A stretch of DNA of 64,000 nucleotides from NCBI GenBank assembly GCA_023251435.1, contig JAHEYU010000012.1, positions 1 through 64,000 on the forward strand, written 5' to 3'. This stretch comes from Bacteroidota bacterium. GTDB lineage: Bacteria; Bacteroidota; Bacteroidia; Bacteroidales; Prolixibacteraceae. Numbering within the stretch: the stretch's first letter is position 1; each line of letters begins with the position of its first letter. Positions 1-64,000 of this stretch are shown here, piece after piece. Under the pieces are notes generated by a model that worked only from the letters and a program-made list of their open reading frames with translations, was not told where the DNA came from and did not search any database. Made by a program: the position numbers and the translations under genes.

Positions 1-1139
1 AGATTTTTACCGGTTTTATACATGGTTTCAACCACCTCGTCAAAACTGATGCGGTGGCGGCCATCCGACATCAGCGCGTAGGTGTTGTGAGCCAGGGCAC
101 GTTCGGCAGCAAAGGCATTGCGCTCGATGCACGGAATTTGCACCAATCCCGCAACCGGGTCGCAGGTCAGCCCCAGGTGATGTTCGATACCCATTTCAGC
201 GGCGTATTCAATCTGGTTAATGGTTCCGCCCATTAACTGATTGGCAGCCCCCGAAGCCATGGCACAGGCTGTGCCCACTTCGCCCTGGCAACCCACTTCG
301 GCCCCCGAAATGGATGCGTTGTGTTTGACGAGTGAACCAATCAATCCAGCCGTTGCAAGCGCTTTGTATATCTGCTGTAAATCTGCATCATATACTTTTT
401 GGTAGTGCTTCAATACTGCTGGCAATACGCCACAGGCGCCGCAGGTTGGGGCAGTAACCACCAGTCCACCCGAAGCATTTTCTTCGGAAACTGCCAGCGC
501 GTAAGCAAACAGCTTCGAGCGCTTTTTGAATGGGCCGCTGAAATTCTGGGCTTTCAGATTAAACGAACTTGATTTTCGCGGAAGCATCAATCCGCCCGGC
601 AAAGTGCCTTCTTTTTTCAGTCCGCGGGCAATGGCAGCGTCCATCACGCGCCAAACTTCTGCCAGGTAATCCCAAATCTCCGGACCTTCGTGATCCTCCA
701 CAAATTCCCAGAGTTGTTTGCCGTTTTCGTGGCACCAGTTTAAAATATCTTCCAGTTTGCTGAGTGTGTAAACGTTGCGGGTTTCGAGTTCCGAAAGATC
801 GTCGATAATGGCGCCGCCGCCCACGCTATACACCGTCCAGTCGCGCAATAAATTCTGGTTTTGATCAAAAGCTTCAAACTTTAGGGCGTTGGGATGTTTG
901 GGCAGGAATGTTTCGGGTTCCCAGACGATCTCGATCGGTTTTCCGCTGAAAATTTCCAGAATGGCCACGTCGGTGAGGTGACCTTTACCGGTAGCAGCGA
1001 GACTTCCGTAGAGATAAACCCGGTAAGTGTCAGCCCCCGGCACCAATTCTAAAAAACGTTTGGCTGCTTTGGCTGGCCCCATCGTGTGACTGCTCGATGG
1101 CCCGTGACCTATTTTATATATTTCGCGAATAGATTCCAT
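1..1139 (-). CDS. sdaA: L-serine ammonia-lyase (serine dehydratase), Fe-S type, 3' end cut by window edge
   Basis: Deaminates L-serine to pyruvate and ammonia in the cytoplasm. The reverse-strand frame is open from ATG at 1139 to base 1 (379 codons visible). The N-terminus reads MESIREIYKIGHGPSSSHTM, the serine-dehydratase beta-domain signature with the SSHT loop. A VGGGAI segment and APTCGACG follow. Further on, Cys residues in EVGCQGE, GLTCDPV and IPCIERN match the three cluster ligands of the [4Fe-4S] single-chain enzymes. Only the extreme C-terminus is missing. It is transcribed leftward. The 340 bases upstream hold no other gene apart from a terminator that belongs to the toxin-antitoxin pair. 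Family assignment is secure. Confidence 0.95.
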   Translation of the reverse strand, partial: MESIREIYKIGHGPSSSHTMGPAKAAKRFLELVPGADTYRVYLYGSLAATGKGHLTDVAILEIFSGKPIEIVWEPETFLPKHPNALKFEAFDQNQNLLRDWTVYSVGGGAIIDDLSELETRNVYTLSKLEDILNWCHENGKQLWEFVEDHEGPEIWDYLAEVWRVMDAAIARGLKKEGTLPGGLMLPRKSSSFNLKAQNFSGPFKKRSKLFAYALAVSEENASGGLVVTAPTCGACGVLPAVLKHYQKVYDADLQQIYKALATAGLIGSLVKHNASISGAEVGCQGEVGTACAMASGAANQLMGGTINQIEYAAEMGIEHHLGLTCDPVAGLVQIPCIERNAFAAERALAHNTYALMSDGRHRISFDEVVETMYKTGKN

Positions 1140-1376
1140 GATTGAAATTTTTGATGCAAATTAAGTTCTTTCGGCTGAAAGTACGCGAACACAGCAAAAA
1201 TATATTGAGTCAAAGCATTTATCGTAAATAAAAGCTTGAAAAAGTGGGTTATATTTTGGGGTGTACATTTTGCTTAGACAATAAATCCCAATGCTTCTAA
1301 GAGATGCGAAAAGCTGGCAACCGCTGGTGCAGATTTGTCTGCAATTTTTAAACCTGGTCACAACTTTTTGACGCAT

Positions 1377-1401
1377 AAAAAGCCCGGCGCGGTGGCCGGG
1401 C
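1377..1401 (-). terminator. Rho-independent terminator downstream of the RelE/ParE pair
   Basis: Perfect 7-bp GC arms GCCCGGC (1382-1388) and GCCGGGC (1395-1401) enclose a 6-nt loop. Read on the minus strand they are followed by TTTTT (complement of 1377-1381). It lies 80 nt past the toxin stop codon, so it probably ends that transcript before serine dehydratase. The rest of 1140-1480 shows no gene I can support. A weaker hairpin TGCAGA/TCTGCA followed by ATTTTT on the plus strand lies at 1328-1348. Confidence 0.75.
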
Positions 1402-1480
1402 AGCAGACATCTTCCAGTTGGAGGAGCTGCACGTGCTCGAGGCACAATATTTACTTTGGGATTTCAATTTGGTGCATTTT

Positions 1481-1792
1481 CTATTTTATTCTTGCTTCCC
1501 ATTTGGCCGGATCTTGATATGTGCAGAAAACAGCTTTAATACTTACCGTTTTTTGTTGCATAACTATTCGGTAATGTATGGCGTATGGGAACTTTTTAAC
1601 TTTCATACAACGAATATCATCGTACCGTACTGCGCAAGAAGTATAGTTCTTCTTTAAAAAGTCAAAATGTTGGTCAACAGTAATAAAAAAGCGTTTTCCT
1701 AAACCCTCTTGCTTTTGGTTATAATAATCAACTGCCTTTTGTATATCTTCAAATGCTTCAGGTTCAATGTCGATGGTAAATTTCTTTAGCAT
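1481..1792 (-). CDS. RelE/ParE superfamily toxin
   Basis: A 103-residue basic protein with the RelE/ParE fold pattern: an N-terminal strand (KKFTIDIEPEAFEDIQKAVDYY), a long helix pair (NQKQEGLGKRF), then the strand-rich C-terminus with VRYDDIRCMKVKKFPYAIHYRI and the typical ending AVFCTYQDPAKW. By family these act as ribosome-dependent mRNA endonucleases or gyrase poisons. The ParE-like form, lacking clear RelE catalytic residues, leaves the target undecided. Its ATG overlaps the end of the antitoxin gene by 7 nt (1786-1792), suggesting translational coupling with the antitoxin made first. It sits as an isolated island between serine dehydratase and peptidase D. Confidence 0.85.
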   Translation of the reverse strand: MLKKFTIDIEPEAFEDIQKAVDYYNQKQEGLGKRFFITVDQHFDFLKKNYTSCAVRYDDIRCMKVKKFPYAIHYRIVMQQKTVSIKAVFCTYQDPAKWEARIK

Positions 1793-2001
1793 TTAATTTT
1801 GTGCTTTACTTCGTCCCAGTTTAAAAGTCTTGAAGGATCAACTTCACTGGCTTTTGTTCGACGACGGACTATTTGTTTCTGTTCTTCCGGTATTTCAAAA
1901 TCTTCAATAGTTTCAATTTCTTTAACAAAAGAAATGCTTTTCAAAAGCTCAACAAAAAGAGATTCTTTATTATCGGGTATGGTAACAGTTATTTGTTTCA
2001 T
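1786..2001 (-). CDS. Antitoxin of the RelE/ParE-type pair
   Basis: A 71-residue protein starting MKQITVTIPDNKESLFVELL, a short strand followed by a helix as in ribbon-helix-helix or Phd-like DNA-binding N-termini. A charged, probably disordered tail (EEQKQIVRRRTKASEVDPSRLLNWDEVKHKI) is the expected toxin-wrapping region. Many Bacteroidota antitoxins paired with this toxin class look the same and have no named Pfam family. The assignment rests mainly on size, order and overlap with the toxin. A promoter and palindrome just upstream suggest autoregulation. Confidence 0.75.
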   Translation of the reverse strand: MKQITVTIPDNKESLFVELLKSISFVKEIETIEDFEIPEEQKQIVRRRTKASEVDPSRLLNWDEVKHKIKC

Positions 2002-2043
2002 TGTTGTTGTGATTTAAAGTGTACTGCAATGTTATTAAAAACA

Positions 2044-2075
2044 GCAATATTTTATTGCCAGTTTCTACAAATATA
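2044..2075 (-). promoter_or_regulatory. Promoter and putative operator of the toxin-antitoxin operon
   Basis: On the minus strand TATATTTG (complement of 2068-2075) is a full match to the Bacteroidota -7 box TAnnTTTG; TTTA sits about 19 bp further up at 2095-2098. Immediately downstream, around the expected transcription start, is the palindrome GCAATA-TTT-TATTGC (2044-2058). A palindrome here fits repression by the antitoxin or toxin-antitoxin complex. Promoter is seen in sequence; operator role is inference. Confidence 0.6.
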
Positions 2076-2209
2076 CGATACTTGTATGGCTTTGTAAAGA
2101 GCATGATAAGATGATATGGCCGAAAAACGAAAAATCATCATAAATTTATCCGCCAAACATTTGTGCTGCAATTAACGATTTGTAATTTTAAACAATAAAA
2201 ACAGAAAAC

Positions 2210-3664
2210 ATGAAACGCTTAAAAAACTTATCTCCACAACCTTTGTGGAACTATTTCGAAGACATTTGCCAGGTTCCGCGGCCATCGAAGAAAGAGGAAA
2301 AGATCATTCGCTTTTTGCTCGACTTTGCCGCACAACATGGTTTAAAGGCCAGTCAGGATGCGATTGGCAACTTACTAATCAGCAAGCCTGCGACTTCCGG
2401 GCGCGAAAATGACCCAGTCGTAATTTTGCAGTCGCACGTGGATATGGTTTGCGAAAAGAACAGCGAAACCAACCACAATTTCGAGACCGATGCCATCAAA
2501 CCCTTTATCGACAATGGATGGGTGAAGGCAGAAGGCACCACTTTGGGATCGGACGACGGCATTGGTATGGCAGCACAAATGGCGGTTTTAACCGCTACCG
2601 ATTTGTCGCACGGGCCCATCGAATGTTTGTTTACCGTTGACGAAGAAACCGGACTTTCGGGAGCTTTTGCCCTGCAACCCGGGTTTATGAGCGGAAATAT
2701 CCTGCTCAACCTTGATTCGGAAGACGAAGGCGAATTGTTTATCGGTTGCGCCGGAGGAATTGATACCGTTGGAACTTTGAATTTCACACCTGAAGAATTG
2801 CCGCTTGGTTCATTCGCTGTGAAGCTTGAAGTGAAAGGTTTACAGGGCGGGCATTCGGGCGACGACATCAATAAAAACCGCGGAAATGCCAATAAAATAC
2901 TGAACCGGTTTTTGATGGAGGCCGATAAAAAATTTGACTTGCATCTGGCCGGATTTAATGGTGGAAACCTTCGGAATGCCATTGCCCGCGAAGCTTTCGC
3001 CGTGGTGGTGGTTCCTCATTCGCAAAAGGAAAACCTGATTGTTGAGTGGAATGTGTTTGCATCGGAAACGGAATTCGAATTCGAACGTTCGGAGCCAAAA
3101 CTTGCCTTACACCATAAGTCGGTCGATTTACCCGGATTTGTGATTGATTCGGATACAAAAGCCCGTTTGCTGAAGCTGATTACTGCCTGTCCGCATGGCG
3201 TTCTGGAAATGAGCAGCCGCATGATTGGGATGGTGGAAACTTCGACCAACCTGGCTTCGGTGAAATTTAACGACAAAAATGAAATTGTGCTGACTACCAG
3301 TCAGCGCAGCGAAATAGACAGCCGCAAATACATGGCTGCCGAAATGGTTGAAGCGGTTATGAAACTTGCTGGTGCCGATGTCGCTCATTCCGACGGATAT
3401 CCTGGCTGGACGCCTAATCCGGATTCTGCTGTTGCCAAAATCGCCGCCTATTCGTACAGAAAGCTGTTCGGAACCGATCCGCTCGTAAAATCAATTCATG
3501 CCGGTTTGGAATGCGGACTTTTTCTTGAAAAATATCCGGAACTCGACATGGTTTCGTTCGGACCGACCATTCGCGGAGCCCATTCGCCTGACGAACGCAT
3601 CAACACCGAAACGGTTGAAAAATTCTGGAAACTGCTGGTGGATGTGCTTGAAAATATAAGGTAG
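2210..3664 (+). CDS. pepD: Aminoacyl-histidine dipeptidase (peptidase D)
   Basis: Cytosolic M20 metallopeptidase of 484 residues that cleaves dipeptides such as Xaa-His (carnosine-like). Metal and catalytic motifs are in place: SHVDM (H76, D78), LGSDDGIG (D115), DEETGL (E145/E146), and the late His in GAHSPDERI. Length and order match E. coli PepD. The ATG at 2210 is preceded by an AT-rich leader without a strong Shine-Dalgarno, normal for this phylum. It is followed 75 nt later by a PQQ-type protein on the same strand, with a 16-bp-arm palindrome between them. Assignment secure. Confidence 0.95.
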   Translation: MKRLKNLSPQPLWNYFEDICQVPRPSKKEEKIIRFLLDFAAQHGLKASQDAIGNLLISKPATSGRENDPVVILQSHVDMVCEKNSETNHNFETDAIKPFIDNGWVKAEGTTLGSDDGIGMAAQMAVLTATDLSHGPIECLFTVDEETGLSGAFALQPGFMSGNILLNLDSEDEGELFIGCAGGIDTVGTLNFTPEELPLGSFAVKLEVKGLQGGHSGDDINKNRGNANKILNRFLMEADKKFDLHLAGFNGGNLRNAIAREAFAVVVVPHSQKENLIVEWNVFASETEFEFERSEPKLALHHKSVDLPGFVIDSDTKARLLKLITACPHGVLEMSSRMIGMVETSTNLASVKFNDKNEIVLTTSQRSEIDSRKYMAAEMVEAVMKLAGADVAHSDGYPGWTPNPDSAVAKIAAYSYRKLFGTDPLVKSIHAGLECGLFLEKYPELDMVSFGPTIRGAHSPDERINTETVEKFWKLLVDVLENIR

Positions 3665-3673
3665 TTGTTGCTA

Positions 3674-3706
3674 ACTAATACGATGACTTCAAGTCATCGT
3701 ATTAGT
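3674..3706. repeat. Perfect 16-bp inverted repeat (REP-like palindrome)
   Basis: Arms ACTAATACGATGACTT (3674-3689) and AAGTCATCGTATTAGT (3691-3706) are exact reverse complements separated by one base. No T-tract follows on either strand, so it is not a classical terminator. The GACTTcAAGTC core resembles the palindromes clustered at 5104-5225 and fits a REP-type dispersed element. It lies between pepD and the next gene. Confidence 0.8.
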
Positions 3707-3739
3707 CGAATCTCAAAAAAGTTCCAAATAAACTTAACC

Positions 3740-5017
3740 ATGAAGCTAAAACCTTTTTCCCTTCTTTTACTCGCAATTGGCATTTCCGTCGGACTGTTTG
3801 CCCAAAATGCGGAAAACTGGACACATTTACGCGGAAGTCAGCTTGATGGTCATTCGCAAAGTAAAAACGCGCCAATTAAGTGGAGCGAAACCAGCAATAT
3901 TTTGTGGAAAACCGAAATTCGTGGCGTCGCGTGGTCGTCGCCTGTGGTTTTTGGCGATCAGATTTGGACCAGTTCGGCCACACAGGATGGAAAAGAATTG
4001 TTTGCAGTTTGCATCGATTATCATTCAGGAAAAATACTGAAAGAACTGACGCTTTTCAGACCCGATTCGGTTCAGCATATTCATCCCACCAACAGCTATG
4101 CGACTTCAACGCCCTGTATTGAAGCGGATTTTGTGTATATGCATTACGGAACTTATGGAACTGCATGCATCAATACCCGAACATTTGAGGTTGTTTGGAC
4201 ACGCACCGATCTGAACTGCGAGCACATGCAGGGAGCGGCATCGTCGCCCATCATCTATAAAAATCTGCTGATTCTGCACATCGAAGGAACCGACGTTCAG
4301 TACCTGATTGCACTGGATAAACGCACCGGGAAAACAATCTGGAAGACCGAACGTCCCAGGAAGTTTTACGACAATATTGAACCGGTTTCGAGAAAAGCTT
4401 ATTGCACGCCAATTATAGTGGAGGTGAATGGAAAAGATCAGCTGGTTAGCAACGGGGCGCAGCTTTGCATTGCTTATGAACCCGAAACCGGCAAGGAAAT
4501 CTGGCAGGTTTTTTATGGCGACGATTCAACCGTTGCGATGAACATGAGCTACAACGGAATGGTGTATGTTAATTCCGGCTGGATGCTTCCAAAAGACGGC
4601 AGACCATTTTATGCCCGGCTGATGGCTGTTGATCCTTCTGGAACCGGGGACATTTCGAAAACACATGTTCCGTGGGAAGTAGTGGAAGATGTTCCACAGA
4701 TTTCTACACCGGTAATTGTTGACAGCCTTATTTACATGGTTCACGAACGGGGCGATCTCACCTGCCTGAGCGCAAAAACTGGAAGGGTTATCTGGAAAAC
4801 AAAGCTGAAAGATCAGTTCAACGCATCGGTTTTGTATGCTTCAGGAAACATTTATTTGTTCAGTGTGAAAGGCAAAAGTTATGTGTTTAAACCAGGATTG
4901 AATTATCAGCCAATCGCCGAAAATCAACTGGAAGGACAGCTAAAAGCTACACCTGCAATTATTCGCGACAATATTATTTTGCGTACCGATAAGTTTTTGT
5001 ACCGGATTGGTAAATAG
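3740..5017 (+). CDS. Exported PQQ-like beta-propeller protein
   Basis: A 425-residue protein with signal peptide MKLKPFSLLLLAIGISVGLFAQ, followed by repeated WxT/W-type propeller blades: WSETSNILWKTEI, WSSPVVFGDQIW, TFEVVWTRTDLNC, ALDKRTGKTIWKT, YEPETGKEIWQV, SAKTGRVIWKTK. This is the pattern of PQQ-binding-like repeat proteins (BamB- or quinoprotein-like folds) seen often in Bacteroidota; substrate and partner cannot be read. I start it at the ATG at 3740 because the in-frame extension back to the TTG at 3665 runs through the inverted repeat and would bury the signal peptide. No cytochrome or catalytic PQQ motif is evident, so an enzymatic role is doubtful. Confidence 0.85.
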   Translation: MKLKPFSLLLLAIGISVGLFAQNAENWTHLRGSQLDGHSQSKNAPIKWSETSNILWKTEIRGVAWSSPVVFGDQIWTSSATQDGKELFAVCIDYHSGKILKELTLFRPDSVQHIHPTNSYATSTPCIEADFVYMHYGTYGTACINTRTFEVVWTRTDLNCEHMQGAASSPIIYKNLLILHIEGTDVQYLIALDKRTGKTIWKTERPRKFYDNIEPVSRKAYCTPIIVEVNGKDQLVSNGAQLCIAYEPETGKEIWQVFYGDDSTVAMNMSYNGMVYVNSGWMLPKDGRPFYARLMAVDPSGTGDISKTHVPWEVVEDVPQISTPVIVDSLIYMVHERGDLTCLSAKTGRVIWKTKLKDQFNASVLYASGNIYLFSVKGKSYVFKPGLNYQPIAENQLEGQLKATPAIIRDNIILRTDKFLYRIGK

Positions 5018-5103
5018 TTGCAGTTAGCAGTATTTCAATTATTTATATCTGTAGGCGATATAGATTTTACGGAACTATCGTTTATTTGGTGCACTATTAA
5101 TAG

Positions 5104-5225
5104 CAACGGCATTTATGCCGTTGGCTGGATTGGTGTCTGACTTGGGCTTTAGCCCAAAATGGTGATTATCAATTGGGCTGAAGCCCACATATTGCTTCAC
5201 TTTTTACCGTAGCCTGAAGGCTACG
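5104..5225. repeat. Cluster of four REP-like palindromes
   Basis: Four short palindromes lie within 122 bases: CAACGGCA-TTTA-TGCCGTTG (5104-5123), TTGGGCT-TT-AGCCCAA (5142-5157), TGGGCT-GA-AGCCCA (5174-5187) and CGTAGCCT-GA-AGGCTACG (5208-5225). Arms are perfect and GGC/GCC-rich with 2-4 nt loops. No T-tracts follow. This 250-bp gap between two convergent genes holds no coding sequence. Such clusters are typical of REP elements mobilised by RAYT (IS200-like) transposases; no transposase is in the window. Confidence 0.8.
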
Positions 5226-5265
5226 TCTATTGAGGAAAAATCAATAACCCAATTAATCCGAAATT

Positions 5266-5721
5266 TTAATTATTCAGAGTCGGATGCAATCCATTTTCTT
5301 TTTCCCATTCCCATCTGGAAAGGCCGCCCCAGTTCATACATCTTTTATATCCTGCTTTTCTGAGTTTCTTCATGACCAATTTCACAGTTCCACCAACGGT
5401 GCAGTACAAAATCAAATACTTGTCTTTGGGAATTTCATTTAATCTTTTCGTAATGGTTCCCGAAGGAAATGATTTAGCCGTCGGAATATGGCCATTCAGG
5501 TATGCTTTTTCAGATCGGACGTCAATTATCCAGATTGAATCGACCGGATGATCAACGATTTTCTTTAACTCCGATGGTTCGACGTATTTTTTTAATACCA
5601 TGCCTTCTTTGCCGGTTTTTCCAACAAATACTGACTGTGCATTAGCCAAATACACAAGTGAAATAAGGAAAACGAACGTAAGAAGTACTATTTTTGAAAT
5701 GTAATTTGATACTGATTTCAT
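5266..5721 (-). CDS. Exported rhodanese-like domain protein
   Basis: A 151-residue protein with an N-terminal signal (MKSVSNYISKIVLLTFVFLI, then SLVYLANAQS) and one rhodanese homology domain: IWIIDVRSEKAYLNGHIPTA, then LILYCTVGGTVKL with the active-site-position Cys107 intact. Rhodaneses carry sulfur as a persulfide on this Cys; a periplasmic or lipid-free exported form could serve sulfur transfer or disulfide chemistry, but the substrate is unknown. It is 5 nt downstream of guaC on the same strand, so probably co-transcribed, with no obvious functional link. Confidence 0.85.
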   Translation of the reverse strand: MKSVSNYISKIVLLTFVFLISLVYLANAQSVFVGKTGKEGMVLKKYVEPSELKKIVDHPVDSIWIIDVRSEKAYLNGHIPTAKSFPSGTITKRLNEIPKDKYLILYCTVGGTVKLVMKKLRKAGYKRCMNWGGLSRWEWEKENGLHPTLNN

Positions 5722-5726
5722 TTTTT

Positions 5727-6767
5727 TTATCTGGTGTAAATCCGGTTTTCCTGTTCAGCCACACGAATAAAAGTAGTGCGTTTGCTTAGTTCTTTTAATT
5801 GCGAAGCGCCCACATAAGTGCAGGTACTGCGTATGCCACCCAAAATATCCTGAATAGTATTTTCAACTCCGCCACGGTAAGGAACCTCGACTGTTTTACC
5901 TTCGCTGGCGCGGTAATCGGCAACACCGCCAGCATGTTTGTCCATGGCAGTTGCCGAACTCATTCCATAAAATTGTTTGTAAGTTTTGCCATCGCGCTCG
6001 ATCGTTGCACCGCCGCTTTCGTCGTGACCGGCCAACATACCGCCGAGCATCACAAAATCGGCACCTGCGCCAAAAGCTTTTGCAACATCGCCCGGTGTTG
6101 AGCATCCTCCATCGCTAATTATTTGTCCGCCAAGGCCGTGAGCTGCATCGGCACACTCTATAATGGCCGATAATTGCGGGTATCCTACACCAGTTTTTAC
6201 ACGTGTGGTGCAAACTGATCCGGGGCCAATTCCTACTTTAATAATATCGGCGCCAGCCAGAAGCAATTCTTCCACCATTTCGCCAGTGACCACATTTCCG
6301 GCAATAATTACTTTGTCGCTAAACTTTTTGCGCGATTGTTTTACGAACGAAACAAAGTGCTCCGAATAGCCATTTGCCACATCAATGCAAATGTATTTCA
6401 GCTGTGGATTGGCATTTAAAAGTTGGGCAATCTTCTCAAAATCCTGCGATCCGGTGCCAGTACTCAAGGCAATGTAATTCTCGATTCCTACAGGAGCCTT
6501 TGCCAGAAAATCATTCCATTCATCAATGCTGTAATGTTTGTGGATGGCTGTAAAAAGTTTTTTTTCGGCAAGTGTAAGTGCCATCTCGAAAGTACCTACT
6601 GTATCCATATTGGCAGCCATAATTGGTATGCCGGTCCATTCCGATTTGTTGTGCAGCATTTTAAATGTACGTTCCAGACTTACCTGCGACCGGCTTTTAA
6701 GCGTCGATCGTTTTGGCCGAAACATTACATCCTTAAATCCCAGTTTGATATCGTATTCAATTCTCAT
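5727..6767 (-). CDS. guaC: GMP reductase
   Basis: Converts GMP to IMP with NADPH in purine salvage (cytoplasm). The 346 residues match E. coli GuaC in length. The catalytic loop [15 protein letters not shown] carries Cys186 and Thr188; the N-terminal [20 protein letters not shown] is typical of GuaC. The IMP dehydrogenase CBS pair is absent, which rules out Gua[21 protein letters not shown] and [14 protein letters not shown] are phosphate-binding loops. It is transcribed leftward with the rhodanese gene following. A terminator for the upstream oligoendopeptidase separates it from that gene. Confidence 0.95.
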
Positions 6768-6920
6768 ATTCTTTTGTTTTAAACTTGTTTGATTCCTATG
6801 TGATTTATAGGTGCAAAATAAAGATAAATCGGCGGAATCTTCATCAAAAATTGTCCACCACTATTTTGTGCACATTTAAATGATTTTATAAAAACCTTAT
6901 TTTTCAACGCAACTTCCCAC

Positions 6921-6970
6921 AAAAAAAGCACAGAGAACAGCCTGTTTTACGTCAGGAGGTTCTCTGTGCC
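6921..6970 (-). terminator. Rho-independent terminator after oligoendopeptidase F
   Basis: Arms GCACAGAGAAC (6928-6938) and GTTCTCTGTGC (6959-6969) are perfect; an inner CCTG/CAGG pair extends the stem. On the minus strand the stem is followed by seven T (complement of 6921-6927). It lies 25 nt past the pepF stop codon and separates pepF from guaC. Confidence 0.9.
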
Positions 6971-6994
6971 AATCGGGTTTAAAACCAGGGAAAT

Positions 6995-8884
6995 CTATTT
7001 CTTCTTTTTATCCAGAATCTTTTCTATTTCATCCATCACTTTGTTCATCGAAACCATCGTAAGTTTAAATGGTTCGTCGGATGTCATATCCACACCTGCT
7101 TTTTTCAGAAGTTCAACCGGGTAGTCGGAGCCTCCGGATGACAAAAATTCCATGTAATTTTTCAATGCTTTCTGGTCGCCACTCATCACTTTTTCGGCCA
7201 GCGAAATAGAGGCGGTAAACGATGTACTGTACTGATACACGTAGAAACTCCTGTAGAAATGCGGAATGTAGGCCCACTCCATGCTGATATAATCATCAAC
7301 ATAACAAACTCCCTGATCGTGTCCGTAATACTTGTTTACAATGTCTTTGTAGATTTTCGAAAAAGTCTCGCCGGTCAGCGGTTTCCCTTGTTCGGCAACT
7401 TCGTGCGCTTTTAGTTCGAACTCGGCAAACTGGGTCTGGCGGAACAGTGTTCCTTTAAAACCGTCGAGCCAGTTCATCAGGATAGATAGCTTCACATCGT
7501 CGTTTTTTTCGGTACCAATGATGTGGTTAAAAAGCAATACCTCGTTAAATGTCGAGGCCACTTCAGCAACAAAAGTTACATAATTGGCTTTTGGCTGAGG
7601 CTGCGTTTTATTCGAAAAATAGCTGTGCATGGTGTGCCCCAGTTCATGCGCCAAAGTACTTGCGTCGCTGTACAGGTCGTTGTAATTCATTAAAATATAA
7701 GGGTGTCCGCTATAATCGGCTCCGTTAGAGTATGCTCCCGAGCGTTTGCCGGGGGTCGGATAAACATCAATCCAGCGCTCATCAACCGCCTTTTTTACAG
7801 TCGATACATATTCATTTCCCAGCGGTTTCAGCGCTTCAAGAATCACTTTTGTGGCATCGTCGTAGCTGTATTTCAGATCAACATCTTTCACAACCGGTGC
7901 ATACAAATCGAGGTATTTCAGGGTATCCAGACCCATCATTCGCTTTTTAATTTTCAGGTAGCGGTGAAAAGTCGGCAGACTTGCGTTCACATTGGTTACC
8001 AGCGAATGGTAGATTTCGACCGGAATATTGTTGGAATATAGTGCAGCTTCGAGCGACGAACTGTAATTCCGGGCTTTTGATCGGAACATGTTGGCTTTTA
8101 CATTGCCGTAAAGCATTTCGCCATAAGTTCCTTTGAATTTTGCAAAATTGTCCCAGTATGCCTTGAAAACAATCTCGCGGTCTTTCTGGTTGGCCGAAGC
8201 CCTGATCTGGTTGTATTCGGAACTGCCGATTTCAACTTTCTTACCATCCGACAAAGTTACCTCAGGTTTGGGCATTTCGGCGTTCGAGAAAGTGCCGAAA
8301 ACCGAAGACGAAACTCCTGAAACCATGCGGGTAAGCGCCATAATTCGTTCTTCTTCTTCGCTCAAAGTATGTTTTTTTGTGCGAAACATGTTTTCCAGGC
8401 TCATCCGGTAATCTTCCAATTTAGGCTCGGCTTTAATAAACCCGTCGATTTTCGCCCAATCGGCAGTTAGAATTTCGGGCTCCATAAATGCAGCTTTGGC
8501 TCCGAAATTCGAAAACAACTGCTGAAGCTCCTGACTCATTCCTTTGTATTTCATGTTTCGGGTGTCGAGGTCCGCATTCATTCCGGCGTAGGTGTAAAGT
8601 CTGGATGCTTCTTTTGATATTTGAGTACTGTATTGCAGCGCCTTTAAAAGATTCGATGGAGATTGTGTCAAAGTGCCTTTAAATTTCTCCACCTCGTCGA
8701 GTTTTGCGGCGACATCGCTCATCGCTTTACGCCATGCCTCGTCTGACGGGTACAGATCGGTTAGGTTCCATTTGTATTTTTCAGGAATTTCCGCCCTTGT
8801 TTTTTGGCTGAAACTATTTATTGAGGTCATCAACATTGTTATAACCAGTAGGATGACTTTCGCGTTTAAAGTAAAATGTTTCAT
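6995..8884 (-). CDS. pepF: Oligoendopeptidase F, exported form
   Basis: M3-family zinc peptidase of 629 residues that degrades oligopeptides. The HExxH motif is in LAHELGHTMHSYFS near residue 412; the third ligand Glu is in the following TFVAEVASTFNEVLL helix. The N-terminus MKHFTLNAKVILLVITMLMT and SINSFSQKTRAEIPEKYKW indicate a signal peptide ending near Ser-Gln, so this copy probably works in the periplasm, unlike cytosolic PepF of Firmicutes. The C-terminus is lysine-rich. A strong terminator follows the stop codon. Confidence 0.93.
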   Translation of the reverse strand: MKHFTLNAKVILLVITMLMTSINSFSQKTRAEIPEKYKWNLTDLYPSDEAWRKAMSDVAAKLDEVEKFKGTLTQSPSNLLKALQYSTQISKEASRLYTYAGMNADLDTRNMKYKGMSQELQQLFSNFGAKAAFMEPEILTADWAKIDGFIKAEPKLEDYRMSLENMFRTKKHTLSEEEERIMALTRMVSGVSSSVFGTFSNAEMPKPEVTLSDGKKVEIGSSEYNQIRASANQKDREIVFKAYWDNFAKFKGTYGEMLYGNVKANMFRSKARNYSSSLEAALYSNNIPVEIYHSLVTNVNASLPTFHRYLKIKKRMMGLDTLKYLDLYAPVVKDVDLKYSYDDATKVILEALKPLGNEYVSTVKKAVDERWIDVYPTPGKRSGAYSNGADYSGHPYILMNYNDLYSDASTLAHELGHTMHSYFSNKTQPQPKANYVTFVAEVASTFNEVLLFNHIIGTEKNDDVKLSILMNWLDGFKGTLFRQTQFAEFELKAHEVAEQGKPLTGETFSKIYKDIVNKYYGHDQGVCYVDDYISMEWAYIPHFYRSFYVYQYSTSFTASISLAEKVMSGDQKALKNYMEFLSSGGSDYPVELLKKAGVDMTSDEPFKLTMVSMNKVMDEIEKILDKKKK

Positions 8885-9092
8885 TTTTATAAATTTAGAT
8901 TTTCAGATTTATTGGTATTTGTTTATCAGATTAATTACATACACACATTTTTTAATGCAGATTCACCAACAAATTGCAATTGCTCAATGTTCAGGACTGG
9001 ATGCCAATCGTATCGGAGTTATGCTTACTTTTAGTCTTTCAATTTTGAAAATTGGAAATCAAATATGCCATATAAATCGGTATGTCGGCTTT

Positions 9093-9122
9093 TCATCTGT
9101 GTTCATCCGTGTAATCTGCGGT
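9093..9122 (+). repeat. Three imperfect 10-bp tandem units upstream of the helicase-nuclease
   Basis: Units TCATCTGTGT, TCATCCGTGT and AATCTGCGGT follow one another directly at 9093-9122, ending 15 nt before the ATG of the helicase gene. From memory this string recurs in intergenic DNA of many Bacteroidota; that should be checked by search. The remainder of 8885-9092 shows no gene. Confidence 0.55.
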
Positions 9123-9136
9123 AAAAACTAAAAAAA

Positions 9137-12100
9137 ATGTCGCAACTCAAAGTATATAAAGCCTCTGCGGGCTCCGGAAAAACCTTTCGGCTGGCCATCG
9201 AATACATGAAACTGGCGCTGACCAGCGAAACCTCTTATCGGCATATTCTGGCGGTAACCTTTACCAACAAGGCCACTGCCGAAATGAAATCGCGCATCAT
9301 CGGCGAGTTATTCCGGTTATCGAGAGGTGAGGAAACTGCTTATCTGAAGATTTTGTCGGAAGAACTTGGCTGGCAACCCATGATGGTGCAACGACAGGCT
9401 CAACTGGTTTTGAAACGTATTTTGCACGATTATTCGCGCTTTTCCATCAGTACCATCGACAGCTTTTTTCAGCGGGTCATCAAAGCTTTCAACCGCGAAC
9501 TTGGCATCAACGCTGCATACAATGTGGAACTTGACGAAAGCAGCATTCTGGAAGAAGCGGTTGACCGCCTGATTCAATCTGTTGAAGACGACCCGAAACT
9601 GCTGGAATGGCTCGATGCCTTTGCTTCAGAAAAAATACGCGACGGCAAGGGCTGGAACCTGAAGAAGGACATGATCAGGCTGGGAAACGAGATTTACAAC
9701 GAAACATTTAAGTCGCTGAACGATGAATTGTACGCGAAGTTGAACGACCGTAATTTTCTGAAGGAATACCGTGCAAAACTGAACAAGATCATCGCACAAT
9801 ACGAAAACAAACTGAAATCGCTGGGACAGGAAGGCTTGAATATTCTGGAGATGGAAGGTTTGACACACGACGATTTTAAGTCGAAGGGAAGTGGTCCTGC
9901 TGCAGGTTTTAAGAAAATGAAGGAGCTGACTTTTTCTCTGAACATTACGACTGTCAGATCGACAACCGAGCTTTCTGCGTGGGTAACTGCCAGCACCAAA
10001 GAGCCGCAAAAGTCGAAACTCGAAGGAATTGCCGAACAAAAGCTGATGCCCAAAATGCAGGAAGCTGTTCATCTGGTTGAATCGCAGTCGCGCAATTACA
10101 TTACCGCAAAATTGATTATCAGTCAGCTTTATACGCTCGGAATTCTGGTCGATTTGCGAAAGTCGGTCAAGGAGATTTGCCGCGAAAAGGGAGTCATCCT
10201 GATCTCCGATTCGGGTCATTTGCTGAAGACGGTGATTGCCGATTCTGAAACGCCTTTCGTGTATGAAAAAACCGGATCAGTGTATTCGCATTTTATGATC
10301 GACGAGTTTCAGGATACTTCCGGTTTGCAATGGAACAATTTCAGGCCATTGATCGGAAACTCACTTTCGGAGAATAATCTCGGCATGGTGGTGGGCGATG
10401 TAAAACAGGCCATTTACCGCTGGCGAAGCGGCGACTGGCGGTTGCTGGCAGGCAAACTGGGCGAAAGTTTTCCGGCTTTTGGTCTTCAAAACGAAGTGCT
10501 GAACAGCAACTGGCGCAGTTACGGAAAGGTGATTCGTTTTAACAATACGCTTTTCAGAATAATTCCGGAGTTGCTTCAAAACCACATCGAATCAGAGCTT
10601 TCGGATGCCAATATTGCCGAAAATCCGGTGGAAATAACCATTCCTGAAGTGTATGCCGACAGTGTTCAGCAGGTTTCGAACAAAGAGGTGTCCGATTTGG
10701 GTTACGTGCGGGTAAAATTTCTGGAAAGCAAAACCGAACTGAAAGTTGCCAATGAAGAACTAATCCTTTCGGAGATAGTTGCTTCAGTAAAATTTCTTCA
10801 GGACAAGGGTGTTAAAGCCCGTGAAATGGCCATTCTGGTTCGGGCTAAGAACGAAGCCCGCCAGGTAGCCGACTTGTTTCTTGATCAAAAGGGTCTCCCC
10901 GAAAATGCGGCCTATAATTTTGATATTCTTTCGAGCGAATCGCTCTATATTATTAATTCAGAGGTGATTGGTTTTATTATTGCAACACTTACAAGTTTCC
11001 TGAATCCGGATGATCAGGTGGTGAAAGCCGAAGTGAATTATTTGTATTACCGAAAGATATTTCCGCAGTTAAAAGCGAAGGGAAGAGTGCCGGAGCTGGG
11101 GCATGGGGCAGAGAGCATGGGGCAAGGAGCGCGGCCCCCTGAGCGCCCAGCAGTCGAAGGGAGAGAAGAAGTTTCAAGTTCAAAGTTTCAGGTTTCAAGT
11201 CAAAAAGGCGCTGCAGATCAGAATCTGACTTTGGATTTATTTTCGGAGTCGGAAGTCGGAAGTCAGGAGACCGGAGACCGGAGGCCGGAGCAAGGAGCAA
11301 CCTACGAACCTAATATTTACCAGCAGTTTGAGGAAATGGATGATCAGGAAAATGAACTGATGCATTTTCTGACGGGTAAAGGTTTTGAGGAACTGATTGC
11401 CGGGAAGCCGATTCCGGAGATTATTTACAGTATATGCGAAAAGTTTAATCTTTTCAGCCTGACCGACGAGCTGGCTTATTTGCAGGCTTTTGTCGATCAG
11501 ATTTCGGTGTTCGAGCGTACTCAGGCGTCGGAACTTACCAGCTTCCTGAACTGGTGGAAGCAAAACGGAGAGCGGTTTACCATTCCGGTTTCCGACAGTA
11601 TTGATGCCATCACTGTGCTGACCATTCACAAATCGAAAGGGCTTGAATTTACCCATGTGTTTGTGCCGTTTTTCAACTGGTCGATTCATCCGCCGGCAAC
11701 TCCCGACCGCGCGCCGTTGCTTTGGTGCAAGCCGGAAGTTGAGCCTTTCAGTGATATGGAACTGGTGCCGGTGCGGTACAAAGGCGATGTTGGAAACTCA
11801 ATTTTTTACCGCGAATTTTTTACTGAGAAATTCAATACTTACATCGACAACCTGAACCTGATGTACGTGGTTTTTACGCGTGCCAAAGCGGATTTGTGGG
11901 TATGGGCCAGCTATTCAGCCAAACTCACCTCGGTGGGCGATTTGATGAAACAGGCGCTGGAAAAGCAAACTGCAATGGGATCGTGCGGTTTGAAAACAGA
12001 GGAATCGGTTCAGTTGGCCGAAAGTTACGATCCGGAAAAACAACTGTTCGAAATGGGCGAAATAACTGTTTCGGAAGAGAAAAAGAAGCCAGGAAAAACG

Positions 12101-12631
12101 GTTCAGGATGTTCGTCTTTCGGAATTCGAATTTGCCGATTTCAGAAAATTCCTGAATATTAAAAAACGGGGCGAGGACTTTTTTACACGTGACGACAAAA
12201 AGCAAAGTGGTATTAATAAAGGAAAACTGATTCACGAAATTCTTTCGCTTATTGAAACAACCGGCGATTTGGATAAAGCAGTTAAACGAATTGAGTCGGA
12301 AGGAAAAATTGGCGCCGATAAGACTGATGCGATGAAAGAAGAATTGCTGGAAATGATTACCGATCCGGAAGTAAAATCTTGGTTTGACGGAACTTTCAGG
12401 GTGGTAAACGAACGAAATATTTTAACCGGCGCCAATGGCCTAAAACGCCCCGATCGCATCATGATTGGTGCAGATAGGGTAGTGGTGGTCGATTATAAAT
12501 CGGGTGAAGCGGAGTCGGATAATTACAAATACCAATTGCGTTCGTACATTCGGGAGCTGAACAACTGCGGATATTCAAATGTTTCGGGTTATATTTGGTA
12601 CACACGTCAGAATAAACGGGTGGAGGTTTGA
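9137..12631 (+). CDS. UvrD/RecB-like ATP-dependent helicase-nuclease (AddA-type)
   Basis: A 1164-residue SF1 helicase with a C-terminal RecB-family nuclease, expected to process double-strand DNA ends for recombination. Walker A KASAGSGKTFRLAIEY is near residue 8, motif II FMIDEFQDTS near 387, GDVKQAIYRWRSGD near 420, TVLTIHKSKGLEF near 826 and VVFTRAK near 910. The nuclease motifs are GKLIHEIL (about 1029), RPDRIMI (about 1104) and VVVVDYKSGEAE (about 1115). Residues about 649-724 are a low-complexity insert whose DNA is made of dispersed repeat sequences (see findings). The AddB-like partner usual for this family is not in the window. A type IX-secreted protein gene starts 8 nt downstream. 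Confidence 0.9.
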   Translation: MSQLKVYKASAGSGKTFRLAIEYMKLALTSETSYRHILAVTFTNKATAEMKSRIIGELFRLSRGEETAYLKILSEELGWQPMMVQRQAQLVLKRILHDYSRFSISTIDSFFQRVIKAFNRELGINAAYNVELDESSILEEAVDRLIQSVEDDPKLLEWLDAFASEKIRDGKGWNLKKDMIRLGNEIYNETFKSLNDELYAKLNDRNFLKEYRAKLNKIIAQYENKLKSLGQEGLNILEMEGLTHDDFKSKGSGPAAGFKKMKELTFSLNITTVRSTTELSAWVTASTKEPQKSKLEGIAEQKLMPKMQEAVHLVESQSRNYITAKLIISQLYTLGILVDLRKSVKEICREKGVILISDSGHLLKTVIADSETPFVYEKTGSVYSHFMIDEFQDTSGLQWNNFRPLIGNSLSENNLGMVVGDVKQAIYRWRSGDWRLLAGKLGESFPAFGLQNEVLNSNWRSYGKVIRFNNTLFRIIPELLQNHIESELSDANIAENPVEITIPEVYADSVQQVSNKEVSDLGYVRVKFLESKTELKVANEELILSEIVASVKFLQDKGVKAREMAILVRAKNEARQVADLFLDQKGLPENAAYNFDILSSESLYIINSEVIGFIIATLTSFLNPDDQVVKAEVNYLYYRKIFPQLKAKGRVPELGHGAESMGQGARPPERPAVEGREEVSSSKFQVSSQKGAADQNLTLDLFSESEVGSQETGDRRPEQGATYEPNIYQQFEEMDDQENELMHFLTGKGFEELIAGKPIPEIIYSICEKFNLFSLTDELAYLQAFVDQISVFERTQASELTSFLNWWKQNGERFTIPVSDSIDAITVLTIHKSKGLEFTHVFVPFFNWSIHPPATPDRAPLLWCKPEVEPFSDMELVPVRYKGDVGNSIFYREFFTEKFNTYIDNLNLMYVVFTRAKADLWVWASYSAKLTSVGDLMKQALEKQTAMGSCGLKTEESVQLAESYDPEKQLFEMGEITVSEEKKKPGKTVQDVRLSEFEFADFRKFLNIKKRGEDFFTRDDKKQSGINKGKLIHEILSLIETTGDLDKAVKRIESEGKIGADKTDAMKEELLEMITDPEVKSWFDGTFRVVNERNILTGANGLKRPDRIMIGADRVVVVDYKSGEAESDNYKYQLRSYIRELNNCGYSNVSGYIWYTRQNKRVEV
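11099..11290. repeat. Block of dispersed repeat motifs inside the helicase-nuclease gene
   Basis: Within the coding sequence lie a GCATGGGGCA-type direct repeat (11099-11130), a CCCTGAGCG...AGTCGAAGGG palindrome-like motif (11137-11161), a GTTTCAAGTTCAAAG element (11171-11200), and a GGAAGTC/GGAGACC run (11245-11290). The third matches intergenic 39795-39824 at 28 of 30 bases. The reading frame stays open across all of them, adding about 73 residues rich in G, E, S and Q. Confidence 0.75.
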
Positions 12632-12638
12632 TTTCAAT

Positions 12639-14942
12639 ATGAAAATTCTGATTCTTTTGGCCGGTATAATATTCTTTTTCATTTGCCCTGTTGTGGCTGA
12701 TGAACCGAAAGATTTATGCCATTATTCAACTGAAGGCCAGGATTTTTGGTTTGGTCTGATGCAAAACCGTGACAGAGGGAATGACCACTATCTCGAAATT
12801 ACGGTTACTTCGCGGATTGGGGCCAATTTTACACTCACTTATGGTTCAAACGAAATACCAATCGGAGCTGGCTCTTATTCGGTGGCAGCCAACGATTCGC
12901 GAATTATACAGATACCATTCGAATTACTGGAATCAAGGGGATCTGAAATTACTGAAGAAAAAGGAATACACCTGCGGGCAAGCAATCCGGTGAATGTTTA
13001 TGCCTTAAATTACCGTACTCAGTCGTCGGATGTTGCCGTCATTTATCCAACCGAATCGCTGGGCACGGAATATTATGCAATGTGTTACATGCCTCCTCAG
13101 GTTGGTTCGAATGAAAAGAACAGTGAGTTTTTAATTGTTGCTTCAGAAAATGACACGAAAGTTTCCATTACTCCATCAGTTAATACCGCCGGAGGGAGAA
13201 CCGCCGGAATACCATTTACAATACCTTTGAATAAAGGTCAGTCGTTTCAGGTGCAATCTTTTAATAGCAATGTAGTGGGGCAGGGCGATTTAACCGGAAC
13301 TTACGTCTCATCTGATAAACCCATAGCTTTTTTTTCGGGTTCAAAGGCAACTCCAATTCCGGTGACCGGAACTTCCTACGATCACCTTTATGAGCAAATT
13401 CCGCCAACAAGCACTTGGGGAAGAGTGTTTTACATTGTTCCACTAGCTTCGCGGCTCAAAGATACTTACAGGGTTTTGGCTGCTGATGATGCGACTGTGG
13501 TCACCATCGAAGGCATAAATCGAATAATTACTTTAAACCGTGGTCAATACTTCGAATTTGAACTTGACCGTGATCAGGCAAGTCGTTTGATTTCAACCAA
13601 AAGAGTGTTGCTGGCTCAGTTTTGCAGATCGCAAAATCTTGATGGAAGTTCTGGCGTTGGCGATCCATTTATGATTATTTTAAGTCCTTTTACCCAGAAA
13701 ATCGACGATGTTACATTCGTGGCTTATGAGTCTGCGTTGATTCAGGATATTTTTTATATAAATATTATTTCTCTTACATCTGAAATCAATCATATTATTT
13801 TAGACGAAGCACCCATCAGCAGCCAATATATTAAAGCTTTCCCGAAAGGCGAATATTCGTATGCCAGAGTACCAATTTCAAAGGGAACTCACCGGTTACA
13901 TAATGACAATGAGAATGGCGGTTTTCTGGCTTTTGTTTATGGTTTTGGCGATCGCACAGAATCCTACGGATATGGCGTTGGCTATAACCTAGATATTCAG
14001 CTTGATATTGAAGGTGATATTAAGGACGATACATTGGTGATTTGTAAGGGTACCAGCTATAAACTCGATGCCGGAGACTACTTTATAAAATACGAATGGA
14101 ATACCGGAGAAACCAGCTCAACTATTGTGGTTTCGAAAGAAGGCTGGTACGATGTAATTGCCAGTACAGCATCCGGTTGTACAAAATCAGACAAGGTTTA
14201 CGTGAAACTTGAAGATCCGAAAATTGATTTGGGCTTAGACAAAGTCGCGTGTTATCCCGGAGAAATAGTTCTGGATGCCGGGCCTGAATTCGAAAAGTAT
14301 CGTTGGCAGGATGGATCGACCGATCGTACTTTTAGGGTTTTGAATACAGGCTATTACAGCGTAACCGCAACGAACGCGCGGGGTTGTATAGCTTCTGATT
14401 CTGTTCGCGTATCAGTTTTTGATCCGGTTTTTAGTCAGAATTACGAGGTGGCGTCGGTTGAGCACCCGGCGATTTCATTCTTCAACGAAACTGAAAATTC
14501 GGTAGGATTTTGGTGGGATTTTGGTGATGGTGCAACAAGTAACGAAGAAAATCCGGTACATCATTATTCGGCCATCGGCAAATACAGGGTTGTTTTTCAG
14601 GCAACTTCGAAGTTTGGATGTGCAGATACCATCAGTTCAACAGTTAAAATTATTCCTTTCACACTTTCAACTCCAAATGCTTTCAGGCCTGATAGCGATA
14701 TTGCAGAAAACCGTATTTTTCTGCCAATTACTGAAGGGATTGATCCGGAGAAATACCATTTGAGGATTTTTAACCGGGTTGGATCGACCGTATTTGAAAG
14801 TAAAAATCCTGAAATTGGCTGGGACGGAAAAATGAAAAACGGAACTTTGACCGAATCCGGCGTATTTGTTTGGATCGTTCAATATTCTGATGTGCAAGGA
14901 TATACTCATCAGCAAAAAGGAACGGTGATGCTGGTTAGGTGA
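12639..14942 (+). CDS. Large secreted protein: IgGFc-binding-like domain, PKD and CHU_C type IX sorting tail
   Basis: A 767-residue protein with signal peptide MKILILLAGIIFFFICPVVA. Residues roughly 25-470 (STEGQDFWFGLMQNRD..., DHYLEITVTS, SDVAVIYPTESLG) resemble the IgGFc-binding-protein N-terminal domain found in many Bacteroidota surface proteins. Two Ig-like repeats follow (YEWNTGETSSTIVVS; YRWQDGSTDRTFRV), then a PKD domain (GFWWDFGDGATSNEENPVHHY) and a gliding-motility-associated C-terminal domain (TPNAFRPDSD...YHLRIFNRVG...GWDGKMKNG...GVFVWIVQYSD), the type-B T9SS sorting signal. I start at 12639 because the longer frame (12579) overlaps the helicase gene and hides the signal peptide. 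It ends exactly against the PorP/SprF gene. Confidence 0.88.
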   Translation: MKILILLAGIIFFFICPVVADEPKDLCHYSTEGQDFWFGLMQNRDRGNDHYLEITVTSRIGANFTLTYGSNEIPIGAGSYSVAANDSRIIQIPFELLESRGSEITEEKGIHLRASNPVNVYALNYRTQSSDVAVIYPTESLGTEYYAMCYMPPQVGSNEKNSEFLIVASENDTKVSITPSVNTAGGRTAGIPFTIPLNKGQSFQVQSFNSNVVGQGDLTGTYVSSDKPIAFFSGSKATPIPVTGTSYDHLYEQIPPTSTWGRVFYIVPLASRLKDTYRVLAADDATVVTIEGINRIITLNRGQYFEFELDRDQASRLISTKRVLLAQFCRSQNLDGSSGVGDPFMIILSPFTQKIDDVTFVAYESALIQDIFYINIISLTSEINHIILDEAPISSQYIKAFPKGEYSYARVPISKGTHRLHNDNENGGFLAFVYGFGDRTESYGYGVGYNLDIQLDIEGDIKDDTLVICKGTSYKLDAGDYFIKYEWNTGETSSTIVVSKEGWYDVIASTASGCTKSDKVYVKLEDPKIDLGLDKVACYPGEIVLDAGPEFEKYRWQDGSTDRTFRVLNTGYYSVTATNARGCIASDSVRVSVFDPVFSQNYEVASVEHPAISFFNETENSVGFWWDFGDGATSNEENPVHHYSAIGKYRVVFQATSKFGCADTISSTVKIIPFTLSTPNAFRPDSDIAENRIFLPITEGIDPEKYHLRIFNRVGSTVFESKNPEIGWDGKMKNGTLTESGVFVWIVQYSDVQGYTHQQKGTVMLVR

Positions 14943-15956
14943 TTACCGAACCTCCCATTCTCCCGGAATTTCATAGTACGGAAAAATGCTTTTTACGCCG
15001 GGATCTTTCAGCAGAAAAGAAATAGATATTTCAACCGATCCGTGCGATCGGAGTCCTACACCCCGAAGATTGGTGTCGTAGGTAATGGCTGTTTTCATTT
15101 GTTTTCCCATAAAACCGGCCATCGAAATTATATCTGTACTTTTTCTGGTAGTCTGCCTGGTCCATATTCCAAGCGAAAAGCCTTTGCGGTTGGCATAAAC
15201 CCCAAGCGTAATGTTTTGCTCGTTTCCTTGCGACTGAATAATGATATTGGGATTGAAAGAGTAGTATTTCCGCCAATGTCCGGGTCGGTGCCACGGAAGG
15301 TTTACCTCGAAATGTGCTGTGAATTTCCGGGGTAAAGCAGTTGAAAATGCTGAATAGATCGACTGATTGGGTTCACTTAGGTGGTCGCCAGCCAGGCCGA
15401 AGAAATACTTGCCATTGTACATTAAAATTCCGGCGCCAAAATCAGGAAAAACCCGCTGATTGTTTTCAGGCATTGTTTCAGCAGTAGGCAATTGTATTCC
15501 GTAAATTGCGTCCAATCCATCCGGAAACATCAACTGGCTGAATTTTAGTGCATTTATTTGCGCTCCGGCTGATAGACTTCCGTACATTGTCCAATCCTTG
15601 TTTATTCGTATTTCTCTTGAATAAATGGCTTTAAAACTGCTTTGTGTATAAGTTCCGTCGGCCTGAACATCCTGATACATCAATAATCCGATACCACTGC
15701 TAATCTTCGGTAGATAGGTATCGAACGAGGCAAAGTAGGTGGTATAAGCTTTGTTAAGTGCCGGCCACTGGTTGCGGTACTGAACCCCGATACGCGGTAC
15801 TTTCATTGTTCCTGAATAGGATGGATTCATGTAAACAGGATTCATGAAAAATTGCGAGAAATAGGGATCCTGTGCGCTCAAACTGATTATCCAGCCAGTT
15901 ACGAAGCAAAAGGCAACGATCGCTTTTTTATGTAAGTGGTTGGTTTTTCGAAGCAT
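14943..15956 (-). CDS. PorP/SprF family type IX secretion outer-membrane protein
   Basis: A 337-residue outer-membrane beta-barrel with signal (MLRKTNHLHKKAIVAFCFVT... LSAQ) and the diagnostic DPYFSQFFMNPVYMNPSYSGT start of mature PorP/SprF proteins. The family pairs one-to-one with CHU_C-tailed cargo and is thought to anchor or help secrete it. Here the convergent neighbour, which ends at the adjacent base, is exactly such a cargo protein. A possible upstream start at 16007 lies ahead of the -7 box at 15987-15994, so translation from 15956 is preferred. Confidence 0.92.
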   Translation of the reverse strand: MLRKTNHLHKKAIVAFCFVTGWIISLSAQDPYFSQFFMNPVYMNPSYSGTMKVPRIGVQYRNQWPALNKAYTTYFASFDTYLPKISSGIGLLMYQDVQADGTYTQSSFKAIYSREIRINKDWTMYGSLSAGAQINALKFSQLMFPDGLDAIYGIQLPTAETMPENNQRVFPDFGAGILMYNGKYFFGLAGDHLSEPNQSIYSAFSTALPRKFTAHFEVNLPWHRPGHWRKYYSFNPNIIIQSQGNEQNITLGVYANRKGFSLGIWTRQTTRKSTDIISMAGFMGKQMKTAITYDTNLRGVGLRSHGSVEISISFLLKDPGVKSIFPYYEIPGEWEVR

Positions 15957-15986
15957 AATTGTTGGCTGGGAGTGAATTCGTTTCGT

Positions 15987-15994
15987 CAAAAGTA
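15987..15994 (-). promoter_or_regulatory. -7 box of the PorP/SprF gene
   Basis: TACTTTTG on the minus strand is a full match to TAnnTTTG, placing transcription start near 15983 and leaving a leader of about 27 nt to the ATG at 15956. No clear -33 TTTG is seen. The box decides the start codon against the upstream alternative at 16007. Confidence 0.55.
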
Positions 15995-16113
15995 AAAATA
16001 ATACCAATGATATTTTGGTTCTTGTAATTTCAAGTGATATTGTTCGTTCTAAATGAGTTACAAAAAAGTAAAACCTGATTTTGATTTTTGTAATGAAAAA
16101 CTTCGAAAAAGAC

Positions 16114-16121
16114 TATTTTTG
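16114..16121 (+). promoter_or_regulatory. -7 box of the DUF4293 gene
   Basis: TATTTTTG matches TAnnTTTG fully; the ATG at 16139 would follow a leader of only about 14 nt. A TTTTTG at 16085-16090 is 23 bp upstream, slightly far for a -33 element. Confidence 0.55.
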
Positions 16122-16138
16122 CACAAAATTTAAAACTC

Positions 16139-16582
16139 ATGATACAACGAATTCAAACTGTGTACCTGTTAATTTCGGCTATGCTTATTGGCTTTTTGTT
16201 TTTATTGCCATTTGCTGAAATAGCACAAGATGGTGTTATATATCTGTTTAATTATAAAGGAATTGTGCTTGATGGCACCATAAAGGAAAATGGAATTTCA
16301 ATCTCGGTACTGATCGGAATCATACTGGCATTGCATGGAGTTGCGATAAAAAGTTTTAAAAACAGGATCAGGCAAATGCGGATCATTGTATTTTCTATAT
16401 TGCTGATGTTGGGATTGTTCGGTTTGTTTTTCTTTTTTACCTGGTACACTTTCAGCGACGCAAACATCAGCTATAAAATCAGCATGGTTTTCCCGTTGGT
16501 ATCCATTATTCTCGACTATCTGGCAATTCGCGCCATTGGGAAAGACGAAGCTTTGATACGCTCTATCGATCGTATCAGATAA
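16139..16582 (+). CDS. DUF4293 family four-helix membrane protein
   Basis: A 147-residue inner-membrane protein beginning MIQRIQTVYLLISAMLIGFL, the conserved opening of the DUF4293 family found only in Bacteroidota. Four hydrophobic stretches are visible: about residues 8-27, 55-70 (SVLIGIILALHGVAI), 80-102 (IIVFSILLMLGLFGLFFFFTWY) and 115-132 (ISMVFPLVSIILDYLAI). A short charged C-terminus (GKDEALIRSIDRIR) stays in the cytoplasm. Function unknown. It is a single-gene unit with its own -7 box, next to the convergent LacI-type regulator. Confidence 0.85.
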   Translation: MIQRIQTVYLLISAMLIGFLFLLPFAEIAQDGVIYLFNYKGIVLDGTIKENGISISVLIGIILALHGVAIKSFKNRIRQMRIIVFSILLMLGLFGLFFFFTWYTFSDANISYKISMVFPLVSIILDYLAIRAIGKDEALIRSIDRIR

Positions 16583-16617
16583 TTCAGGGTTAATGAAAAT
16601 CTGAGACTAAACGCCGG

Positions 16618-17646
16618 TTACTGAATACTCTTTTTACTTGAAGACTCCCTGACGATCAATTCAGTAGGTAAAACAATGGTTTGAGGGTTTCTTTCTTTGG
16701 TTTCTATTTCCTTGATAATCAGTTCGGCGGCCTTTTGTCCCATTTTAAAACCGGGTTGTGCGATGGTTGAAATGGATGGCGAAACTACTTTCGAAAATGG
16801 CTCGTTGCTAAACCCAACAATTCCGAAATCCTGTGGAATCCTGACGCCTTTGTCGCGCAGATAAATCATCACACTCAGTGCAGTGGTGTCGTTCCCACAG
16901 AAAATCGCGTCAGGCGGGTTGGGGAGTTCCATTAGTTGCTGAACTGCCGTAACACCCTCTTCGCTGGTCAGCGAGGTGACGATCACCAATGACTCATCGT
17001 ACGAAATACCATTTTTACTTAACGCTTCGATGTACCCGTTTTTCCGGTCGAAATAGGTCATTAGGTTTTGTGTTCCGGCCAAATGTGCAATTCGTTTATA
17101 GCCCTGATCAATAAGATGTTGTGTTACCCGAAAACCACCTGCAAAATCATCAACCACAATTTTATCTGTAATAATTTCAGGAATAACCCTGTCGAAAAAC
17201 ACCAGCGGAATATTCTTCTTTTTGAATATTTTCAAGTGTTCGAAGGTATTTGTCTGCATGGCGATGGAAATAATCAGTCCATCAACCCGGTTCGAAAACA
17301 TCGACTGAACTATTTTGATTTCCTTGGCAGCCTGGTCGTTCGATTGCGAAATGACCACATTGTATCCGGCTTTAAAAGCAATATCTTCGGCGCCGCTTAT
17401 TACTGAAGAAAAGAAATGACGGTTGATGAGCGGAACCACGATCCCGATGGTATTCGATTTCTTATTCCTGAGGTTCGATGCGAGCGTGTTCGGACGATAG
17501 CCAAGCGAATCGGCCACCGCTTTTATTTTTTCTTTTGTTTTAAGGCTGATGCGAGGATTGTCGTTTAAGGCTCTTGAAACGGTTGAAGCCGAGATTTTTA
17601 ATTCCCTGGCAATATCATGAATGGTAGGTTCCGACTGTTTGTTCAT
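16618..17646 (-). CDS. LacI/GalR family transcriptional regulator of the uronate operon
   Basis: A 342-residue regulator. The HTH and hinge helix are at the N-terminus (TIHDIARELKISASTVSRAL, then LGYRPNTLASNLRNKKSNTIG). The periplasmic-binding-protein-like sensor domain follows (IGIVVPLINRHFFSSVISGAE, VVFFDRVIPE, PDAIFCGNDTTAL, GIVGFSNEPFSKVVSPSIST). It is divergent from the GH88-kduI-kduD-DUF4861 operon across 158 bp that contain a perfect LacI-type palindrome overlapping the operon promoter, so it is likely the local repressor. The inducer is probably an unsaturated-uronate breakdown product such as a 2-keto-3-deoxy sugar acid; this is inference. Confidence 0.92.
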   Translation of the reverse strand: MNKQSEPTIHDIARELKISASTVSRALNDNPRISLKTKEKIKAVADSLGYRPNTLASNLRNKKSNTIGIVVPLINRHFFSSVISGAEDIAFKAGYNVVISQSNDQAAKEIKIVQSMFSNRVDGLIISIAMQTNTFEHLKIFKKKNIPLVFFDRVIPEIITDKIVVDDFAGGFRVTQHLIDQGYKRIAHLAGTQNLMTYFDRKNGYIEALSKNGISYDESLVIVTSLTSEEGVTAVQQLMELPNPPDAIFCGNDTTALSVMIYLRDKGVRIPQDFGIVGFSNEPFSKVVSPSISTIAQPGFKMGQKAAELIIKEIETKERNPQTIVLPTELIVRESSSKKSIQ

Positions 17647-17714
17647 ATTGATTCTGAATATTATGCAAATATGCTAATTATTTCTTTTTCGTCCATCAAT
17701 AATAAAATAAAAAT

Positions 17715-17752
17715 GCAATCGATTGCGCATTTGCATTTTACTATTATCTTTG
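17715..17752 (+). promoter_or_regulatory. Uronate operon promoter with overlapping LacI-type operator
   Basis: Perfect palindrome GCAATCGATTGC (17715-17726) has the central CG of LacI-family operators. It covers ATTG (17722-17725), which stands 19 bp before the perfect -7 box TATCTTTG (17745-17752). Repressor bound here would block the -33 region. The ATG of GH88 is 52 nt past the box. Sequence features are seen; repression is inferred. Confidence 0.7.
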
Positions 17753-17804
17753 TTCAGCTTAAATCAATATTTATCCGGAAATTAAACCAATAAAATAATT
17801 TAGT

Positions 17805-18962
17805 ATGAAAAATTTAAGTTTCTTAATTCTTAGTTTACTGATTTTGGGAGCTTGCTCCTCAAAAACACTCTTCGAGCAGAAAGATAAACTCGTTAACCAG
17901 GTTTCGCAGCAAGTAGATTATCTGGTTGTAAATTCGGCAAACGATACTTTGGTTCCCCGTTCTTTCGAAAATGGCAAGTATGATTTGGTAACCCAAAAAG
18001 ATTGGTGCTGCGGTTTTCCGGCCGGAAGTTACTGGTACCTTTACGAACTGACCGGCGATAAAAAATGGGAAACAATTGCTACCGAAAATACGGTAAAACT
18101 TGATGGTGTGCAGTACCGCAAGAATACGCACGACCTTGGTTTTATGGTATTTTGCAGCTACGGAAATGCCTACCGCATAACTAAAAACGAAGATTATAAA
18201 AAGGTCGTTATCGAGGCTTCCGAGTCGTTGATAAGCAGATTTGATTCTACAATTGGCAGTATTAAATCGTGGGACTGGGCCAAACAATGGCAATTTCCGG
18301 TTATTATTGACAACATGATGAACCTTGAAATGTTGTTCTGGGCATCAAAAGAAACCGGCGATCCGAAGTACCGCGATGTGGCAATTACACATGCCAATAC
18401 CACGCTGGCTAACCATTTTCGCGAAAATATGAGTTCATTTCATGTGGTTGATTACGATACAATTACTGGTCAGGCCATTGCCAAACAAACGCATCAGGGA
18501 TTGAAAGATGATTCGTCATGGGCGAGGGGACAGGCCTGGGGCTTGTACGGTTTTGTTGTTTGTTTCCGCGAAACTGGTGATACTAAATATCTGGATGCAG
18601 CAAAAAAAATTGCGGCTTATATTCAGCAAAATCTTCCTGAAGATTTGGTTCCTTACTGGGATTACAACGATCCGGCTATTCCGAACACCAACCGTGACGC
18701 ATCAGCCGCAGCAATTACTTCTTCAGCATTGTATATTCTGAGCACAATTACCGACGAGGGCAAAGAAGAATATGCAGCGTTGGCCGAAAAAATACTGGCA
18801 AGTTTAAGTTCTCCGGAGTATTTGGCCGAAGTGGGCACAAATGGCGGTTTCCTTATTAAACATTGCGTGGGTAATATGCCAAAAAATTCTGAAGTAGATA
18901 CCCCGCTGAACTATGCCGACTATTATTATCTGGAAGCATTGAAATTCAAATTCAAACAATAA
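17805..18962 (+). CDS. GH88 unsaturated glucuronyl/galacturonyl hydrolase, lipoprotein
   Basis: Removes the 4,5-unsaturated uronic acid from the non-reducing end of oligosaccharides made by polysaccharide lyases. The protein has 385 residues with a lipobox (ILGACSS), so it is probably a membrane-anchored periplasmic enzyme. GH88 landmarks are FPAGSYWYLYELTGDKKW, the Asp-bearing THDLGFMVFCSYGNAYRIT, DNMMNLEMLFWASKETGD, and SSWARGQAWGLYGFVVCFRETGD. It is the first gene after the LacI-controlled promoter, followed 11 nt later by kduI. The parent polysaccharide (pectin, alginate-like or glycosaminoglycan) cannot be told, since no lyase is in the window. Confidence 0.92.
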   Translation: MKNLSFLILSLLILGACSSKTLFEQKDKLVNQVSQQVDYLVVNSANDTLVPRSFENGKYDLVTQKDWCCGFPAGSYWYLYELTGDKKWETIATENTVKLDGVQYRKNTHDLGFMVFCSYGNAYRITKNEDYKKVVIEASESLISRFDSTIGSIKSWDWAKQWQFPVIIDNMMNLEMLFWASKETGDPKYRDVAITHANTTLANHFRENMSSFHVVDYDTITGQAIAKQTHQGLKDDSSWARGQAWGLYGFVVCFRETGDTKYLDAAKKIAAYIQQNLPEDLVPYWDYNDPAIPNTNRDASAAAITSSALYILSTITDEGKEEYAALAEKILASLSSPEYLAEVGTNGGFLIKHCVGNMPKNSEVDTPLNYADYYYLEALKFKFKQ

Positions 18963-18973
18963 TATTTTGAGTT

Positions 18974-19816
18974 ATGACAATAATTTATGAAGAACGCTAC
19001 GCTTCGCATCCGAGGGATGCGAAGAAGTACGATACAGCACAATTGCGCGAAAACTTTCTGATCGAAAAAGTGATGGAAGACGATAAAATCCGTCTGGTTT
19101 ATTCGCATTACGACCGTTATATTGCCGGAGGTGCTGTGCCAGCCAGTGGTCCGCTCGAACTTACAGCTATCGAACCTTTGAAAGCTCCCTATTTCTGCAA
19201 TCGACGCGAGTTGGGAATTATAAACGTTGGGGCAAAAGGTTCGGTTATTGTAGATGGAACCACGTATGAACTAGATTTTAAGGAAGCGCTTTATATTGGT
19301 AAAGGGGCAAAACAAATTACTTTTAAATCTGACAGCACAACTGCTTCGGCTCGTTTTTACCTGAACTCGACTCCTGCACACAAGGAATTGCCAACCCGAC
19401 GCATTACCCTGAAAGATGCCAATGTTCTGCAAATGGGATCGCAGCAAACATCCAACGAGCGTCAGATCAATCAGTTGTTGATCAGTAAGGTGATTGAAAC
19501 CTGCCAGCTTCAGATGGGAATGACCGAATTGCGTCCCGGAAGTGTTTGGAACACCATGCCCGCGCATACTCACAGCCGCCGTATGGAAGTTTATTTCTAC
19601 TTTAATGTTCCTGAAGGACAGGCCGTTTGTCATTTTATGGGTCAGCCGCAGGAAACCCGTCACGTCTGGATGGGCAACGAGCAGGCTGTTATTTCGCCCA
19701 ACTGGTCGATTCATTCGGCAGCCGGCACCAGCAATTATATTTTTATTTGGGGAATGGCTGGCGAAAACATGGATTATACCGACATGGATGTGGTTCTGCC
19801 AAATCAATTGAGGTAA
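18974..19816 (+). CDS. kduI: 5-dehydro-4-deoxy-D-glucuronate isomerase
   Basis: Isomerises 4-deoxy-L-threo-5-hexosulose uronate to 3-deoxy-D-glycero-2,5-hexodiulosonate in the cytoplasm, the step after GH88. 280 residues, cupin fold. KduI marks include the start [52 protein letters not shown], and the zinc site [18 protein letters not shown] (His-x-His and Glu). [22 protein letters not shown] contains the last His ligand. It lies second in the operon, 20 nt ahead of kduD. Confidence 0.96.
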
Positions 19817-19836
19817 AATATTTAAAAATTTAGAAT

Positions 19837-20637
19837 ATGAACGATTTATTTGATTTGACTGGCAAAGTCGCCCTCATTACAGGAGGAACTCATGGCATCG
19901 GAATGGCCATTGGCAAAGTTCTTGGGAGTGCGGGCGCTAAAATTTGTGTAAACGACCTGAGTCAGGAAAGACTTGATGCCTGCAAGATGGAATACAAAGC
20001 TGCAGGAATTGACGTTTTTACATTGGTTTTTGATGTAACCAACGAAGCGGATGTTGACAAAGGTATTTCGCTTATCGAAAAAGAACTGGGTAGTGTTGAT
20101 ATTTTGGTAAACAATGCCGGAATCATCAAACGTATCCCAATTCTTGATATGCCGATTGCCGATTTCAAACAGGTGATTGATGTTGACCTGGTAGCTCCGC
20201 TGATCGTTTCAAAGCGTGTGGCTCCGAATATGATCGCCAAACGCAACGGTAAAATAATTAACATGTGTTCGATGATGAGCGTTTACGGACGTAACTCTGT
20301 TTCGGCTTATGCTTCGGCAAAAGGTGGTTTGAAACTTTTAACCGCCAATATGTGCTGCGAGTGGGCTAAATATAATCTTCAGATCAACGGGATTGGTCCG
20401 GGTTATATTGTAACTGCTCAAACAGGCCCGATTCGTGAAAATGGTCACCCATTCAACGATCTGGTTATGACCCGCACACCTGCTGGTCGTTGGGGAGAAC
20501 CCGAAGATGTGGCCAATGCTGCGCTGTTCCTGGCATCGAAAGCAAGTAATTTTGTAAACGGTCACGTATTGTACGTTGACGGCGGTATTTTGGCAAACTT
20601 TGGTTATGTAAAAGGCGAAAACGATTTACCCGAATGA
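19837..20637 (+). CDS. kduD: 2-dehydro-3-deoxy-D-gluconate 5-dehydrogenase (SDR)
   Basis: NAD(P)H-dependent short-chain dehydrogenase of 266 residues that reduces the KduI product to 2-keto-3-deoxygluconate. Cofactor motif GGTHGIGMAIG is near residue 16; NNAGI and the catalytic YASAK are present, with the catalytic Ser in MCSMMSVYG. The position immediately after kduI supports KduD over the related gluconate 5-dehydrogenase reading. The stop overlaps the next ATG by four bases (ATGA, 20634-20637), implying coupled translation with the DUF4861 gene. Confidence 0.92.
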   Translation: MNDLFDLTGKVALITGGTHGIGMAIGKVLGSAGAKICVNDLSQERLDACKMEYKAAGIDVFTLVFDVTNEADVDKGISLIEKELGSVDILVNNAGIIKRIPILDMPIADFKQVIDVDLVAPLIVSKRVAPNMIAKRNGKIINMCSMMSVYGRNSVSAYASAKGGLKLLTANMCCEWAKYNLQINGIGPGYIVTAQTGPIRENGHPFNDLVMTRTPAGRWGEPEDVANAALFLASKASNFVNGHVLYVDGGILANFGYVKGENDLPE

Positions 20638-21908
20638 GAAATTTATTTATACTAAGTGCAGTGTTACTGGTTGGAATTACTTCCTGCACAAAAAAGAATA
20701 CGCTCGTACTTACCAATCCTTTGGCAGTAGACCGTACTGATGAAACAATCATCATGAACCGCGCTGATGTGGAAGCAAAATTTGGTACTGTTCCTCAAGG
20801 TTTTGCTCCAATCCTGAGATTAAACGGACAAAACATTCCATCGCAGGCCGACGATTTGAATGCCGATGGCAAATGGGATGAACTGGTTTTTACCGTAAAT
20901 TTTAAAGCTTCAGAAACGATTAATCTTGAAGTTGCGAATGTTACCGTAAACGAATATCCTACATTTGAAAAACGTACCAATGTGCGCCTGGGAATACATC
21001 AGGCCGATGATACATATCTGGAAGTAGATCAGTACATGGCTCCATCGTGCAAAGACAGTTTTAAAATTATTGCTCAGGGCGAAAGCGTTAGCTGGGAAAA
21101 CGATAAAATGGGATTCCGCAATTATTTCGATTGTCGCAATGTAAAAGATTTGTTTGGCAAGTTACAGCCGGGTTTGATCATCGATAAAATTCATACTCCT
21201 GAAATTCCTGATTACCACAAACTTTCTGATTGGGGAATGGATGTTCTTCATTGCGGAAGTTCAACCGGTTCGGGAGGTTTGGCTATGCTTGAAGCCGATT
21301 CGCTTTACAGGCTTGGCTCAACCGATGGATATGAGTACCAGAAAGTGATAGAAGGTCCTGTTCGTTCGGTATTCGACCTGAAATATACTGGTTGGAATGT
21401 CGCCGGTCAGAATCTGTCGGCAGTTGAACGGATTTCAATCTATCCCGGAAAATACTGGTTTCAGTCGGATGTGACCGTTTCAGGATTTTCAGGAGAAAAA
21501 CAGATTGTGACCGGAATTGTAACCAGCCTGTTGAAAAATGAACCTGTAGATTTTTCAGCCAATGCTGATTACCGTTCAATCGCGACACTCGATAAGCAAT
21601 CGCTGAATAACGATGAATTGGGGATGGCTGTCTTGCTGAAAAGCAACGAAGTGACCAAAGTTGCCCGCACTACCAACATCGATTTTTTTAGTCTCGGTTA
21701 CAAAACGGTCGATGAAAAGAAATTCAGTAATGTGATTTCGCAGACCTATTATGTAGCCCAGAAAATAAATGCAGAGGCACCTGCGCGGCATTATTTTTTC
21801 GCTGTTTGGGGTCTGGAAAACGAAAAATGGAAAAATATGGATGACTTTAAAACTTATATTTCTTCGGAAGCCGAATTGCTAAGCAATCCGGTTATAGTTG
21901 GGAAGTAG
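20634..21908 (+). CDS. DUF4861 family lipoprotein of the uronate operon
   Basis: A 424-residue protein with lipobox (VGITSCTKK), so an exported lipoprotein. The body matches the DUF4861 family: TNPLAVDRTDETIIMNRADV, DDLNADGKWDELVFTVNF, WGMDVLHCGSSTGSGGLAML, and the C-terminal HYFFAVWGLENEKWKNMDDF. It is rich in beta strands. The family recurs beside pectin and uronate genes, so it may bind, or act on, uronate-containing oligosaccharides outside the inner membrane; no catalytic activity can be deduced here. Last gene of the operon; a strong terminator follows 22 nt on. Confidence 0.85.
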   Translation: MRNLFILSAVLLVGITSCTKKNTLVLTNPLAVDRTDETIIMNRADVEAKFGTVPQGFAPILRLNGQNIPSQADDLNADGKWDELVFTVNFKASETINLEVANVTVNEYPTFEKRTNVRLGIHQADDTYLEVDQYMAPSCKDSFKIIAQGESVSWENDKMGFRNYFDCRNVKDLFGKLQPGLIIDKIHTPEIPDYHKLSDWGMDVLHCGSSTGSGGLAMLEADSLYRLGSTDGYEYQKVIEGPVRSVFDLKYTGWNVAGQNLSAVERISIYPGKYWFQSDVTVSGFSGEKQIVTGIVTSLLKNEPVDFSANADYRSIATLDKQSLNNDELGMAVLLKSNEVTKVARTTNIDFFSLGYKTVDEKKFSNVISQTYYVAQKINAEAPARHYFFAVWGLENEKWKNMDDFKTYISSEAELLSNPVIVGK

Positions 21909-21930
21909 AAAATTATTTTAGTAAAAAGTT

Positions 21931-21968
21931 GCGGCTGCTTCATTCAACAATGGAGCAGCCGCTTTTTT
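21931..21968 (+). terminator. Rho-independent terminator of the uronate operon
   Basis: GCGGCTGCT (21931-21939) pairs perfectly with AGCAGCCGC (21954-21962); inner CATT/AATG extends the stem, loop CAAC. Six T follow at 21963-21968. Confidence 0.92.
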
Positions 21969-21998
21969 ATTTATATTTAGTCCGAAAAAATGAAATAA

Positions 21999-23231
21999 AT
22001 GGCACTCAATTATATCTGGATTTTCTTCTTTGTGGTGGCTTTCGTTATTGGTTTGGTAAAGCTTATTTTTTTTGGAGATGTAAATATTTTTCCTGAAATG
22101 ATGAACTCCACATTCGTGATGGCAAAAACCGGATTCGAAGTTTCGCTTGGATTAACCGGCGTACTGACATTATGGATGGGAATTATGAAAATAGGGGAGA
22201 AGGGTGGTGTTGTAAAAGTTTTCTCCAGATTGGTTGGTCCGTTTTTCAACAAACTATTTCCCTCGCTTGGTAAAGATCATCCGGCTCACGGTTCTATCCT
22301 GATGAATATTACTGCCAATATGCTGAACCTCGACAACGCAGCAACTCCGATGGGATTGAAAGCCATGAAGGAAATGCAGGAAACAAATCCATCGGCAACC
22401 TCTGCATCCGATGCCCAAATCATGTTCCTGGTTTTAAATGCTTCAGGATTAACCATTATCCCAATTAGTATCATGGTTTACCGGGCGCAGTTGGGAGCTG
22501 TGAATCCCTCCGATGTTTTTATTCCCATTTTGCTGGCTACTTTTTTTTCGACAATGGCTGGTTTAATGTCGGTGGCCTGGAAACAAAAAATCAACCTGCT
22601 CGATAAAACCATCATTGCCTATATAGGGGGTTTAACTGCAATTATTGGAAGTATAATCTGGTATTTTTCGCGAATTGATAAAGAACAAATTCAGACCATC
22701 TCGAGTGTTGCCAGCAACCTGATCATTTTTTCCATCATCATTAGTTTTATCGTTCTGGCTTTTCGTAAAAAAGTGAATGTTTACGATACGTTCATCGAAG
22801 GAGCCAAAGAAGGTTTCTCGACGGCTATTATGATTATTCCATACTTAATAGCCATTTTGGTGGCCATTGGTGTTTTCCGTACTTCAGGAGCGCTGGAATG
22901 GCTTATGTCTGGAATTACATGGACATTTCAGCAGGTAGGAATCAATACAGATTTTACACCCGCATTGCCAACCGGATTAATGAAATCGCTAAGTGGAAGC
23001 GGATCAAGGGGAATGATGGTGGATGTGATGAAAAATTACGGGGCCGATTCGTTTGCAGGTAGGGTGGCCTGTACCATTCAGGGATCGTCGGATACAACTT
23101 TTTATATTTTAGCCGTATACTTCGGGTCGGTAGGGATTAAAAATACCCGATACGCGTTGCCATGCGCCTTAATTGCCGATTTTACCGGTCTGGTGGCAGC
23201 TATTTTTATGGCTTACCTTTTCTTTCATTAG
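21999..23231 (+). CDS. SpmA-SpmB fusion, nucleoside-recognition (gate) domain membrane protein
   Basis: A 410-residue inner-membrane protein joining two nucleoside-recognition/Gate domains. The N-half is SpmA-like (SLGLTGVLTLWMGIMKIGEKGG; MNITANMLNLDNAATPMGLKAMKEMQ). The C-half is SpmB-like (DTFIEGAKEGFSTAIMIIPY; LPTGLMKSLSGSGSRGMMVD; CTIQGSSDTTFYILAVYFGS). In Bacillus the two are separate spore-maturation proteins; in Bacteroidota the fused form is common and the function unresolved (transport or gating suggested). About 8-10 membrane spans. A monocistronic unit between two hairpins. Confidence 0.9.
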   Translation: MALNYIWIFFFVVAFVIGLVKLIFFGDVNIFPEMMNSTFVMAKTGFEVSLGLTGVLTLWMGIMKIGEKGGVVKVFSRLVGPFFNKLFPSLGKDHPAHGSILMNITANMLNLDNAATPMGLKAMKEMQETNPSATSASDAQIMFLVLNASGLTIIPISIMVYRAQLGAVNPSDVFIPILLATFFSTMAGLMSVAWKQKINLLDKTIIAYIGGLTAIIGSIIWYFSRIDKEQIQTISSVASNLIIFSIIISFIVLAFRKKVNVYDTFIEGAKEGFSTAIMIIPYLIAILVAIGVFRTSGALEWLMSGITWTFQQVGINTDFTPALPTGLMKSLSGSGSRGMMVDVMKNYGADSFAGRVACTIQGSSDTTFYILAVYFGSVGIKNTRYALPCALIADFTGLVAAIFMAYLFFH

Positions 23232-23242
23232 TCAGTAAATAT

Positions 23243-23269
23243 AAACTGCCAGCGATTTGCTGGCAGTTT
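23243..23269. terminator. Bidirectional terminator hairpin between the SpmAB gene and fabD
   Basis: Perfect 11-bp arms AAACTGCCAGC (23243-23253) and GCTGGCAGTTT (23259-23269), loop GATTT, lie between convergent genes. The arms end in AAA/TTT, so it can serve both strands, although T-tracts beyond the stem are short. Confidence 0.75.
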
Positions 23270-23322
23270 GATATTCTAGTAATTTTCAGGATCTCACTCC
23301 AAATGGAATCCTGACTAAATCT

Positions 23323-24207
23323 TTATTCGAAGCTTTGCACACCTGCAACTTCGGCATTTCTATCCACTTTTTTAATCAAACCCTGAAGCACTTTTCCGGG
23401 GCCAATTTCTGTAAATAAAGTGGCGCCATCGGCAATCATATTTTTTGCAGTCTGTGTCCATCTTACAGGTGCAGTCAGCTGCGCAATCAGGTTTTGTTTA
23501 ATTACTTCCGGATCAGAAGTTGGAGCAGCATTTACATTCTGGTAAATTGGGCAAATGGGTTGAGAGAAAGGAGTTGCATTAATCGCAGCTGCTAATTCTT
23601 CTCGTGCAGGTTCCATTAAGGGTGAGTGAAATGCGCCGCCAACTGCTAGTTTTAAAGCACGTTTTGCTCCACGGGCAGTCATTGCTTCGCAAGCTTTATC
23701 TATGCCTGAAAAAGAGCCGGAAATTACGAGTTGGCCGGGGCAGTTGTAATTTGCCGGAACAACCACATCGTCGATCGAAGTACAAACTTCTTCTACAATC
23801 TCGTCTTCCAAACCTACAATGGCAGCCATTGTTGAAGGCTCTATTTCGCAGGCTTTTTGCATGGCCTGTGCGCGTTTCGATACCAAACGTAATCCATCTT
23901 CAAAACTTAATGCTCCGTTGGCAACCAAGGCCGAGAATTCGCCCAGCGAGTGTCCGGCAACCATTTCAGGATTGAAATTTTCCAGCGTTTTGGCCAGTAA
24001 TACCGAATGCAAAAAAATCGCAGGTTGGGTAACTTTGGTTTGGCGCAGATCCTCTTCAGTTCCGTCGAACATGATGTCGGTAATACGGAACCCTAAAATT
24101 TCGTTTGCCTTTTCGAAAAGCTCTTTTGCCAGCGGCGATTTTTCGTACAGATCTTTACCCATGCCCGGGTATTGGGCACCCTGTCCCGGAAATACGTATG
24201 CTTTCAT
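23323..24207 (-). CDS. fabD: Malonyl-CoA:ACP transacylase
   Basis: Transfers malonyl from CoA to acyl carrier protein for fatty-acid chain elongation (cytoplasm). 294 residues. It has the FPGQGAQYPGMGKDLY opening, the nucleophile elbow GHSLGEFS with Ser87, QKACEIEPSTMAAIVGL, and the catalytic His in GGAFHSPLM. Standard length and order; no fusion. It is transcribed alone, leftward, from a perfect -7 box 28 nt upstream. Confidence 0.96.
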   Translation of the reverse strand: MKAYVFPGQGAQYPGMGKDLYEKSPLAKELFEKANEILGFRITDIMFDGTEEDLRQTKVTQPAIFLHSVLLAKTLENFNPEMVAGHSLGEFSALVANGALSFEDGLRLVSKRAQAMQKACEIEPSTMAAIVGLEDEIVEEVCTSIDDVVVPANYNCPGQLVISGSFSGIDKACEAMTARGAKRALKLAVGGAFHSPLMEPAREELAAAINATPFSQPICPIYQNVNAAPTSDPEVIKQNLIAQLTAPVRWTQTAKNMIADGATLFTEIGPGKVLQGLIKKVDRNAEVAGVQSFE

Positions 24208-24234
24208 TTGTAGTAGTTTTTAATTTACAGCCGG

Positions 24235-24242
24235 CAAATATA
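24235..24242 (-). promoter_or_regulatory. -7 box of fabD
   Basis: TATATTTG on the minus strand is a full TAnnTTTG match, with the fabD ATG 28 nt beyond it. A -33 TTTG is not obvious. Confidence 0.55.
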
Positions 24243-24402
24243 CAATATTTTCCGGCTTGGGTATTTGGCTGCTTCTGGCGGACAAAAAGATATTGTTTTC
24301 AATTAAACACCGAATAATTCCGTCCGCAAGATAAAGTCCACTTCGAAAAGCAATATTTCGCGGACGGGTTTCCACAGTTCAATTCATTTCTACAAATATT
24401 TC

Positions 24403-24415
24403 ACTCCTATGGAGT
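24403..24415. repeat. ACTCC/GGAGT palindrome of a dispersed intergenic repeat
   Basis: ACTCC-TAT-GGAGT sits in the string around TTCTACAAATATTTC (from 24388), a layout I recall as common between Bacteroidota genes. It lies in the 270-bp gap (24208-24477) between fabD and the PLP-enzyme gene, which otherwise holds only the fabD promoter. Confidence 0.5.
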
Positions 24416-24477
24416 TAACCAGAATAAGCCCAATCGTACAGGCAACAATTATAACAAGTATAACACTGACAACCCTT

Positions 24478-25680
24478 TTAACTTATCACACCTTCTTCAT
24501 GGCAAATATCCAGAATCAGTTTCAGGCTGTCTTCAATGTTATTGTCGAGCCCGACTGAAAATCGGACAAGTCCCTGCGAAAGACCCATTTCCTGCTGAAC
24601 CGAATCAGGAATTTCGGAAGAAGTGCTTTTACCCGAACAACTGAAAAGGGTTTTGAAATATCCCAGACTTACAGCGAGATAACCGACGTCGGCCTGCTGC
24701 ATTTTCTGCATAATCAGGTTCGCTTTTTGAACCGATCCGAAGTCGATGGCCAACATACCGCCATAACCGTAACTTTCGTTCATCAGCGATTTATGTAATT
24801 CGTGCTGCGGGTGAGTCTCGAGTCCGGGATATGAAATCTTCAGACCTGCCTTTGCCAGTTCCAACGCTAAAAACATTGCATTTTTACTGTGCTGCCGAAT
24901 ACGGAGATGAAGTGTGTGAAGGTTTTTATGAATCGACGACGAACGCAAAGGATCGAGCACCGGTCCGAGCAGCATGGCCGTTCCGTTGTTAACATTCGAG
25001 AGGTCATCGACAAATTTTTTACTTCCGCAGATGGCACCGGCAACACAATCATTTTTACCATTAATGAATTTGGTCATGCTGTAAACTACGATGTCGGCTC
25101 CCAGACGCGCAGGCGACATAATCATAGGTGTAAACGTGTTATCGACCATCAGCAAAGTTCCATGTTGGTGAGCTATTTCAGCCAGTTTCGGAATGTTTGC
25201 AACCTGAAGCAGTGGATTGGTAACACTTTCAGTATAAATAACCTTGGTGTTTGGCCGGATAGCCGCTTCAACCTGCTCTAAACTTGTAATATCGATAAAA
25301 CTGACATCAATATTAAATTTTGGAAGGTAATTTTTCAGGAAAGCATAAGTTCCACCATAAGATGTTACCGAAGTAACTATATGATCCCCTGCACTGCAAA
25401 GCTGCAAAATGGCGCAGGTAATTGCTGCCATTCCCGATGCCGTAATCCAGGCTGACTCGGTATCTTCCATTGCAGCAAGTGCATCGGCAAGATATTTATT
25501 TGTTGGGTTCCAGTGTCGCGAATAGAGGAAACAACCTTCGGTATGCCCCAGAAAGGTTTCTTCCATTGTATCGGCATGTAAAAAGGTGAAGGTCGATGAA
25601 TCGGTGATTGAGGGATTTACGCCGCCAAATTCGCCAAATTGTTTTAAGTGCTGAATGTTTGAAGCTGGATCAAATTTCAT
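24478..25680 (-). CDS. Trans-sulfuration PLP enzyme (cystathionine/methionine gamma-lyase-like)
   Basis: A 400-residue Cys/Met-metabolism PLP enzyme. PLP Lys is in VYSMTKFINGKNDCVAG; SAWITASGMAAIT, VTSVTSYGGTYAFLKNYLPK, TESVTNPLLQVANIPKLAEI and MVDNTFTPM are family blocks. It has YGGTYAF where methionine gamma-lyases often carry a Cys, so cystathionine gamma-lyase/synthase or a promiscuous C-S lyase is equally possible. The N-terminus (QHLKQFGEFGGVNPSITDSSTFTFLHADTMEETFLGH) is typical of the Bacteroidota subgroup annotated only as class I/II PLP enzymes. It stands alone; exact substrate unsettled. Confidence 0.85.
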   Translation of the reverse strand: MKFDPASNIQHLKQFGEFGGVNPSITDSSTFTFLHADTMEETFLGHTEGCFLYSRHWNPTNKYLADALAAMEDTESAWITASGMAAITCAILQLCSAGDHIVTSVTSYGGTYAFLKNYLPKFNIDVSFIDITSLEQVEAAIRPNTKVIYTESVTNPLLQVANIPKLAEIAHQHGTLLMVDNTFTPMIMSPARLGADIVVYSMTKFINGKNDCVAGAICGSKKFVDDLSNVNNGTAMLLGPVLDPLRSSSIHKNLHTLHLRIRQHSKNAMFLALELAKAGLKISYPGLETHPQHELHKSLMNESYGYGGMLAIDFGSVQKANLIMQKMQQADVGYLAVSLGYFKTLFSCSGKSTSSEIPDSVQQEMGLSQGLVRFSVGLDNNIEDSLKLILDICHEEGVIS

Positions 25681-25769
25681 AAAATCATGTTTTAGTTTCT
25701 TCGGAAAGTTAGGCTTCCTGAAGCTGCGATTACATGACTTTTTTCAAGTTCGTCAGCTATTGTTCAGCA

Positions 25770-26825
25770 TTAAGGCAGGTAAATAATTCCTCCTGAATGA
25801 TCGTGGTCGGCTCCGGTTACAGATTTCAGGCAGTTAACTTCGTTGCGGAGCCTAAGAACTCCCAGAAATGCGAATACAATTGCTTCTTTGAAATCAATGA
25901 TTTGAGCTGAAGGTACAATTGTTTTATGCTTTGTTTTTTCGCTGAATAATTCAATGAGGAAAACATTGCAGGCGCCTCCTCCGGTAATAAGTATTTGCCC
26001 TTTTGGGTATTGGTCAACAGCGATGGTCAGCTGATCGGAAACGTGTTCGTAAAGCGTTCTAAGTGCGTCTTCCGGAGAGAGTTGAAACGAATAAATCAAT
26101 GGCAGAAATTCGGTTTCAAACCATTCTCGTCCCAATGATTTAGGCCCGTCAAGCTGATAAAAATCCAACGAATTCAGTAGATTAAGTAATTCCGGATGAA
26201 TTGTTCCGGTGCGCCCCATACTGCCGTTGAGGTCGAAATCGAATCCCAATTCTTTGGTGAAATGGTTAAAAGCCATGTTTGCCGGACAAATATCGAAAGC
26301 CTTCCTGCTACCATTTTCGCGAAACGAAACATTGGCAATTCCGCCAAGGTTGAGGCAAAATTCATATTCGCCAAACAGCAACTCATCGCCAATTGGGACG
26401 AGTGGAGCACCTTGTCCGCCCAATGCCACATCAAGTGACCTGAAATCGCAAATGGTCGGTATTCCGGTAGCTGCCGCAATAAAAGCGCCGTTGCCAATCT
26501 GAACAGTCAGCTTACTTTCGGGCTGATGAAAAATTGTATGACCGTGTGATCCGATCAGTGTTGGTTTTTCGGCAAGGTCGGCGCAAAAATCGACAATTTG
26601 TTTACCTATATACTTTCCGTATTCGTTGTGAAGAAACGCAAAATCGAGCGCATTTAGTTCGGTGGCCGAAGTGAGCTTATTCACCCATTTGTGCGAATAC
26701 GAAATCGTATTTGCCTTCAGTACTTCGAAATTCCATGACGTGTCGAAAGTAAACCGGCAAGCCACCAAATCGAGGCCATCAACCGATGTGCCCGACATAC
26801 AACCTATGCTCATGTAACTTTGCAT
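25770..26825 (-). CDS. anmK: Anhydro-N-acetylmuramic acid kinase
   Basis: Phosphorylates and opens 1,6-anhydro-MurNAc during peptidoglycan recycling, giving MurNAc-6-phosphate. 351 residues. ATPase motifs are CMSGTSVDGLDLVA at the N-terminus, GSHGHTIFHQP, ICDFRSLDVALGGQGAPLVPIGD, LNLGGIANVSF and ILITGGGACNVFLIELF. Its ATG shares one base with the stop of the M23 peptidase gene (TAATG at 26823-26827), so the two are co-translated: a cell-wall hydrolase with a wall-recycling kinase. Confidence 0.95.
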   Translation of the reverse strand: MQSYMSIGCMSGTSVDGLDLVACRFTFDTSWNFEVLKANTISYSHKWVNKLTSATELNALDFAFLHNEYGKYIGKQIVDFCADLAEKPTLIGSHGHTIFHQPESKLTVQIGNGAFIAAATGIPTICDFRSLDVALGGQGAPLVPIGDELLFGEYEFCLNLGGIANVSFRENGSRKAFDICPANMAFNHFTKELGFDFDLNGSMGRTGTIHPELLNLLNSLDFYQLDGPKSLGREWFETEFLPLIYSFQLSPEDALRTLYEHVSDQLTIAVDQYPKGQILITGGGACNVFLIELFSEKTKHKTIVPSAQIIDFKEAIVFAFLGVLRLRNEVNCLKSVTGADHDHSGGIIYLP

Positions 26826-28546
26826 TATTTGTAGAATTTTGCTTTGTAAGTACTTTTGTTGTCTTTAAAATCGGTTACCTCAAGAATTAATTCATGACTT
26901 TTCCCGAATTGAAACCTTTCTTTATCAAACGTATAACTTATTAATTTGTTTTTGAGATCGTACTCAAACAGCACCCATTTGCCGTCAATGGTACCTCTTA
27001 CAGTTTCGATTCCCGAAAGATTATCGGTAATGGTGAATCTGATTCTATTGGTTTCGGTCAGTGTTTTTTTATCAGTAATACTTAGCGGAACTATCTTTGG
27101 TGCAACGGTGTCAACAGCCAATGCGTAATTTCCTAATAACCTGATGTTTCCTTCCACCCAACCGTCAATGTATTTTCCGGTAGCCGAATATATTTTCCAT
27201 GAAACGGGGTCAACCTGTGCAAGCATTACTTTCGAATGCATTTTCTCCGGAAGGTTCGCTGCATTTATTCGCAGCGGGCAGGCAAAATGTAGCGGAGTGA
27301 ATGAATTATGCAGCTTAAAGACCGGTGAATAAAATTTCGGATTGCCCGGCAGTTTTTCGTACTGAAAATCGACATCATTGTACAAAGCACCTTCAGGAAT
27401 ATTAAATTCAATGTCATCGTTCCTGATATGGTTATTTCGGTTAAACTTAAAGAGTTCACCTTTTGGCTCGGGCGCAGTAAAAGCTGTTTCTTTCGATTGA
27501 ATATTAAACGAAAGCGAAGTCGCATTGCCATAGGTATCTGTTATTTCATATTTCACATGGTGAGTCTGGCCATCGGTAGCCTTAAAAATCCCTCTCTTTT
27601 CGGCCACATCGTAAATCGAAAGTTTATTGCCCGGTTCGAGCCAGGTGCGGTAAAAACGGCGGCTTGTGCGCACTGCTTGCTCGTAATCGATGTGTGAGTT
27701 GATGTATTTCGATTCGTCGAGCAAAAATTCGTCCATCGTAAACGAATAAATTATTTCATTATCGACACTCAGCTTCAGGCTGTAAATTCCACATTTATTT
27801 AAACTTCCGTCGAGTAAATCGATAGCCTGCAATCCAAATCCAACTTTTCCTGAAACTAATATCGGCTGGTTGTTTTTTAGCTTGTAAATGTTGCCGATAA
27901 GTATTGTTTCAAACCTTTGTAACTGTTGTTTTCCTGAAACTCCTGCATCATCGGCAGCCGGATAAACCATCAAAGCCTGAATAACAGGTTTTGTTTTGTC
28001 AGTTACAGGCATGTTAAACATGAGCGGATTCAGCATAATTTGTTCTTTGGTTCGCCTGATTTCGAAATGCAAGTGCGGACCTGCCGAACTTCCCGAGTTT
28101 CCACTTTTTGCTAATTGCTCCCCTTTCTTAACAAGCAACGAATCGGCAGGTACTTTTTGGTCGATTGCAAAAGTTTCTTTTTCGTACTGAATTTTGCGTA
28201 TATATTCAGCAATCTTTGGTGCGAAACTTAGCAAATGCCCGTAAACAGTGGTCGTTCCGTTCGGATGATCGAGATACAAGGCATTTCCGTAGCCTGAAGG
28301 TGAAATGGAAATTCGGGAAACCATGCCTTCGGCGGCTGCATAAACAGGCAATCCGCTTTTTCCCTGTGTTTTAATGTCGATACCTCCATGAAAATGATTG
28401 GGTCTTAATTCTGCAAAATTTCCGGAGAGAAAAATTGGAATTTTCATTGGCACAGCATAGTAATACGGATCGATTTGTTCCGATGGCTGGCTATATCCTG
28501 ATAATCCGATGATCAGAAATATTGATATCTGTAAGAGTCGTTTCAT
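26825..28546 (-). CDS. Exported M23-family metallopeptidase (LytM domain)
   Basis: A 573-residue exported protein (signal MKRLLQISIFLIIGLSGYSQ) with an N-terminal LytM/M23 domain. Zinc ligands are in NHFHGGID (H53, D57) and GPHLHFE (H158/H160), with YGNALYLDHPNG and VYGHLLSF between them. A 40-residue charged insert lies between YGHL and SGSSAGPH. The long C-terminal part (about 180-573) is strand-rich and lacks a recognisable enzyme motif. M23 enzymes cut peptidoglycan peptides; coupling to anmK supports a cell-wall role. The 5' region contains TATATTTT, a near -7 box. Confidence 0.92.
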   Translation of the reverse strand: MKRLLQISIFLIIGLSGYSQPSEQIDPYYYAVPMKIPIFLSGNFAELRPNHFHGGIDIKTQGKSGLPVYAAAEGMVSRISISPSGYGNALYLDHPNGTTTVYGHLLSFAPKIAEYIRKIQYEKETFAIDQKVPADSLLVKKGEQLAKSGNSGSSAGPHLHFEIRRTKEQIMLNPLMFNMPVTDKTKPVIQALMVYPAADDAGVSGKQQLQRFETILIGNIYKLKNNQPILVSGKVGFGLQAIDLLDGSLNKCGIYSLKLSVDNEIIYSFTMDEFLLDESKYINSHIDYEQAVRTSRRFYRTWLEPGNKLSIYDVAEKRGIFKATDGQTHHVKYEITDTYGNATSLSFNIQSKETAFTAPEPKGELFKFNRNNHIRNDDIEFNIPEGALYNDVDFQYEKLPGNPKFYSPVFKLHNSFTPLHFACPLRINAANLPEKMHSKVMLAQVDPVSWKIYSATGKYIDGWVEGNIRLLGNYALAVDTVAPKIVPLSITDKKTLTETNRIRFTITDNLSGIETVRGTIDGKWVLFEYDLKNKLISYTFDKERFQFGKSHELILEVTDFKDNKSTYKAKFYK

Positions 28547-28659
28547 TGTATTCTGTTTGGTTTGCGAAAATATAAAACTTATTTAAGCATCGGCCTGCCT
28601 GCCGGTTTTGGTGAGAACGAAATAATGGTCAGCAAATTTCATGTATTGGTCAAAAATGT

Positions 28660-28667
28660 TAATTTTG
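28660..28667 (+). promoter_or_regulatory. -7 box of the coiled-coil/zapA operon
   Basis: TAATTTTG is a full TAnnTTTG match 20 nt ahead of the ATG at 28687; TTTC at 28637-28640 sits at the expected -33 spacing of 19 bp. Confidence 0.55.
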
Positions 28668-28686
28668 TCGATGAAAGTTAAATGAA

Positions 28687-28980
28687 ATGACCGATCTGGA
28701 GAAAAACCTACTGATAGAATTTAAGTTTAAAGTGAAGCAGATGATTGCTAAACACGAGAAACTTAAGCAGGAAAAAGACCAGTTACATGGGCAAATACAA
28801 GGACTTGAGGAAACTATTGATCAACTTCGTAGGGAAAATAGCTTGCTTGAGCAAAAATATGAAAATATAAAAATGGCTAAAATGTTGGTTGCATCCGACG
28901 AAGATAATAAGGATGCAAAAAACAGAATACAAAAATTAGTGCGGGAAATTGATAAATGTATTGCTCTTTTAAACAAGTAA
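28687..28980 (+). CDS. Small coiled-coil protein next to ZapA
   Basis: A 97-residue protein that is coiled coil for most of its length: EKLKQEKDQLHGQIQGLEET, then IDQLRRENSLLEQKYENIK, followed by a short basic tail (NRIQKLVREIDKCIALLNK). No membrane segment or signal. It starts the zapA operon and ends 11 nt before zapA. The location and build recall ZapB-type division accessory coiled coils, but there is no sequence identity I can claim; function is inference. Confidence 0.8.
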   Translation: MTDLEKNLLIEFKFKVKQMIAKHEKLKQEKDQLHGQIQGLEETIDQLRRENSLLEQKYENIKMAKMLVASDEDNKDAKNRIQKLVREIDKCIALLNK

Positions 28981-28991
28981 TACAAAAATAA

Positions 28992-29285
28992 ATGACAGAC
29001 AAGCTTTCAATAAAGATCAAAATCGACGGACGGGAATATCCGTTAAAGGTGGACAGGGAAGAGGAGGAAAAATACCGGAAAGCTGCCAAAATAATAAATG
29101 ATATAATTCTACAGTACCGTCAGAAGTATTCAAGTAGTAATACACAGGATTTTCTGGCAATGACTGCCTTTCAGTTTGCGTTAAAATCGATTGAACTTGA
29201 AGAAAAAGTTGATCGTTCGCCTTTGTTTGATGAGTTGAAAAAACTGGATGAAGAATTAAGTGATTATCTGTCGTTGAAGGAATAA
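28992..29285 (+). CDS. zapA: Cell division protein ZapA
   Basis: A 97-residue FtsZ-associated protein that bundles protofilaments at midcell. It shows the ZapA pattern: an N-terminal strand SIKIKIDGREYPLKVDREEEE, KYRKAAKIINDIILQY, then DFLAMTAFQFALKSIELEEK and a C-terminal coiled coil (FDELKKLDEELSDYLSLKE). It lies between a coiled-coil protein and rny, with a 125-bp spacer before rny that can fold into a long bulged hairpin. Confidence 0.9.
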   Translation: MTDKLSIKIKIDGREYPLKVDREEEEKYRKAAKIINDIILQYRQKYSSSNTQDFLAMTAFQFALKSIELEEKVDRSPLFDELKKLDEELSDYLSLKE

Positions 29286-29303
29286 AATTTTATCATATAT
29301 TAA

Positions 29304-29374
29304 AAACCCGCATTTTTTATTTAAATTCCGGAAGTTTCTTTTACACCCGGCGTTTGAATTAAAAATGTGGGTTT
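29304..29374 (+). ncRNA. Possible small structured RNA (6S-like rod) between zapA and rny
   Basis: Bases 29304-29317 pair with 29361-29374 over 14 positions including one G-U (AAACCCGCATTTTT with AAAAATGTGGGTTT). A 6-nt one-sided bulge, AATTC/GAATT (29324-29328 with 29356-29360) and CGG/CCG (29329-29331 with 29347-29349) continue the rod, separated by an asymmetric loop. A bulged rod beside zapA recalls 6S RNA, which sits next to zapA in proteobacteria, and I believe similar synteny exists in Bacteroidota. T-rich DNA after it also allows a plain terminator/attenuator. Confidence 0.4.
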
Positions 29375-29410
29375 ATTTTTAAGTGTAAACAAGTTTAATT
29401 TTAATAACAA

Positions 29411-30964
29411 ATGGAGATTATATTATATGTCATAGCGGGATTTCTTGGCGGTGGGGTGCTTTCCTATTTCATGTGGGACAAAGCCCTGCATAGCAAGAAA
29501 CGAAAAATTGTGACCGAGGCGGAAGCCGAGGGAGAAGTCATTAAAAAAGATAAAATACTTCAGGCCAAAGAGAAATTCCTTCAGATGAAATCTGACCATG
29601 AGGAATACATTGCTGAAAAGAACAGTAAAGTAAACGCCTTCGAAGCTAAATTGAAACAACGCGAAACAGGATTAAACCAACGCAGAGAAGAACTTAACCG
29701 TAGCATTAAAGATTTTGAAACCTCGAAGCACGAAGTAGAAGTTATTCGTGACAACCTGACCACCCAGCTTGAATTACTCGAAAAACGCGAAAATGAAGTG
29801 GAAAGCCTTCATAAACAGCAAGTGGAAAGACTTGAATTATTGTCTGGTTTATCCGCTGATGAAGCAAAAGCTCAACTCGTTGAATCACTGAAGAATGAGG
29901 CAAAAACTGAAGCCATGTCAACCATCAACGAGATCATGGAAGAAGCCAAACTTTCGGCTAACAAGGAAGCCAAGAAAATTGTGGTTAAAACCATTCAGCG
30001 TGTTGCCACCGAAACTGCCATTGAAAATTCTGTTACGATTTTCCACATCGAGAGCGATGAAATTAAAGGTCGCATTATTGGTCGCGAAGGTCGCAATATC
30101 CGTGCTCTTGAAGCAGCTACCGGTGTCGAAATTATCGTTGACGATACTCCTGAAGCCATTGTACTCTCTGGATTTGATCCGGTACGCCGCGAAATTGCAC
30201 GCCTCGCGCTGCATCAGTTGGTAACCGACGGACGTATTCACCCGGCACGTATTGAAGAGGTGGTTGAGAAAGTTCGCAAACAGGTTGAAGAAGAAATAAT
30301 TGAAACAGGAAAACGTACCACCATCGATTTGGGCGTTCATGGATTGCATCCTGAATTAATCCGAATGATTGGAAAAATGAAATATCGTTCGTCGTATGGC
30401 CAGAATTTGTTGCAGCACTCACGCGAAGTTGCCAACTTATGTGCTATTATGGCCACCGAGCTAGGCCTGAATGCAAAGGCAGCCAAACGTGCCGGATTGT
30501 TGCATGATATCGGTAAAGTGCCCGATGATGAACCGGAATTACCACACGCAGTGTTGGGTATGAAATTGGCCGAACGGTTCAAAGAGAAACCGGATATTTG
30601 CAATGCCATTGGAGCCCACCACGATGAAGTTGAAATGACCAGTTTGCTTTCTCCGATTGTACAGGTTTGTGATGCCATTTCAGGAGCACGCCCTGGTGCC
30701 CGCCGCGAGGTCGTTGAATCATATATCAAACGTTTGAAAACCCTTGAAGATCTTGCTCTTTCGTATCCAGGTGTATTGAAAACTTATGCCATTCAGGCAG
30801 GCCGCGAGTTGAGGGTGATTGTTGGAAGCGATAAAATCAGCGATAAGGATTCAGAACAATTGTCGTTCGATATAGCAAAACGTATTCAGGACGAAATGAC
30901 TTATCCGGGACAAATAAAAATTACCGTAATCCGCGAAATACGAGCCATCAGCTATGCGAAATAG
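29411..30964 (+). CDS. rny: Ribonuclease Y
   Basis: Membrane-bound endoribonuclease that initiates mRNA decay. 517 residues. An N-terminal anchor ([20 protein letters not shown]) is followed by a long coiled coil (about 30-190, rich in E, K, R), a KH RNA-binding domain with [15 protein letters not shown] (about 220), and an HD domain with [20 protein letters not shown] (about 363) and AHHDEVE. Order and size match Bacillus Rny. It is read from the zapA side and closed by a strong terminator. Confidence 0.96.
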
Positions 30965-30987
30965 ATAGTCGGTTCATTATCATATAC

Positions 30988-31022
30988 AAAGGCCATTCGT
31001 CAACCGACGGATGGCCTTTTTT
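30988..31022 (+). terminator. Rho-independent terminator of rny
   Basis: AAAGGCCATTCGTC (30988-31001) pairs with GACGGATGGCCTTT (31006-31019) with one G-T wobble, loop AACC, followed by a T-tract through 31022. Confidence 0.92.
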
Positions 31023-31131
31023 AGTCTGTATTGCTGAATTTTGTTTTTGTGTTCCTTCATATCCGGGAACGAAAATGATGTATACACCACTCAAATCCTT
31101 TACGACTCATTCCTGATTTGATTTTCTTGTA

Positions 31132-31269
31132 ATACCAATTGTATTTATATTTTAGTCCAAAGACAAAATATAAATTATCCCGATTAATCGGGATTAATGC
31201 CGATGCTACATGAATATAGTACAATAAGACGAAGTGGCAATTGGACTATTATGAATGTGCAATCGGTAT
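31132..31269. repeat. 138-bp MITE-like element with imperfect terminal inverted repeats
   Basis: Left end 31132-31160 begins ATACCAATTG and ends TAGTCCAA; the reverse complement of 31241-31269 begins ATACCGATTG and also ends TAGTCCAA, with 21 of 29 positions identical. Inside is the perfect palindrome TCCCGATTAATCGGGA (31178-31193). There is no open frame. A second, smaller copy of the end motif lies at 33014-33055. The remaining gap 31270-31612 shows no gene I can support. Confidence 0.65.
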
Positions 31270-31612
31270 AAGTCATGAAAGCTCAAACACGGGGGAAGCA
31301 ATTATTATTGGAGTAGAGTAGGAAAATGTCAGTGAAATGAAGTTAATTTTGGGACTTCCCTTTTCCCTGGTGGAAAAATAAAGGCATTAAGAATCGAAAA
31401 AATCATAGCAGCCATTTCCCGCAATGGTATCTTTAATCCAACTTTATACTGATCAAATTTCAGATACTTTTTAGCGTTAATATAAGTGAAGAATGGCTAT
31501 TTTTGACTGCCATTTTTGAGACAGAATGAATTGGAACGATTGGTTTTTACTTCAGAAATACACTTTATAGATGTGCAAGAAGTATCGTTTATTTTACGCT
31601 GGCAGATAGGAA

Positions 31613-32737
31613 TTATTCTTCTTTTTTTGAGAAAATGGAAAATGCGAATATCGATTTGCTCTCTTTATCGTCAGTCATCACATTTTTCTTTTGCCATTTC
31701 AGGATATTGGCCGGAATGCCAGCCAATACAAAACCAATAACCAACAGTAATATAAATAAAAGGTTGTTCCCTAATTGGTCAATAAGAAGAAACGCAAGCA
31801 ATACGATTAATCCATTGGTAGCAACAATAATTGAACTTGCTGCCAGATGATGTTTCCCTGTTAAGTTTAATAAACCGTGATGTATATGGTTCATATCAGG
31901 AGAAAATGGCGAACGCTTTTGTGCTATCCGGATAATGAAAACCCTGATAGTATCGATCACCGGTACAATAATAATAGCCAGAGAAATTGCAGGCAATCCA
32001 TGTGCAGCAGCACTTAATGCAGGCTTAAGTTCATTAAAATGAATAGTCATTACAGCCATAATTGTACCAAGAAGCAGTGAGCCGGTATCGCCCATGAAGA
32101 TTTTATTTGTGTTCCCGAAAACGTTGTACAACAGGAAAGCAATCAGACTTCCGGCTAAACTAAAACAGGCCAGCGCATAAACAATGTCACCCGCATACAT
32201 GAACCAAAATCCGTAAACCAATGAAGTCAAAAGGCTTACTCCTCCAGCAAGACCATCAATTCCGTCAATCAGGTTAAATGCATTGATGATGCCAACAATT
32301 GCAATAACAGACAGAATAGAACTTGCCACATATCCAATTTCCTGAATTCCAACAATACCATGAAGATTTGTAATTCTGATGTTTCCTAAAAATACAAGAT
32401 AAAAGGCAACGAGTATTTGAAAAAAGAACTTCTTTCGTGCGCTGATGCCGATTATGTCATCTTTCAGGCCAATAACAAACATTGTGATGATGGAAGCGAA
32501 CAAATATTTTAAGTCGTTTATGTTATAATAATTCGACGATATAATTGAACTTATTATAAATCCCGCCATAATGGCAATTCCCCCAAGTGTTGGGACAATA
32601 TGTTTTGCTGCCGACCGATTATTCGGAACATCAAATAATTTCTTGATTCTTGAAACCTTTATAATCTTCGGAATGACAAAATAGGCAATCGTGAAGCTTA
32701 TAGCAAAACTGAAGAAAATATTTAAATGAAGATCCAT
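31613..32737 (-). CDS. WecA/MraY-like polyprenyl-phosphate sugar-1-phosphate transferase
   Basis: A 374-residue membrane enzyme of the MraY/WecA family, which loads a HexNAc-1-phosphate from a UDP-sugar onto a polyprenyl phosphate to start cell-surface polysaccharide or teichoic-type glycan synthesis. About ten membrane spans. Family loops are FDVPNNRSAAKHIVPTLGGI, GLKDDIIGIS (Asp pair), NAFNLIDGIDGLAGG, KIFMGDTGSLLLG and the HIHHGLL histidine cluster. The C-terminus is cytoplasmic and charged. The sugar is not deducible; WecA/TagO/Rfe-type (GlcNAc) is most likely. No glycosyltransferase cluster is adjacent. Confidence 0.9.
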   Translation of the reverse strand: MDLHLNIFFSFAISFTIAYFVIPKIIKVSRIKKLFDVPNNRSAAKHIVPTLGGIAIMAGFIISSIISSNYYNINDLKYLFASIITMFVIGLKDDIIGISARKKFFFQILVAFYLVFLGNIRITNLHGIVGIQEIGYVASSILSVIAIVGIINAFNLIDGIDGLAGGVSLLTSLVYGFWFMYAGDIVYALACFSLAGSLIAFLLYNVFGNTNKIFMGDTGSLLLGTIMAVMTIHFNELKPALSAAAHGLPAISLAIIIVPVIDTIRVFIIRIAQKRSPFSPDMNHIHHGLLNLTGKHHLAASSIIVATNGLIVLLAFLLIDQLGNNLLFILLLVIGFVLAGIPANILKWQKKNVMTDDKESKSIFAFSIFSKKEE

Positions 32738-32757
32738 AAGAATGAATTTTGAAGTTA

Positions 32758-32785
32758 CAAAATTACTATTTAATTCTTATGGCAA
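32758..32785 (-). promoter_or_regulatory. Promoter of the WecA-like gene
   Basis: TAATTTTG on the minus strand (complement of 32758-32765) matches TAnnTTTG; a TTG about 17 bp further up is the likely -33 element. The ATG at 32737 follows about 20 nt downstream. Confidence 0.6.
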
Positions 32786-32952
32786 GTGTAATTATATGTT
32801 AACAGAAAATTATTATTTCATGAACTGATCGATTCATTCGATGAACGTGCTGTTTTGACCATTGAATTGAACATTTATTTTACTATTGGACGATAAAAAA
32901 ATGCAAAAATCAAACTTTGGCTTTAATACCGATTGAAGAAATATAACAGCCC

Positions 32953-33055
32953 TCCCGATAAATAATCGGGATCGCACACTCGATTGGATTTAACATTTCT
33001 ATTCATCGGCATTATACCAATATGGGTTTGGACTAATTTAGATTTGCATTGGTAT
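32953..33055. repeat. Second copy of the ATACCAAT...TAGTCCAA repeat, with a TCCCGAT palindrome
   Basis: ATACCAAT at 33014-33021 and ATTGGTAT at 33048-33055 form inverted ends. The reverse complement of 33028-33055 (ATACCAATGCAAATC..., ending TAGTCCAAA) aligns with the left end of the 31132 element. TCCCGAT/ATCGGGA at 32953-32971 parallels that element's inner palindrome. No gene lies in 32786-33118; this repeat and the nuo terminator account for much of it. Confidence 0.6.
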
Positions 33056-33094
33056 AAAAAGAAAGACCGTCTCGATTTAATTTCAGAGACGGTC
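33049..33094 (-). terminator. Terminator of the nuo operon
   Basis: GACCGTCTC (33065-33073) and GAGACGGTC (33086-33094) are perfect arms with a 12-nt loop. Read on the minus strand the stem is followed by TTTCTTTTT. It lies 25 nt after the stop of the last gene of the nuo run. Confidence 0.85.
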
Positions 33095-33118
33095 GTTCTA
33101 TGCTGTATTTTAAAATAT

Positions 33119-33439
33119 TTACACTTTCTTCCAGTAATTAACCTCTGCTTCCGTTTCTTTGTCCGATTCCTGAAGCCAGTATGCCGGAGTAACTTTCTTT
33201 CCTGAAGGGCTTTTTAACCTGCGCTCATAAACATCAATTACAGCGTTGAAAAGGATATCGGTAACACCGAGCTTCATTGTTGCAGGGTCGGCTTCACCGG
33301 CAGTTTTAACTTCGTAGCCATTCAGTTCTAAAAGTCTTTTCAAAAATTCAGCGCGTTCAGGACTAATCCCTTTCTCGACCACAGTGCAGCGAACGCCATC
33401 AATTTCTTCAACCAAATGTTTTCCTTTATTGAGTGCCAT
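33119..33439 (-). CDS. Conserved hypothetical protein at the end of the nuo operon
   Basis: A 106-residue soluble protein, not recognised. It opens with MALNKGKHLVEEIDGVRCTV and has a mixed alpha/beta body (VEKGISPERAEFLKRLLELNGYEVKTA) and a charged C-terminal half ending DKETEAEVNYWKKV. There is no Cys cluster, membrane segment or signal. It starts 6 nt after nuoN and is followed by the operon terminator, so it is the last gene of the complex I transcript. An accessory, assembly or regulatory role is only a guess. Confidence 0.8.
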   Translation of the reverse strand: MALNKGKHLVEEIDGVRCTVVEKGISPERAEFLKRLLELNGYEVKTAGEADPATMKLGVTDILFNAVIDVYERRLKSPSGKKVTPAYWLQESDKETEAEVNYWKKV

Positions 33440-33445
33440 AGTTTC

Positions 33446-34873
33446 TTAGTTTAAAAATAGTTGACTGATGGTGCGTATGTATTCAAATATTCCACTTGCA
33501 AAACCGATGATAAATACGCCTGCTACACACATTACAAGGCTGATTCGCATAGCCAAAGTACTACGAAACCATGCAACCGGTTCGTCGTTTTTCTCGATGA
33601 ACATTGCTTTTATCACACGCAAGTAATAGTACAGCGAGATGGTCGCATTTAATACAGCGATCAAAACAAGAATATAATACCCTTTACTTGCGGCGGCTGT
33701 GAACAGGAAAAATTTTCCGAAGAAACCTGCTACCGGTGGTATTCCGGCCAGTGAAAACAGAGAAAGAGTCATCAGCAAGCTAAGCATCGGATTGGTTTTA
33801 TACAATCCGTTGTATCCTGAAATGGTTTCAACGCCTGAGGCATTGTGTACCGCAGCTACCACGCCGAAAGCTCAAAGGTTGGTAAATACATATACAAGTA
33901 CGAAATAGACGACAGAAGTCATTCCCAGCTCACCGAACCCAATAATTCCCAACAGAATAAAACCTGCCTGTGCGATTGACGAAAAGGCCAGAAAACGTTT
34001 GATATTGTCCTGACGCAGGGCAAAAAGGTTGGCCAGCGTCATCGTGAATACAGCCAGTGTATAAATCATCGGCTGCCACAATTCCACGATATTTTTGAAA
34101 ACGGTAAATAAAATGATGGTGAAAATAAATGCCGCCGCTCCTTTAGAAACAACAGAAAGGTAAGAAGTTACATTGATCGGGGCGCCTTCGTATACGTCGG
34201 CAGTCCAGAAATGGAAAGGAACCAGCGAAATTTTGAATCCCATTCCGCTCACAAAGAAGATGAATCCAAGTAAAGTCATGGCATCTTTCGAAATCAAACC
34301 GGCCATATCGGCAAAATAGATGGTTCCGGTTGCTCCGTAAAGCATCGAAAGTCCAAAAAGCAATATTCCTGAAGAGAGGGCAGAGGAAAGGATCAGTTTG
34401 ATACCAGCCTCTGCAGACTTGCTTTTCAGCTTGTCGAAAGCAGCCAGTCCGGCAATTGGGATGGTCGCAGTTTCGAGTCCGATGTAGAAAATCAGGAAAT
34501 CACCCGCCGAAATCATGAAGTTCATTCCGATCAGCGTTGCCAGAGTCAGAATAAAATATTCGCTGATTTTATCCGCATTTTCCGGTTTCCGCAGCCAGCC
34601 TTCAGCCTGAAGGAAAACGATCAGCACGGCCAGGTTCAGGATGTTTTTCATGAAAGTGGTCAGCTGGCTCGACTGAAATGAACCGCCAAATAAATTGCCT
34701 GTTTCGCCCGGGATAAACCCAACGATGGTGACCAAAGCGAATAATCCCAGCGCAAAAGTAATAATGCCCGATTTGTTCTTTTCGTTAGTGAAAATTTCAG
34801 CCACCAGAATAGCAAGGGCTGCAATGGTAAGCAGCAATTCGTGGCGCATGAGTATAAATTGTCCGAGATCCAT
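33446..34873 (-). pseudogene. nuoN: NADH-quinone oxidoreductase subunit N, interrupted by one in-frame UGA
   Basis: Antiporter-like membrane subunit of complex I (proton translocation). The frame runs 476 codons from MDLGQFILMRHELLLTIAAL to QLFLN with a single UGA at 33872-33874. On either side the protein continues without shift: VYFVLVYVFTNL - stop - AFGVVAAVHNASG. Homologues read TNLGAF or TNLAAF here, so one base change (e.g. GGA to TGA) explains it. The key Lys/Glu membrane helices are intact (FHFWTADVYEGAP, RQDNIKRFLAFSSIAQAGF). It may be a true nonsense mutation, a sequencing error or a recoded codon; the other subunits look functional. Confidence 0.85.
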
Positions 34874-34887
34874 ATTCTATTTTTTTT

Positions 34888-35010
34888 AGAGGCCTCCCCC
34901 CAAACCCCCTCCGAAGGGAGGGGGAGCTGGAAAGCTCCGATTATTATTTATTCCTAATATACTTGCATTTACTCAAAGTCCCCCTTCGGGGAATTTAGGG
35001 GGCTTGGCTT
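34888..35010. repeat. C/G-rich palindromic repeat pair between nuoM and nuoN
   Basis: The gap holds GGCCTCCCCCCAAACCCCCT followed by CCGAAGGGAGGGGGAG (34891-34926), then GTCCCCCTTCGGGGAA and TTTAGGGGGCTTGGC (34978-35009). The two blocks are imperfect inverted copies flanking about 50 bp, each with a CCCCYTCCGAAGGRGGGG-like core. This family also occurs in frame inside the histidine kinase at 50868-50882. Confidence 0.75.
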
Positions 35011-35011
35011 T

Positions 35012-36517
35012 TTACAGCGGAATAGCCATTGCCAGCTTATCTATAATCGGTTTTAAACTTGCGATAATGGTGTCAGACAACCAAAGTGGTGCAATACCGA
35101 TGGCTGCAACTGCCAGAACAAGTGTAACCGTACTTAATTTTTCGAACCATTTGGCATCCTGAAGATGTGCATGGTGCTGATCTTTCAACGGGCCGAGAAG
35201 TATCATTCCGACAACACGCAAAATATAAACAGCAGTAATTACAATTGACGAAGCCACAATTACTGTAACCACCCGGTGAAACATATCCTGGTGCTGGAAT
35301 GCTCCAACAAAAACAGTCATTTCAGCTACGAAACCACTCAATCCGGGAAGTCCAAGCGAAGCAAAACCTGCAATCATGTAAACAACAGCAAGAAATGGGA
35401 TTACCTTCATTAAACCGCCCATTTCCCTGACATCGCGGGTATGTGTCCGTCCGTAAATCATACCGATCAGGGCGAAGAAAAGGGCTGTCATCAAACCGTG
35501 TGAAATCATTTGCAGGATGGCACCGTCCATGGCTGTTTGGTTCAGCATCAGCAATGCAAAAATTACCAGTCCGCAATGGCTTACCGATGAGTAGGCATTG
35601 ATGAATTTGAGGTCGTTTTGCCAGATCGCGCCGAATGCTCCGTAAACCACGCTGATGGTTGTCAGGATTATGAATATCCAGGCCATTTCGTGCGCTGCTT
35701 CAGGCATCAGGAAAATGGCAACCCGGAAACATCCGTATCCTCCAAGTTTCATCAAAACGCCTGCATGAAGCATCGAAACCGCTGTTGGAGCAGAAGCATG
35801 ACCATCGGGCGACCATGTATGGAAAGGGAACAGTGCTCCAAGTATTCCGAATCCGATAAAGGTGAACGGAAAGAAGAAGCGCTGCACATCAAGTGGCATA
35901 TTTATTTTAGCAATTTCAAGAATATTAAATGTAAGCGGGCCGCCATCGGGAGCCGAATTAAAATAGATACCGAATATTCCAACCATCAGCAGGGCAGAGC
36001 CTCCCATCAGCATCAGGGTTAATTTCATGGCCGAACTTTCCTTTGGACCGGTTCCCCAGACGCCAATCAGCAGATACATTGGGATAACCGCCAGTTCGTA
36101 GAAAAGGAACATGGTAAAAAGGTCGAGCGAAATGAAGAACCCGTAAACGCCGGTAGCCAGCAAAATAAGCGAGATGAAAAACTCACGCGACAAATATTCG
36201 ACTTCCCAGGAGGCGAAAATTCCGGCAAAAACCACGATCGAAGTGAGGGCAATCATCGCGACCGCAATTCCGTCAACTCCGATTGCATAATGAATGTTCA
36301 GGCTGGGAAACCATAAGTAATCAGCGGTAAACAGCATCTCGTCCATTATTCCTGATTTCCGTGCAGCGAGGTAAGAAAATACAAGAACTGCGGTTGTTAT
36401 CAGCTGCACACCCATTCCGGCTGCCGAAACAAGCCGTGCTCCTTTATTATCCTTGGTAAAAAGGATACCGATCATGGTTAGAATCGGGATGATCACCAGT
36501 AAAGTTAGAATGTTCAC
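35012..36517 (-). CDS. nuoM: NADH-quinone oxidoreductase subunit M
   Basis: Proton-pumping antiporter-like subunit of complex I, 501 residues, about 14 membrane helices. Conserved blocks: FYELAVIPMYLLIGVWG (Glu), FLGFGILGALFPFHTWSPDGH-type segment reading FIGFGILGALFPFHTW, GAIWQNDLKFINAYSSVSHC (Lys), MLHAGVLMKLGGYG, GLPGLSGFVAEMTVFVG. It sits between nuoL (20-nt gap) and nuoN (a 138-bp repeat-filled gap, unusual for this tight operon). Confidence 0.96.
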   Translation of the reverse strand: MNILTLLVIIPILTMIGILFTKDNKGARLVSAAGMGVQLITTAVLVFSYLAARKSGIMDEMLFTADYLWFPSLNIHYAIGVDGIAVAMIALTSIVVFAGIFASWEVEYLSREFFISLILLATGVYGFFISLDLFTMFLFYELAVIPMYLLIGVWGTGPKESSAMKLTLMLMGGSALLMVGIFGIYFNSAPDGGPLTFNILEIAKINMPLDVQRFFFPFTFIGFGILGALFPFHTWSPDGHASAPTAVSMLHAGVLMKLGGYGCFRVAIFLMPEAAHEMAWIFIILTTISVVYGAFGAIWQNDLKFINAYSSVSHCGLVIFALLMLNQTAMDGAILQMISHGLMTALFFALIGMIYGRTHTRDVREMGGLMKVIPFLAVVYMIAGFASLGLPGLSGFVAEMTVFVGAFQHQDMFHRVVTVIVASSIVITAVYILRVVGMILLGPLKDQHHAHLQDAKWFEKLSTVTLVLAVAAIGIAPLWLSDTIIASLKPIIDKLAMAIPL

Positions 36518-36537
36518 TTTTATATATTTTTAAAATT

Positions 36538-38457
36538 TTACATCAAAAAATACAGCATCGACAATGTCAAGGCCAGCGTTCCGGCCACAAACATGAATGC
36601 GTAATGCTGTAATTGTCCTGACTGCATTCCCTTAATCTGATAGGATATTTTTTCGGTCACCAAACCAATTCCAACCATAAATCCATCGATAATGTGCCGG
36701 TCGAACCATGCTATCGGACGCGATATGTAGTTGAAAATGATTTTCCGGGTAACAAAAAGATAAATTTCGTCGAAATAGAATTTGTTGTAGGTTGCAGTGT
36801 ATAAAACTCCCCACTTTAAAGCCAGTTTCGCCGGAATGGTGCTTTCTTTCTTGTAAAGAATCCATGCCATTGCAATTCCGAACAATCCGATTAGAACAGA
36901 AGGAATAGCTATTGCATAATGCATTTCAGTAACAAATCCCAATTTGTCAGATGTTATCAGATGATGAAATGGCAGGAATCCTGCAAATATGGAAGCAACA
37001 GCCAAAAAGATCAGCGGTATCGACATGGTTAGCGGGCTTTCGTGCGGAGTGTGATGATAATGACGGTCTTTTCCCCAGAAAACACTAAAATATAATCGGA
37101 ACATATAGAAAGCGGTCAGACCGGCAACAATATACTCGACTGCAAACAACAGTTTGTTGTGATTGTAGGCTGCAACGAGAATTTCGTCTTTACTGAAAAA
37201 TCCTGAAAGCGGCGGTACTCCGGCAATTGTCAGACAGGCAATCAGGAAAGTAATGTGCGTAATTGGCATGTATTTGCGCAACCCGCCCATGTCGTACATG
37301 TAGTTTGAATGAACGGCGTGAATGATCGATCCGGCTCCGAGGAACAGCAATGCTTTAAACATGGCATGAGTAAACAGATGAAACATGGAAGCCATATAAC
37401 CCAAACCTTCTTCGCCACCGTAACCGGAAACACCAAGAGCAAGCATCATATAACCGAGTTGAGACAAGGTTGAAAATGCCAGAACGCGTTTAATATCATA
37501 TTGGGTAATGGCAATTACCGCGGCAAACACCGAAGTGAAACCACCAACGTAGGCAATAATTTCCTGCGCATCGGGAGCCTGAAAATGAATGACTGTGAAC
37601 ATTCTTGCAACCAGAAAAACACCGGCAACAACCATCGTGGCAGCATGTATCAATGCTGAAACAGGTGTCGGGCCTTCCATTGCATCGGGTAACCAGATGT
37701 GCAACGGAAACATGGCCGATTTACCGGCACCACCGATGAAAATCAATGTCATGGCCCAGGTCATGGCCGAAATACCCATAAAACTCATGGAAGCAGCACT
37801 TCCGAAGATGGCTGTTCCGGGTTCTGTCAGTTTGGCGAAATCAAAAGTTCCGGTTACAAACGAAAGAATCAGGATTCCAATCAGGAAACCAAGGTCAGCA
37901 AAACGGGTAACAATGAATGCTTTTTTCGAAGCTGCCACTGCCGACGGTTTTGTGTAGTAAAAGCCAATCAGCAGGAATGAGCTGACACCCACCAATTCCC
38001 AGAAAATATACATCTGGAAAATGTTGGTTGCAATTACCAATCCCAACATCGAAAAGGTGAACAGTGACAAGAAAGCGTAGAATCGGGCGAATCCGGATTC
38101 ACCTTTCATGTACCCAAGGCTGTAAACATGCACCATAAACGAAATGGTCGTAACCACCACCAGCATCATCACCGAAATTGGATCGAGCAAAATGCCCATT
38201 TTGATGATCAGCGTATCTGTAAATTTCAGCCAGGTCAATTCAAATGGAACAATGGCATGAAATCCTTCCGCTCCGTGCGATCCGCCGAAAAAATAACTGC
38301 CTGCAGTTATCAGTGAAAGTATCCACGAAATTCCCATTCCGGTTGTTCCAATAATTCCTGAAACAATTGGTTTCCATTTCATTCCCAACAAACCGGTAAT
38401 CAGAAACATTACCAGCGGAATTATTAAAATGAATACAGTATAAGTATATCCTGACAT
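36538..38457 (-). CDS. nuoL: NADH-quinone oxidoreductase subunit L
   Basis: Largest membrane antiporter subunit, 639 residues, with the distal lateral helix at the C-terminus. Key segments: MYIFWELVGVSSFLLIGFYY, GGAGKSAMFPLHIWLPDAME, PTPVSALIHAATMVVAGVFL, ITQYDIKRVLAFSTLSQLGY, MFHLFTHAMFKALLFLGAGS, TIAGVPPLSGFFSKDEILV. It follows nuoK by 12 nt. No fusion or truncation. Confidence 0.96.
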   Translation of the reverse strand: MSGYTYTVFILIIPLVMFLITGLLGMKWKPIVSGIIGTTGMGISWILSLITAGSYFFGGSHGAEGFHAIVPFELTWLKFTDTLIIKMGILLDPISVMMLVVVTTISFMVHVYSLGYMKGESGFARFYAFLSLFTFSMLGLVIATNIFQMYIFWELVGVSSFLLIGFYYTKPSAVAASKKAFIVTRFADLGFLIGILILSFVTGTFDFAKLTEPGTAIFGSAASMSFMGISAMTWAMTLIFIGGAGKSAMFPLHIWLPDAMEGPTPVSALIHAATMVVAGVFLVARMFTVIHFQAPDAQEIIAYVGGFTSVFAAVIAITQYDIKRVLAFSTLSQLGYMMLALGVSGYGGEEGLGYMASMFHLFTHAMFKALLFLGAGSIIHAVHSNYMYDMGGLRKYMPITHITFLIACLTIAGVPPLSGFFSKDEILVAAYNHNKLLFAVEYIVAGLTAFYMFRLYFSVFWGKDRHYHHTPHESPLTMSIPLIFLAVASIFAGFLPFHHLITSDKLGFVTEMHYAIAIPSVLIGLFGIAMAWILYKKESTIPAKLALKWGVLYTATYNKFYFDEIYLFVTRKIIFNYISRPIAWFDRHIIDGFMVGIGLVTEKISYQIKGMQSGQLQHYAFMFVAGTLALTLSMLYFLM

Positions 38458-38468
38458 ATTTCTAAATT

Positions 38469-38786
38469 TTAATACTTCATTTCACTTACATTTTCCACAT
38501 CGATGTTATTCAGGTTCCTATAAATATTGATGATCAACGCAATGGCAACCGAAGCTTCGGCAGCTGCAATTCCAACAATAAAAAGCGAAAAGAAATGTCC
38601 CTGCATCTGATCGGGATACAAATACCGGTTGAAAACCAGAAAGTTGATATTCACCGAATTCAAAATCAATTCAACTGACATCAGCATGGTAATCAGGTTT
38701 CGGCGAATAATGAACCCGCAAATTCCGATGAAAAACATGAGCGTGCTGACCACTAAAAAATGTTCGATTCCAATTCCCTCAATCAT
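38469..38786 (-). CDS. nuoK: NADH-quinone oxidoreductase subunit K
   Basis: 105 residues, three membrane helices, with the two conserved membrane Glu of NuoK in NLITMLMSVELILNSVNINF and VGIAAAEASVAIALIINIYR. The stop region overlaps nothing downstream (12 nt to nuoL), while its ATG overlaps the end of nuoJ by 4 nt (38783-38786). Confidence 0.95.
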   Translation of the reverse strand: MIEGIGIEHFLVVSTLMFFIGICGFIIRRNLITMLMSVELILNSVNINFLVFNRYLYPDQMQGHFFSLFIVGIAAAEASVAIALIINIYRNLNNIDVENVSEMKY

Positions 38787-39307
38787 ATCTCTGAATTTTT
38801 ATTTTTATCTTTTTTCGCAACGATAATCGCGGCAATCATGGCTGCCAGCAATAAAATACTGATTAATTCGAATGGCAAAACGTACCCGTTTTTACCGATA
38901 CTAAGCAGTTGATTTCCAATAACCGACATGTCAACCGGCAGTTCCGGAGCAGTGCTGGCTTTAAAAGGGTGGGTGAGAATCGTTGCCAGAACAACTCCGC
39001 TACCGATAACAGTCACGCCGATTCCCATCAGCAGGTTCATTAATTCCGGACGCTTAAAACGATGCGAAATGTGGTGTGTCAGCAGAATACTGAAAATGAT
39101 CAACACCACAATACCTCCGGCATACAGCGTTAACTGTACTGCAGCCATGAATTCGTACTTCAGCATAAAGTACAATCCTGCAGTTGCAACAAGTACAAAC
39201 AGCAGATATACCGCAGCTCTCAAAATTCTCCGTGTAGTAATGGAAAGAACGGAAAATGTCAGGATAATTCCTGATAACAGGTAAAATATGAATACGCTCA
39301 GGCTCAT
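38783..39307 (-). CDS. nuoJ: NADH-quinone oxidoreductase subunit J
   Basis: 174 residues, five membrane helices. The NuoJ-type stretch LRAAVYLLFVLVATAGLYFM, then EFMAAVQLTLYAGGIVVLII, is conserved. The C-terminus is lysine-rich (AKKDKNKNSEI). It overlaps nuoI by 4 nt and nuoK by 4 nt, indicating coupled translation of I-J-K. Confidence 0.95.
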   Translation of the reverse strand: MSLSVFIFYLLSGIILTFSVLSITTRRILRAAVYLLFVLVATAGLYFMLKYEFMAAVQLTLYAGGIVVLIIFSILLTHHISHRFKRPELMNLLMGIGVTVIGSGVVLATILTHPFKASTAPELPVDMSVIGNQLLSIGKNGYVLPFELISILLLAAMIAAIIVAKKDKNKNSEI

Positions 39308-39789
39308 TTTTTTGCCTCCTTTTTTAGTGAAGAACCCGGTTGGTTCAAGACTTTGGTCAGTTTGTGCCGGTCGAAAACGGCATGTTCAAATTCCTGTCCG
39401 AATGCCAATGCATCCGAAGGACATGTTTTCACGCATAATCCGCAGAAAGTACACATCGACAGGTGGAAAATATGTTTGTCAATCACGCGTTCCGGTTTTC
39501 CATCAACATTCGGAACACGGTCGGTAATAATTTCAATCGAACCGTTCGGGCAGTTAATTTCGCAAATTCCGCAACCGGTGCAGGCATGCTGGTTATTCTC
39601 ATCGTGCGGCATGATAATTTCACCTTTGAAACGTGGCTCCATTTTCAGGGTTGCACGGTTCTCAGGATATTGCTGGGTAACAATTTGCCCCGGACTTATA
39701 AAGTACTTCCCGGTGACCCGCATTCCGGCCCACAGCGAGGAAATTCCTCTGAATAAATCGCTAAAATATTTTGATATGCTGTTCATCAT
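39304..39789 (-). CDS. nuoI: NADH-quinone oxidoreductase subunit I (2x[4Fe-4S])
   Basis: 161 residues. Two ferredoxin-type CxxCxxCxxxC motifs are visible, ACTGCGICEINCPNGSIEI and MCTFCGLCVKTCPSDAL, ligating clusters N6a and N6b that pass electrons toward NuoB. The N-terminus begins MMNSISKYFSDLFRGISSLW; either of the first two Met codons may be used. A 108-bp gap filled by two kinds of repeats separates it from nuoH. Confidence 0.96.
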   Translation of the reverse strand: MMNSISKYFSDLFRGISSLWAGMRVTGKYFISPGQIVTQQYPENRATLKMEPRFKGEIIMPHDENNQHACTGCGICEINCPNGSIEIITDRVPNVDGKPERVIDKHIFHLSMCTFCGLCVKTCPSDALAFGQEFEHAVFDRHKLTKVLNQPGSSLKKEAKK

Positions 39790-39794
39790 TTAAA

Positions 39795-39903
39795 GTTTCA
39801 AGTTCAAAGTTCCAAGTTTCAAGTCCAAAACAGTCAACTTATCCTGTGTATTTGTTTTGTGAAAGTAATTCATCATTCAAAACTCATAATTCATCATTCA
39901 AAA
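39795..39903. repeat. Two repeat families in the nuoH-nuoI gap
   Basis: GTTTCAAGTTCAAAG-type element at 39795-39824, 28 of 30 bases identical to 11171-11200 inside the helicase gene. AATTCATCATTCAAAA occurs twice (39867-39882 and 39888-39903), the second copy running into the last codons of nuoH. Confidence 0.8.
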
Positions 39904-40998
39904 ATGCCAGTGCATCATGACTAAAAATGCGATCAGCAGAATGTTTACCATGCTGATTGGCAACAGGAATTTCCATTCGAGTGTCAACAACTGGTCGATA
40001 CGCAAACGCGGGAATGTCCATTTGAACCACATGATTACATAAATGATGAAGAAGGTTTTGGCGAAAAACCAAACGATCGACGGAATGTAATCCATTACCT
40101 GGTTAAAACCTTCCCAGTTCCCGATGTGGAATGGCATCCAACCTCCCAGAAACACTGTTGCACCAAGGGCTGCAACAATAAACATGTTGATGTATTCGGC
40201 CAGGAAAAAGAATGCAAACTTAATTCCTGAATATTCGGTGTGGAATCCTGCGGTCAGTTCCGATTCTGCCTCGGCAAGGTCAAAAGGTCCGCGGTTGATT
40301 TCGGCTGTACTGGCTATCAGGAATACAATAAATGCAACAAATGCGGGAATGTGACCTTTGAAAATCCACCAGCCATCGGCCTGACTTTCAATAATTCCTG
40401 AAAGCGACATTGTTCCCGAAAATACCACAATTGCCATCAGCGAAAGTCCAACTGAAAGTTCGTAACTTACAATCTGGGCACCACTTCGCATGGCTCCAAT
40501 CAAAGAATATTTACTGTTGCTCGACCAACCGGCAATCAGAATACCAACGACTCCGAGCGACGAAACTGCCATCACGTAAAATACACCGATGTTAAAATCA
40601 AGTACATGAAGTCCTTTGGCAAACGGAACAGCACCCATGGCCATAAACGATGCGATGATCACAATGAAAGGAGCAATAAGAAATAATAAATGATCGGCTT
40701 TGCGAATTGGGATCAGCTCCTTCATCAGCAATTTGATGAGGTCGGCGATGGTTTGCAGTAAACCCCATTTTCCCACACGGTTTGGACCAACGCGGTTTTG
40801 AATGACCGCGCAAACTTTACGTTCGAGGTAAACCAGAAAAAGTCCGAGCAACGCGTAAAAAGTCAGGAATAGAAGTCCGATAATTACCATTTCACTCAAA
40901 ACGGCTAGTCCGGGGCTCATCCAGCTGTTTAAGGCAGCATCAATTGATCCGGTAAGCGTTGAAAAATCGTATATTTTTGAAGACATATCTGTATTCAT
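39898..40998 (-). CDS. nuoH: NADH-quinone oxidoreductase subunit H
   Basis: 366 residues, eight or more membrane helices; forms much of the quinone-binding chamber with NuoB and NuoD. Diagnostic loops: [99 protein letters not shown]. Its ATG immediately follows the nuoD stop codon; an alternative start (MSSK) lies 12 nt in. The 3' end is touched by an intergenic repeat. Confidence 0.96.
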
Positions 40999-42126
40999 TT
41001 ATCTGTCAATATCAGGAATTACAAGGTCGAGTGAACCACTGATGGCTACCAGGTCGGCAATTTTTCCTCCGGCGGCCAATTCGTTCATCACAAATAAGTT
41101 GCTAAAGTTTGGTGAACGGAATTTCATTCGGTACGGTGTTTTATTGCCATCGCTCACCACATAAACGGCCAACTCTCCACGGGCGGTTTCTACTCTTTTA
41201 AAGTATTCACCGGCAGGCAGTTTAATGATCGGTTTCATTTTGGCGGTAAAATCGCCTTCAGGAATGTTGTCAACCAACTGCTCAATGATTTTCATCGATT
41301 CCAACATTTCGCCCATGCGAACCTGATAGCGGGCAAATGTGTCGCCTTCGGTCATCAGAATTTCGTCGAACTGAACTTTGTCGTATGCGCCGTAAGGTGC
41401 AATTTTGCGGATATCGCAGGCCAGATTTGATCCACGTCCCGAAGGTCCTGTTACGCCATAAGCAATCGCTTTTTCGCGGCTCATGTAACCAACTCCTTTT
41501 ACACGCTCCTGAAATATAATATTTCCGGTCAGCAACTGGTCGTATTCGGGTAATTTTTTCCTGAAATAGGTGATAAATTCTTTGGTGCGTTTCTGGAAAT
41601 TTGGATGAACGTCGTGCATCAAACCTCCGGGAGTATTGAAACTGTGCAGCAGGCGCGATCCGAATGATTCCTCAAAAATATCGAGAATGTGTTCGCGGTC
41701 GCGCAATCCGTAAAAGAAGGCAGTCAATGCGCCCAAATCCATACCAAAAGCACACCACCAAAGCTGATGCGAAGCGATTCTGTTTAGCTCGTCCAGAATG
41801 GTGCGGATGTATTTTACACGCTCCGGAACTTCCACCTGCATGGCTTCTTCAACCACCATGCAAACTGCTTCGTTGTTGATGTGTGCCGAAAGGTAATCCA
41901 TCCGGTCGGTAAGGTGAATGATTTGCTGATAGGTATCGGCTTCGCACATTTTTTCGATGCCACGGTGAATGTACCCAATATGAGGAATCAGGTATTTTAC
42001 GGTTTCACCTTTCAGGCAAACTTCAAACCTCAAAACTCCGTGAGTGGAAGGATGCTGCGGACCCATATTGATAATGTAGTCCTCACTCTCCCTTACAATC
42101 ACATCTTTAATTATCTCTTCACTCAT
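40999..42126 (-). CDS. nuoD: NADH-quinone oxidoreductase subunit D
   Basis: 49-kDa-type subunit of the quinone site, 375 residues. The hallmark NMGPQHPSTHGVLRFEVCLK is near the N-terminus, with IGYIHRGIEKMCE, DRMDYLSAHINNEAVCM, GPSGRGSNLACDIRK and the C-terminal SGSLDLVIPDIDR. I use MSEEIIKDV (42126); a frame extension to 42198 would overlap nuoC by 62 nt. It is separate from nuoC here, unlike the nuoCD fusion of some relatives. Confidence 0.95.
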   Translation of the reverse strand: MSEEIIKDVIVRESEDYIINMGPQHPSTHGVLRFEVCLKGETVKYLIPHIGYIHRGIEKMCEADTYQQIIHLTDRMDYLSAHINNEAVCMVVEEAMQVEVPERVKYIRTILDELNRIASHQLWWCAFGMDLGALTAFFYGLRDREHILDIFEESFGSRLLHSFNTPGGLMHDVHPNFQKRTKEFITYFRKKLPEYDQLLTGNIIFQERVKGVGYMSREKAIAYGVTGPSGRGSNLACDIRKIAPYGAYDKVQFDEILMTEGDTFARYQVRMGEMLESMKIIEQLVDNIPEGDFTAKMKPIIKLPAGEYFKRVETARGELAVYVVSDGNKTPYRMKFRSPNFSNLFVMNELAAGGKIADLVAISGSLDLVIPDIDR

Positions 42127-42136
42127 AAATTGAGTT

Positions 42137-42595
42137 TTAACGTTCAATGATATTAATTTCGTCGCGGAAGTCTTTGCGGAGCGGAAATCCGTAATCATCT
42201 TCCAGAAACAATCGTTTCAGGTTGGGATGGTTGTTGAAGCGGATTCCGAACAAATCGAAAACTTCGCGTTCATGGAATTCGGCAGTTGCCCAAACAGAAG
42301 AAACGCTGTCAACCAAAGGATTTTCGCGGTCGTTTAAAACCACTTTCAATACAATCATGTGCCTGAATTGGGTCGAATCCAAATGATAAACGACCGTCAT
42401 ATTGGTCGTGAAATCCACAGCAGTCAGGCTGATCATGTAATCAAAAGCAGTTTCCTTGTTATTTTTTAATCCTTCGGCCAGAGCCAAAATATTTTCGGCA
42501 GGTACAATTACTTCTGTTAGTTGTGTTCCTTCAGGAAAAGTTGCTTCCGGAACCATTTTCAGGATAATTTCTGATAATTCTTGTTTGTTCAGCAT
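42137..42595 (-). CDS. nuoC: NADH-quinone oxidoreductase subunit C
   Basis: 30-kDa-type subunit, 152 residues. Conserved region: FDYMISLTAVDFTTNMTVVY, then SVWATAEFHEREVFDLFGIR and FNNHPNLKRLFLEDDYGFPL. It makes the peripheral arm with NuoB, NuoD and NuoI. Spacing is 10 nt to nuoB and to nuoD. Confidence 0.95.
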   Translation of the reverse strand: MLNKQELSEIILKMVPEATFPEGTQLTEVIVPAENILALAEGLKNNKETAFDYMISLTAVDFTTNMTVVYHLDSTQFRHMIVLKVVLNDRENPLVDSVSSVWATAEFHEREVFDLFGIRFNNHPNLKRLFLEDDYGFPLRKDFRDEINIIER

Positions 42596-42605
42596 GGTTT
42601 TGGAA

Positions 42606-43169
42606 TTATAGCAGTTTATCTGTATCGGTTTCCACAGGACTTGAAATCGATTCGCCTTTGATTTTGCGCTGAAGCTGCATCACTCCGTATAGCAATGCTT
42701 CGGGGCGTGGCGGACATCCGGGAATGTAAACATCGACCGGAATAACATGATCGACACCGCGAACCACCGAATAGGAGTTGTAAAAGAATGGCCCTCCGGA
42801 AACGGCACAGGCACCCATTGCAATTACATATTTCGGATCGGGCATTTGATCGTACAAACGCTTCAGCACCGGAACCATTTTGTGAACGATGGTACCTGCA
42901 ACTACAATCACATCTGCCTGACGCGGCGAAGCACGGTAAACTTCTATCCCGAAACGGGCAAAATCGTGACGTGATGCTCCGGCTGCCATCATTTCAATAC
43001 CACAACAACTGGTGGCAAAGGTGAGTGGCCAGATTGAGTTCGACCGGCCCCAGTTAAGCAGGCTGTCGATACTGGACAAAAACACGTTTCCTCCGGTTTT
43101 TTTGATCAATTCGAGCGACTCATTGTCACCAAAATCCTCATATTCCATTGATTTAATTCCTATACCCAT
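42606..43169 (-). CDS. nuoB: NADH-quinone oxidoreductase subunit B (cluster N2)
   Basis: 187 residues. N2 ligand cysteines are present: tandem CysCys in [27 protein letters not shown] and [16 protein letters not shown] use [14 protein letters not shown] at 43169, overlapping the end of nuoA by 10 nt; an upstream ATG at 43190 (MEKRSIK) would overlap by 31 nt and adds only 7 residues. Confidence 0.95.
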
Positions 43170-43510
43170 TTTAATGCTCCTTTTTTCCATGCATACAAAA
43201 GTCCAAGACCCAGTACGAAAAAGAAAATGATGATTTCAATAAATGCCCTGATTCCAATCTCACCCATCACCACTGCCCAGGGGAAGAGGAATACGGTTTC
43301 GACGTCGAAAATCAGGTAAATAATGGCAAACAAATAATAACCTACGTTGAACTGGATCCATGCAGGGCCTTCAGAAGGAATACCGCATTCGTAAGGTTCC
43401 GATTTTGCCGGGTTAAATGATTTTGGTGCTGCCAGGGTAGCAAAAATAATCGCTCCTCCAACAAGAACGAGGGCGATGATAAAGAAGAGAATTAGTGATT
43501 CACTTTCCAT
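43160..43510 (-). CDS. nuoA: NADH-quinone oxidoreductase subunit A
   Basis: 116 residues, three membrane helices. Signature: [20 protein letters not shown] (conserved Cys loop) and [19 protein letters not shown]. First gene of the run nuoA-B-C-D-H-I-J-K-L-M-N plus one unknown; a strong promoter lies just upstream. No nuoE, nuoF or nuoG is found in the operon. Confidence 0.95.
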
Positions 43511-43550
43511 ATTTAGATATATAGATAATTTGGTTGGAAAATTAATGGGG

Positions 43551-43580
43551 CAAAAGTAGTTTTTTCAATTTACCTTCAAA
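43551..43580 (-). promoter_or_regulatory. nuo operon promoter
   Basis: On the minus strand TTTG (43577-43580), an 18-bp spacer and TACTTTTG (43551-43558) match the Bacteroidota -33/-7 consensus. Transcription would start near 43547, giving a leader of about 35 nt to nuoA. Confidence 0.8.
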
Positions 43581-43721
43581 CCTTTTTTAGAAAAAAAATG
43601 GGGTTGACATTTAGCAACCATAAAAAACTGTCAAAAATCACTTTTGTTAAGTGAATTTAATTTTAACGAGCAATTAGATAGCTTTTGATGAGTGAAGCCT
43701 TGTTGTATAAAGAAGGAGATT

Positions 43722-43772
43722 TGGTTCTGCGTCTCTTGCAGACTCGAACCGCCAACCCAATCATTACGAAGT
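43722..43772 (-). other. Partial tRNA-Thr(CGU)-like 3' half
   Basis: On the minus strand TTCGTAATGA (complement of 43761-43770) and GGTTCGAGTC (complement of 43741-43750) are identical, and identically spaced (10 nt), to the anticodon-loop and T-loop segments of the intact tRNA-Thr at 54522-54594. The stems are degraded and no D-arm or 5' acceptor half is present. It begins two bases after the HD-gene stop codon. It may be a relic attachment site or a decayed tRNA. Confidence 0.5.
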
Positions 43773-44363
43773 TTATGAAATCAGTCGTAATCTTTCTTTT
43801 ATTTTTTGAAGATTCTCCAATTTTTTAGGTTCTCTGTTCCTTTTGCAAAATTTTGTATGATAATGATGTTTTGAGAGAAATCCGATTTGAATTTCAAGCC
43901 ATTGTTTATCAGTTAAATCAGGCCTGAAATGTTTTACCTCGTTATATAATTTTTGACTGATTAAATTGTACTCGTAGGTTCCCAAATATTCAAGATCAGC
44001 ATCGGCAAGAATTCCTTCAAGCGTAGTTTTTGGTTGCTGCGGTATTTTAGTGGCCATTATCATTTCACAAATCTGACCAATTTCATGGCTATTGAAACCA
44101 AAATATGGTAATTCACTTTCAGCTATTTTACAACTTTCGGCTTCGTGATTTTCATTGCTGACTTTATATCCTGTATCATGGTAGATGGCAGCAATTTTTA
44201 GAAGCAAAAGTTCTTTGGCTGAAATCTGTTCCTTTTTACCTATAAATATGGCCTTTTCCAAAACAAGTTTGGTGTGATTTAAGTCGTGATAAGTAAGAAA
44301 TTCAGGTAGATTTTTTTCCAGATCCCGGAGTATCTTTTCGTATAGTTCACTAAATCTGTTCAT
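43773..44363 (-). CDS. HD-domain phosphohydrolase
   Basis: A 196-residue soluble protein of the HD superfamily. Metal-binding pattern: LTYHDLNHTKLVLEKA, IAAIYHDTGYKVSNENHEAES (His-Asp pair), EIGQICEMIMATKIPQQPKT and ADADLEYLGTYEY (last Asp). Such proteins hydrolyse nucleotides or other phosphoesters; this short class resembles predicted metal-dependent HD phosphohydrolases. One nt separates it from the YitT gene upstream, so it is probably the last gene of the signalling run and could degrade a cyclic nucleotide, which is inference. Its stop abuts a tRNA-like fragment. Confidence 0.85.
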   Translation of the reverse strand: MNRFSELYEKILRDLEKNLPEFLTYHDLNHTKLVLEKAIFIGKKEQISAKELLLLKIAAIYHDTGYKVSNENHEAESCKIAESELPYFGFNSHEIGQICEMIMATKIPQQPKTTLEGILADADLEYLGTYEYNLISQKLYNEVKHFRPDLTDKQWLEIQIGFLSKHHYHTKFCKRNREPKKLENLQKIKERLRLIS

Positions 44364-44364
44364 G

Positions 44365-45273
44365 TTAGGTTTTTATTCCGGTTTGTTTTATAATACCTCC
44401 TTTTACTTCTTTTATACTTTGAACGTAAAAGAAAGCATTCGGATCTATTTTCGAAACTTCCTGCTTTATGCGGTGTATTTCTAATCGGGTTACAACAGTC
44501 ATTATGATATCGCAATCGTGTTTAATATTGAATGTTCCGGGAAGATATCCCCGTTCGCCTTTAAAAACAGAGATTGCTTTACCAAAATCATTTACAATTA
44601 AAGCTTTAACTGAATCAAATTCGCCCGAAATTATAGTTAGCGCAGTAAATTCTTCGAACCCATTAACCACATAATCAGAAGTTTTCATGGCTGTGAAATA
44701 AACTAAAATGGAGTACATTCCCGTTTCCAGTCCAAATTGTGTCGCAGCAATTATAATGACCAGCGAATTGAAGAGCATAATAATCTCACTTGTCGTAAAG
44801 GCTACTTTTTTTGTCGTGTAATGCGCAATAATTTCCAAACCATCAATAACGGCACCGCCCCGAATTACAAGACCAATTCCAAGTCCCATTAAAAAACCGC
44901 CAAATACGGCAATCAATAATTTGTCTTCAGTAACAATTGGAATATTGACAAAATACATGAGGACAGCCATTATGAGAATGGCAATGAGCGATTGGATAAT
45001 GAACGTTTTTCCCATTCTCCGGTAGCCTAATATTAGGAACGGAAGGTTAAATACAATCAGGAGAATGCTAATATGAATCTTAAAAACTTTGTTGACCAGG
45101 ATGGAAATTGCTGTTACGCCGCCATCGAGAAAACTGTTTGGAATCATAAATCCTTTAAGAGCAACAATAGCAATGAACAAGCCCAATACCGTGTATGTAA
45201 TGGACTGAAGCGAAAAGATGGATTTCCAATCTATTTCGTTTGATAGGCCAAATTTTTTATTCTTGCCACTCAT
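44365..45273 (-). CDS. YitT family membrane protein (DUF161/DUF2179)
   Basis: A 302-residue inner-membrane protein. Five or six helices fill residues about 20-200 (TVLGLFIAIVALKGFMIPNS, FLDGGVTAISILVNKV, GLGIGLVIRGGAVIDGLEII). The cytoplasmic DUF2179 domain follows (TALTIISGEFDSVKALIVND, GERGYLPGTFNIKHDCDIIM, FYVQSIKEVKGG). The family is widespread and of unknown function; ligand-gated transport has been suggested. It starts 51 nt after the receiver-cyclase gene and ends 1 nt before the HD gene. Confidence 0.92.
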   Translation of the reverse strand: MSGKNKKFGLSNEIDWKSIFSLQSITYTVLGLFIAIVALKGFMIPNSFLDGGVTAISILVNKVFKIHISILLIVFNLPFLILGYRRMGKTFIIQSLIAILIMAVLMYFVNIPIVTEDKLLIAVFGGFLMGLGIGLVIRGGAVIDGLEIIAHYTTKKVAFTTSEIIMLFNSLVIIIAATQFGLETGMYSILVYFTAMKTSDYVVNGFEEFTALTIISGEFDSVKALIVNDFGKAISVFKGERGYLPGTFNIKHDCDIIMTVVTRLEIHRIKQEVSKIDPNAFFYVQSIKEVKGGIIKQTGIKT

Positions 45274-45324
45274 TATGTTTCTTGAATTACATTGAAATAT
45301 TTAATCGGGTTCAGGATAGAACCA

Positions 45325-46365
45325 TTAGCTGATAACTTCATAGACTACAACAGGCATCTCTTTGTTTTTTAGCGACATCTCTCCAATCTTGTTGCAAACA
45401 AATGACTTGTTGATTTTCAGGTAGTTTTCTTCGCTGATTAAAATTTGATTCACTTTTGCTGCCGACTGTAGACGAGCTGCAACATTCACCCTGTCGCCAA
45501 TAACGGTGTAATCGAGTCGCCGAAGTGTTGAAGAACCAATGTTTCCTGAAACTACCTCTCCACTTTCGATCCCGATGGAAACGCGAGGCTTAAAACGTGA
45601 TTCACCCTTAACAACCGGAAGTTTATCAATTGCATTTTTGATATTAAGGCTTGCATCTATGGTGCGGTCCAAATGAAATGGCCCTTTAAAAACGGCCATA
45701 ATTGCATCGCCAATGAATTTATCGATGATCCCTTTCTGTTGAATGATTTCCTTCACCATGATATCGAAATATTCGTTCAGGAGATTTACTACATAATCGG
45801 GTGTTTCCGATTCGCTAATGGCTGTAAATCCGCAGATGTCGATAAATGCAACACTGGCTTCAACGGTTTCATTTACGAGCAGTGACGTTTCAAATTCACG
45901 GCTTTCCATGAAATTCAACACATTTTCGTCAACATACATTTTCAGAATATTGTTCTCTTTAATGGCTTTCAGCGTTTCTCTGATCATTGTTACATGCTGA
46001 ATCGTTTTTTCCATGGTAAGCTCCAAATCTTCAAAATTTACGGGCTTGGTCACAAAATCGAAGGCTCCGCGGTTCATGGCCTTCCGGATGTTATCCATGT
46101 CTCCATACGCCGAAACCATCACTGTTTTTACCAAAGGATTCGATTCACTGAGTCGTGAAAGCAAAGTCAACCCGTCCATTTCGGGCATGTTTATGTCGCT
46201 TAGAACAATCTCTATATCAGGATGAAGTTGCAATTTTTTTAGAGCGTCATTACCATTTATCGCAAAAACGAATTCGTATTGCTGCTCTCTTATTTTCTGG
46301 CGAAATTTTTGCCTGATGAGTATTTCCAGATCAGTTTCATCATCGGCTATTAGAATTTTTATCAT
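45325..46365 (-). CDS. Receiver-adenylate cyclase (REC + class III cyclase)
   Basis: A 346-residue response regulator whose output is a nucleotide cyclase. REC: acidic pair near residue 8, phospho-acceptor Asp57 (LSDINMPEMDGL), VSAYGD, TKPV Lys. After a linker helix (130-160), the cyclase domain has metal Asp176 (FIDICGFT) and Asp220 (DKFIGDAIMAVF with Lys216), and DYTVIGDRVNVAARLQ giving Asn294 and Arg298 of the transition-state pair. Thr287 in place of Asp marks the class IIIb subtype, which predicts ATP as substrate. It overlaps the upstream receiver gene by 4 nt. Confidence 0.93.
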   Translation of the reverse strand: MIKILIADDETDLEILIRQKFRQKIREQQYEFVFAINGNDALKKLQLHPDIEIVLSDINMPEMDGLTLLSRLSESNPLVKTVMVSAYGDMDNIRKAMNRGAFDFVTKPVNFEDLELTMEKTIQHVTMIRETLKAIKENNILKMYVDENVLNFMESREFETSLLVNETVEASVAFIDICGFTAISESETPDYVVNLLNEYFDIMVKEIIQQKGIIDKFIGDAIMAVFKGPFHLDRTIDASLNIKNAIDKLPVVKGESRFKPRVSIGIESGEVVSGNIGSSTLRRLDYTVIGDRVNVAARLQSAAKVNQILISEENYLKINKSFVCNKIGEMSLKNKEMPVVVYEVIS

Positions 46366-46742
46366 ACGAACTTTGCTTTTAATTTTTCTTTAAGTGAACT
46401 AAAGTCAACCGGTTTGGTTAAAAAATCATCGGCTCCAAGTTGCATGGCCTGGGAGTAATTTTCATTGTCACCGTATGCAGTAATCATCATGACAATGGGT
46501 GGCGGCTTTTCATATTTTTTCTTTAAATGCCTTAATAACTCCAGACCACTCATTCCCGGCATATTAATATCCGAGAGAATTAATACCGCTTCACTCTCAT
46601 GGTTTTCCATGTATGCCAATGCATCTTCACCCGAGAAAGCAAAAACAAACTCGAGTTCACCACTTTTTATTTCCTTTCTGAAACGTTGCTCAAAAAGTGT
46701 TTGAATATCTCTTTCATCGTCAACAACCAGTATTTTCTCCAT
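46362..46742 (-). CDS. Stand-alone response-regulator receiver
   Basis: A 126-residue single REC domain without an output domain: acidic pair VVDDE, phospho-acceptor Asp58 in LSDINMPGMSGLELL, MITAYGD, and FLTKPVDF with the conserved Lys. It is similar in sequence to the receiver of the following cyclase gene, with which it overlaps by 4 nt (46362-46365), suggesting duplication. CheY-like; likely an intermediate or phosphate sink in a relay with the two kinases of this run. Confidence 0.93.
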   Translation of the reverse strand: MEKILVVDDERDIQTLFEQRFRKEIKSGELEFVFAFSGEDALAYMENHESEAVLILSDINMPGMSGLELLRHLKKKYEKPPPIVMMITAYGDNENYSQAMQLGADDFLTKPVDFSSLKEKLKAKFV

Positions 46743-46753
46743 ACTTTTATTAT

Positions 46754-48151
46754 TTAAACAGGCAAATGAATACTGAAAACGGTACCAACACCTTCTGTTG
46801 TCTCAACCTTTAGTTCGCCATTATGACCAATTGTTATGATATCATAACTCATTGATAATCCTAATCCTGTTCCTTCGCCAGTTGGTTTTGTTGTGAAAAA
46901 TGGCTGAAAGATTTTACCCAATAAACTTTGAGGAATTCCGTTTCCATTGTCACTCACTTTTATTTCAACTTTATTGCCTGTTTTTTTTGTGCTTACAGCC
47001 ACAACAGGTTCAAAGCCTTCAATGTTCAATTTTTTCTTATCATTTACTGCATAAAATGCGTTGGTCAGTAAATTCAGGATAACCCTGCCAAGATCCTGTG
47101 GCACAACACTTAATTTGCCGATATTTTCGTCAAAATCTGTTTTAAGTGTGACATTAAACGATTTGTCTTTTGCACGCAACCCATGATAGGAGAGGCGCAG
47201 ATATTCATCTGCAAGCGCGTTGATGTCGGTTGGTTCTTTAACACCTGAACTGCTACGGCTGTGTTGCAACATTCCCTTAACTATCGAATCGGCTCGTTTA
47301 CCATGATGGTTGATTTTATCAAGGTTTTGCTTTACATCGTCAGCAATTTCAGTTGCCAGTTGCATGTTGCCGGCAGCCATTTCATCTTTCATTTCATCAA
47401 TCAGTTCATTGCTCACCTCGGCGAAATTATTGACGAAGTTTAGCGGGTTCTGTATTTCATGCGCAATTCCGGCGGTGAGTTCCCCTAGTGAAGCCATTTT
47501 TTCGGATTGGATGAGTTGGGCTTGGGCCGCTTTAAGCTCAGATAAGGTGGTCTCCAGCGCATTCTTTTGCTCCGTAACCTGGTTGAAGGCTTTGACGCGC
47601 AAATTCTCAAACACAATGGAAATGAAGAATATAATCAACACCAGACCTGTTTGGCACGAAAGAGTAAAATAGTCTTCTTTTGATTCATAGTATGCTTTGG
47701 GGAATTGTAAGCCGAGGTAATCCATAAGTCCAAAACTTAGTACGATTAGAACAGCTACAATTGCCCAGAAATAGCCGCTTTTCTTTCCTGCAATAAGTAA
47801 TAATACAATAGGTGTTGAAGCCAGCCAAGGCAAAACCGGCGATTCGAACCCTCCTGAAAAATAGATGCTTCCATAAATACTTATAATGCCGATTAAACCA
47901 AAAATATTGGCAACTTTAAAGACATTGAGCCCTTGCTTCAGCAGAAATAAAAGAATCAAATAGCCAATCCAGCTTCCCAGCATGATGGAAAGGCCGGTAA
48001 AATAACCAGCCACCCAACTGGCTGCAACGTAAAACAGCGCAAATACCATGGTAACAACTATGGCATAGGCCACCAAACGCACTCGTCGTTGATATTCGGC
48101 ACTTTTATCGTTTTGTGCAGGGACAAAAAAATCTACAATTATTTTGAACAT
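46754..48151 (-). CDS. Membrane sensor histidine kinase
   Basis: A 465-residue kinase. Six membrane helices occupy residues about 25-185 (LVAYAIVVTMVFALFYVAAS, VLIVLSFGLMDYLGLQF, LVLIIFFISIVFENLRV), with no periplasmic domain, so the membrane part itself is the sensor. A short coiled coil leads to HisKA with His231 (GIAHEIQNP), N-box NLLTNAFYAV, and HATPase loops DNGNGIPQS and PTGEGTGLGLSM. The catalytic core is nearly identical to that of the kinase at 50642-52825. It lies 12 nt before the receiver gene. Confidence 0.94.
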   Translation of the reverse strand: MFKIIVDFFVPAQNDKSAEYQRRVRLVAYAIVVTMVFALFYVAASWVAGYFTGLSIMLGSWIGYLILLFLLKQGLNVFKVANIFGLIGIISIYGSIYFSGGFESPVLPWLASTPIVLLLIAGKKSGYFWAIVAVLIVLSFGLMDYLGLQFPKAYYESKEDYFTLSCQTGLVLIIFFISIVFENLRVKAFNQVTEQKNALETTLSELKAAQAQLIQSEKMASLGELTAGIAHEIQNPLNFVNNFAEVSNELIDEMKDEMAAGNMQLATEIADDVKQNLDKINHHGKRADSIVKGMLQHSRSSSGVKEPTDINALADEYLRLSYHGLRAKDKSFNVTLKTDFDENIGKLSVVPQDLGRVILNLLTNAFYAVNDKKKLNIEGFEPVVAVSTKKTGNKVEIKVSDNGNGIPQSLLGKIFQPFFTTKPTGEGTGLGLSMSYDIITIGHNGELKVETTEGVGTVFSIHLPV

Positions 48152-48175
48152 AGCAAGTGGTTTGATTTGTTGACA

Positions 48176-48895
48176 CTATTCAATTAATCTAAAAGCAATA
48201 AAGTACGAAGCCCAGATCCAAAGACCCTGAATTATGCCGAGCGGTAACTGTATTGCCAACTTCTTTTGATGGATGTGACTGAAAAACAGCGGCATAAAAC
48301 TGCATATCATGCCTTCTGCAAGGATGATATACCAGGGCGTATTAAAAATCATTTTGCAATTCACATAATACCACCAGCCTGCATCTTTAGCCCAATGCTC
48401 AAACAAGGGAATTACTGCAAAACCAATAAGGGTGGTGGCGATTATACTTACCCACATTTTTTCCTCCCGGCTGATTAACCATCCTAAATATCCGATCTGA
48501 ATAAGTAATACAGCCCAGGCAAAAGGCATATACAGAGGTGAGCAGGCAATCATTGGTTCATTAGAAACGTAGATGAGTGTACCGGTTTTTTGTATCAGCC
48601 AGCAATCGGCTAACAACTCGGTTGTACCTGCAGCAATTCCAAAAACCAGCAGCTTTTTTAAAAATAAATCATTCTGCGTAAAGGCAAATCCTGCAAGTAA
48701 ACCAAACATACCTATGGCAAGGGCAAAACCTGAAATCCAACCTAGCCTGAAAACTGCACTCAGGGAAGCTATAACTACCGTTAACACTAAAGTAAATACT
48801 ACGAATCTTACTTCTTTGATTTTTAGCTTTTGAAGCAATCGTTTTAGTAGCATAAAATGAATATTAAATGAATTTTGAAATAAATGCTTCAGCAA
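48176..48895 (-). CDS. Polytopic membrane protein, carotenoid-cyclase-like or DUF6989-like
   Basis: A 239-residue protein with about seven membrane helices and short loops. Conserved-looking acidic and aromatic residues stand at helix ends: TTELLADCWLIQKTGTLIYV, PLYMPFAWAVLLIQIGYLGW, PLFEHWAKDAGWWYYVNCKM and TPWYIILAEGMICSFMPLFF. The pattern recalls small membrane carotenoid cyclases/DUF6989-type proteins, but I cannot confirm the family. Its place between an FAD desaturase-like enzyme (23 nt upstream) and a kinase (24 nt downstream) hints at a lipid or isoprenoid role. Start may be 48895 or the Met at 48853. Confidence 0.7.
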   Translation of the reverse strand: MLKHLFQNSFNIHFMLLKRLLQKLKIKEVRFVVFTLVLTVVIASLSAVFRLGWISGFALAIGMFGLLAGFAFTQNDLFLKKLLVFGIAAGTTELLADCWLIQKTGTLIYVSNEPMIACSPLYMPFAWAVLLIQIGYLGWLISREEKMWVSIIATTLIGFAVIPLFEHWAKDAGWWYYVNCKMIFNTPWYIILAEGMICSFMPLFFSHIHQKKLAIQLPLGIIQGLWIWASYFIAFRLIE

Positions 48896-48918
48896 TACCT
48901 ACTCAAAATACCTCACGG

Positions 48919-50628
48919 TTATTTCCCGAATATTTTTCTGAAGAAGCCCAATATCAATTCTATTAGTTTAAGCCAAAAGGGAATATGAAACTGATAAGGC
49001 AGTCCCTGATTATATCTTTTCTGATCCCTGTTACGAAGAGCCTTTAATAGATTAGGCTCATGAAGGTTCCATAATTCACAAGGCGAAGCATTTACTCCTG
49101 AAGAGTCTATGATTCCATTTACGGCTCTTCGTGCGGCTTCATTGGCGCCTTCCATAGTTGCCAGGTCAGTATAAGTCCTTACATAATCCGAGGCCAAAAA
49201 CAAATTAGGAATGGCTGTGTAAGCTTCAGGTCTTAAATCCCATGAATTAACGGTATTTACCAGCAAGGGTTCTTCATTTTCCTCTCTGTCAAGAGTGCCG
49301 GGTATTAGCTTAATGTCGCCATCAATGTGCCACAAGTCAGGCGTTTTCTCCTGTACCACTTTCTCTCCATCAGTATTTAAACTACCGGATATTTGTTTCC
49401 AGATTTCATCCTTGATCTGTTCATGCGAGCAGTCTCTGGCAGGCAATCCGTTATGGCCGGGAGTATCCCAATCTGAAATATCAACAGATAAAATGCTTTT
49501 AACCGTTCCATCGCCAAGCGACGAAATATCAAAACCTTTCCAGAATTGTAGTTGTGATATGGAAGTCAACGCCCATTTTGAATCGGAATAAATACAATGT
49601 CCGTCAACAATATTTGCGCTTTCTGTTAAATAGAATTGTGCCCCGTTCATCCAGGCTACGCTCGGCGATAATTTAACGATACCTTCAAGGGTGCTGTCGG
49701 CTGCCAGCAATTCATCCGACATAAGTTTGGCCGCTCTTTCTACGGGTGTAGCAAGCAAATAATAATCTCCCTGAATAAGCTGTTCATTGCCAGTGGCCCT
49801 ATCTTTCACCTTTGCACCTGAAATCTTTCCTTTCTCTATTTCCAGTTTGGTAACTTCCTGGTTATGGAAATATTTTACTCCTTTATCATTCAGATAATTC
49901 AGCCAGGGATAAAGCCATACCTCGTTGGTTGGGCCATTCAAAACCCGGTCGGTATTAATCTTTGGATTGGCCATGTTGAAAATTAACTGAAGAAAAATAT
50001 CGCCTCCGGTTTTAGTACTCGCTTTTTTTGCGTTGGCTGCTACCAGTGTTCTGGTTAAACCTTGTACAAACAGGGCGCGGTAATTATCAGAAAACCGGTC
50101 TGCTTCAGTATAATCCCACCAGCTAATCCGTTCATAATCATTCGCCCTTCGGTCGTAACAGGAGGTCATTAATTGCCAGACTTTTTTAGCAAAGAAAGAT
50201 TTTTCTTCCTGCGTTAAACCCGTGTCCGAATGCATGGCATGAAGAACGGTTTCAAGATCATTGAATGATTTGGGGAAACTGACAATGGAAACGATCGATT
50301 TTTTTCCTTCCCTGGCCATCCTCATCCTTTCTGTAGGAACCAAATTGTCATATACAGTAGAGTTGTCACCATTCGCGTTTTTTACCGGTATGCGCTTCAT
50401 GGTATCAATAACATGTTTGTAGAATCCGGGGAAAAAACGGAACCCGTGTTCTCCGGGAAGTGGCTTCTTGTTTTCCAGATTAGAAAACGATACATCAACA
50501 CTTCTGGCTTTTCCTCCGGGATATTTTTTGTGACGTTCGTAAACTTCAACTTCAAATCCCCTTTCAATTAGTTCGTGAGCAGCGCTCATTCCGGCTACTC
50601 CACCCCCAAGAATAATAACTTTTGCCAT
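48919..50628 (-). CDS. FAD-dependent amine-oxidase/phytoene-desaturase-like oxidoreductase
   Basis: A 569-residue flavoenzyme. FAD motif VIILGGGVAGMSAAHELIER at the N-terminus, followed by VEVYERHKKYPGGKARS and GEHGFRFFPGFYKHVIDTM, as in HpnE (hydroxysqualene dehydroxylase) and carotenoid desaturase relatives; the C-terminal FAD loop is NLFLASDYVRTYTDLATMEG. The last 25 residues (FHIPFWLKLIELILGFFRKI) form an amphipathic membrane-seating helix. The substrate is probably a hydrophobic isoprenoid or lipid, but no squalene or phytoene synthase is in the window. It lies in the middle of a signalling operon, 13 nt after a kinase gene. Confidence 0.85.
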   Translation of the reverse strand: MAKVIILGGGVAGMSAAHELIERGFEVEVYERHKKYPGGKARSVDVSFSNLENKKPLPGEHGFRFFPGFYKHVIDTMKRIPVKNANGDNSTVYDNLVPTERMRMAREGKKSIVSIVSFPKSFNDLETVLHAMHSDTGLTQEEKSFFAKKVWQLMTSCYDRRANDYERISWWDYTEADRFSDNYRALFVQGLTRTLVAANAKKASTKTGGDIFLQLIFNMANPKINTDRVLNGPTNEVWLYPWLNYLNDKGVKYFHNQEVTKLEIEKGKISGAKVKDRATGNEQLIQGDYYLLATPVERAAKLMSDELLAADSTLEGIVKLSPSVAWMNGAQFYLTESANIVDGHCIYSDSKWALTSISQLQFWKGFDISSLGDGTVKSILSVDISDWDTPGHNGLPARDCSHEQIKDEIWKQISGSLNTDGEKVVQEKTPDLWHIDGDIKLIPGTLDREENEEPLLVNTVNSWDLRPEAYTAIPNLFLASDYVRTYTDLATMEGANEAARRAVNGIIDSSGVNASPCELWNLHEPNLLKALRNRDQKRYNQGLPYQFHIPFWLKLIELILGFFRKIFGK

Positions 50629-50641
50629 AGTATAATGTATT

Positions 50642-52825
50642 TTAAGTTTGTATTGGTATTTGAATAATAAACTCAGCTCCTTCCCCTTCCTTGGTTTTTA
50701 CCTTTAACTCGCCTCCATGTGCTTTCACTATATCGTAACTCAACGACAATCCCAAGCCTGTTCCCTGCCCGGTTGGTTTGGTGGTGAAAAAGGGTTGGAA
50801 GATTTTATCGACGATGTGGGTGGGGATGCCGGGGCCGTTATCGGAAACAGAAATTAAGACCCCCTTGCCCCCCGAAGGGGGGACCCATGAAGCGGTTTTA
50901 ACAGTGACAGTCGGTTTATAATCAGTTCCCCGTTTTTCAATCCCCACTCCTGGGGGGGCTGTTACTGCATGAAACGCATTGGTTATCAGATTCAGAATTA
51001 CACGTCCAATATCTTGTGGAACAACACTTATTTTACCGATATTTTCGTCAAATTCTGTTTTAAGTGTGGCATTAAACGATTTATCTTTTGCACGCAAACC
51101 GTGATAAGCCAGCCGCAGATATTCATCAGCCAATGCATTGATATCAGTAGGTTCTTTTTGTCCTGAACTGGCTTGGGAATGTTGCAACATTCCTTTTACA
51201 ATTGCATCGGCGCGTTTCCCGTGGTGGTTTATTCTTTCGAGGTTTTGTTTTACGTCGTCAGCAATTTCAGTTGCCAGTTGCCAGTTGCCGGCAGCAATTT
51301 CATCCTTCATTTCATCGAGCAACTCGGTGCTGACTTCCGAAAAATTATTGACGAAGTTTAATGGGTTCTGTATCTCATGAGCAATTCCGGCAGTTAGTTC
51401 TCCAAGCGATGCCATTTTTTCGGATTGGATGAGTTGCGATTGAGTTGCTTTCAGTTCGGTTAAAGTAGCTTCAATACTTTCCTTTGCTTTTTCCAGTTTA
51501 TAGAAATCTTCATACCGGGCATAGGCAATCGAGAATGCTTCAGCTAAAGCTTTTACCAATTCAATTTTCTCATCCGAAAGTGGTGAAACATTGCCGACAT
51601 AAAGCATTCCCTGAACGAACGGAACAAAATGAAGATCGAGTGATTCAGGTGGTAGTTCAGATCCCTGGTAAGTTATTCTATCCTGAATCTGTCCCAATTC
51701 GAGCATAGATTGTGTCCAGTTAATAAACTGATCACGATTCCAGTGTTCCCTGTAAACAATACCCTTTTCCCAGTGATGAACTATAATTTTGGTCAGCGAT
51801 GTAGATTCGATTGGCAAACTTAATGCGCCCAGCGGTTTTACATCCGGAGTAGTTAAGTAAACATGCACATTCGATTTTTCTTCTTCAACAATGAATACGC
51901 CACAACGAATAAACGGTACATCCAGCGAATTCAGTTCGTGCCAGATAACAGGTGTAATACGTTGAAGATCGTCAGCTGTGCGCATGGAGGCAATCTGCCC
52001 CCGAACCCGGTCGAGCGACGATGCTTTTCTCGCTTCTTTTGCCTGTGCTTCGGCCTGTTTTAAATCAACATATCTTCTGTATGTCTGCGAAAAAACATTG
52101 GCAAACTTTTTAAATATCGTGCTGTTTTCAGAAGAAAATGGTTCAAAAGTAAATACAAATAAACCACCTTCCCTGAACATAAATGAAGTGCAATAATGAT
52201 CGGGCAAACTGCCCATTGTGTTTGAAATAGGATAGTTTAAAGAAGTTGCCAGCGATCGGTAATAAAGATCCTTGTCATTGCCTTGCAGCTTAAAGCTAAA
52301 AAAATCCTTTTCCTGTAACCATGCTTCAAATGAACCTTTTAGCAATGGATGAATATTGACATCAACCTCACCCACAATCTGCATAACCTGCCCCTTTCCG
52401 GCACCGGAGGCTGTCCATAGTTCAATTTTCTCCTCTTCCTTTTTCCCAATAATAATACCACAACGAATGGTTTTTATTCCCAGGTTCTCCAATTCGGCAA
52501 ATAAAACAGCTGTTGCATTTCCAACATCGCTGCTGTTATACATCATCATGGTGCTTGAACGAACCCGCTCAAGCGACGCTTCTATTTCTAAATCGCGGTT
52601 CTGTGCTTCCACCGCTTTTCGTTTGCGTTCCAGCTCTTCAATGGTTTCTTCGAGCAAAATTGCTGTAGTGCGTTTTACCTTTTCAGTACGGTCGAGTTTG
52701 AATGTTGTTATGGTCAGTTCTTTATCAACATCCATTACTACTTTGCTAAGTGAAGCTTTTTCTTCTACTGATAACGAGTCGTTTTGCTGGAGAAATTGAG
52801 TTATTTTCCGGAGGTTCTGGTTCAT
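50642..52825 (-). CDS. Soluble hybrid-sensor histidine kinase with two GAF-like modules
   Basis: A 727-residue kinase without membrane segments. A coiled coil (about 50-84) leads to two similar sensor modules, 84-260 (ASLERVRSSTMMMYNS; IKTIRCGIIIGKKEEEKIEL) and 269-440 (SSLDRVRGQIASMRTAD; VPFIRCGVFIVEEEKSNVHV), each ending in a helix into the next. HisKA His483 (GIAHEIQNP), N-box NLITNAFHAV, G-boxes DNGPGIPTH and PTGQGTGLGLSL. Around residues 627-656 a C/G-rich dispersed repeat is translated in frame. The gene starts 1 nt after the FIST gene ends, so the FIST protein is the likely partner or input. Confidence 0.93.
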   Translation of the reverse strand: MNQNLRKITQFLQQNDSLSVEEKASLSKVVMDVDKELTITTFKLDRTEKVKRTTAILLEETIEELERKRKAVEAQNRDLEIEASLERVRSSTMMMYNSSDVGNATAVLFAELENLGIKTIRCGIIIGKKEEEKIELWTASGAGKGQVMQIVGEVDVNIHPLLKGSFEAWLQEKDFFSFKLQGNDKDLYYRSLATSLNYPISNTMGSLPDHYCTSFMFREGGLFVFTFEPFSSENSTIFKKFANVFSQTYRRYVDLKQAEAQAKEARKASSLDRVRGQIASMRTADDLQRITPVIWHELNSLDVPFIRCGVFIVEEEKSNVHVYLTTPDVKPLGALSLPIESTSLTKIIVHHWEKGIVYREHWNRDQFINWTQSMLELGQIQDRITYQGSELPPESLDLHFVPFVQGMLYVGNVSPLSDEKIELVKALAEAFSIAYARYEDFYKLEKAKESIEATLTELKATQSQLIQSEKMASLGELTAGIAHEIQNPLNFVNNFSEVSTELLDEMKDEIAAGNWQLATEIADDVKQNLERINHHGKRADAIVKGMLQHSQASSGQKEPTDINALADEYLRLAYHGLRAKDKSFNATLKTEFDENIGKISVVPQDIGRVILNLITNAFHAVTAPPGVGIEKRGTDYKPTVTVKTASWVPPSGGKGVLISVSDNGPGIPTHIVDKIFQPFFTTKPTGQGTGLGLSLSYDIVKAHGGELKVKTKEGEGAEFIIQIPIQT
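50860..50960. repeat. C/G-rich dispersed palindrome inside the kinase gene
   Basis: CCCCCC-GAA-GGGGGG (50868-50882) within CCCCCTTGCCCCCCGAAGGG (from 50860), plus CCCCACTCCTGGGGGGG (50943-50959), match the repeat between nuoM and nuoN. They encode SWVPPSGGKG and TAPPGVGI between conserved HATPase segments and are absent from the paralogous kinase. Confidence 0.75.
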
Positions 52826-52826
52826 T

Positions 52827-53981
52827 TTATATTTCTTTTAAAGCCACCCAGCAACAAGTGTTGTTGTGAAATTCGTTGTTTCCGTTCCTGGTCCTGCCAT
52901 ATTCGCCATAAGTAAAAAAACCTGCCATTGGCACATTGAAAGCTTTTCGTACTCCCTCAACTTCGTCGCCAGCCAATGGCCCGAACTGCGTGAGTCTCCC
53001 AATACAGGAAAATATAAGCAACGCATCTGCTTCGGGCATTTCGTCGTGTTGAATTTTTTCGGCATTGAATTTAACTTCTTCGATAACCTCAAAATCGGGA
53101 GGAAGAGTAAAGCGAACCTTGTCTCCCTCGTGAATGCTGCCAAGAACCGAGACTGATTTATCTTTCCAGTTGAACATACCTACTCCCCGAATAATGGCTT
53201 CACCTTTGTCGCGCGACACACTAAATGCAATACCCATGCCCGAGGGATTGAAAGTTTCTGCTTCTTCAGGCGATAAATTCAAACCCAGGTATTTCAACAC
53301 CATTTCTGCAGCAGGCTTGTTATCAATCTCGTAAACCCAGTTGCCAATGGCTTTTGTAATAATCTTTTCTGTCCCTACAGGTTTTTGTCCGGATGCAGCT
53401 TCACCGGTTGCAATTATTTTATCTCCATCAAATACAAGCATAATGATGCCTCTTTTTGTAAGCAGGTGATTGGTGAAAACCACTGATTCATCAAAAATGA
53501 AATCATCACCGGCACGACCTCCCCAAACGGTCGTACCTTTTCCGGCAACCGATTCAATTGTTCTGATAAGCTGATCTCCCAACAAAGACTCCAATTCTCC
53601 GCGGGCGTAAAAACTGGTAGAAAGAATAATAGTCGGATTTTTAAATCTCCCTTTTGCTTTCTCCGCCATTTCTTTGGCCACCGCTTCAGGTTCTTTATCG
53701 CGGTAATCGTACAGAATTATTTCGAAGTTCGCCGGATTTATATCCATCAACAAAACAGCGATACCCCCGTTTGTGATATCCCCGTCAATAAATTCACCCG
53801 AACTGGTTGCACCAAAAATCTGGATGTTCTTCTGGTCGAGGAGATTACTCACTGCATCAATGTCTTGCTTGATGGAGATAAATACAACGGCGAGGCTTGG
53901 CTTGTAACCATCAGCTATGCTTTGCTCAAGAGCGGTTTTAATCTCTTCTGTTGAATTTCCTTTTATTGATTTTGCTTTCAT
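52827..53981 (-). CDS. FIST N/C-domain sensor protein
   Basis: A 384-residue soluble protein made of FIST_N (about 20-210: YKPSLAVVFISIKQDIDAVS, IFGATSSGEFIDGDI, GIAVLLMDINP, TVWGGRAGDDFIFDESVVF) and FIST_C (about 220-370: AIGNWVYEIDNKPAAEMVLK, LLIFSCIGRLTQFGPLAGDE, MAGFFTYGEYGR, NNTCCWVALKE). FIST proteins sense small molecules; the NosP subgroup binds heme and nitric oxide and works through a co-encoded histidine kinase. Adjacency to a kinase (1 nt) fits that arrangement, though heme binding is not shown by sequence alone. It overlaps a possible small upstream ORF by 4 nt. Confidence 0.92.
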   Translation of the reverse strand: MKAKSIKGNSTEEIKTALEQSIADGYKPSLAVVFISIKQDIDAVSNLLDQKNIQIFGATSSGEFIDGDITNGGIAVLLMDINPANFEIILYDYRDKEPEAVAKEMAEKAKGRFKNPTIILSTSFYARGELESLLGDQLIRTIESVAGKGTTVWGGRAGDDFIFDESVVFTNHLLTKRGIIMLVFDGDKIIATGEAASGQKPVGTEKIITKAIGNWVYEIDNKPAAEMVLKYLGLNLSPEEAETFNPSGMGIAFSVSRDKGEAIIRGVGMFNWKDKSVSVLGSIHEGDKVRFTLPPDFEVIEEVKFNAEKIQHDEMPEADALLIFSCIGRLTQFGPLAGDEVEGVRKAFNVPMAGFFTYGEYGRTRNGNNEFHNNTCCWVALKEI

Positions 53982-54202
53982 AGTAAGTCGAAGTTGGAGG
54001 TATGATGAGTTTTTGTAATAAGTTCTATTTTTTCATGAAGCAGTGGAACCGATTTACGATCATGCCTTATGCACTGTTCAGTAAAATACGTTAAATTACC
54101 ATTTGGGGTTTGTGCCAGCGAGAAGATGGAAGATGTAAAGTATGAAAACACAATAAATGCTGCATAAATATGCAGCGAGATTTGCCTGACGATAATATGC
54201 AT
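53978..54202 (-). CDS. Possible small membrane-anchored protein leading the signalling operon
   Basis: A 74-residue frame, MHIIVRQISLHIYAAFIVFS with a hydrophobic stretch to about residue 30, then a polar tail (GNLTYFTEQCIRHDRKSVPL). Not recognised. In favour: it starts about 75 nt after a good promoter and its stop overlaps the FIST ATG in an ATGA arrangement. Against: short, no known relatives recalled, and it may simply be an open leader. Confidence 0.35.
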   Translation of the reverse strand: MHIIVRQISLHIYAAFIVFSYFTSSIFSLAQTPNGNLTYFTEQCIRHDRKSVPLLHEKIELITKTHHTSNFDLL

Positions 54203-54280
54203 TTTTATATGTAGATTTATTGAAAAATCAATAAAATCGTAGCCTCTCCCTTTCCTAAATCAATTCCTTGTTGTGGCCGA

Positions 54281-54312
54281 AAAATATACATCTGTTTTAA
54301 AATGATTTCAAA
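54281..54312 (-). promoter_or_regulatory. Promoter of the FIST/kinase operon
   Basis: TTTG (54309-54312), a 20-bp spacer and TATATTTT (54281-54288, seven of eight to TAnnTTTG) on the minus strand. Upstream, GTGAGCTAAA occurs twice 15 bp apart (54424-54433 and 54439-54448), a possible regulator-binding direct repeat. Confidence 0.6.
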
Positions 54313-54474
54313 CAAAATGACAATCAATCAATAAAAGATGTTTAAGTCTTAATTTACTGCAACATTGTTTTTTGATTTTTGTTCATGATTATTTATTTCA
54401 GGATGTTACATTGGAAAGTAATTGTGAGCTAAATAGATGTGAGCTAAAAATTGGAAAATAAATTGTTGATTAAA

Positions 54475-54515
54475 AAACAAACCCTCTGAAAACGAATGTT
54501 CCAGAGGGTTTGTTT
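54475..54515. terminator. Bidirectional terminator after tRNA-Thr
   Basis: Perfect 14-bp arms AAACAAACCCTCTG (54475-54488) and CAGAGGGTTTGTTT (54502-54515) with A-rich and T-rich flanks on each side, immediately downstream of the minus-strand tRNA. Confidence 0.9.
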
Positions 54516-54521
54516 TTACGG

Positions 54522-54594
54522 AGCCTCTCATGGGACTCGAACCCACGACCTGCTCATTACGAATGAGCTGCTCTACCAACTGAGCTAAAGAGGC
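54522..54594 (-). tRNA. tRNA-Thr (anticodon CGU)
   Basis: Folds as a complete 73-nt cloverleaf on the minus strand: acceptor GCCTCTT/GAGAGGC, D-arm AGCTCAGTTGGTAGAGC, anticodon arm GCTCATTCGTAATGAGC with CGT at the anticodon position, T-arm GTGGGTTCGAGTCCCAT, discriminator T. CCA is not encoded. It decodes ACG. A terminator follows. Confidence 0.97.
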
Positions 54595-54663
54595 AAAATG
54601 CGGACTTAAAGGTAAAAAGAAAAACCATCCCCGGAGGAATGGTTTTCTTTATTGTGAGTTTTA

Positions 54664-55911
54664 CTATTCGATAATCGAAGGAATCTGCGATGCATTGTAT
54701 TTTCCTTCCTGTAGTTTTTTTCTTATTTCGGCAAATGCCTTGATGGTGTATTCAACATCTTCTAAAGTATGCAAGGCTGTTGGAATCAAACGCAGCATAA
54801 TCAATCCTTTTGGAATAACCGGATAGCCTACTACGGAACAGAAAATGTTGTAGTTCTCGCGAAGGTCCATTACCGCACTTGTTGCTTCGCCAACTCCACC
54901 AGTGAAATAAACCGGGGTAACGCACGAATTGGTGGCGCCTAAATCGAATCCTTGTTCTTTCAATCCGCTCTGCAATGCTCCAACGATATACCAGAGTTTT
55001 TCGCGTAATTCGGGTTTAGTGCGTAAAAGTTCGAGTCTCTTTAATGCTCCGATAACCATAGCCATTGGCAAAGACTTTGCGAAAGTTTGCGAACGCATAT
55101 TGTAACGCAGGTAATTGCAGATATCTTCGTCGCCAGCTACAAAAGCGCCAATTCCGGCCATCGATTTGGCAAATGTTCCAAAGAGCAAGTCAATTTTGTC
55201 GGATACCCCGAAATGTTCGGCAGTTCCGGCGCCGGTTGCACCCATTGTTCCGAAACCGTGAGCATCGTCAACAAGCAAACGGAAATTGAATTCATCTTTG
55301 AATTTGGCAACTTCATCCAGTTTCCCAAGGTCGCCCGACATTCCGAATACGCCTTCAGTAATTACTAAAATACCACCTTTTTGTTTTTCGGCTAGACGAG
55401 TTGCCTTTTGTAACATATTACGGAGGCTTTCCATGTTATTGTGGGCATATACAAAACGTTTACCCATGTGCAGGCGAACACCATCAAGGATACAGGCATG
55501 CGATTCAGAATCGTAAACAATTACGTCGTTGCGGCCACAAACTGCATCAATAATCGAAACCATTCCCTGATAACCAAAATTCAGAAGGAATGCATCTTGC
55601 TTTCCAACAAATTCGGCAAGGTTTTGCTCCAGTTCTTCGTGTTTGCTGGTTTGTCCCGACATCATTCTGGCTCCCATCGGATAGGCCAGACCCCAATCGG
55701 CAGAAGCCTGTGCATCAGCTTCCCTAACTTCCGGATGATTTGCAAGTCCGATATAATTATTCAGGCTCCAAACCAATACTTCTTTCCCTCTGAACTTCAT
55801 TCTAGTACCAATTTCGCCTTCCAGTTTAGGGAATGCAAAATATCCGTGGGCCTGTTTCATATACTTTCCCAGGTCGCCCAGGTTGTTTCTTAGCTTCTCA
55901 AAAATATCCAC
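54664..55911 (-). CDS. Alpha-oxoamine synthase (serine palmitoyltransferase/KBL family)
   Basis: A 415-residue PLP enzyme that condenses an amino acid with an acyl thioester. Start MDIFEKLRNNLGDLGKYMKQ, YFAFPKLEGEIGTRMKFRGK, then SLNNYIGLANHPEVREADAQ, YDSESHACILDG, the Asp-x-x-His motif LLVDDAHGFGTMG and PLP Lys in LLFGTFAKSMAGIGAF. This subgroup, with its FPKLEG N-terminus, is usually distinct from the classical Bacteroides SPT. I recall it as close to the cysteate acyltransferase of sulfonolipid (capnine) synthesis in Flavobacterium, important for gliding. Alternatives: SPT or KBL. A textbook promoter precedes it. Confidence 0.85.
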   Translation of the reverse strand: MDIFEKLRNNLGDLGKYMKQAHGYFAFPKLEGEIGTRMKFRGKEVLVWSLNNYIGLANHPEVREADAQASADWGLAYPMGARMMSGQTSKHEELEQNLAEFVGKQDAFLLNFGYQGMVSIIDAVCGRNDVIVYDSESHACILDGVRLHMGKRFVYAHNNMESLRNMLQKATRLAEKQKGGILVITEGVFGMSGDLGKLDEVAKFKDEFNFRLLVDDAHGFGTMGATGAGTAEHFGVSDKIDLLFGTFAKSMAGIGAFVAGDEDICNYLRYNMRSQTFAKSLPMAMVIGALKRLELLRTKPELREKLWYIVGALQSGLKEQGFDLGATNSCVTPVYFTGGVGEATSAVMDLRENYNIFCSVVGYPVIPKGLIMLRLIPTALHTLEDVEYTIKAFAEIRKKLQEGKYNASQIPSIIE

Positions 55912-55937
55912 TTTATCAGGTTTTTAAATTAACATTG

Positions 55938-55968
55938 CAAATGTAATTTTTTTTAATAAGTCTGCAAA
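55938..55968 (-). promoter_or_regulatory. Consensus promoter of the alpha-oxoamine synthase gene
   Basis: TTTG (55965-55968), exactly 19 bp, then TACATTTG (55938-55945) on the minus strand: a complete match to the Bacteroidota housekeeping promoter. Confidence 0.9.
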
Positions 55969-56046
55969 TTTGTTAATTTATACTAAACAGGATTGCAATC
56001 CGGAGAAAACATTCTAATTTTCGGCCGATAAATTTCGATAAAAATG

Positions 56047-56054
56047 TATATTTG
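56047..56054 (+). promoter_or_regulatory. -7 box of bamD directly before the start codon
   Basis: TATATTTG matches TAnnTTTG fully. Expected transcription start is near 56058-56061, which is at or a few bases ahead of the candidate ATGs (56059, 56065, 56071). The mRNA would be leaderless or nearly so; starts at or before 56044 are excluded. Confidence 0.65.
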
Positions 56055-56064
56055 CGCCATGTTA

Positions 56065-56877
56065 ATGAAAATGAGAAATTTCGCACCCATAGCCATTGTT
56101 TTTGTTCTGCTTTTAAGTTCTTGCAACGATTATAGTAAGATCGTAAAAAGTACCGACTACGAATTCAAGTATAAAAAATCACTTGAGTATTACGAAGAAG
56201 GTGAATTTGTCCGTTCTTCGACCCTGCTTAAAGAACTACTTAATATTTACAGAGGTACCAGTCGTGCCGACAAGGTGTATTATTTTTACGCGAAAAGTCA
56301 GTTTGGCATGAAGGATTACATGATGGCCGGACATTATTTCAAGACATTGGTTAAAGAATTTCCGCGAAGCGAATATGCCGAAGAATCACAATTCATGGTA
56401 GGTTATTGCTTTTATCTGGATTCTCCCAGTCCGAGACTCGACCAGGGGGTAACTCAAAATGCCATTGATGCCTTGCAGCTGTTTATTAATTTGTATCCTA
56501 AATCAGCCAGGGGCGAAGAGGCCAACCGTTTGATTATTGAATTACGCGATAAATTGGTTTATAAATCATATTTGAGCGGAAAACTTTACTTCGATCTAAA
56601 CAATTATAAGGCAGCGGTGGTTGCTTTAAATTCGTCGCTGAAAGAATTTCCGGACACAAAATACCGCGAAGAATTAATGTATATGATGGTTAAAGCAAGA
56701 TATTTACTTGCTGTTAACAGTGTTGAAGAAAAAAAGCGTGAGCGATTGAGTTCTGCTTTGGATGAATATTTTACCTTTGTCGATGAATATCCGGAAAGCA
56801 AATTCCGGAAAGAGGTTGAAAGGTATTATTCGACTACCGCAAAATTGTTGAATTATAAAGGTGATTCTAATTTATAG
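56065..56877 (+). CDS. bamD: Outer-membrane assembly factor BamD
   Basis: Lipoprotein of the BAM complex that helps fold beta-barrel proteins into the outer membrane. 270 residues from this start. The lipobox is VLLLSSCNDYS; TPR repeats follow (FKYKKSLEYYEEGEFVRSST, KVYYFYAKSQFGMKDYMMAG, YAEESQFMVGYCFY, NAIDALQLFINLYPKSARGE). It heads the conserved run with rpoZ (5 nt later), coaBC, a DUF4835 gene and recN. The start is chosen downstream of the -7 box; Met at 56059 or 56071 is also possible. Confidence 0.92.
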   Translation: MKMRNFAPIAIVFVLLLSSCNDYSKIVKSTDYEFKYKKSLEYYEEGEFVRSSTLLKELLNIYRGTSRADKVYYFYAKSQFGMKDYMMAGHYFKTLVKEFPRSEYAEESQFMVGYCFYLDSPSPRLDQGVTQNAIDALQLFINLYPKSARGEEANRLIIELRDKLVYKSYLSGKLYFDLNNYKAAVVALNSSLKEFPDTKYREELMYMMVKARYLLAVNSVEEKKRERLSSALDEYFTFVDEYPESKFRKEVERYYSTTAKLLNYKGDSNL

Positions 56878-56882
56878 ATAAT

Positions 56883-57221
56883 ATGGATTTTAAGAAAACA
56901 AAAGCAGAAACAACGACTATTTCAAGAGATTTAAGAGAATTGGAAAGCCGGACAGGAAACATTTACGAAACAGTAATGATTTTGGCAAAGCGTTCAAATC
57001 AGATTTCATCTGAAATGAAAGAAGAATTGAGCCAGAAACTTCAGGAGTTCGCTTCCTACACCGATAATCTGGAAGAAGTTTTTGAAAATCGCGAGCAAAT
57101 CGAAATTTCAAAATACTATGAAAGACTTCCAAAACCAACTTTGATTGCTTACGAGGAATTCGTACTCGATCAGATTTATCATCGCAATCCTGCCAAGGAA
57201 AACCGCAACAAAGAATTATAA
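56883..57221 (+). CDS. rpoZ: RNA polymerase omega subunit, Bacteroidota type
   Basis: A 112-residue omega subunit that helps assemble and stabilise RNA polymerase. The omega core is TGNIYETVMILAKRSNQIS (helix that lies on beta-prime). The N-terminal helix (KTKAETTTISRDLRELESR) and the C-terminal acidic/aromatic tail (KYYERLPKPTLIAYEEFVLD) are typical of the phylum. It sits between bamD and coaBC, as in many relatives. Confidence 0.9.
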   Translation: MDFKKTKAETTTISRDLRELESRTGNIYETVMILAKRSNQISSEMKEELSQKLQEFASYTDNLEEVFENREQIEISKYYERLPKPTLIAYEEFVLDQIYHRNPAKENRNKEL

Positions 57222-57232
57222 TACAAGCCTTT

Positions 57233-58456
57233 ATGAGGCTATCAGGAAAACATATCGTTCTCGGGGTTACCGGAAGTATAGCTGCCTACAAGGCAGCTTA
57301 TCTTTTAAGGGGCCTTGTGAAAGAAGGGGCCGAGGTTCAGGTGGTGATGACTCCTTCAGCAAAAGAGTTCATTACGCCTGTTACTATGTCGGCCTTATCG
57401 GGGAAACCGGTGGCTTCTGATTTTTTTTCAGCCAACGACGGTACCTGGTATTCGCATGTGGATATGGGACAATGGGCCGATTTGATGCTCATCGCTCCCG
57501 CAACCGCGTCCACTCTTGGTAAAATGGCCAATGCGATATGCGATAATCTGCTTATAACTACTTATTTATCAGCAAAATGTCAGGTGATGATTGCACCTGC
57601 AATGGATCTTGATATGTTCAGGCATCCCGCTAATTTGCGTAATATTGAGATATTGCGTTCTTACGGTAACCTGATTATTGAACCTGGCGAAGGTGCTTTA
57701 GCAAGTGGCCTGCACGGAAAAGGCCGCATGGAAGAACCGGAAAATATTGTTGAAGAGGTAGTTAAATTCTTCAGTCAAAAAAAAAAATTACTGAATAAAC
57801 ATTTTCTCGTCACTGCCGGTCCAACCTACGAGAAAATAGATCCTGTGCGCTTTATCGGGAATTATTCTTCAGGAAAAATGGGTTATGCCATTGCCAGCGA
57901 GCTTTGTTTGGCAGGTGCAAAAGTAACACTTGTGTCAGGGCCTGTCGAAATTAAAAATACAAATCCTGAAATTCAGTTGATTCCTGTTGAATCGGCCAAA
58001 CAGATGCACGAAAAATGTGTCAGTATCTTTCCTGAAACCGATGGAGCTGTGATGTGTGCAGCAGTTGCAGATTTTACTCCCGTATCATTTTCCGGTTCAA
58101 AAATAAAAAGAGAGAAAGACGATCTGGTCATTCATCTTAAACCTACCATTGATATTGCAGGTGATTTAGGTCTTTTGAAATCTGAAGATCAGATTCTTGT
58201 TGGCTTTGCGCTCGAAACCAATGATGAACTTTCGAACGCGTTTTTGAAACTGCAGAGGAAAAATCTTGACCTTATTGTGCTCAATTCGCTGAATGACACC
58301 GGAGCTGGATTTGGAGTTGACACCAATAAAATAACATTGATCGGGAAAGACAATATTCCGGCGTTTTTCGAGTTAAAATCAAAGACTGAAGTTGCGGCAG
58401 ATATTGTTTCTGCAATTGTTTCTGAAATGGAGAAAAAGGGAAAAATTCAGGCGTAA
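57233..58456 (+). CDS. coaBC: Bifunctional phosphopantothenoylcysteine decarboxylase/ligase
   Basis: Two steps of coenzyme A synthesis in the cytoplasm. N-terminal CoaC (about 1-180): flavin fold VTGSIAAYKAAYLLR, catalytic-His region YSHVDMGQWADLMLIAPATA, and PAMDLDMFRHPANLRN. C-terminal CoaB (about 188-407): VTAGPTYEKIDPVRFIGNYS, SGKMGYAIASELCLAGA, KIKREKDDLVIHLKPT with the active-site Lys region, and VGFALETND. Full-length, 407 residues. Gap of 11 nt from rpoZ. Confidence 0.96.
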   Translation: MRLSGKHIVLGVTGSIAAYKAAYLLRGLVKEGAEVQVVMTPSAKEFITPVTMSALSGKPVASDFFSANDGTWYSHVDMGQWADLMLIAPATASTLGKMANAICDNLLITTYLSAKCQVMIAPAMDLDMFRHPANLRNIEILRSYGNLIIEPGEGALASGLHGKGRMEEPENIVEEVVKFFSQKKKLLNKHFLVTAGPTYEKIDPVRFIGNYSSGKMGYAIASELCLAGAKVTLVSGPVEIKNTNPEIQLIPVESAKQMHEKCVSIFPETDGAVMCAAVADFTPVSFSGSKIKREKDDLVIHLKPTIDIAGDLGLLKSEDQILVGFALETNDELSNAFLKLQRKNLDLIVLNSLNDTGAGFGVDTNKITLIGKDNIPAFFELKSKTEVAADIVSAIVSEMEKKGKIQA

Positions 58457-58479
58457 TTAATTTTTCAGATAAAACCGGT

Positions 58480-59385
58480 ATGAAGAGAATTTGGTTATTC
58501 ATCGTTGTTTTACTTGTTGCCCACTCGTTGCAGGCACAGGAACTACGTTGCAATATTAGCATATCTGCCACGAAAATTCAGGGAGCCAACAGAACTGTTT
58601 TCGAAACCATGCAATCTGATTTGTATGAGTTTATGAATAACCGTAAATGGACCGAGCATCAATATTCAATGGATGAGCGGATTGAGTGTAGCTTTTTTAT
58701 TAATCTTGAAGAGCAGATCTCTTCCGACGAGTTTAAAGGAAGCATTCAGGTACAGGTTCGCCGTCCGGTATTCAGTTCGTCGTACGAAACTGTTTTGCTG
58801 AATATCAAAGACAAAGATTTTCATGCAAAATATGTTGAATATCAAACCCTTGAGTTTAACGAAAGCTCGAACAAGGACAATTTGACAAACATATTGGCCT
58901 TTTATGCCTACATTATTTTAGGTATCGATTACGATTCGTTTTATCCTGAAGGTGGAACCGAATATTACCAAAAGGCACAGGCCATCGTCAATAACTCTCA
59001 GAATGCCCGCGAAAAGGGATGGAAATCATTCGAAAGTGAGCGTAACAGGTATTGGCTTGTTGAAAATATTATGAATAAATCGTATTCAGGATTCAGATCT
59101 TGTATTTACCAGTATCACCGTCAAGGTCTTGATATTATGAGTGATAAATCGCCGGAAGGTAGAAATGTAATTGCGGAATCGCTGAAATCGATTCAAAAAG
59201 TATTCAGGGCGCGTCCGTCGCTATATATTTTGCAGGTGTTTTTTGATGCAAAATCAGATGAGTTGGTTAATATATTTTCGAAATCTTTCCCCGACGAGCG
59301 AAATCGTGTAAGCGTAATTCTAAATGAATGCGATCCGTCGAACGGAAGTAAATACGAAAAAATACTCAAATCGGAGGGTCTATAA
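58480..59385 (+). CDS. DUF4835 (PorD-like) exported protein
   Basis: A 301-residue protein with signal MKRIWLFIVVLLVAHSLQAQ and a mature start ELRCNISISATKIQGANRTV typical of DUF4835. Later blocks: MDERIECSFFINLEEQISSD, YIILGIDYDSFYPEGGTEYY, SPEGRNVIAESLKSIQKVFR and a conserved C-terminus RVSVILNECDPSNGSKYEKI. Members are annotated as the type IX secretion protein PorD; I follow that with caution. It lies between coaBC and recN, a conserved order in the phylum. Confidence 0.85.
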   Translation: MKRIWLFIVVLLVAHSLQAQELRCNISISATKIQGANRTVFETMQSDLYEFMNNRKWTEHQYSMDERIECSFFINLEEQISSDEFKGSIQVQVRRPVFSSSYETVLLNIKDKDFHAKYVEYQTLEFNESSNKDNLTNILAFYAYIILGIDYDSFYPEGGTEYYQKAQAIVNNSQNAREKGWKSFESERNRYWLVENIMNKSYSGFRSCIYQYHRQGLDIMSDKSPEGRNVIAESLKSIQKVFRARPSLYILQVFFDAKSDELVNIFSKSFPDERNRVSVILNECDPSNGSKYEKILKSEGL

Positions 59386-59465
59386 ATTTTGAATAAACGA
59401 TTATCTTTATCGGCGAAATGGTAGTAGTTCCTGCTATCCGTAAAGAACCTTTTTGAATTAATCCT

Positions 59466-61118
59466 GTGTTAAAATCACTGTCAATAAAAAATTATGCTCT
59501 CATTGATTCGCTGAATGTTGAATTTAGCAGTGATCTCAATATCCTTACCGGCGAAACCGGTGCAGGTAAATCTATTTTGCTTGGGGCAATCGGATTGATA
59601 ATCGGACAGCGTGCAGATTTGTCGGTTTTGCGCGATAAATCAGAAAAATGTACTGCTGAAGGAATTTTTGAAATCAGAAATTACGGACTTCATGGCTTCT
59701 TTACTGAGAATGAACTCGACTATGAAGATGTGACAATTCTTCGCCGCGAAATAACTCCTTTGGGCAAATCCAGGGCATTTATCAACGATACGCCAGTCAA
59801 TGTTAAAGTACTGCACGATCTTGGCATTAAACTGATTGATATTCACTCCCAACATCAGAATCTGGAACTGAACGAAAAACATTACCAGTTACGGTTGGTT
59901 GATTTGGTTGCCGGAAACGAAGAACTACTAAAAAAATACGGCGAAGTTTTCCGGAAATACCTTTCGCTTCAGGAAGAACTGAAAAGAACCCTTTTATTAT
60001 CAACGCAGTCGAAAAAGGACCTTGATTATTTCGAATTTCAGTTTAAACAACTGGCCGAGGCAAAATTGATTGAGAATGAGCAGGAAATTTTGGAAATTCA
60101 GCTTGAAAAACTTACCCACGCCGAAGAGATAAAAGCTGTTTTTGGTAAGGTCAGTCAGGTACTTGCCGAAGACGACCGTTCTGTTTTGTCGGTTTTGAAA
60201 GAAAATCTGAATAACCTGACTAAATTACGGACAGTACTTCCTGAGTCGGAGTTGATTTTTAACCGCCTTGAATCGGTTTACATCGAGCTGAAGGATATTG
60301 CTGCCGAGTCGTCAGTAATTGCTGATAAAACAGAAAACGATCCCGATAAAATTGATCATGTAAATCAACGTCTTGACCTGATATATACGCTTCAACAAAA
60401 ACACAGAGTTGCTTCGGTGAATGAACTCCTCCAGATTCAGGAAGAATTGAATGCGAAAATTGAACAGATTGGTTCGTACGATCATGAAATTGAGCGGATT
60501 CGTAAGGATATTCTTGAGCAGAACACTACATTGACTGCCCTGGCCGCGGAAATGAGCAAGAGACGATCTTCGGTTAGCCGTCAGATTGAAATGAAAGTGA
60601 TTGAAGTATTGCAAAACCTTGGCATTCCGAATGCAGCCTTTAAACTTAAATTCGAAAAATTAACTGATTTTTCAGGTACTGGCCTTGATGAAATTAGCTT
60701 CATGTTTTCGGCCAATAAAAGTCAGGAATTGCAGGAAATTGCAAAAGTCGCTTCAGGAGGTGAAATGTCGCGGTTAATGTTGGCTGTAAAAACCTTAATT
60801 ACTGATACTAAATCGTTGCCAACCATTATTTTTGATGAAATAGATACTGGAGTGTCGGGCGAAGTGGCTGTTAAAATGGGTCTCATTCTAGCGCAGATGG
60901 CAGAAACTGTTCAGGTGCTGAATATTACTCATTTACCACAAATAGCAGCCAAAGGGCAGCATCATTACAAGGTTTTTAAGTTCGATCAAAACGAACAAAC
61001 TTACACCTCCATCCGGAAACTCACTGATCAGGAAAGAATTGAAGAAATTGCCCAAATGCTGAGTGGTGACAATTTTTCGTCAACAGCAATGGAAACTGCC
61101 CGGGAATTGTTGCAGTAA
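59466..61118 (+). CDS. recN: DNA repair protein RecN
   Basis: SMC-like ATPase for double-strand break repair, 550 residues. Walker A GETGAGKSILLGAIGLIIG is near the N-terminus. Two long coiled-coil arms (about 155-370) follow, then the ABC signature VASGGEMSRLMLAVK, Walker B LPTIIFDEIDTGVSG, and NITHLPQIAAKGQHHYKVF. It starts with GTG at 59466 (MLKSLSIKNYALIDSLNVEF), as the conserved N-terminus allows no later start. Last of the bamD-rpoZ-coaBC-DUF4835-recN group. Confidence 0.96.
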   Translation: MLKSLSIKNYALIDSLNVEFSSDLNILTGETGAGKSILLGAIGLIIGQRADLSVLRDKSEKCTAEGIFEIRNYGLHGFFTENELDYEDVTILRREITPLGKSRAFINDTPVNVKVLHDLGIKLIDIHSQHQNLELNEKHYQLRLVDLVAGNEELLKKYGEVFRKYLSLQEELKRTLLLSTQSKKDLDYFEFQFKQLAEAKLIENEQEILEIQLEKLTHAEEIKAVFGKVSQVLAEDDRSVLSVLKENLNNLTKLRTVLPESELIFNRLESVYIELKDIAAESSVIADKTENDPDKIDHVNQRLDLIYTLQQKHRVASVNELLQIQEELNAKIEQIGSYDHEIERIRKDILEQNTTLTALAAEMSKRRSSVSRQIEMKVIEVLQNLGIPNAAFKLKFEKLTDFSGTGLDEISFMFSANKSQELQEIAKVASGGEMSRLMLAVKTLITDTKSLPTIIFDEIDTGVSGEVAVKMGLILAQMAETVQVLNITHLPQIAAKGQHHYKVFKFDQNEQTYTSIRKLTDQERIEEIAQMLSGDNFSSTAMETARELLQ

Positions 61119-61139
61119 AACAGGGGATTTTTGTTTTAA

Positions 61140-61181
61140 GATTTGCCAAATCAAGATAGATTTGTTAGTTTTATGAACTAA
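61140..61181. promoter_or_regulatory. Two inverted repeats upstream of the AbiE-type pair
   Basis: GATTTG-C-CAAATC (61140-61152, perfect) and TTAGTT-TTATG-AACTAA (61165-61181, perfect arms). They lie 18-60 bp before the antitoxin ATG at 61199. AbiEi antitoxins repress their own promoter by binding inverted repeats, so these are candidate operators. Confidence 0.5.
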
Positions 61182-61198
61182 AGATATTAATAATACCT

Positions 61199-61786
61199 AT
61201 GTTTGGTTCACGAAACGATAAAGTCGATCTGGTTTTTGCCATTTATCAAGACATTCGAACGGTATTTCGCTTGAATGATATTGCTTTACTCACCGGAGAA
61301 ACAAGTTTTCAATCACTCAATCAGAAACTAAATTACCATGTTCGTACGGGCAAGTTATTAAATCCACGTAAAGGAATTTACGCGAAATCTGGCTATAATA
61401 GGGAAGAACTTGCATGTACAATTTATACACCTTCCTACATTTCGTTGGAATATGTACTACAAAGAGCTGGTGTCGTATTTCAATACGATTCACGTATTTC
61501 TGTTGTAAGTTATTTAAGCAGAGGTATCGAAGTGGATGACCAAAAATACCAGTTCCGCAAAATTAAAGGTGAATTACTTGTTAATACAATTGGAATTATC
61601 AGAAGCGACAATCAAATTAACATAGCTACTCCCGAAAGAGCATTTTTAGATATTCTTTACCTTACAGCAGATTATTATTTCGATAATCTGAATCCTTTAA
61701 AAAAAGAACTTGTATATAAACTTTTACCCTTATATCAATCAAAAGTGTTGACAAAGCGGGTAAATAAATTATTGCCAAATGATTGA
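61199..61786 (+). CDS. AbiEi-like antitoxin/transcriptional regulator
   Basis: A 195-residue protein. The N-terminal winged-helix region (DIALLTGETSFQSLNQKLNY HVRTG in sequence order) is followed by LLNPRKGIYAKSGYNREELA and the AbiEi core YTPSYISLEYVLQRAGVVFQ, with TPERAFLDILYLTADYYFD near the C-terminus. AbiEi is the antitoxin and autorepressor of the type IV AbiE abortive-infection system. The gene overlaps the toxin gene by 8 nt. The pair is the only phage-defence-like locus I see in the window. Confidence 0.85.
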   Translation: MFGSRNDKVDLVFAIYQDIRTVFRLNDIALLTGETSFQSLNQKLNYHVRTGKLLNPRKGIYAKSGYNREELACTIYTPSYISLEYVLQRAGVVFQYDSRISVVSYLSRGIEVDDQKYQFRKIKGELLVNTIGIIRSDNQINIATPERAFLDILYLTADYYFDNLNPLKKELVYKLLPLYQSKVLTKRVNKLLPND

Positions 61787-62477
61787 TGTCAACAGGCACA
61801 AATTTATTCTTGTCCAAATACTTAAAGATATCTATTCTGATATTGAACTTTCCAACTGTTTAGGATTTAAAGGTGGAACTGCCCTCATGTTTTTTTATGA
61901 CCTGCCACGTTTTTCAGTGGATCTGGATTTTAATTTGCTTTATATCGACAAGGTCGATTCTGTTTACGACAAGGTGCGGAACATTATTCTCAAATATGGA
62001 ACAATTACTGATCAGGCTAAGAAATATTATGGTCCTGTATTTGTGCTTGACTATGGTTTTGGTGAACGTAAATTGAAGGTGGAAATCTCCGCAAGATTGT
62101 TTGATAACCATTATGAAATAAAAAACTTACTCGGAATCAACATGAAAGTAATGGTTAAGTCTGATATGTTTGCTCACAAACTCTGTGCCCTGCTCGATCG
62201 CAATTCGATCACTAACCGTGATATATTCGATTGCTGGTTCTTTATGCAAAAACAAACCCCAATCAACAAGACCATTGTTGAATCACGAATGGAAATGAGT
62301 TATTCTGATTACATGCAAAAATGCATCAACCAGCTGGAATCAATGACCGATAAAGGATTGCTTCAGGGTTTGGGCGAATTAATGGAGCCCGAAATAAAAA
62401 ACTTTGTCAAAACCAGGCTTAGGATGGATACGATCGCTTTATTCCGGTTTTATAAAGATTTTCCAATACTTTCATGA
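61779..62477 (+). CDS. AbiEii-like nucleotidyltransferase toxin
   Basis: A 232-residue DUF1814/AbiEii nucleotidyltransferase. The Pol-beta-type active site is intact: LGFKGGTALMFFYDLPRFSV then DLDFNLLY (GG-T/S plus Asp-x-Asp). DMFAHKLCALLDRNSITNRDIFD is the second conserved block with Lys and Asp. Members are GTP-binding or tRNA-modifying toxins that stop growth on phage infection. Start ATG lies inside the end of the antitoxin frame, implying coupled translation. Its end lies 15 nt from the convergent dehydrogenase gene. Confidence 0.88.
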   Translation: MIDVNRHKFILVQILKDIYSDIELSNCLGFKGGTALMFFYDLPRFSVDLDFNLLYIDKVDSVYDKVRNIILKYGTITDQAKKYYGPVFVLDYGFGERKLKVEISARLFDNHYEIKNLLGINMKVMVKSDMFAHKLCALLDRNSITNRDIFDCWFFMQKQTPINKTIVESRMEMSYSDYMQKCINQLESMTDKGLLQGLGELMEPEIKNFVKTRLRMDTIALFRFYKDFPILS

Positions 62478-62492
62478 ATAAAAATCTTGCTG

Positions 62493-63653
62493 TTAAAGCC
62501 TGTTTTCAAGTATTAACCGAATTTCGTCAGGTCCAAGATTTGCCTTTTCGCCAATTTTAAAACCACGTTTTTTGAATCGTGCACATATTTTATCGATAGT
62601 TTCTGTTGAAACCCCATAATCGTGTAATTTGGTGGGTATCCCAACTGATTCAAAAAATTCCGCTGTTCTCTGAATTGTTTTGTCGATTCTTTCGTCCGGA
62701 TTTCCTTCAGTAATACCCCAGACACGTTCGCCCAACTGTAGTATTTTGTCTTTTTTCGGTACGCGGTTAATCTGCATCACTCCCGGTAATACAATTGCGA
62801 GTGTGCGGGCATGGTCAATTCCATGGTAGGCTGTCAGTTCGTGGCCAATCATGTGAGTTGCCCAATCTTGCGGAACGCCGACACCAATCAGTCCATTCAG
62901 TGCCATGGTTGCGCTCCACATAAAATTGGCTGCGGCTTCGTAATCCGTTCTGTTGGCCATAACTTTCGGGCCTTCTTTAACCAAAGTTATCAGGATACTT
63001 TCTGCAAACCGATCCTGAACAGGTGAATTGACAGGGTAGGTGAGGTATTGCTCAATTACGTGGATAAAAGCATCAACTATGCCATTGGCAACCTGTTTGT
63101 CGGGTAGCGAGAAGATTACTTCAGGATCAAGAACAGAAAATACCGGCATTACCTTTAACGAAGCGAACGCAAGTTTTTCAGTTATTTCGACTCTCGTGAT
63201 TACTGCGTTCCCGTTCATTTCCGAACCAGTTGCCGGCAAAGTCAGTACGGCTCCAATTGGTACAGCATCTAAAACCGGTGATTGTCTTGATAAGATTTGC
63301 CAGGGATCGCCTTTTTGAAAACGGGCTGCAGCTGCAATAAATTTAGTGCCGTCGAGTACCGAACCTCCACCTACAGAAAGAAGAAAAGTAATGTTTTCAT
63401 TTTTAACTACCTCAACTGCTTTCATGAGGGTTTCGTAATGCGGATTTGGTTCAATCCCTCCAAATTCAATCACTTCAAAACCTTTAATCGATGCTTTAAC
63501 CTGATCATAAACACCGTTCTTAAAAATGCTTCCTCCGCCATAAGTCAAAAGTATTTTTGCACCTTCAGGAATGTTTCTCCCCAGTTTACTGATTTCACCT
63601 TTACCAAAAATGATTTTTACAGGATTTTGATATTCGAAATTATTCATATTCAA
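62493..63653 (-). CDS. Iron-containing alcohol dehydrogenase (YqhD/BdhA-like)
   Basis: A 386-residue group III NAD(P)-dependent alcohol dehydrogenase. YGGGSIFKNGVYDQV is the YqhD/butanol-dehydrogenase loop, followed by FGGIEPNPHYETLMKAVEVV, LSVGGGSVLDGTKFIAAAAR, and metal ligands in NGIVDAFIHVIEQYLTYPVN, ATHMIGHELTAYHGIDHART (two His) and ALAIVLPG-type LAIVLPGVMQINR. It reduces aldehydes with NADPH or oxidises alcohols; substrate unknown. MNMNNFEY and MNNFEY are both possible starts. Divergent from the gene at 63763. Confidence 0.93.
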   Translation of the reverse strand: MNMNNFEYQNPVKIIFGKGEISKLGRNIPEGAKILLTYGGGSIFKNGVYDQVKASIKGFEVIEFGGIEPNPHYETLMKAVEVVKNENITFLLSVGGGSVLDGTKFIAAAARFQKGDPWQILSRQSPVLDAVPIGAVLTLPATGSEMNGNAVITRVEITEKLAFASLKVMPVFSVLDPEVIFSLPDKQVANGIVDAFIHVIEQYLTYPVNSPVQDRFAESILITLVKEGPKVMANRTDYEAAANFMWSATMALNGLIGVGVPQDWATHMIGHELTAYHGIDHARTLAIVLPGVMQINRVPKKDKILQLGERVWGITEGNPDERIDKTIQRTAEFFESVGIPTKLHDYGVSTETIDKICARFKKRGFKIGEKANLGPDEIRLILENRL

Positions 63654-63711
63654 TATTTTAAATTTTTAATTTGCGAGTCATAAAAATACCTATTATTCTG
63701 AAATATGTATT

Positions 63712-63747
63712 TTATTAACTGTTAATAAATTTTAAGGCTTATTTTTG
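63712..63747 (+). promoter_or_regulatory. Palindrome and -7 box in the divergent region before the last gene
   Basis: TTATTAAC-T-GTTAATAA (63712-63728) is a perfect palindrome around a single central base. It ends 11 bp before TATTTTTG (63740-63747), a full TAnnTTTG -7 box for the gene at 63763, so a bound dimer would cover the -33 side. It is also 60 bp upstream of the dehydrogenase start on the other strand and could control both genes. Confidence 0.55.
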
Positions 63748-63762
63748 CAAAAAAAAACTCTG

Positions 63763-64000
63763 ATGAACAATCCCGATCCTGATACAACTGCACCGCGTGG
63801 TTTTTACGAAAGATACCTGACTTTTTCGGATAGCCAGATAAAGGAAGTATTGAGAAATCATAAAAATTATCAGGAAGCAGCAGTCAATGCGGCAGTTAAA
63901 ATTGCCATCGAGCGCCAACTGATTTATTCGGAGCAGGATTTGCTGGCACCCGAATATCAATACCAACCATCTTTTAACAGGTCGATTTTCCCGGTCGTAA
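63763..64000 (+). CDS. Unknown protein, 3' end outside the window
   Basis: An open frame from ATG at 63763 to the window end (79 codons), reading MNNPDPDTTAPRGFYERYLT then FSDSQIKEVLRNHKNYQEAA, VNAAVKIAIERQLIYSEQDL and LAPEYQYQPS. It is polar, helical and without signal peptide in the visible part. Not recognised. A -7 box 15 nt upstream of the ATG supports it as a real gene. Base composition is like its neighbours. Confidence 0.75.
   Translation, partial: MNNPDPDTTAPRGFYERYLTFSDSQIKEVLRNHKNYQEAAVNAAVKIAIERQLIYSEQDLLAPEYQYQPSFNRSIFPVV

Follow-up and report, generated by a model that had tools for sequence, protein, structure and literature searches.

A candidate synthase-receptor cassette, with an isoprenoid-type enzyme beside a membrane sensor and a predicted cAMP output, in a signalling operon of Bacteroidota

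A minus-strand gene row in the window (the whole stretch of 64,000 nucleotides analysed here, from a Bacteroidota bacterium of the family Prolixibacteraceae) places isoprenoid-type genes between two histidine kinases, behind a FIST sensor gene and ahead of an adenylate cyclase. The question raised by this locus is whether the genes form one signalling system, as the initial annotation had proposed, and what the enzymes contribute to it. Domains of the window genes were assigned with Pfam and NCBIfam profiles; the strands, families and order of the row are as first described. From upstream to downstream, the features are:

54281..54312 (-): putative operon promoter, sigma-70-like, a weak 10/12 match
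53978..54202 (-): 74-codon ORF, probably a relic, with a signal-peptide-like start and a 4-nt overlap with the FIST gene
52827..53981 (-): FIST_N-FIST_C sensor protein (Pfam), accessory input
50642..52825 (-): HK1, soluble histidine kinase (HisKA/HATPase), FIST partner and accessory input
48919..50628 (-): phytoene-desaturase-like FAD oxidoreductase (FAD enzyme; Amino_oxidase/HpnE-like) with a C-terminal hydrophobic helix, cassette core
48176..48895 (-): DUF6989 membrane protein with multiple (about seven) helices (PF22497, 150 bits), likely start at 48853
46754..48151 (-): HK2, membrane histidine kinase (HisKA/HATPase), residues 1-200 being the cassette-specific 6-TM sensor
46362..46742 (-): lone receiver (REC, Pfam)
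45325..46365 (-): receiver plus class III (IIIb-type) adenylate cyclase (REC-CYC, Pfam)
44365..45273 (-): YitT-family membrane protein (domain match), possibly cotranscribed
43773..44363 (-): HD-domain protein (domain match), possibly a cyclic-nucleotide phosphodiesterase

The operon is genuine and is made up of two modules. The core module consists of the FAD enzyme, the seven-helix (7TM) protein, the membrane kinase, the receiver and the receiver-adenylate cyclase, and FIST and HK1 are an accessory input outside the recurrent system. By their coordinates, the genes are separated by 1 nt (FIST-HK1), 13 (HK1-FAD), 23 (FAD-DUF6989), 24 (DUF6989-HK2) and 11 (HK2-REC), and REC overlaps REC-CYC by 4 nt; the "several" 4-nt overlaps first described come down to two. 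In alignments, the starts of the 7 other DUF6989 homologues used coincide with the window ATG at 48853, and therefore 48895 (TTG) is probably not the true start; with the start at 48853 the true FAD-DUF6989 gap would probably be about 65 nt. The promoter proposed at 54281-54312 is present as a -35/-10 match at 54311-54283 (10/12), but such sites are not above the shuffled background in the region (26 found versus 29.9 +/- 5.9 expected). A fresh transcript start is plausible because, after the tRNA-Thr upstream of the operon (54520-54594), a strong hairpin (-25 kcal) and a T run resemble a terminator. The 74-codon ORF has no Pfam match and may be a relic, since it resembles (44% over 32 residues) the start of a 1142-aa kinase encoded upstream of FIST in a relative (L045). 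Downstream of the cyclase, the YitT gene follows on the same strand after 51 nt and the HD-domain gene after 1 nt more, and both may belong to the operon. A YitT gene also lies near the cassette in L003, L079 and L088, and an HD homologue within about 8 kb of the FAD gene in L003, L077, L079, L083, L084 and L088. The gene arrangement is more than chance, since it recurs in other loci.

The tight spacing could be read as an inseparable nine-gene phosphorelay in which FIST, both kinases, the enzymes and the cyclase act as one system. In line with this, the HK1 and HK2 cores are 76% identical (the runner-up among the genome's matches to the HK2 core reaches 40%), so that the two inputs may converge on the same receivers, and HK1 formerly adjoined the FAD gene in the ancestor of L003 too. 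However, gene neighbourhoods largely refute the single phosphorelay, which is now very improbable. FIST orthologues (93, 87, 49 and 47% identity) adjoin a gene with an HK1-like start in 4 other genomes of the genus, and the FAD enzyme is absent from all 4. A fifth congener without the FAD enzyme has a 50-residue FIST fragment, and the two congeners with the FAD enzyme carry distant FIST genes only (26%), on other contigs. No FIST match was found in the stretches examined around FAD genes in other loci, and the soluble kinase of L003, the closest relative, has been reduced to a C-terminal end in front of the FAD gene. The accessory status of FIST and HK1 follows from the occurrence of FIST-kinase pairs without the core in the genus and from this scrap of HK1. 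Regarding the joint system first proposed, the isoprenoid-type enzyme, membrane protein, membrane kinase and cyclase hold together as a recurrent module, and FIST and HK1 fall outside it.

NosP-type FIST proteins, which had been cited for comparison, pair with kinases and sense nitric oxide via heme. A FIST_N plus FIST_C gene does adjoin a kinase gene in the window and the pair recurs in congeners, as in the FIST-kinase-receiver system NosP-NahK-NarR reported in PMC8846402. Unlike that system as described there, the window operon is without a c-di-GMP output domain and its FIST protein is accessory. The protein scores 53.2 bits against the NosP model NF041558 (cut-off 450), so NO sensing cannot be assumed.

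Conservation of the neighbourhood across Bacteroidota was borne out for the FAD enzyme, membrane protein, sensor and cyclase, which recur together, but not for the FIST-kinase pair. The 22 Bacteroidota FAD loci were reduced to 20 by dropping L005 (a near-copy of L004) and L008 (a contig end inside the FAD gene). Of these 20 loci, 17 have a 7TM gene next to the FAD gene, and in 19 the row around the FAD gene includes a sensor, kinase or cyclase gene. A class III cyclase is present in 13/20, so that cAMP synthesis is the most frequent output of the module. L087 and L088 stop at contig ends, and L087 was scored sensor-positive on a 32-residue fragment. Among the exceptions, L082 has the FAD gene without any of the partners, no 7TM gene neighbours the sensor in L088 and L085, a soluble kinase-AAA-GAF-cyclase takes the place of the 6-TM sensor in L004, and other sensors occur in L006, L009 and L076. 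The flavoenzyme family is linked to class III cyclases in four phyla (Bacteroidota, Pseudomonadota, Actinomycetota and Gemmatimonadota); no cyclase was detected near the FAD gene in 9/15 non-Bacteroidota loci.

The cassette is found in scattered bacteria. The FAD gene occurred in 1/395 genomes of a phylum-wide draw (the window's genome) and in 3/101 relatives, the window's genome included. DUF6989 exceeded its cut-off in 2/296 genomes of the phylum-wide draw: the window's genome and G233, a partial match of 61 positions without FAD or cyclase in the surrounding 12.6 kb. These counts set aside matches below cut-off (4 in the phylum-wide draw, 1 elsewhere). The 244 genomes sample a larger family, and 6 neighbourhoods were examined from the 15 plasmid records matched.

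The FAD enzyme shares its fold and best profile matches with plant-type phytoene desaturase and the hydroxysqualene dehydroxylase HpnE. Its structure model predicts an overall fold closest to plant phytoene desaturase, a solved isoprenoid desaturase. HpnE is its best NCBIfam match (79.3 bits, cut-off 283), recovered at E <= 1e-5 by 16/16 aligned family members, and the phytoene_desat equivalog TIGR02731 gives 39.2 bits (cut-off 569). With scores this far below the equivalog cut-offs, profile comparison places the FAD enzyme in a family of its own. In other loci a polyprenyl synthetase forms one protein with the FAD enzyme or is encoded next to it, and in L079 a polyprenyl synthetase-like gene lies about 3.5 kb from the second FAD gene.

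Some FAD loci also have terpenoid enzymes near an encapsulin shell gene, as in the encapsulin operons of PMC8346489, where terpene enzymes are described for family 2; the terms adenylate, FAD and squalene are absent from its main text. In L011, L012, L018, L019, L038 and L039 a family 1-type (Linocin_M18) shell gene is accompanied by the flavoenzyme, a polyprenyl synthetase and a cyclase-AAA protein.

The window has DUF6989 at the 7TM slot, where other loci may have a Pyr4-type transmembrane terpene cyclase: a PF25129 protein stands there in 9/20 Bacteroidota loci, and L083 adds a second unit. The Pyr4-type proteins exceed the PF25129 Pfam cut-off, and their alignment keeps an invariant Glu in NxxxE and two invariant Asp, which we take to be catalytic from Pyr4 work. 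In the window protein DUF6989 is the sole Pfam match, and the window's genome (G000) has no PF25129 match. Invariant Glu/Asp residues occur in DUF6989 as well. Comparison of the two profiles gave an hhalign probability of 0.6% (small alignments), with no detectable kinship, and the DUF6989 structure model is poor (pLDDT 56); for both reasons, DUF6989 may not be an enzyme. It could instead be that the 7TM protein serves the 6-TM sensor by direct contact, as a co-receptor or regulatory subunit, and that the FAD enzyme is a redox-sensing subunit, with no small-molecule product. Such protein contact would suit a DUF6989 family without shown enzyme kinship, and the paired swapping of 7TM protein and sensor described below fits contact equally with a ligand. 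The acidic residues and family membership of the Pyr4-type proteins argue against it, as do the fused polyprenyl synthetase and the sensors of L088 and L085 without a 7TM neighbour; we consider it rather unlikely.

The named bacterial Pyr4-like cyclases (XiaH, TylF, GroF and those of the zigralones) are reported to serve natural-product clusters (PMC13307353). Those of the cassette share PF25129 and the conserved acidic residues with them and differ in standing in a signalling context. The FAD and 7TM proteins might accordingly make a secreted terpenoid, for example an antibiotic, with the cyclase or kinase merely controlling production. This is improbable, since the sensor domain was found, in 46 genomes, at FAD loci only and a Pfam scan of 20 flanking genes, out of 109 listed unassigned ORFs, showed no P450 and no prenyltransferase. 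The genes scanned were housekeeping or unrelated ones (SAH hydrolase, SecA, tRNA-type methyltransferase, amino acid permease).

What mostly fills the output slot is the 6-TM sensor, with an adenylate cyclase or a kinase fused to it; in HK2, the sensor region shows about six hydrophobic peaks. All 16 copies of the sensor found in 46 genomes are at FAD loci, the independent parts of this result being the absence elsewhere and the matches in G719, G637 and G684, since the profile was trained on FAD-locus sensors. With the training genomes dropped, the association between sensor and FAD enzyme holds at Fisher 0.009. In L083, one gene row contains two cyclases, each standing behind a different type of 7TM gene, whose identity is 90% in the catalytic part and 26% in the sensor domain. 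Well-supported branches force 2 changes on the 12-locus FAD tree versus 1 on the sensor tree, a modest contrast; L077 and L078 are long branches of unsure placement among the sensors, and support for the deep split of the 14-row sensor tree is low (69/70), L078 falling on the wrong side of it. FAD and sensor distances are uncorrelated without near-duplicates and L085 (Mantel r 0.12, p 0.21, 10 loci). In alignments read by eye, REC-CYC and the sensor-cyclases have the class III residues, presumably in their usual roles: a metal-binding Asp pair, a substrate Lys with Asp/Thr (Lys and Thr in REC-CYC), and the Asn and Arg. The window row has the HisKA/HATPase and receiver domains of a putative two-component system.

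A sensor type that follows the product type would also be expected if the enzymes made a structural, terpenoid- or carotenoid-like lipid and the sensor and cyclase monitored the membrane or precursor state to regulate the pathway, the product being no signal in its own right. Sensor-pathway feedback pairs of this kind are common, and the phytoene-desaturase fold agrees with it. Against it, no terpenoid-family gene (0) was found among the 20 flanking genes scanned, although L079 has its polyprenyl synthetase-like gene, and the cAMP/phosphorelay output together with cNMP-binding proteins near three cassettes points to a cell-wide response. This homeostatic role is unlikely, if less so than the other alternatives.

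The reading preferred here, to which we give a probability of about 0.5, is that the core is a mobile synthase-receptor cassette whose enzymes make or modify a terpenoid, whose matched sensor reads the product and whose output is cAMP. In the literature searched, no paper describing such a cassette was found. As suggested by its fold and its polyprenyl synthetase partners, the membrane-held flavoenzyme would oxidise or otherwise modify a polyprenyl-type lipid. The 7TM protein would then cyclise or further shape this lipid, with different products at DUF6989 and Pyr4-type loci; for Pyr4-type proteins this step is based on family membership and conserved acidic residues, and for DUF6989 on position only. 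The exclusive co-occurrence and paired swapping of the 6-TM sensor domain suggest that it reads the product in the membrane. Where the sensor is fused to adenylate cyclase it would drive cAMP synthesis directly; in the window, the architecture would lead from HK2 to the lone receiver and the receiver-cyclase, and so to cAMP. FIST and HK1 could provide a second, dispensable input into the same receivers in the window's genome.

In Vibrio quorum sensing, the synthase CqsA is paired with the sensor kinase CqsS. The likeness to the cassette would be one of design, a lipophilic-signal synthase (here a candidate) paired with a 6-TM sensor kinase, whereas the cassette combines a flavoenzyme resembling phytoene desaturase with a membrane protein of the terpene-cyclase or DUF6989 type. 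The 6-TM design of CqsS is reported to drive a class III adenylate cyclase in a CqsS-adenylate cyclase chimera (PMC4821796); the sensor-cyclase fusions of the cassette, in contrast, occur naturally. Membrane adenylate cyclases of the Rv1625c type likewise fuse a class III cyclase to a 6-TM domain, of disputed receptor-like function, and Rv1625c is reported to respond to C18 mono-unsaturated fatty acids (PMC12505454, PMC11606603, PMC12414865). What distinguishes the cassette from Rv1625c as described there is a candidate ligand synthase in the same gene row as the cyclase.

A 2025 viewpoint (PMC12414865) regards the role of adenylate cyclase membrane domains as still unsettled. Here a candidate ligand factory naturally adjoins a 6-TM cyclase, and the sensor is nearly the sole difference between the two L083 cyclases, which stand behind different candidate enzymes, so that the receptor hypothesis can be tested directly by part swaps. 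A tentative extension, somewhat short of even odds, is that endogenous terpenoids act as bacterial membrane hormones: the ligand would come from the FAD enzyme together with an interchangeable 7TM cyclase, and its reader would be a 6-TM receptor that co-evolves with them and is natively joined either to adenylate cyclase or to a kinase that feeds a receiver-cyclase. If true, it would be the first case known to us of a 6-TM adenylate cyclase naturally paired with the synthase of its ligand. It would add terpenoids to the bacterial signals read through cAMP, give DUF6989 a role as a new family of membrane terpene-modifying enzymes, and explain the recurrent tie of the FAD-enzyme family to class III cyclases.

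The genes at 45325-54202 form a compact set on the minus strand, according to the gene calls and family profiles in the window, in the following order:

minus strand, 74-codon ORF
minus strand, FIST protein
50642-52825, minus strand, soluble histidine kinase (HK1)
48919-50628, minus strand, phytoene-desaturase-like flavoenzyme (FAD enzyme)
48176-48895, minus strand, DUF6989 membrane protein
46754-48151, minus strand, membrane histidine kinase (HK2)
minus strand, lone receiver
minus strand, receiver-cyclase

Upstream lie a tRNA-Thr gene and then a strong terminator-like hairpin. The initial annotation placed a single promoter at 54281-54312; the nearest promoter-like site is indeed there, but such sites are not more frequent than in shuffled sequence. 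Downstream of the receiver-cyclase, a YitT gene follows after 51 nt and an HD gene after 1 nt.

The part of this set that recurs is the FAD enzyme with an adjoining membrane protein (7TM slot), a membrane sensor and a receiver or cyclase output. The FAD enzyme was found at 17 loci among named genomes of several phyla. Within one Bacteroidota family 13 of 244 genomes carry it, as do 3 of 101 relatives (the window's genome among them), and in a phylum-wide draw of 395 genomes only the window's own does; the enzyme's distribution is patchy. Leaving out L005 (a near-copy of L004) and L008 (which ends inside the FAD gene), 20 of the 22 Bacteroidota loci were usable. The 7TM gene adjoins the FAD gene in 17 of the 20, a sensor, kinase or cyclase gene stands in the same gene row in 19, and a class III cyclase is included in 13; by chance, a cyclase within four genes would be expected at <2% of loci, on the assumption of 3 to 9 cyclases in every 4000 genes (genomes with as many as 9 were seen at E 1e-20). 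L086 differs in that its 7TM-kinase pair runs on the other strand, the kinase lying closest to the FAD gene. Literature searches found no description of this cassette. The YitT-HD pair (43773-45273) is near signalling genes in congeners too (L044, L046 and L047), and in several its neighbours are the FAD cassette, or a class III cyclase gene and FIST-kinase, as though signalling cargo tended to accumulate at this site.

Regarding the sensor, HK2 starts with ~200 residues showing about six hydrophobic peaks. This domain precedes adenylate cyclase catalytic domains in L010, L077-L081, L083 (twice) and L084, and kinases in L003, L007, L085, L086 and L088. A sensor-only profile (46 genomes, E 1e-3) detected 16 copies in 15 genomes, all 16 at FAD loci, and none in the 26 genomes without the FAD enzyme; most of the copies had served to train the profile. 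Matches independent of training were G719 (1e-22), G637 (8e-5; a fragment where the contig ends) and G684 (almost the same as a training row); Fisher's test for the association gave 3.0e-8 for all 46 genomes and 0.009 leaving out the training genomes. By the same profile, five genomes have the FAD enzyme without this domain, presenting instead a soluble kinase-AAA-GAF-cyclase (G496), other kinases (G497 and G499), a cyclase whose membrane part differs (G721) or nothing (G736). Huge Ser/Thr kinase-AAA-GAF proteins were also observed in the sensor slot or beside the FAD gene (L004:12413-17563, with a cyclase end, and L017:11720-16961, in two overlapping frames); as a side reading, they could serve the same enzyme family as an alternative, soluble receptor.

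The 7TM slot is also swapped: DUF6989 occupies it at 8 loci and a Pyr4-type transmembrane terpene cyclase (PF25129) at 9, L083, which has both in two successive units, being tallied under DUF6989. DUF6989 exceeded the cut-off in 5 of 244 family genomes, all five with the FAD enzyme and each copy adjoining it, and no cassette surrounds a partial match in another part of the phylum (G233). The Pyr4-type was found in 10 of the 244, seven of them with the FAD enzyme; one copy lies directly beside it in six and three genes on in G632. Six Pyr4-type genes distant from FAD have neither the FAD enzyme nor a class III cyclase in the surrounding 13 kb and no immediate kinase neighbour; at one, L109, a receiver/kinase gene pair lies ~3 kb off. 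In alignments, the Glu of NxxxE and two Asp are invariant among the cassette Pyr4-type members, DUF6989 has a separate set of invariant acidic and aromatic residues, and no kinship between both families was detectable. At L114:5324-7281 (G680), a Pyr4-type gene lies directly 3' of an MpaB/Lcp-type oxygenase gene, with no flavoenzyme or sensor, possibly a different terpenoid pair.

Moreover, sensor type and 7TM type tend to change together. The strongest single piece is L083, where two sensor-cyclases stand in one gene row, the first behind DUF6989 and the second behind the Pyr4-type: the two share 90% identity in the linker-catalytic part and 26% in the sensor, and the sensor of the first is 85% identical to its counterpart in L084, likewise behind DUF6989. 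In addition, the FAD enzymes of L086 (DUF6989) and L010 (Pyr4-type) pair as sisters with good support, yet the sensors of these loci belong to different supported groups. When 7TM type was mapped onto trees built from one set of 12 loci, the FAD tree required 4 changes, with no clustering at all (all 500 shuffles scored as low), and the sensor tree required 2 (as low in 23 to 30 of 500 shuffles), near-copies contributing to the clustering; counting only well-supported branches, the required changes drop to 2 and 1, respectively. On the sensor tree the placement of L077 and L078, both long branches, is uncertain, and the deep split of the 14-row tree is weak (69/70). FAD and sensor distances did not correlate with near-duplicates and L085 left out.

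The initial annotation read all these genes as a single operon. The compact gene set and the recurrent core agree with it, but the set divides into two modules, with FIST-HK1 outside the recurrent core: FIST orthologues occur in four other genomes of the genus (93, 87, 49 and 47% identity), each adjoining a gene with an HK1-like start, and all four lack the FAD enzyme (search at E 1e-60). G296 has a FIST fragment of 50 residues, and in the two other congeners with the FAD enzyme the FIST genes are all distant (26%) and on separate contigs. In the closest relative, L003, order is conserved, with identities of 94% (FAD enzyme), 91% (DUF6989), 80% (HK2), 78% (receiver) and 72% (receiver-cyclase). 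Directly before its FAD gene, a frame-split remnant (L003:9780-9984) matches the last 68 residues of HK1; an HK1-like kinase was therefore present and then lost, the five-gene core being retained, and the remnant points to FIST-HK1 having been lost recently as an input. The best reading of FIST-HK1 is as an accessory input. HK1 and HK2 share 76% identity in their cores, versus 40% for the closest other match to the HK2 core in this genome, so it is plausible that the two kinases signal to the same receivers. Upstream of FIST in G304, a large kinase (L045:4516-7944) has a core 75% identical to that of HK1, and the 74-codon ORF resembles its start across 32 residues.

Concerning the output, alignments place Lys and Asp at the substrate positions of the sensor-cyclases and Lys and Thr in the window's receiver-cyclase, the residues typical of class IIIa and IIIb adenylate cyclases. 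Three loci encode near the cassette a cNMP-binding protein and a HEAT-repeat protein of 913-917 aa (Pfam), as well as an HD protein (Pfam on the L083 copy), possible cAMP effectors or phosphodiesterase:

L083:15515-19503, effector-candidate stretch
L084:2736-6712, effector-candidate stretch
L077:3754-7591, effector-candidate stretch

No terpenoid genes were found among the 20 of 109 unassigned flanking ORFs scanned with Pfam, these candidates included.

Outside Bacteroidota, another cluster recurs, with a class III cyclase-AAA protein, a Linocin_M18-type encapsulin shell, and a flavoenzyme and polyprenyl synthetase, fused or adjoining (in the Ruegeria loci L038 and L039, also an annotated DUF3237 protein). 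It could be an encapsulin-based system that links isoprenoid chemistry to cyclic nucleotides:

L011:4146-13011, encapsulin cluster
L012:4765-12952, encapsulin cluster
L018:8350-16419, encapsulin cluster
L019:4893-12958, encapsulin cluster
L038:4026-12190, encapsulin cluster
L039:4021-12190, encapsulin cluster

Precedents for lipophilic control of 6-TM cyclases are a CqsS chimera (PMC4821796) and Rv1625c (PMC12505454), and a further source terms the function of these membrane domains an open question (PMC12414865). The bacterial Pyr4-type enzymes named in PMC13307353 belong to natural-product pathways. The analysis shows the composition, recurrence, linkage (exclusive in the genomes searched), slot swapping and fold of the cassette; part of this evidence would also fit direct contact between the proteins or a homeostatic role. 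Substrate, product, ligand and direction of regulation are inferred. Most likely, the FAD enzyme and the 7TM protein would act on a prenyl-type lipid, the 6-TM sensor would detect their product, and the output would be cAMP, either directly or via a phosphorelay.
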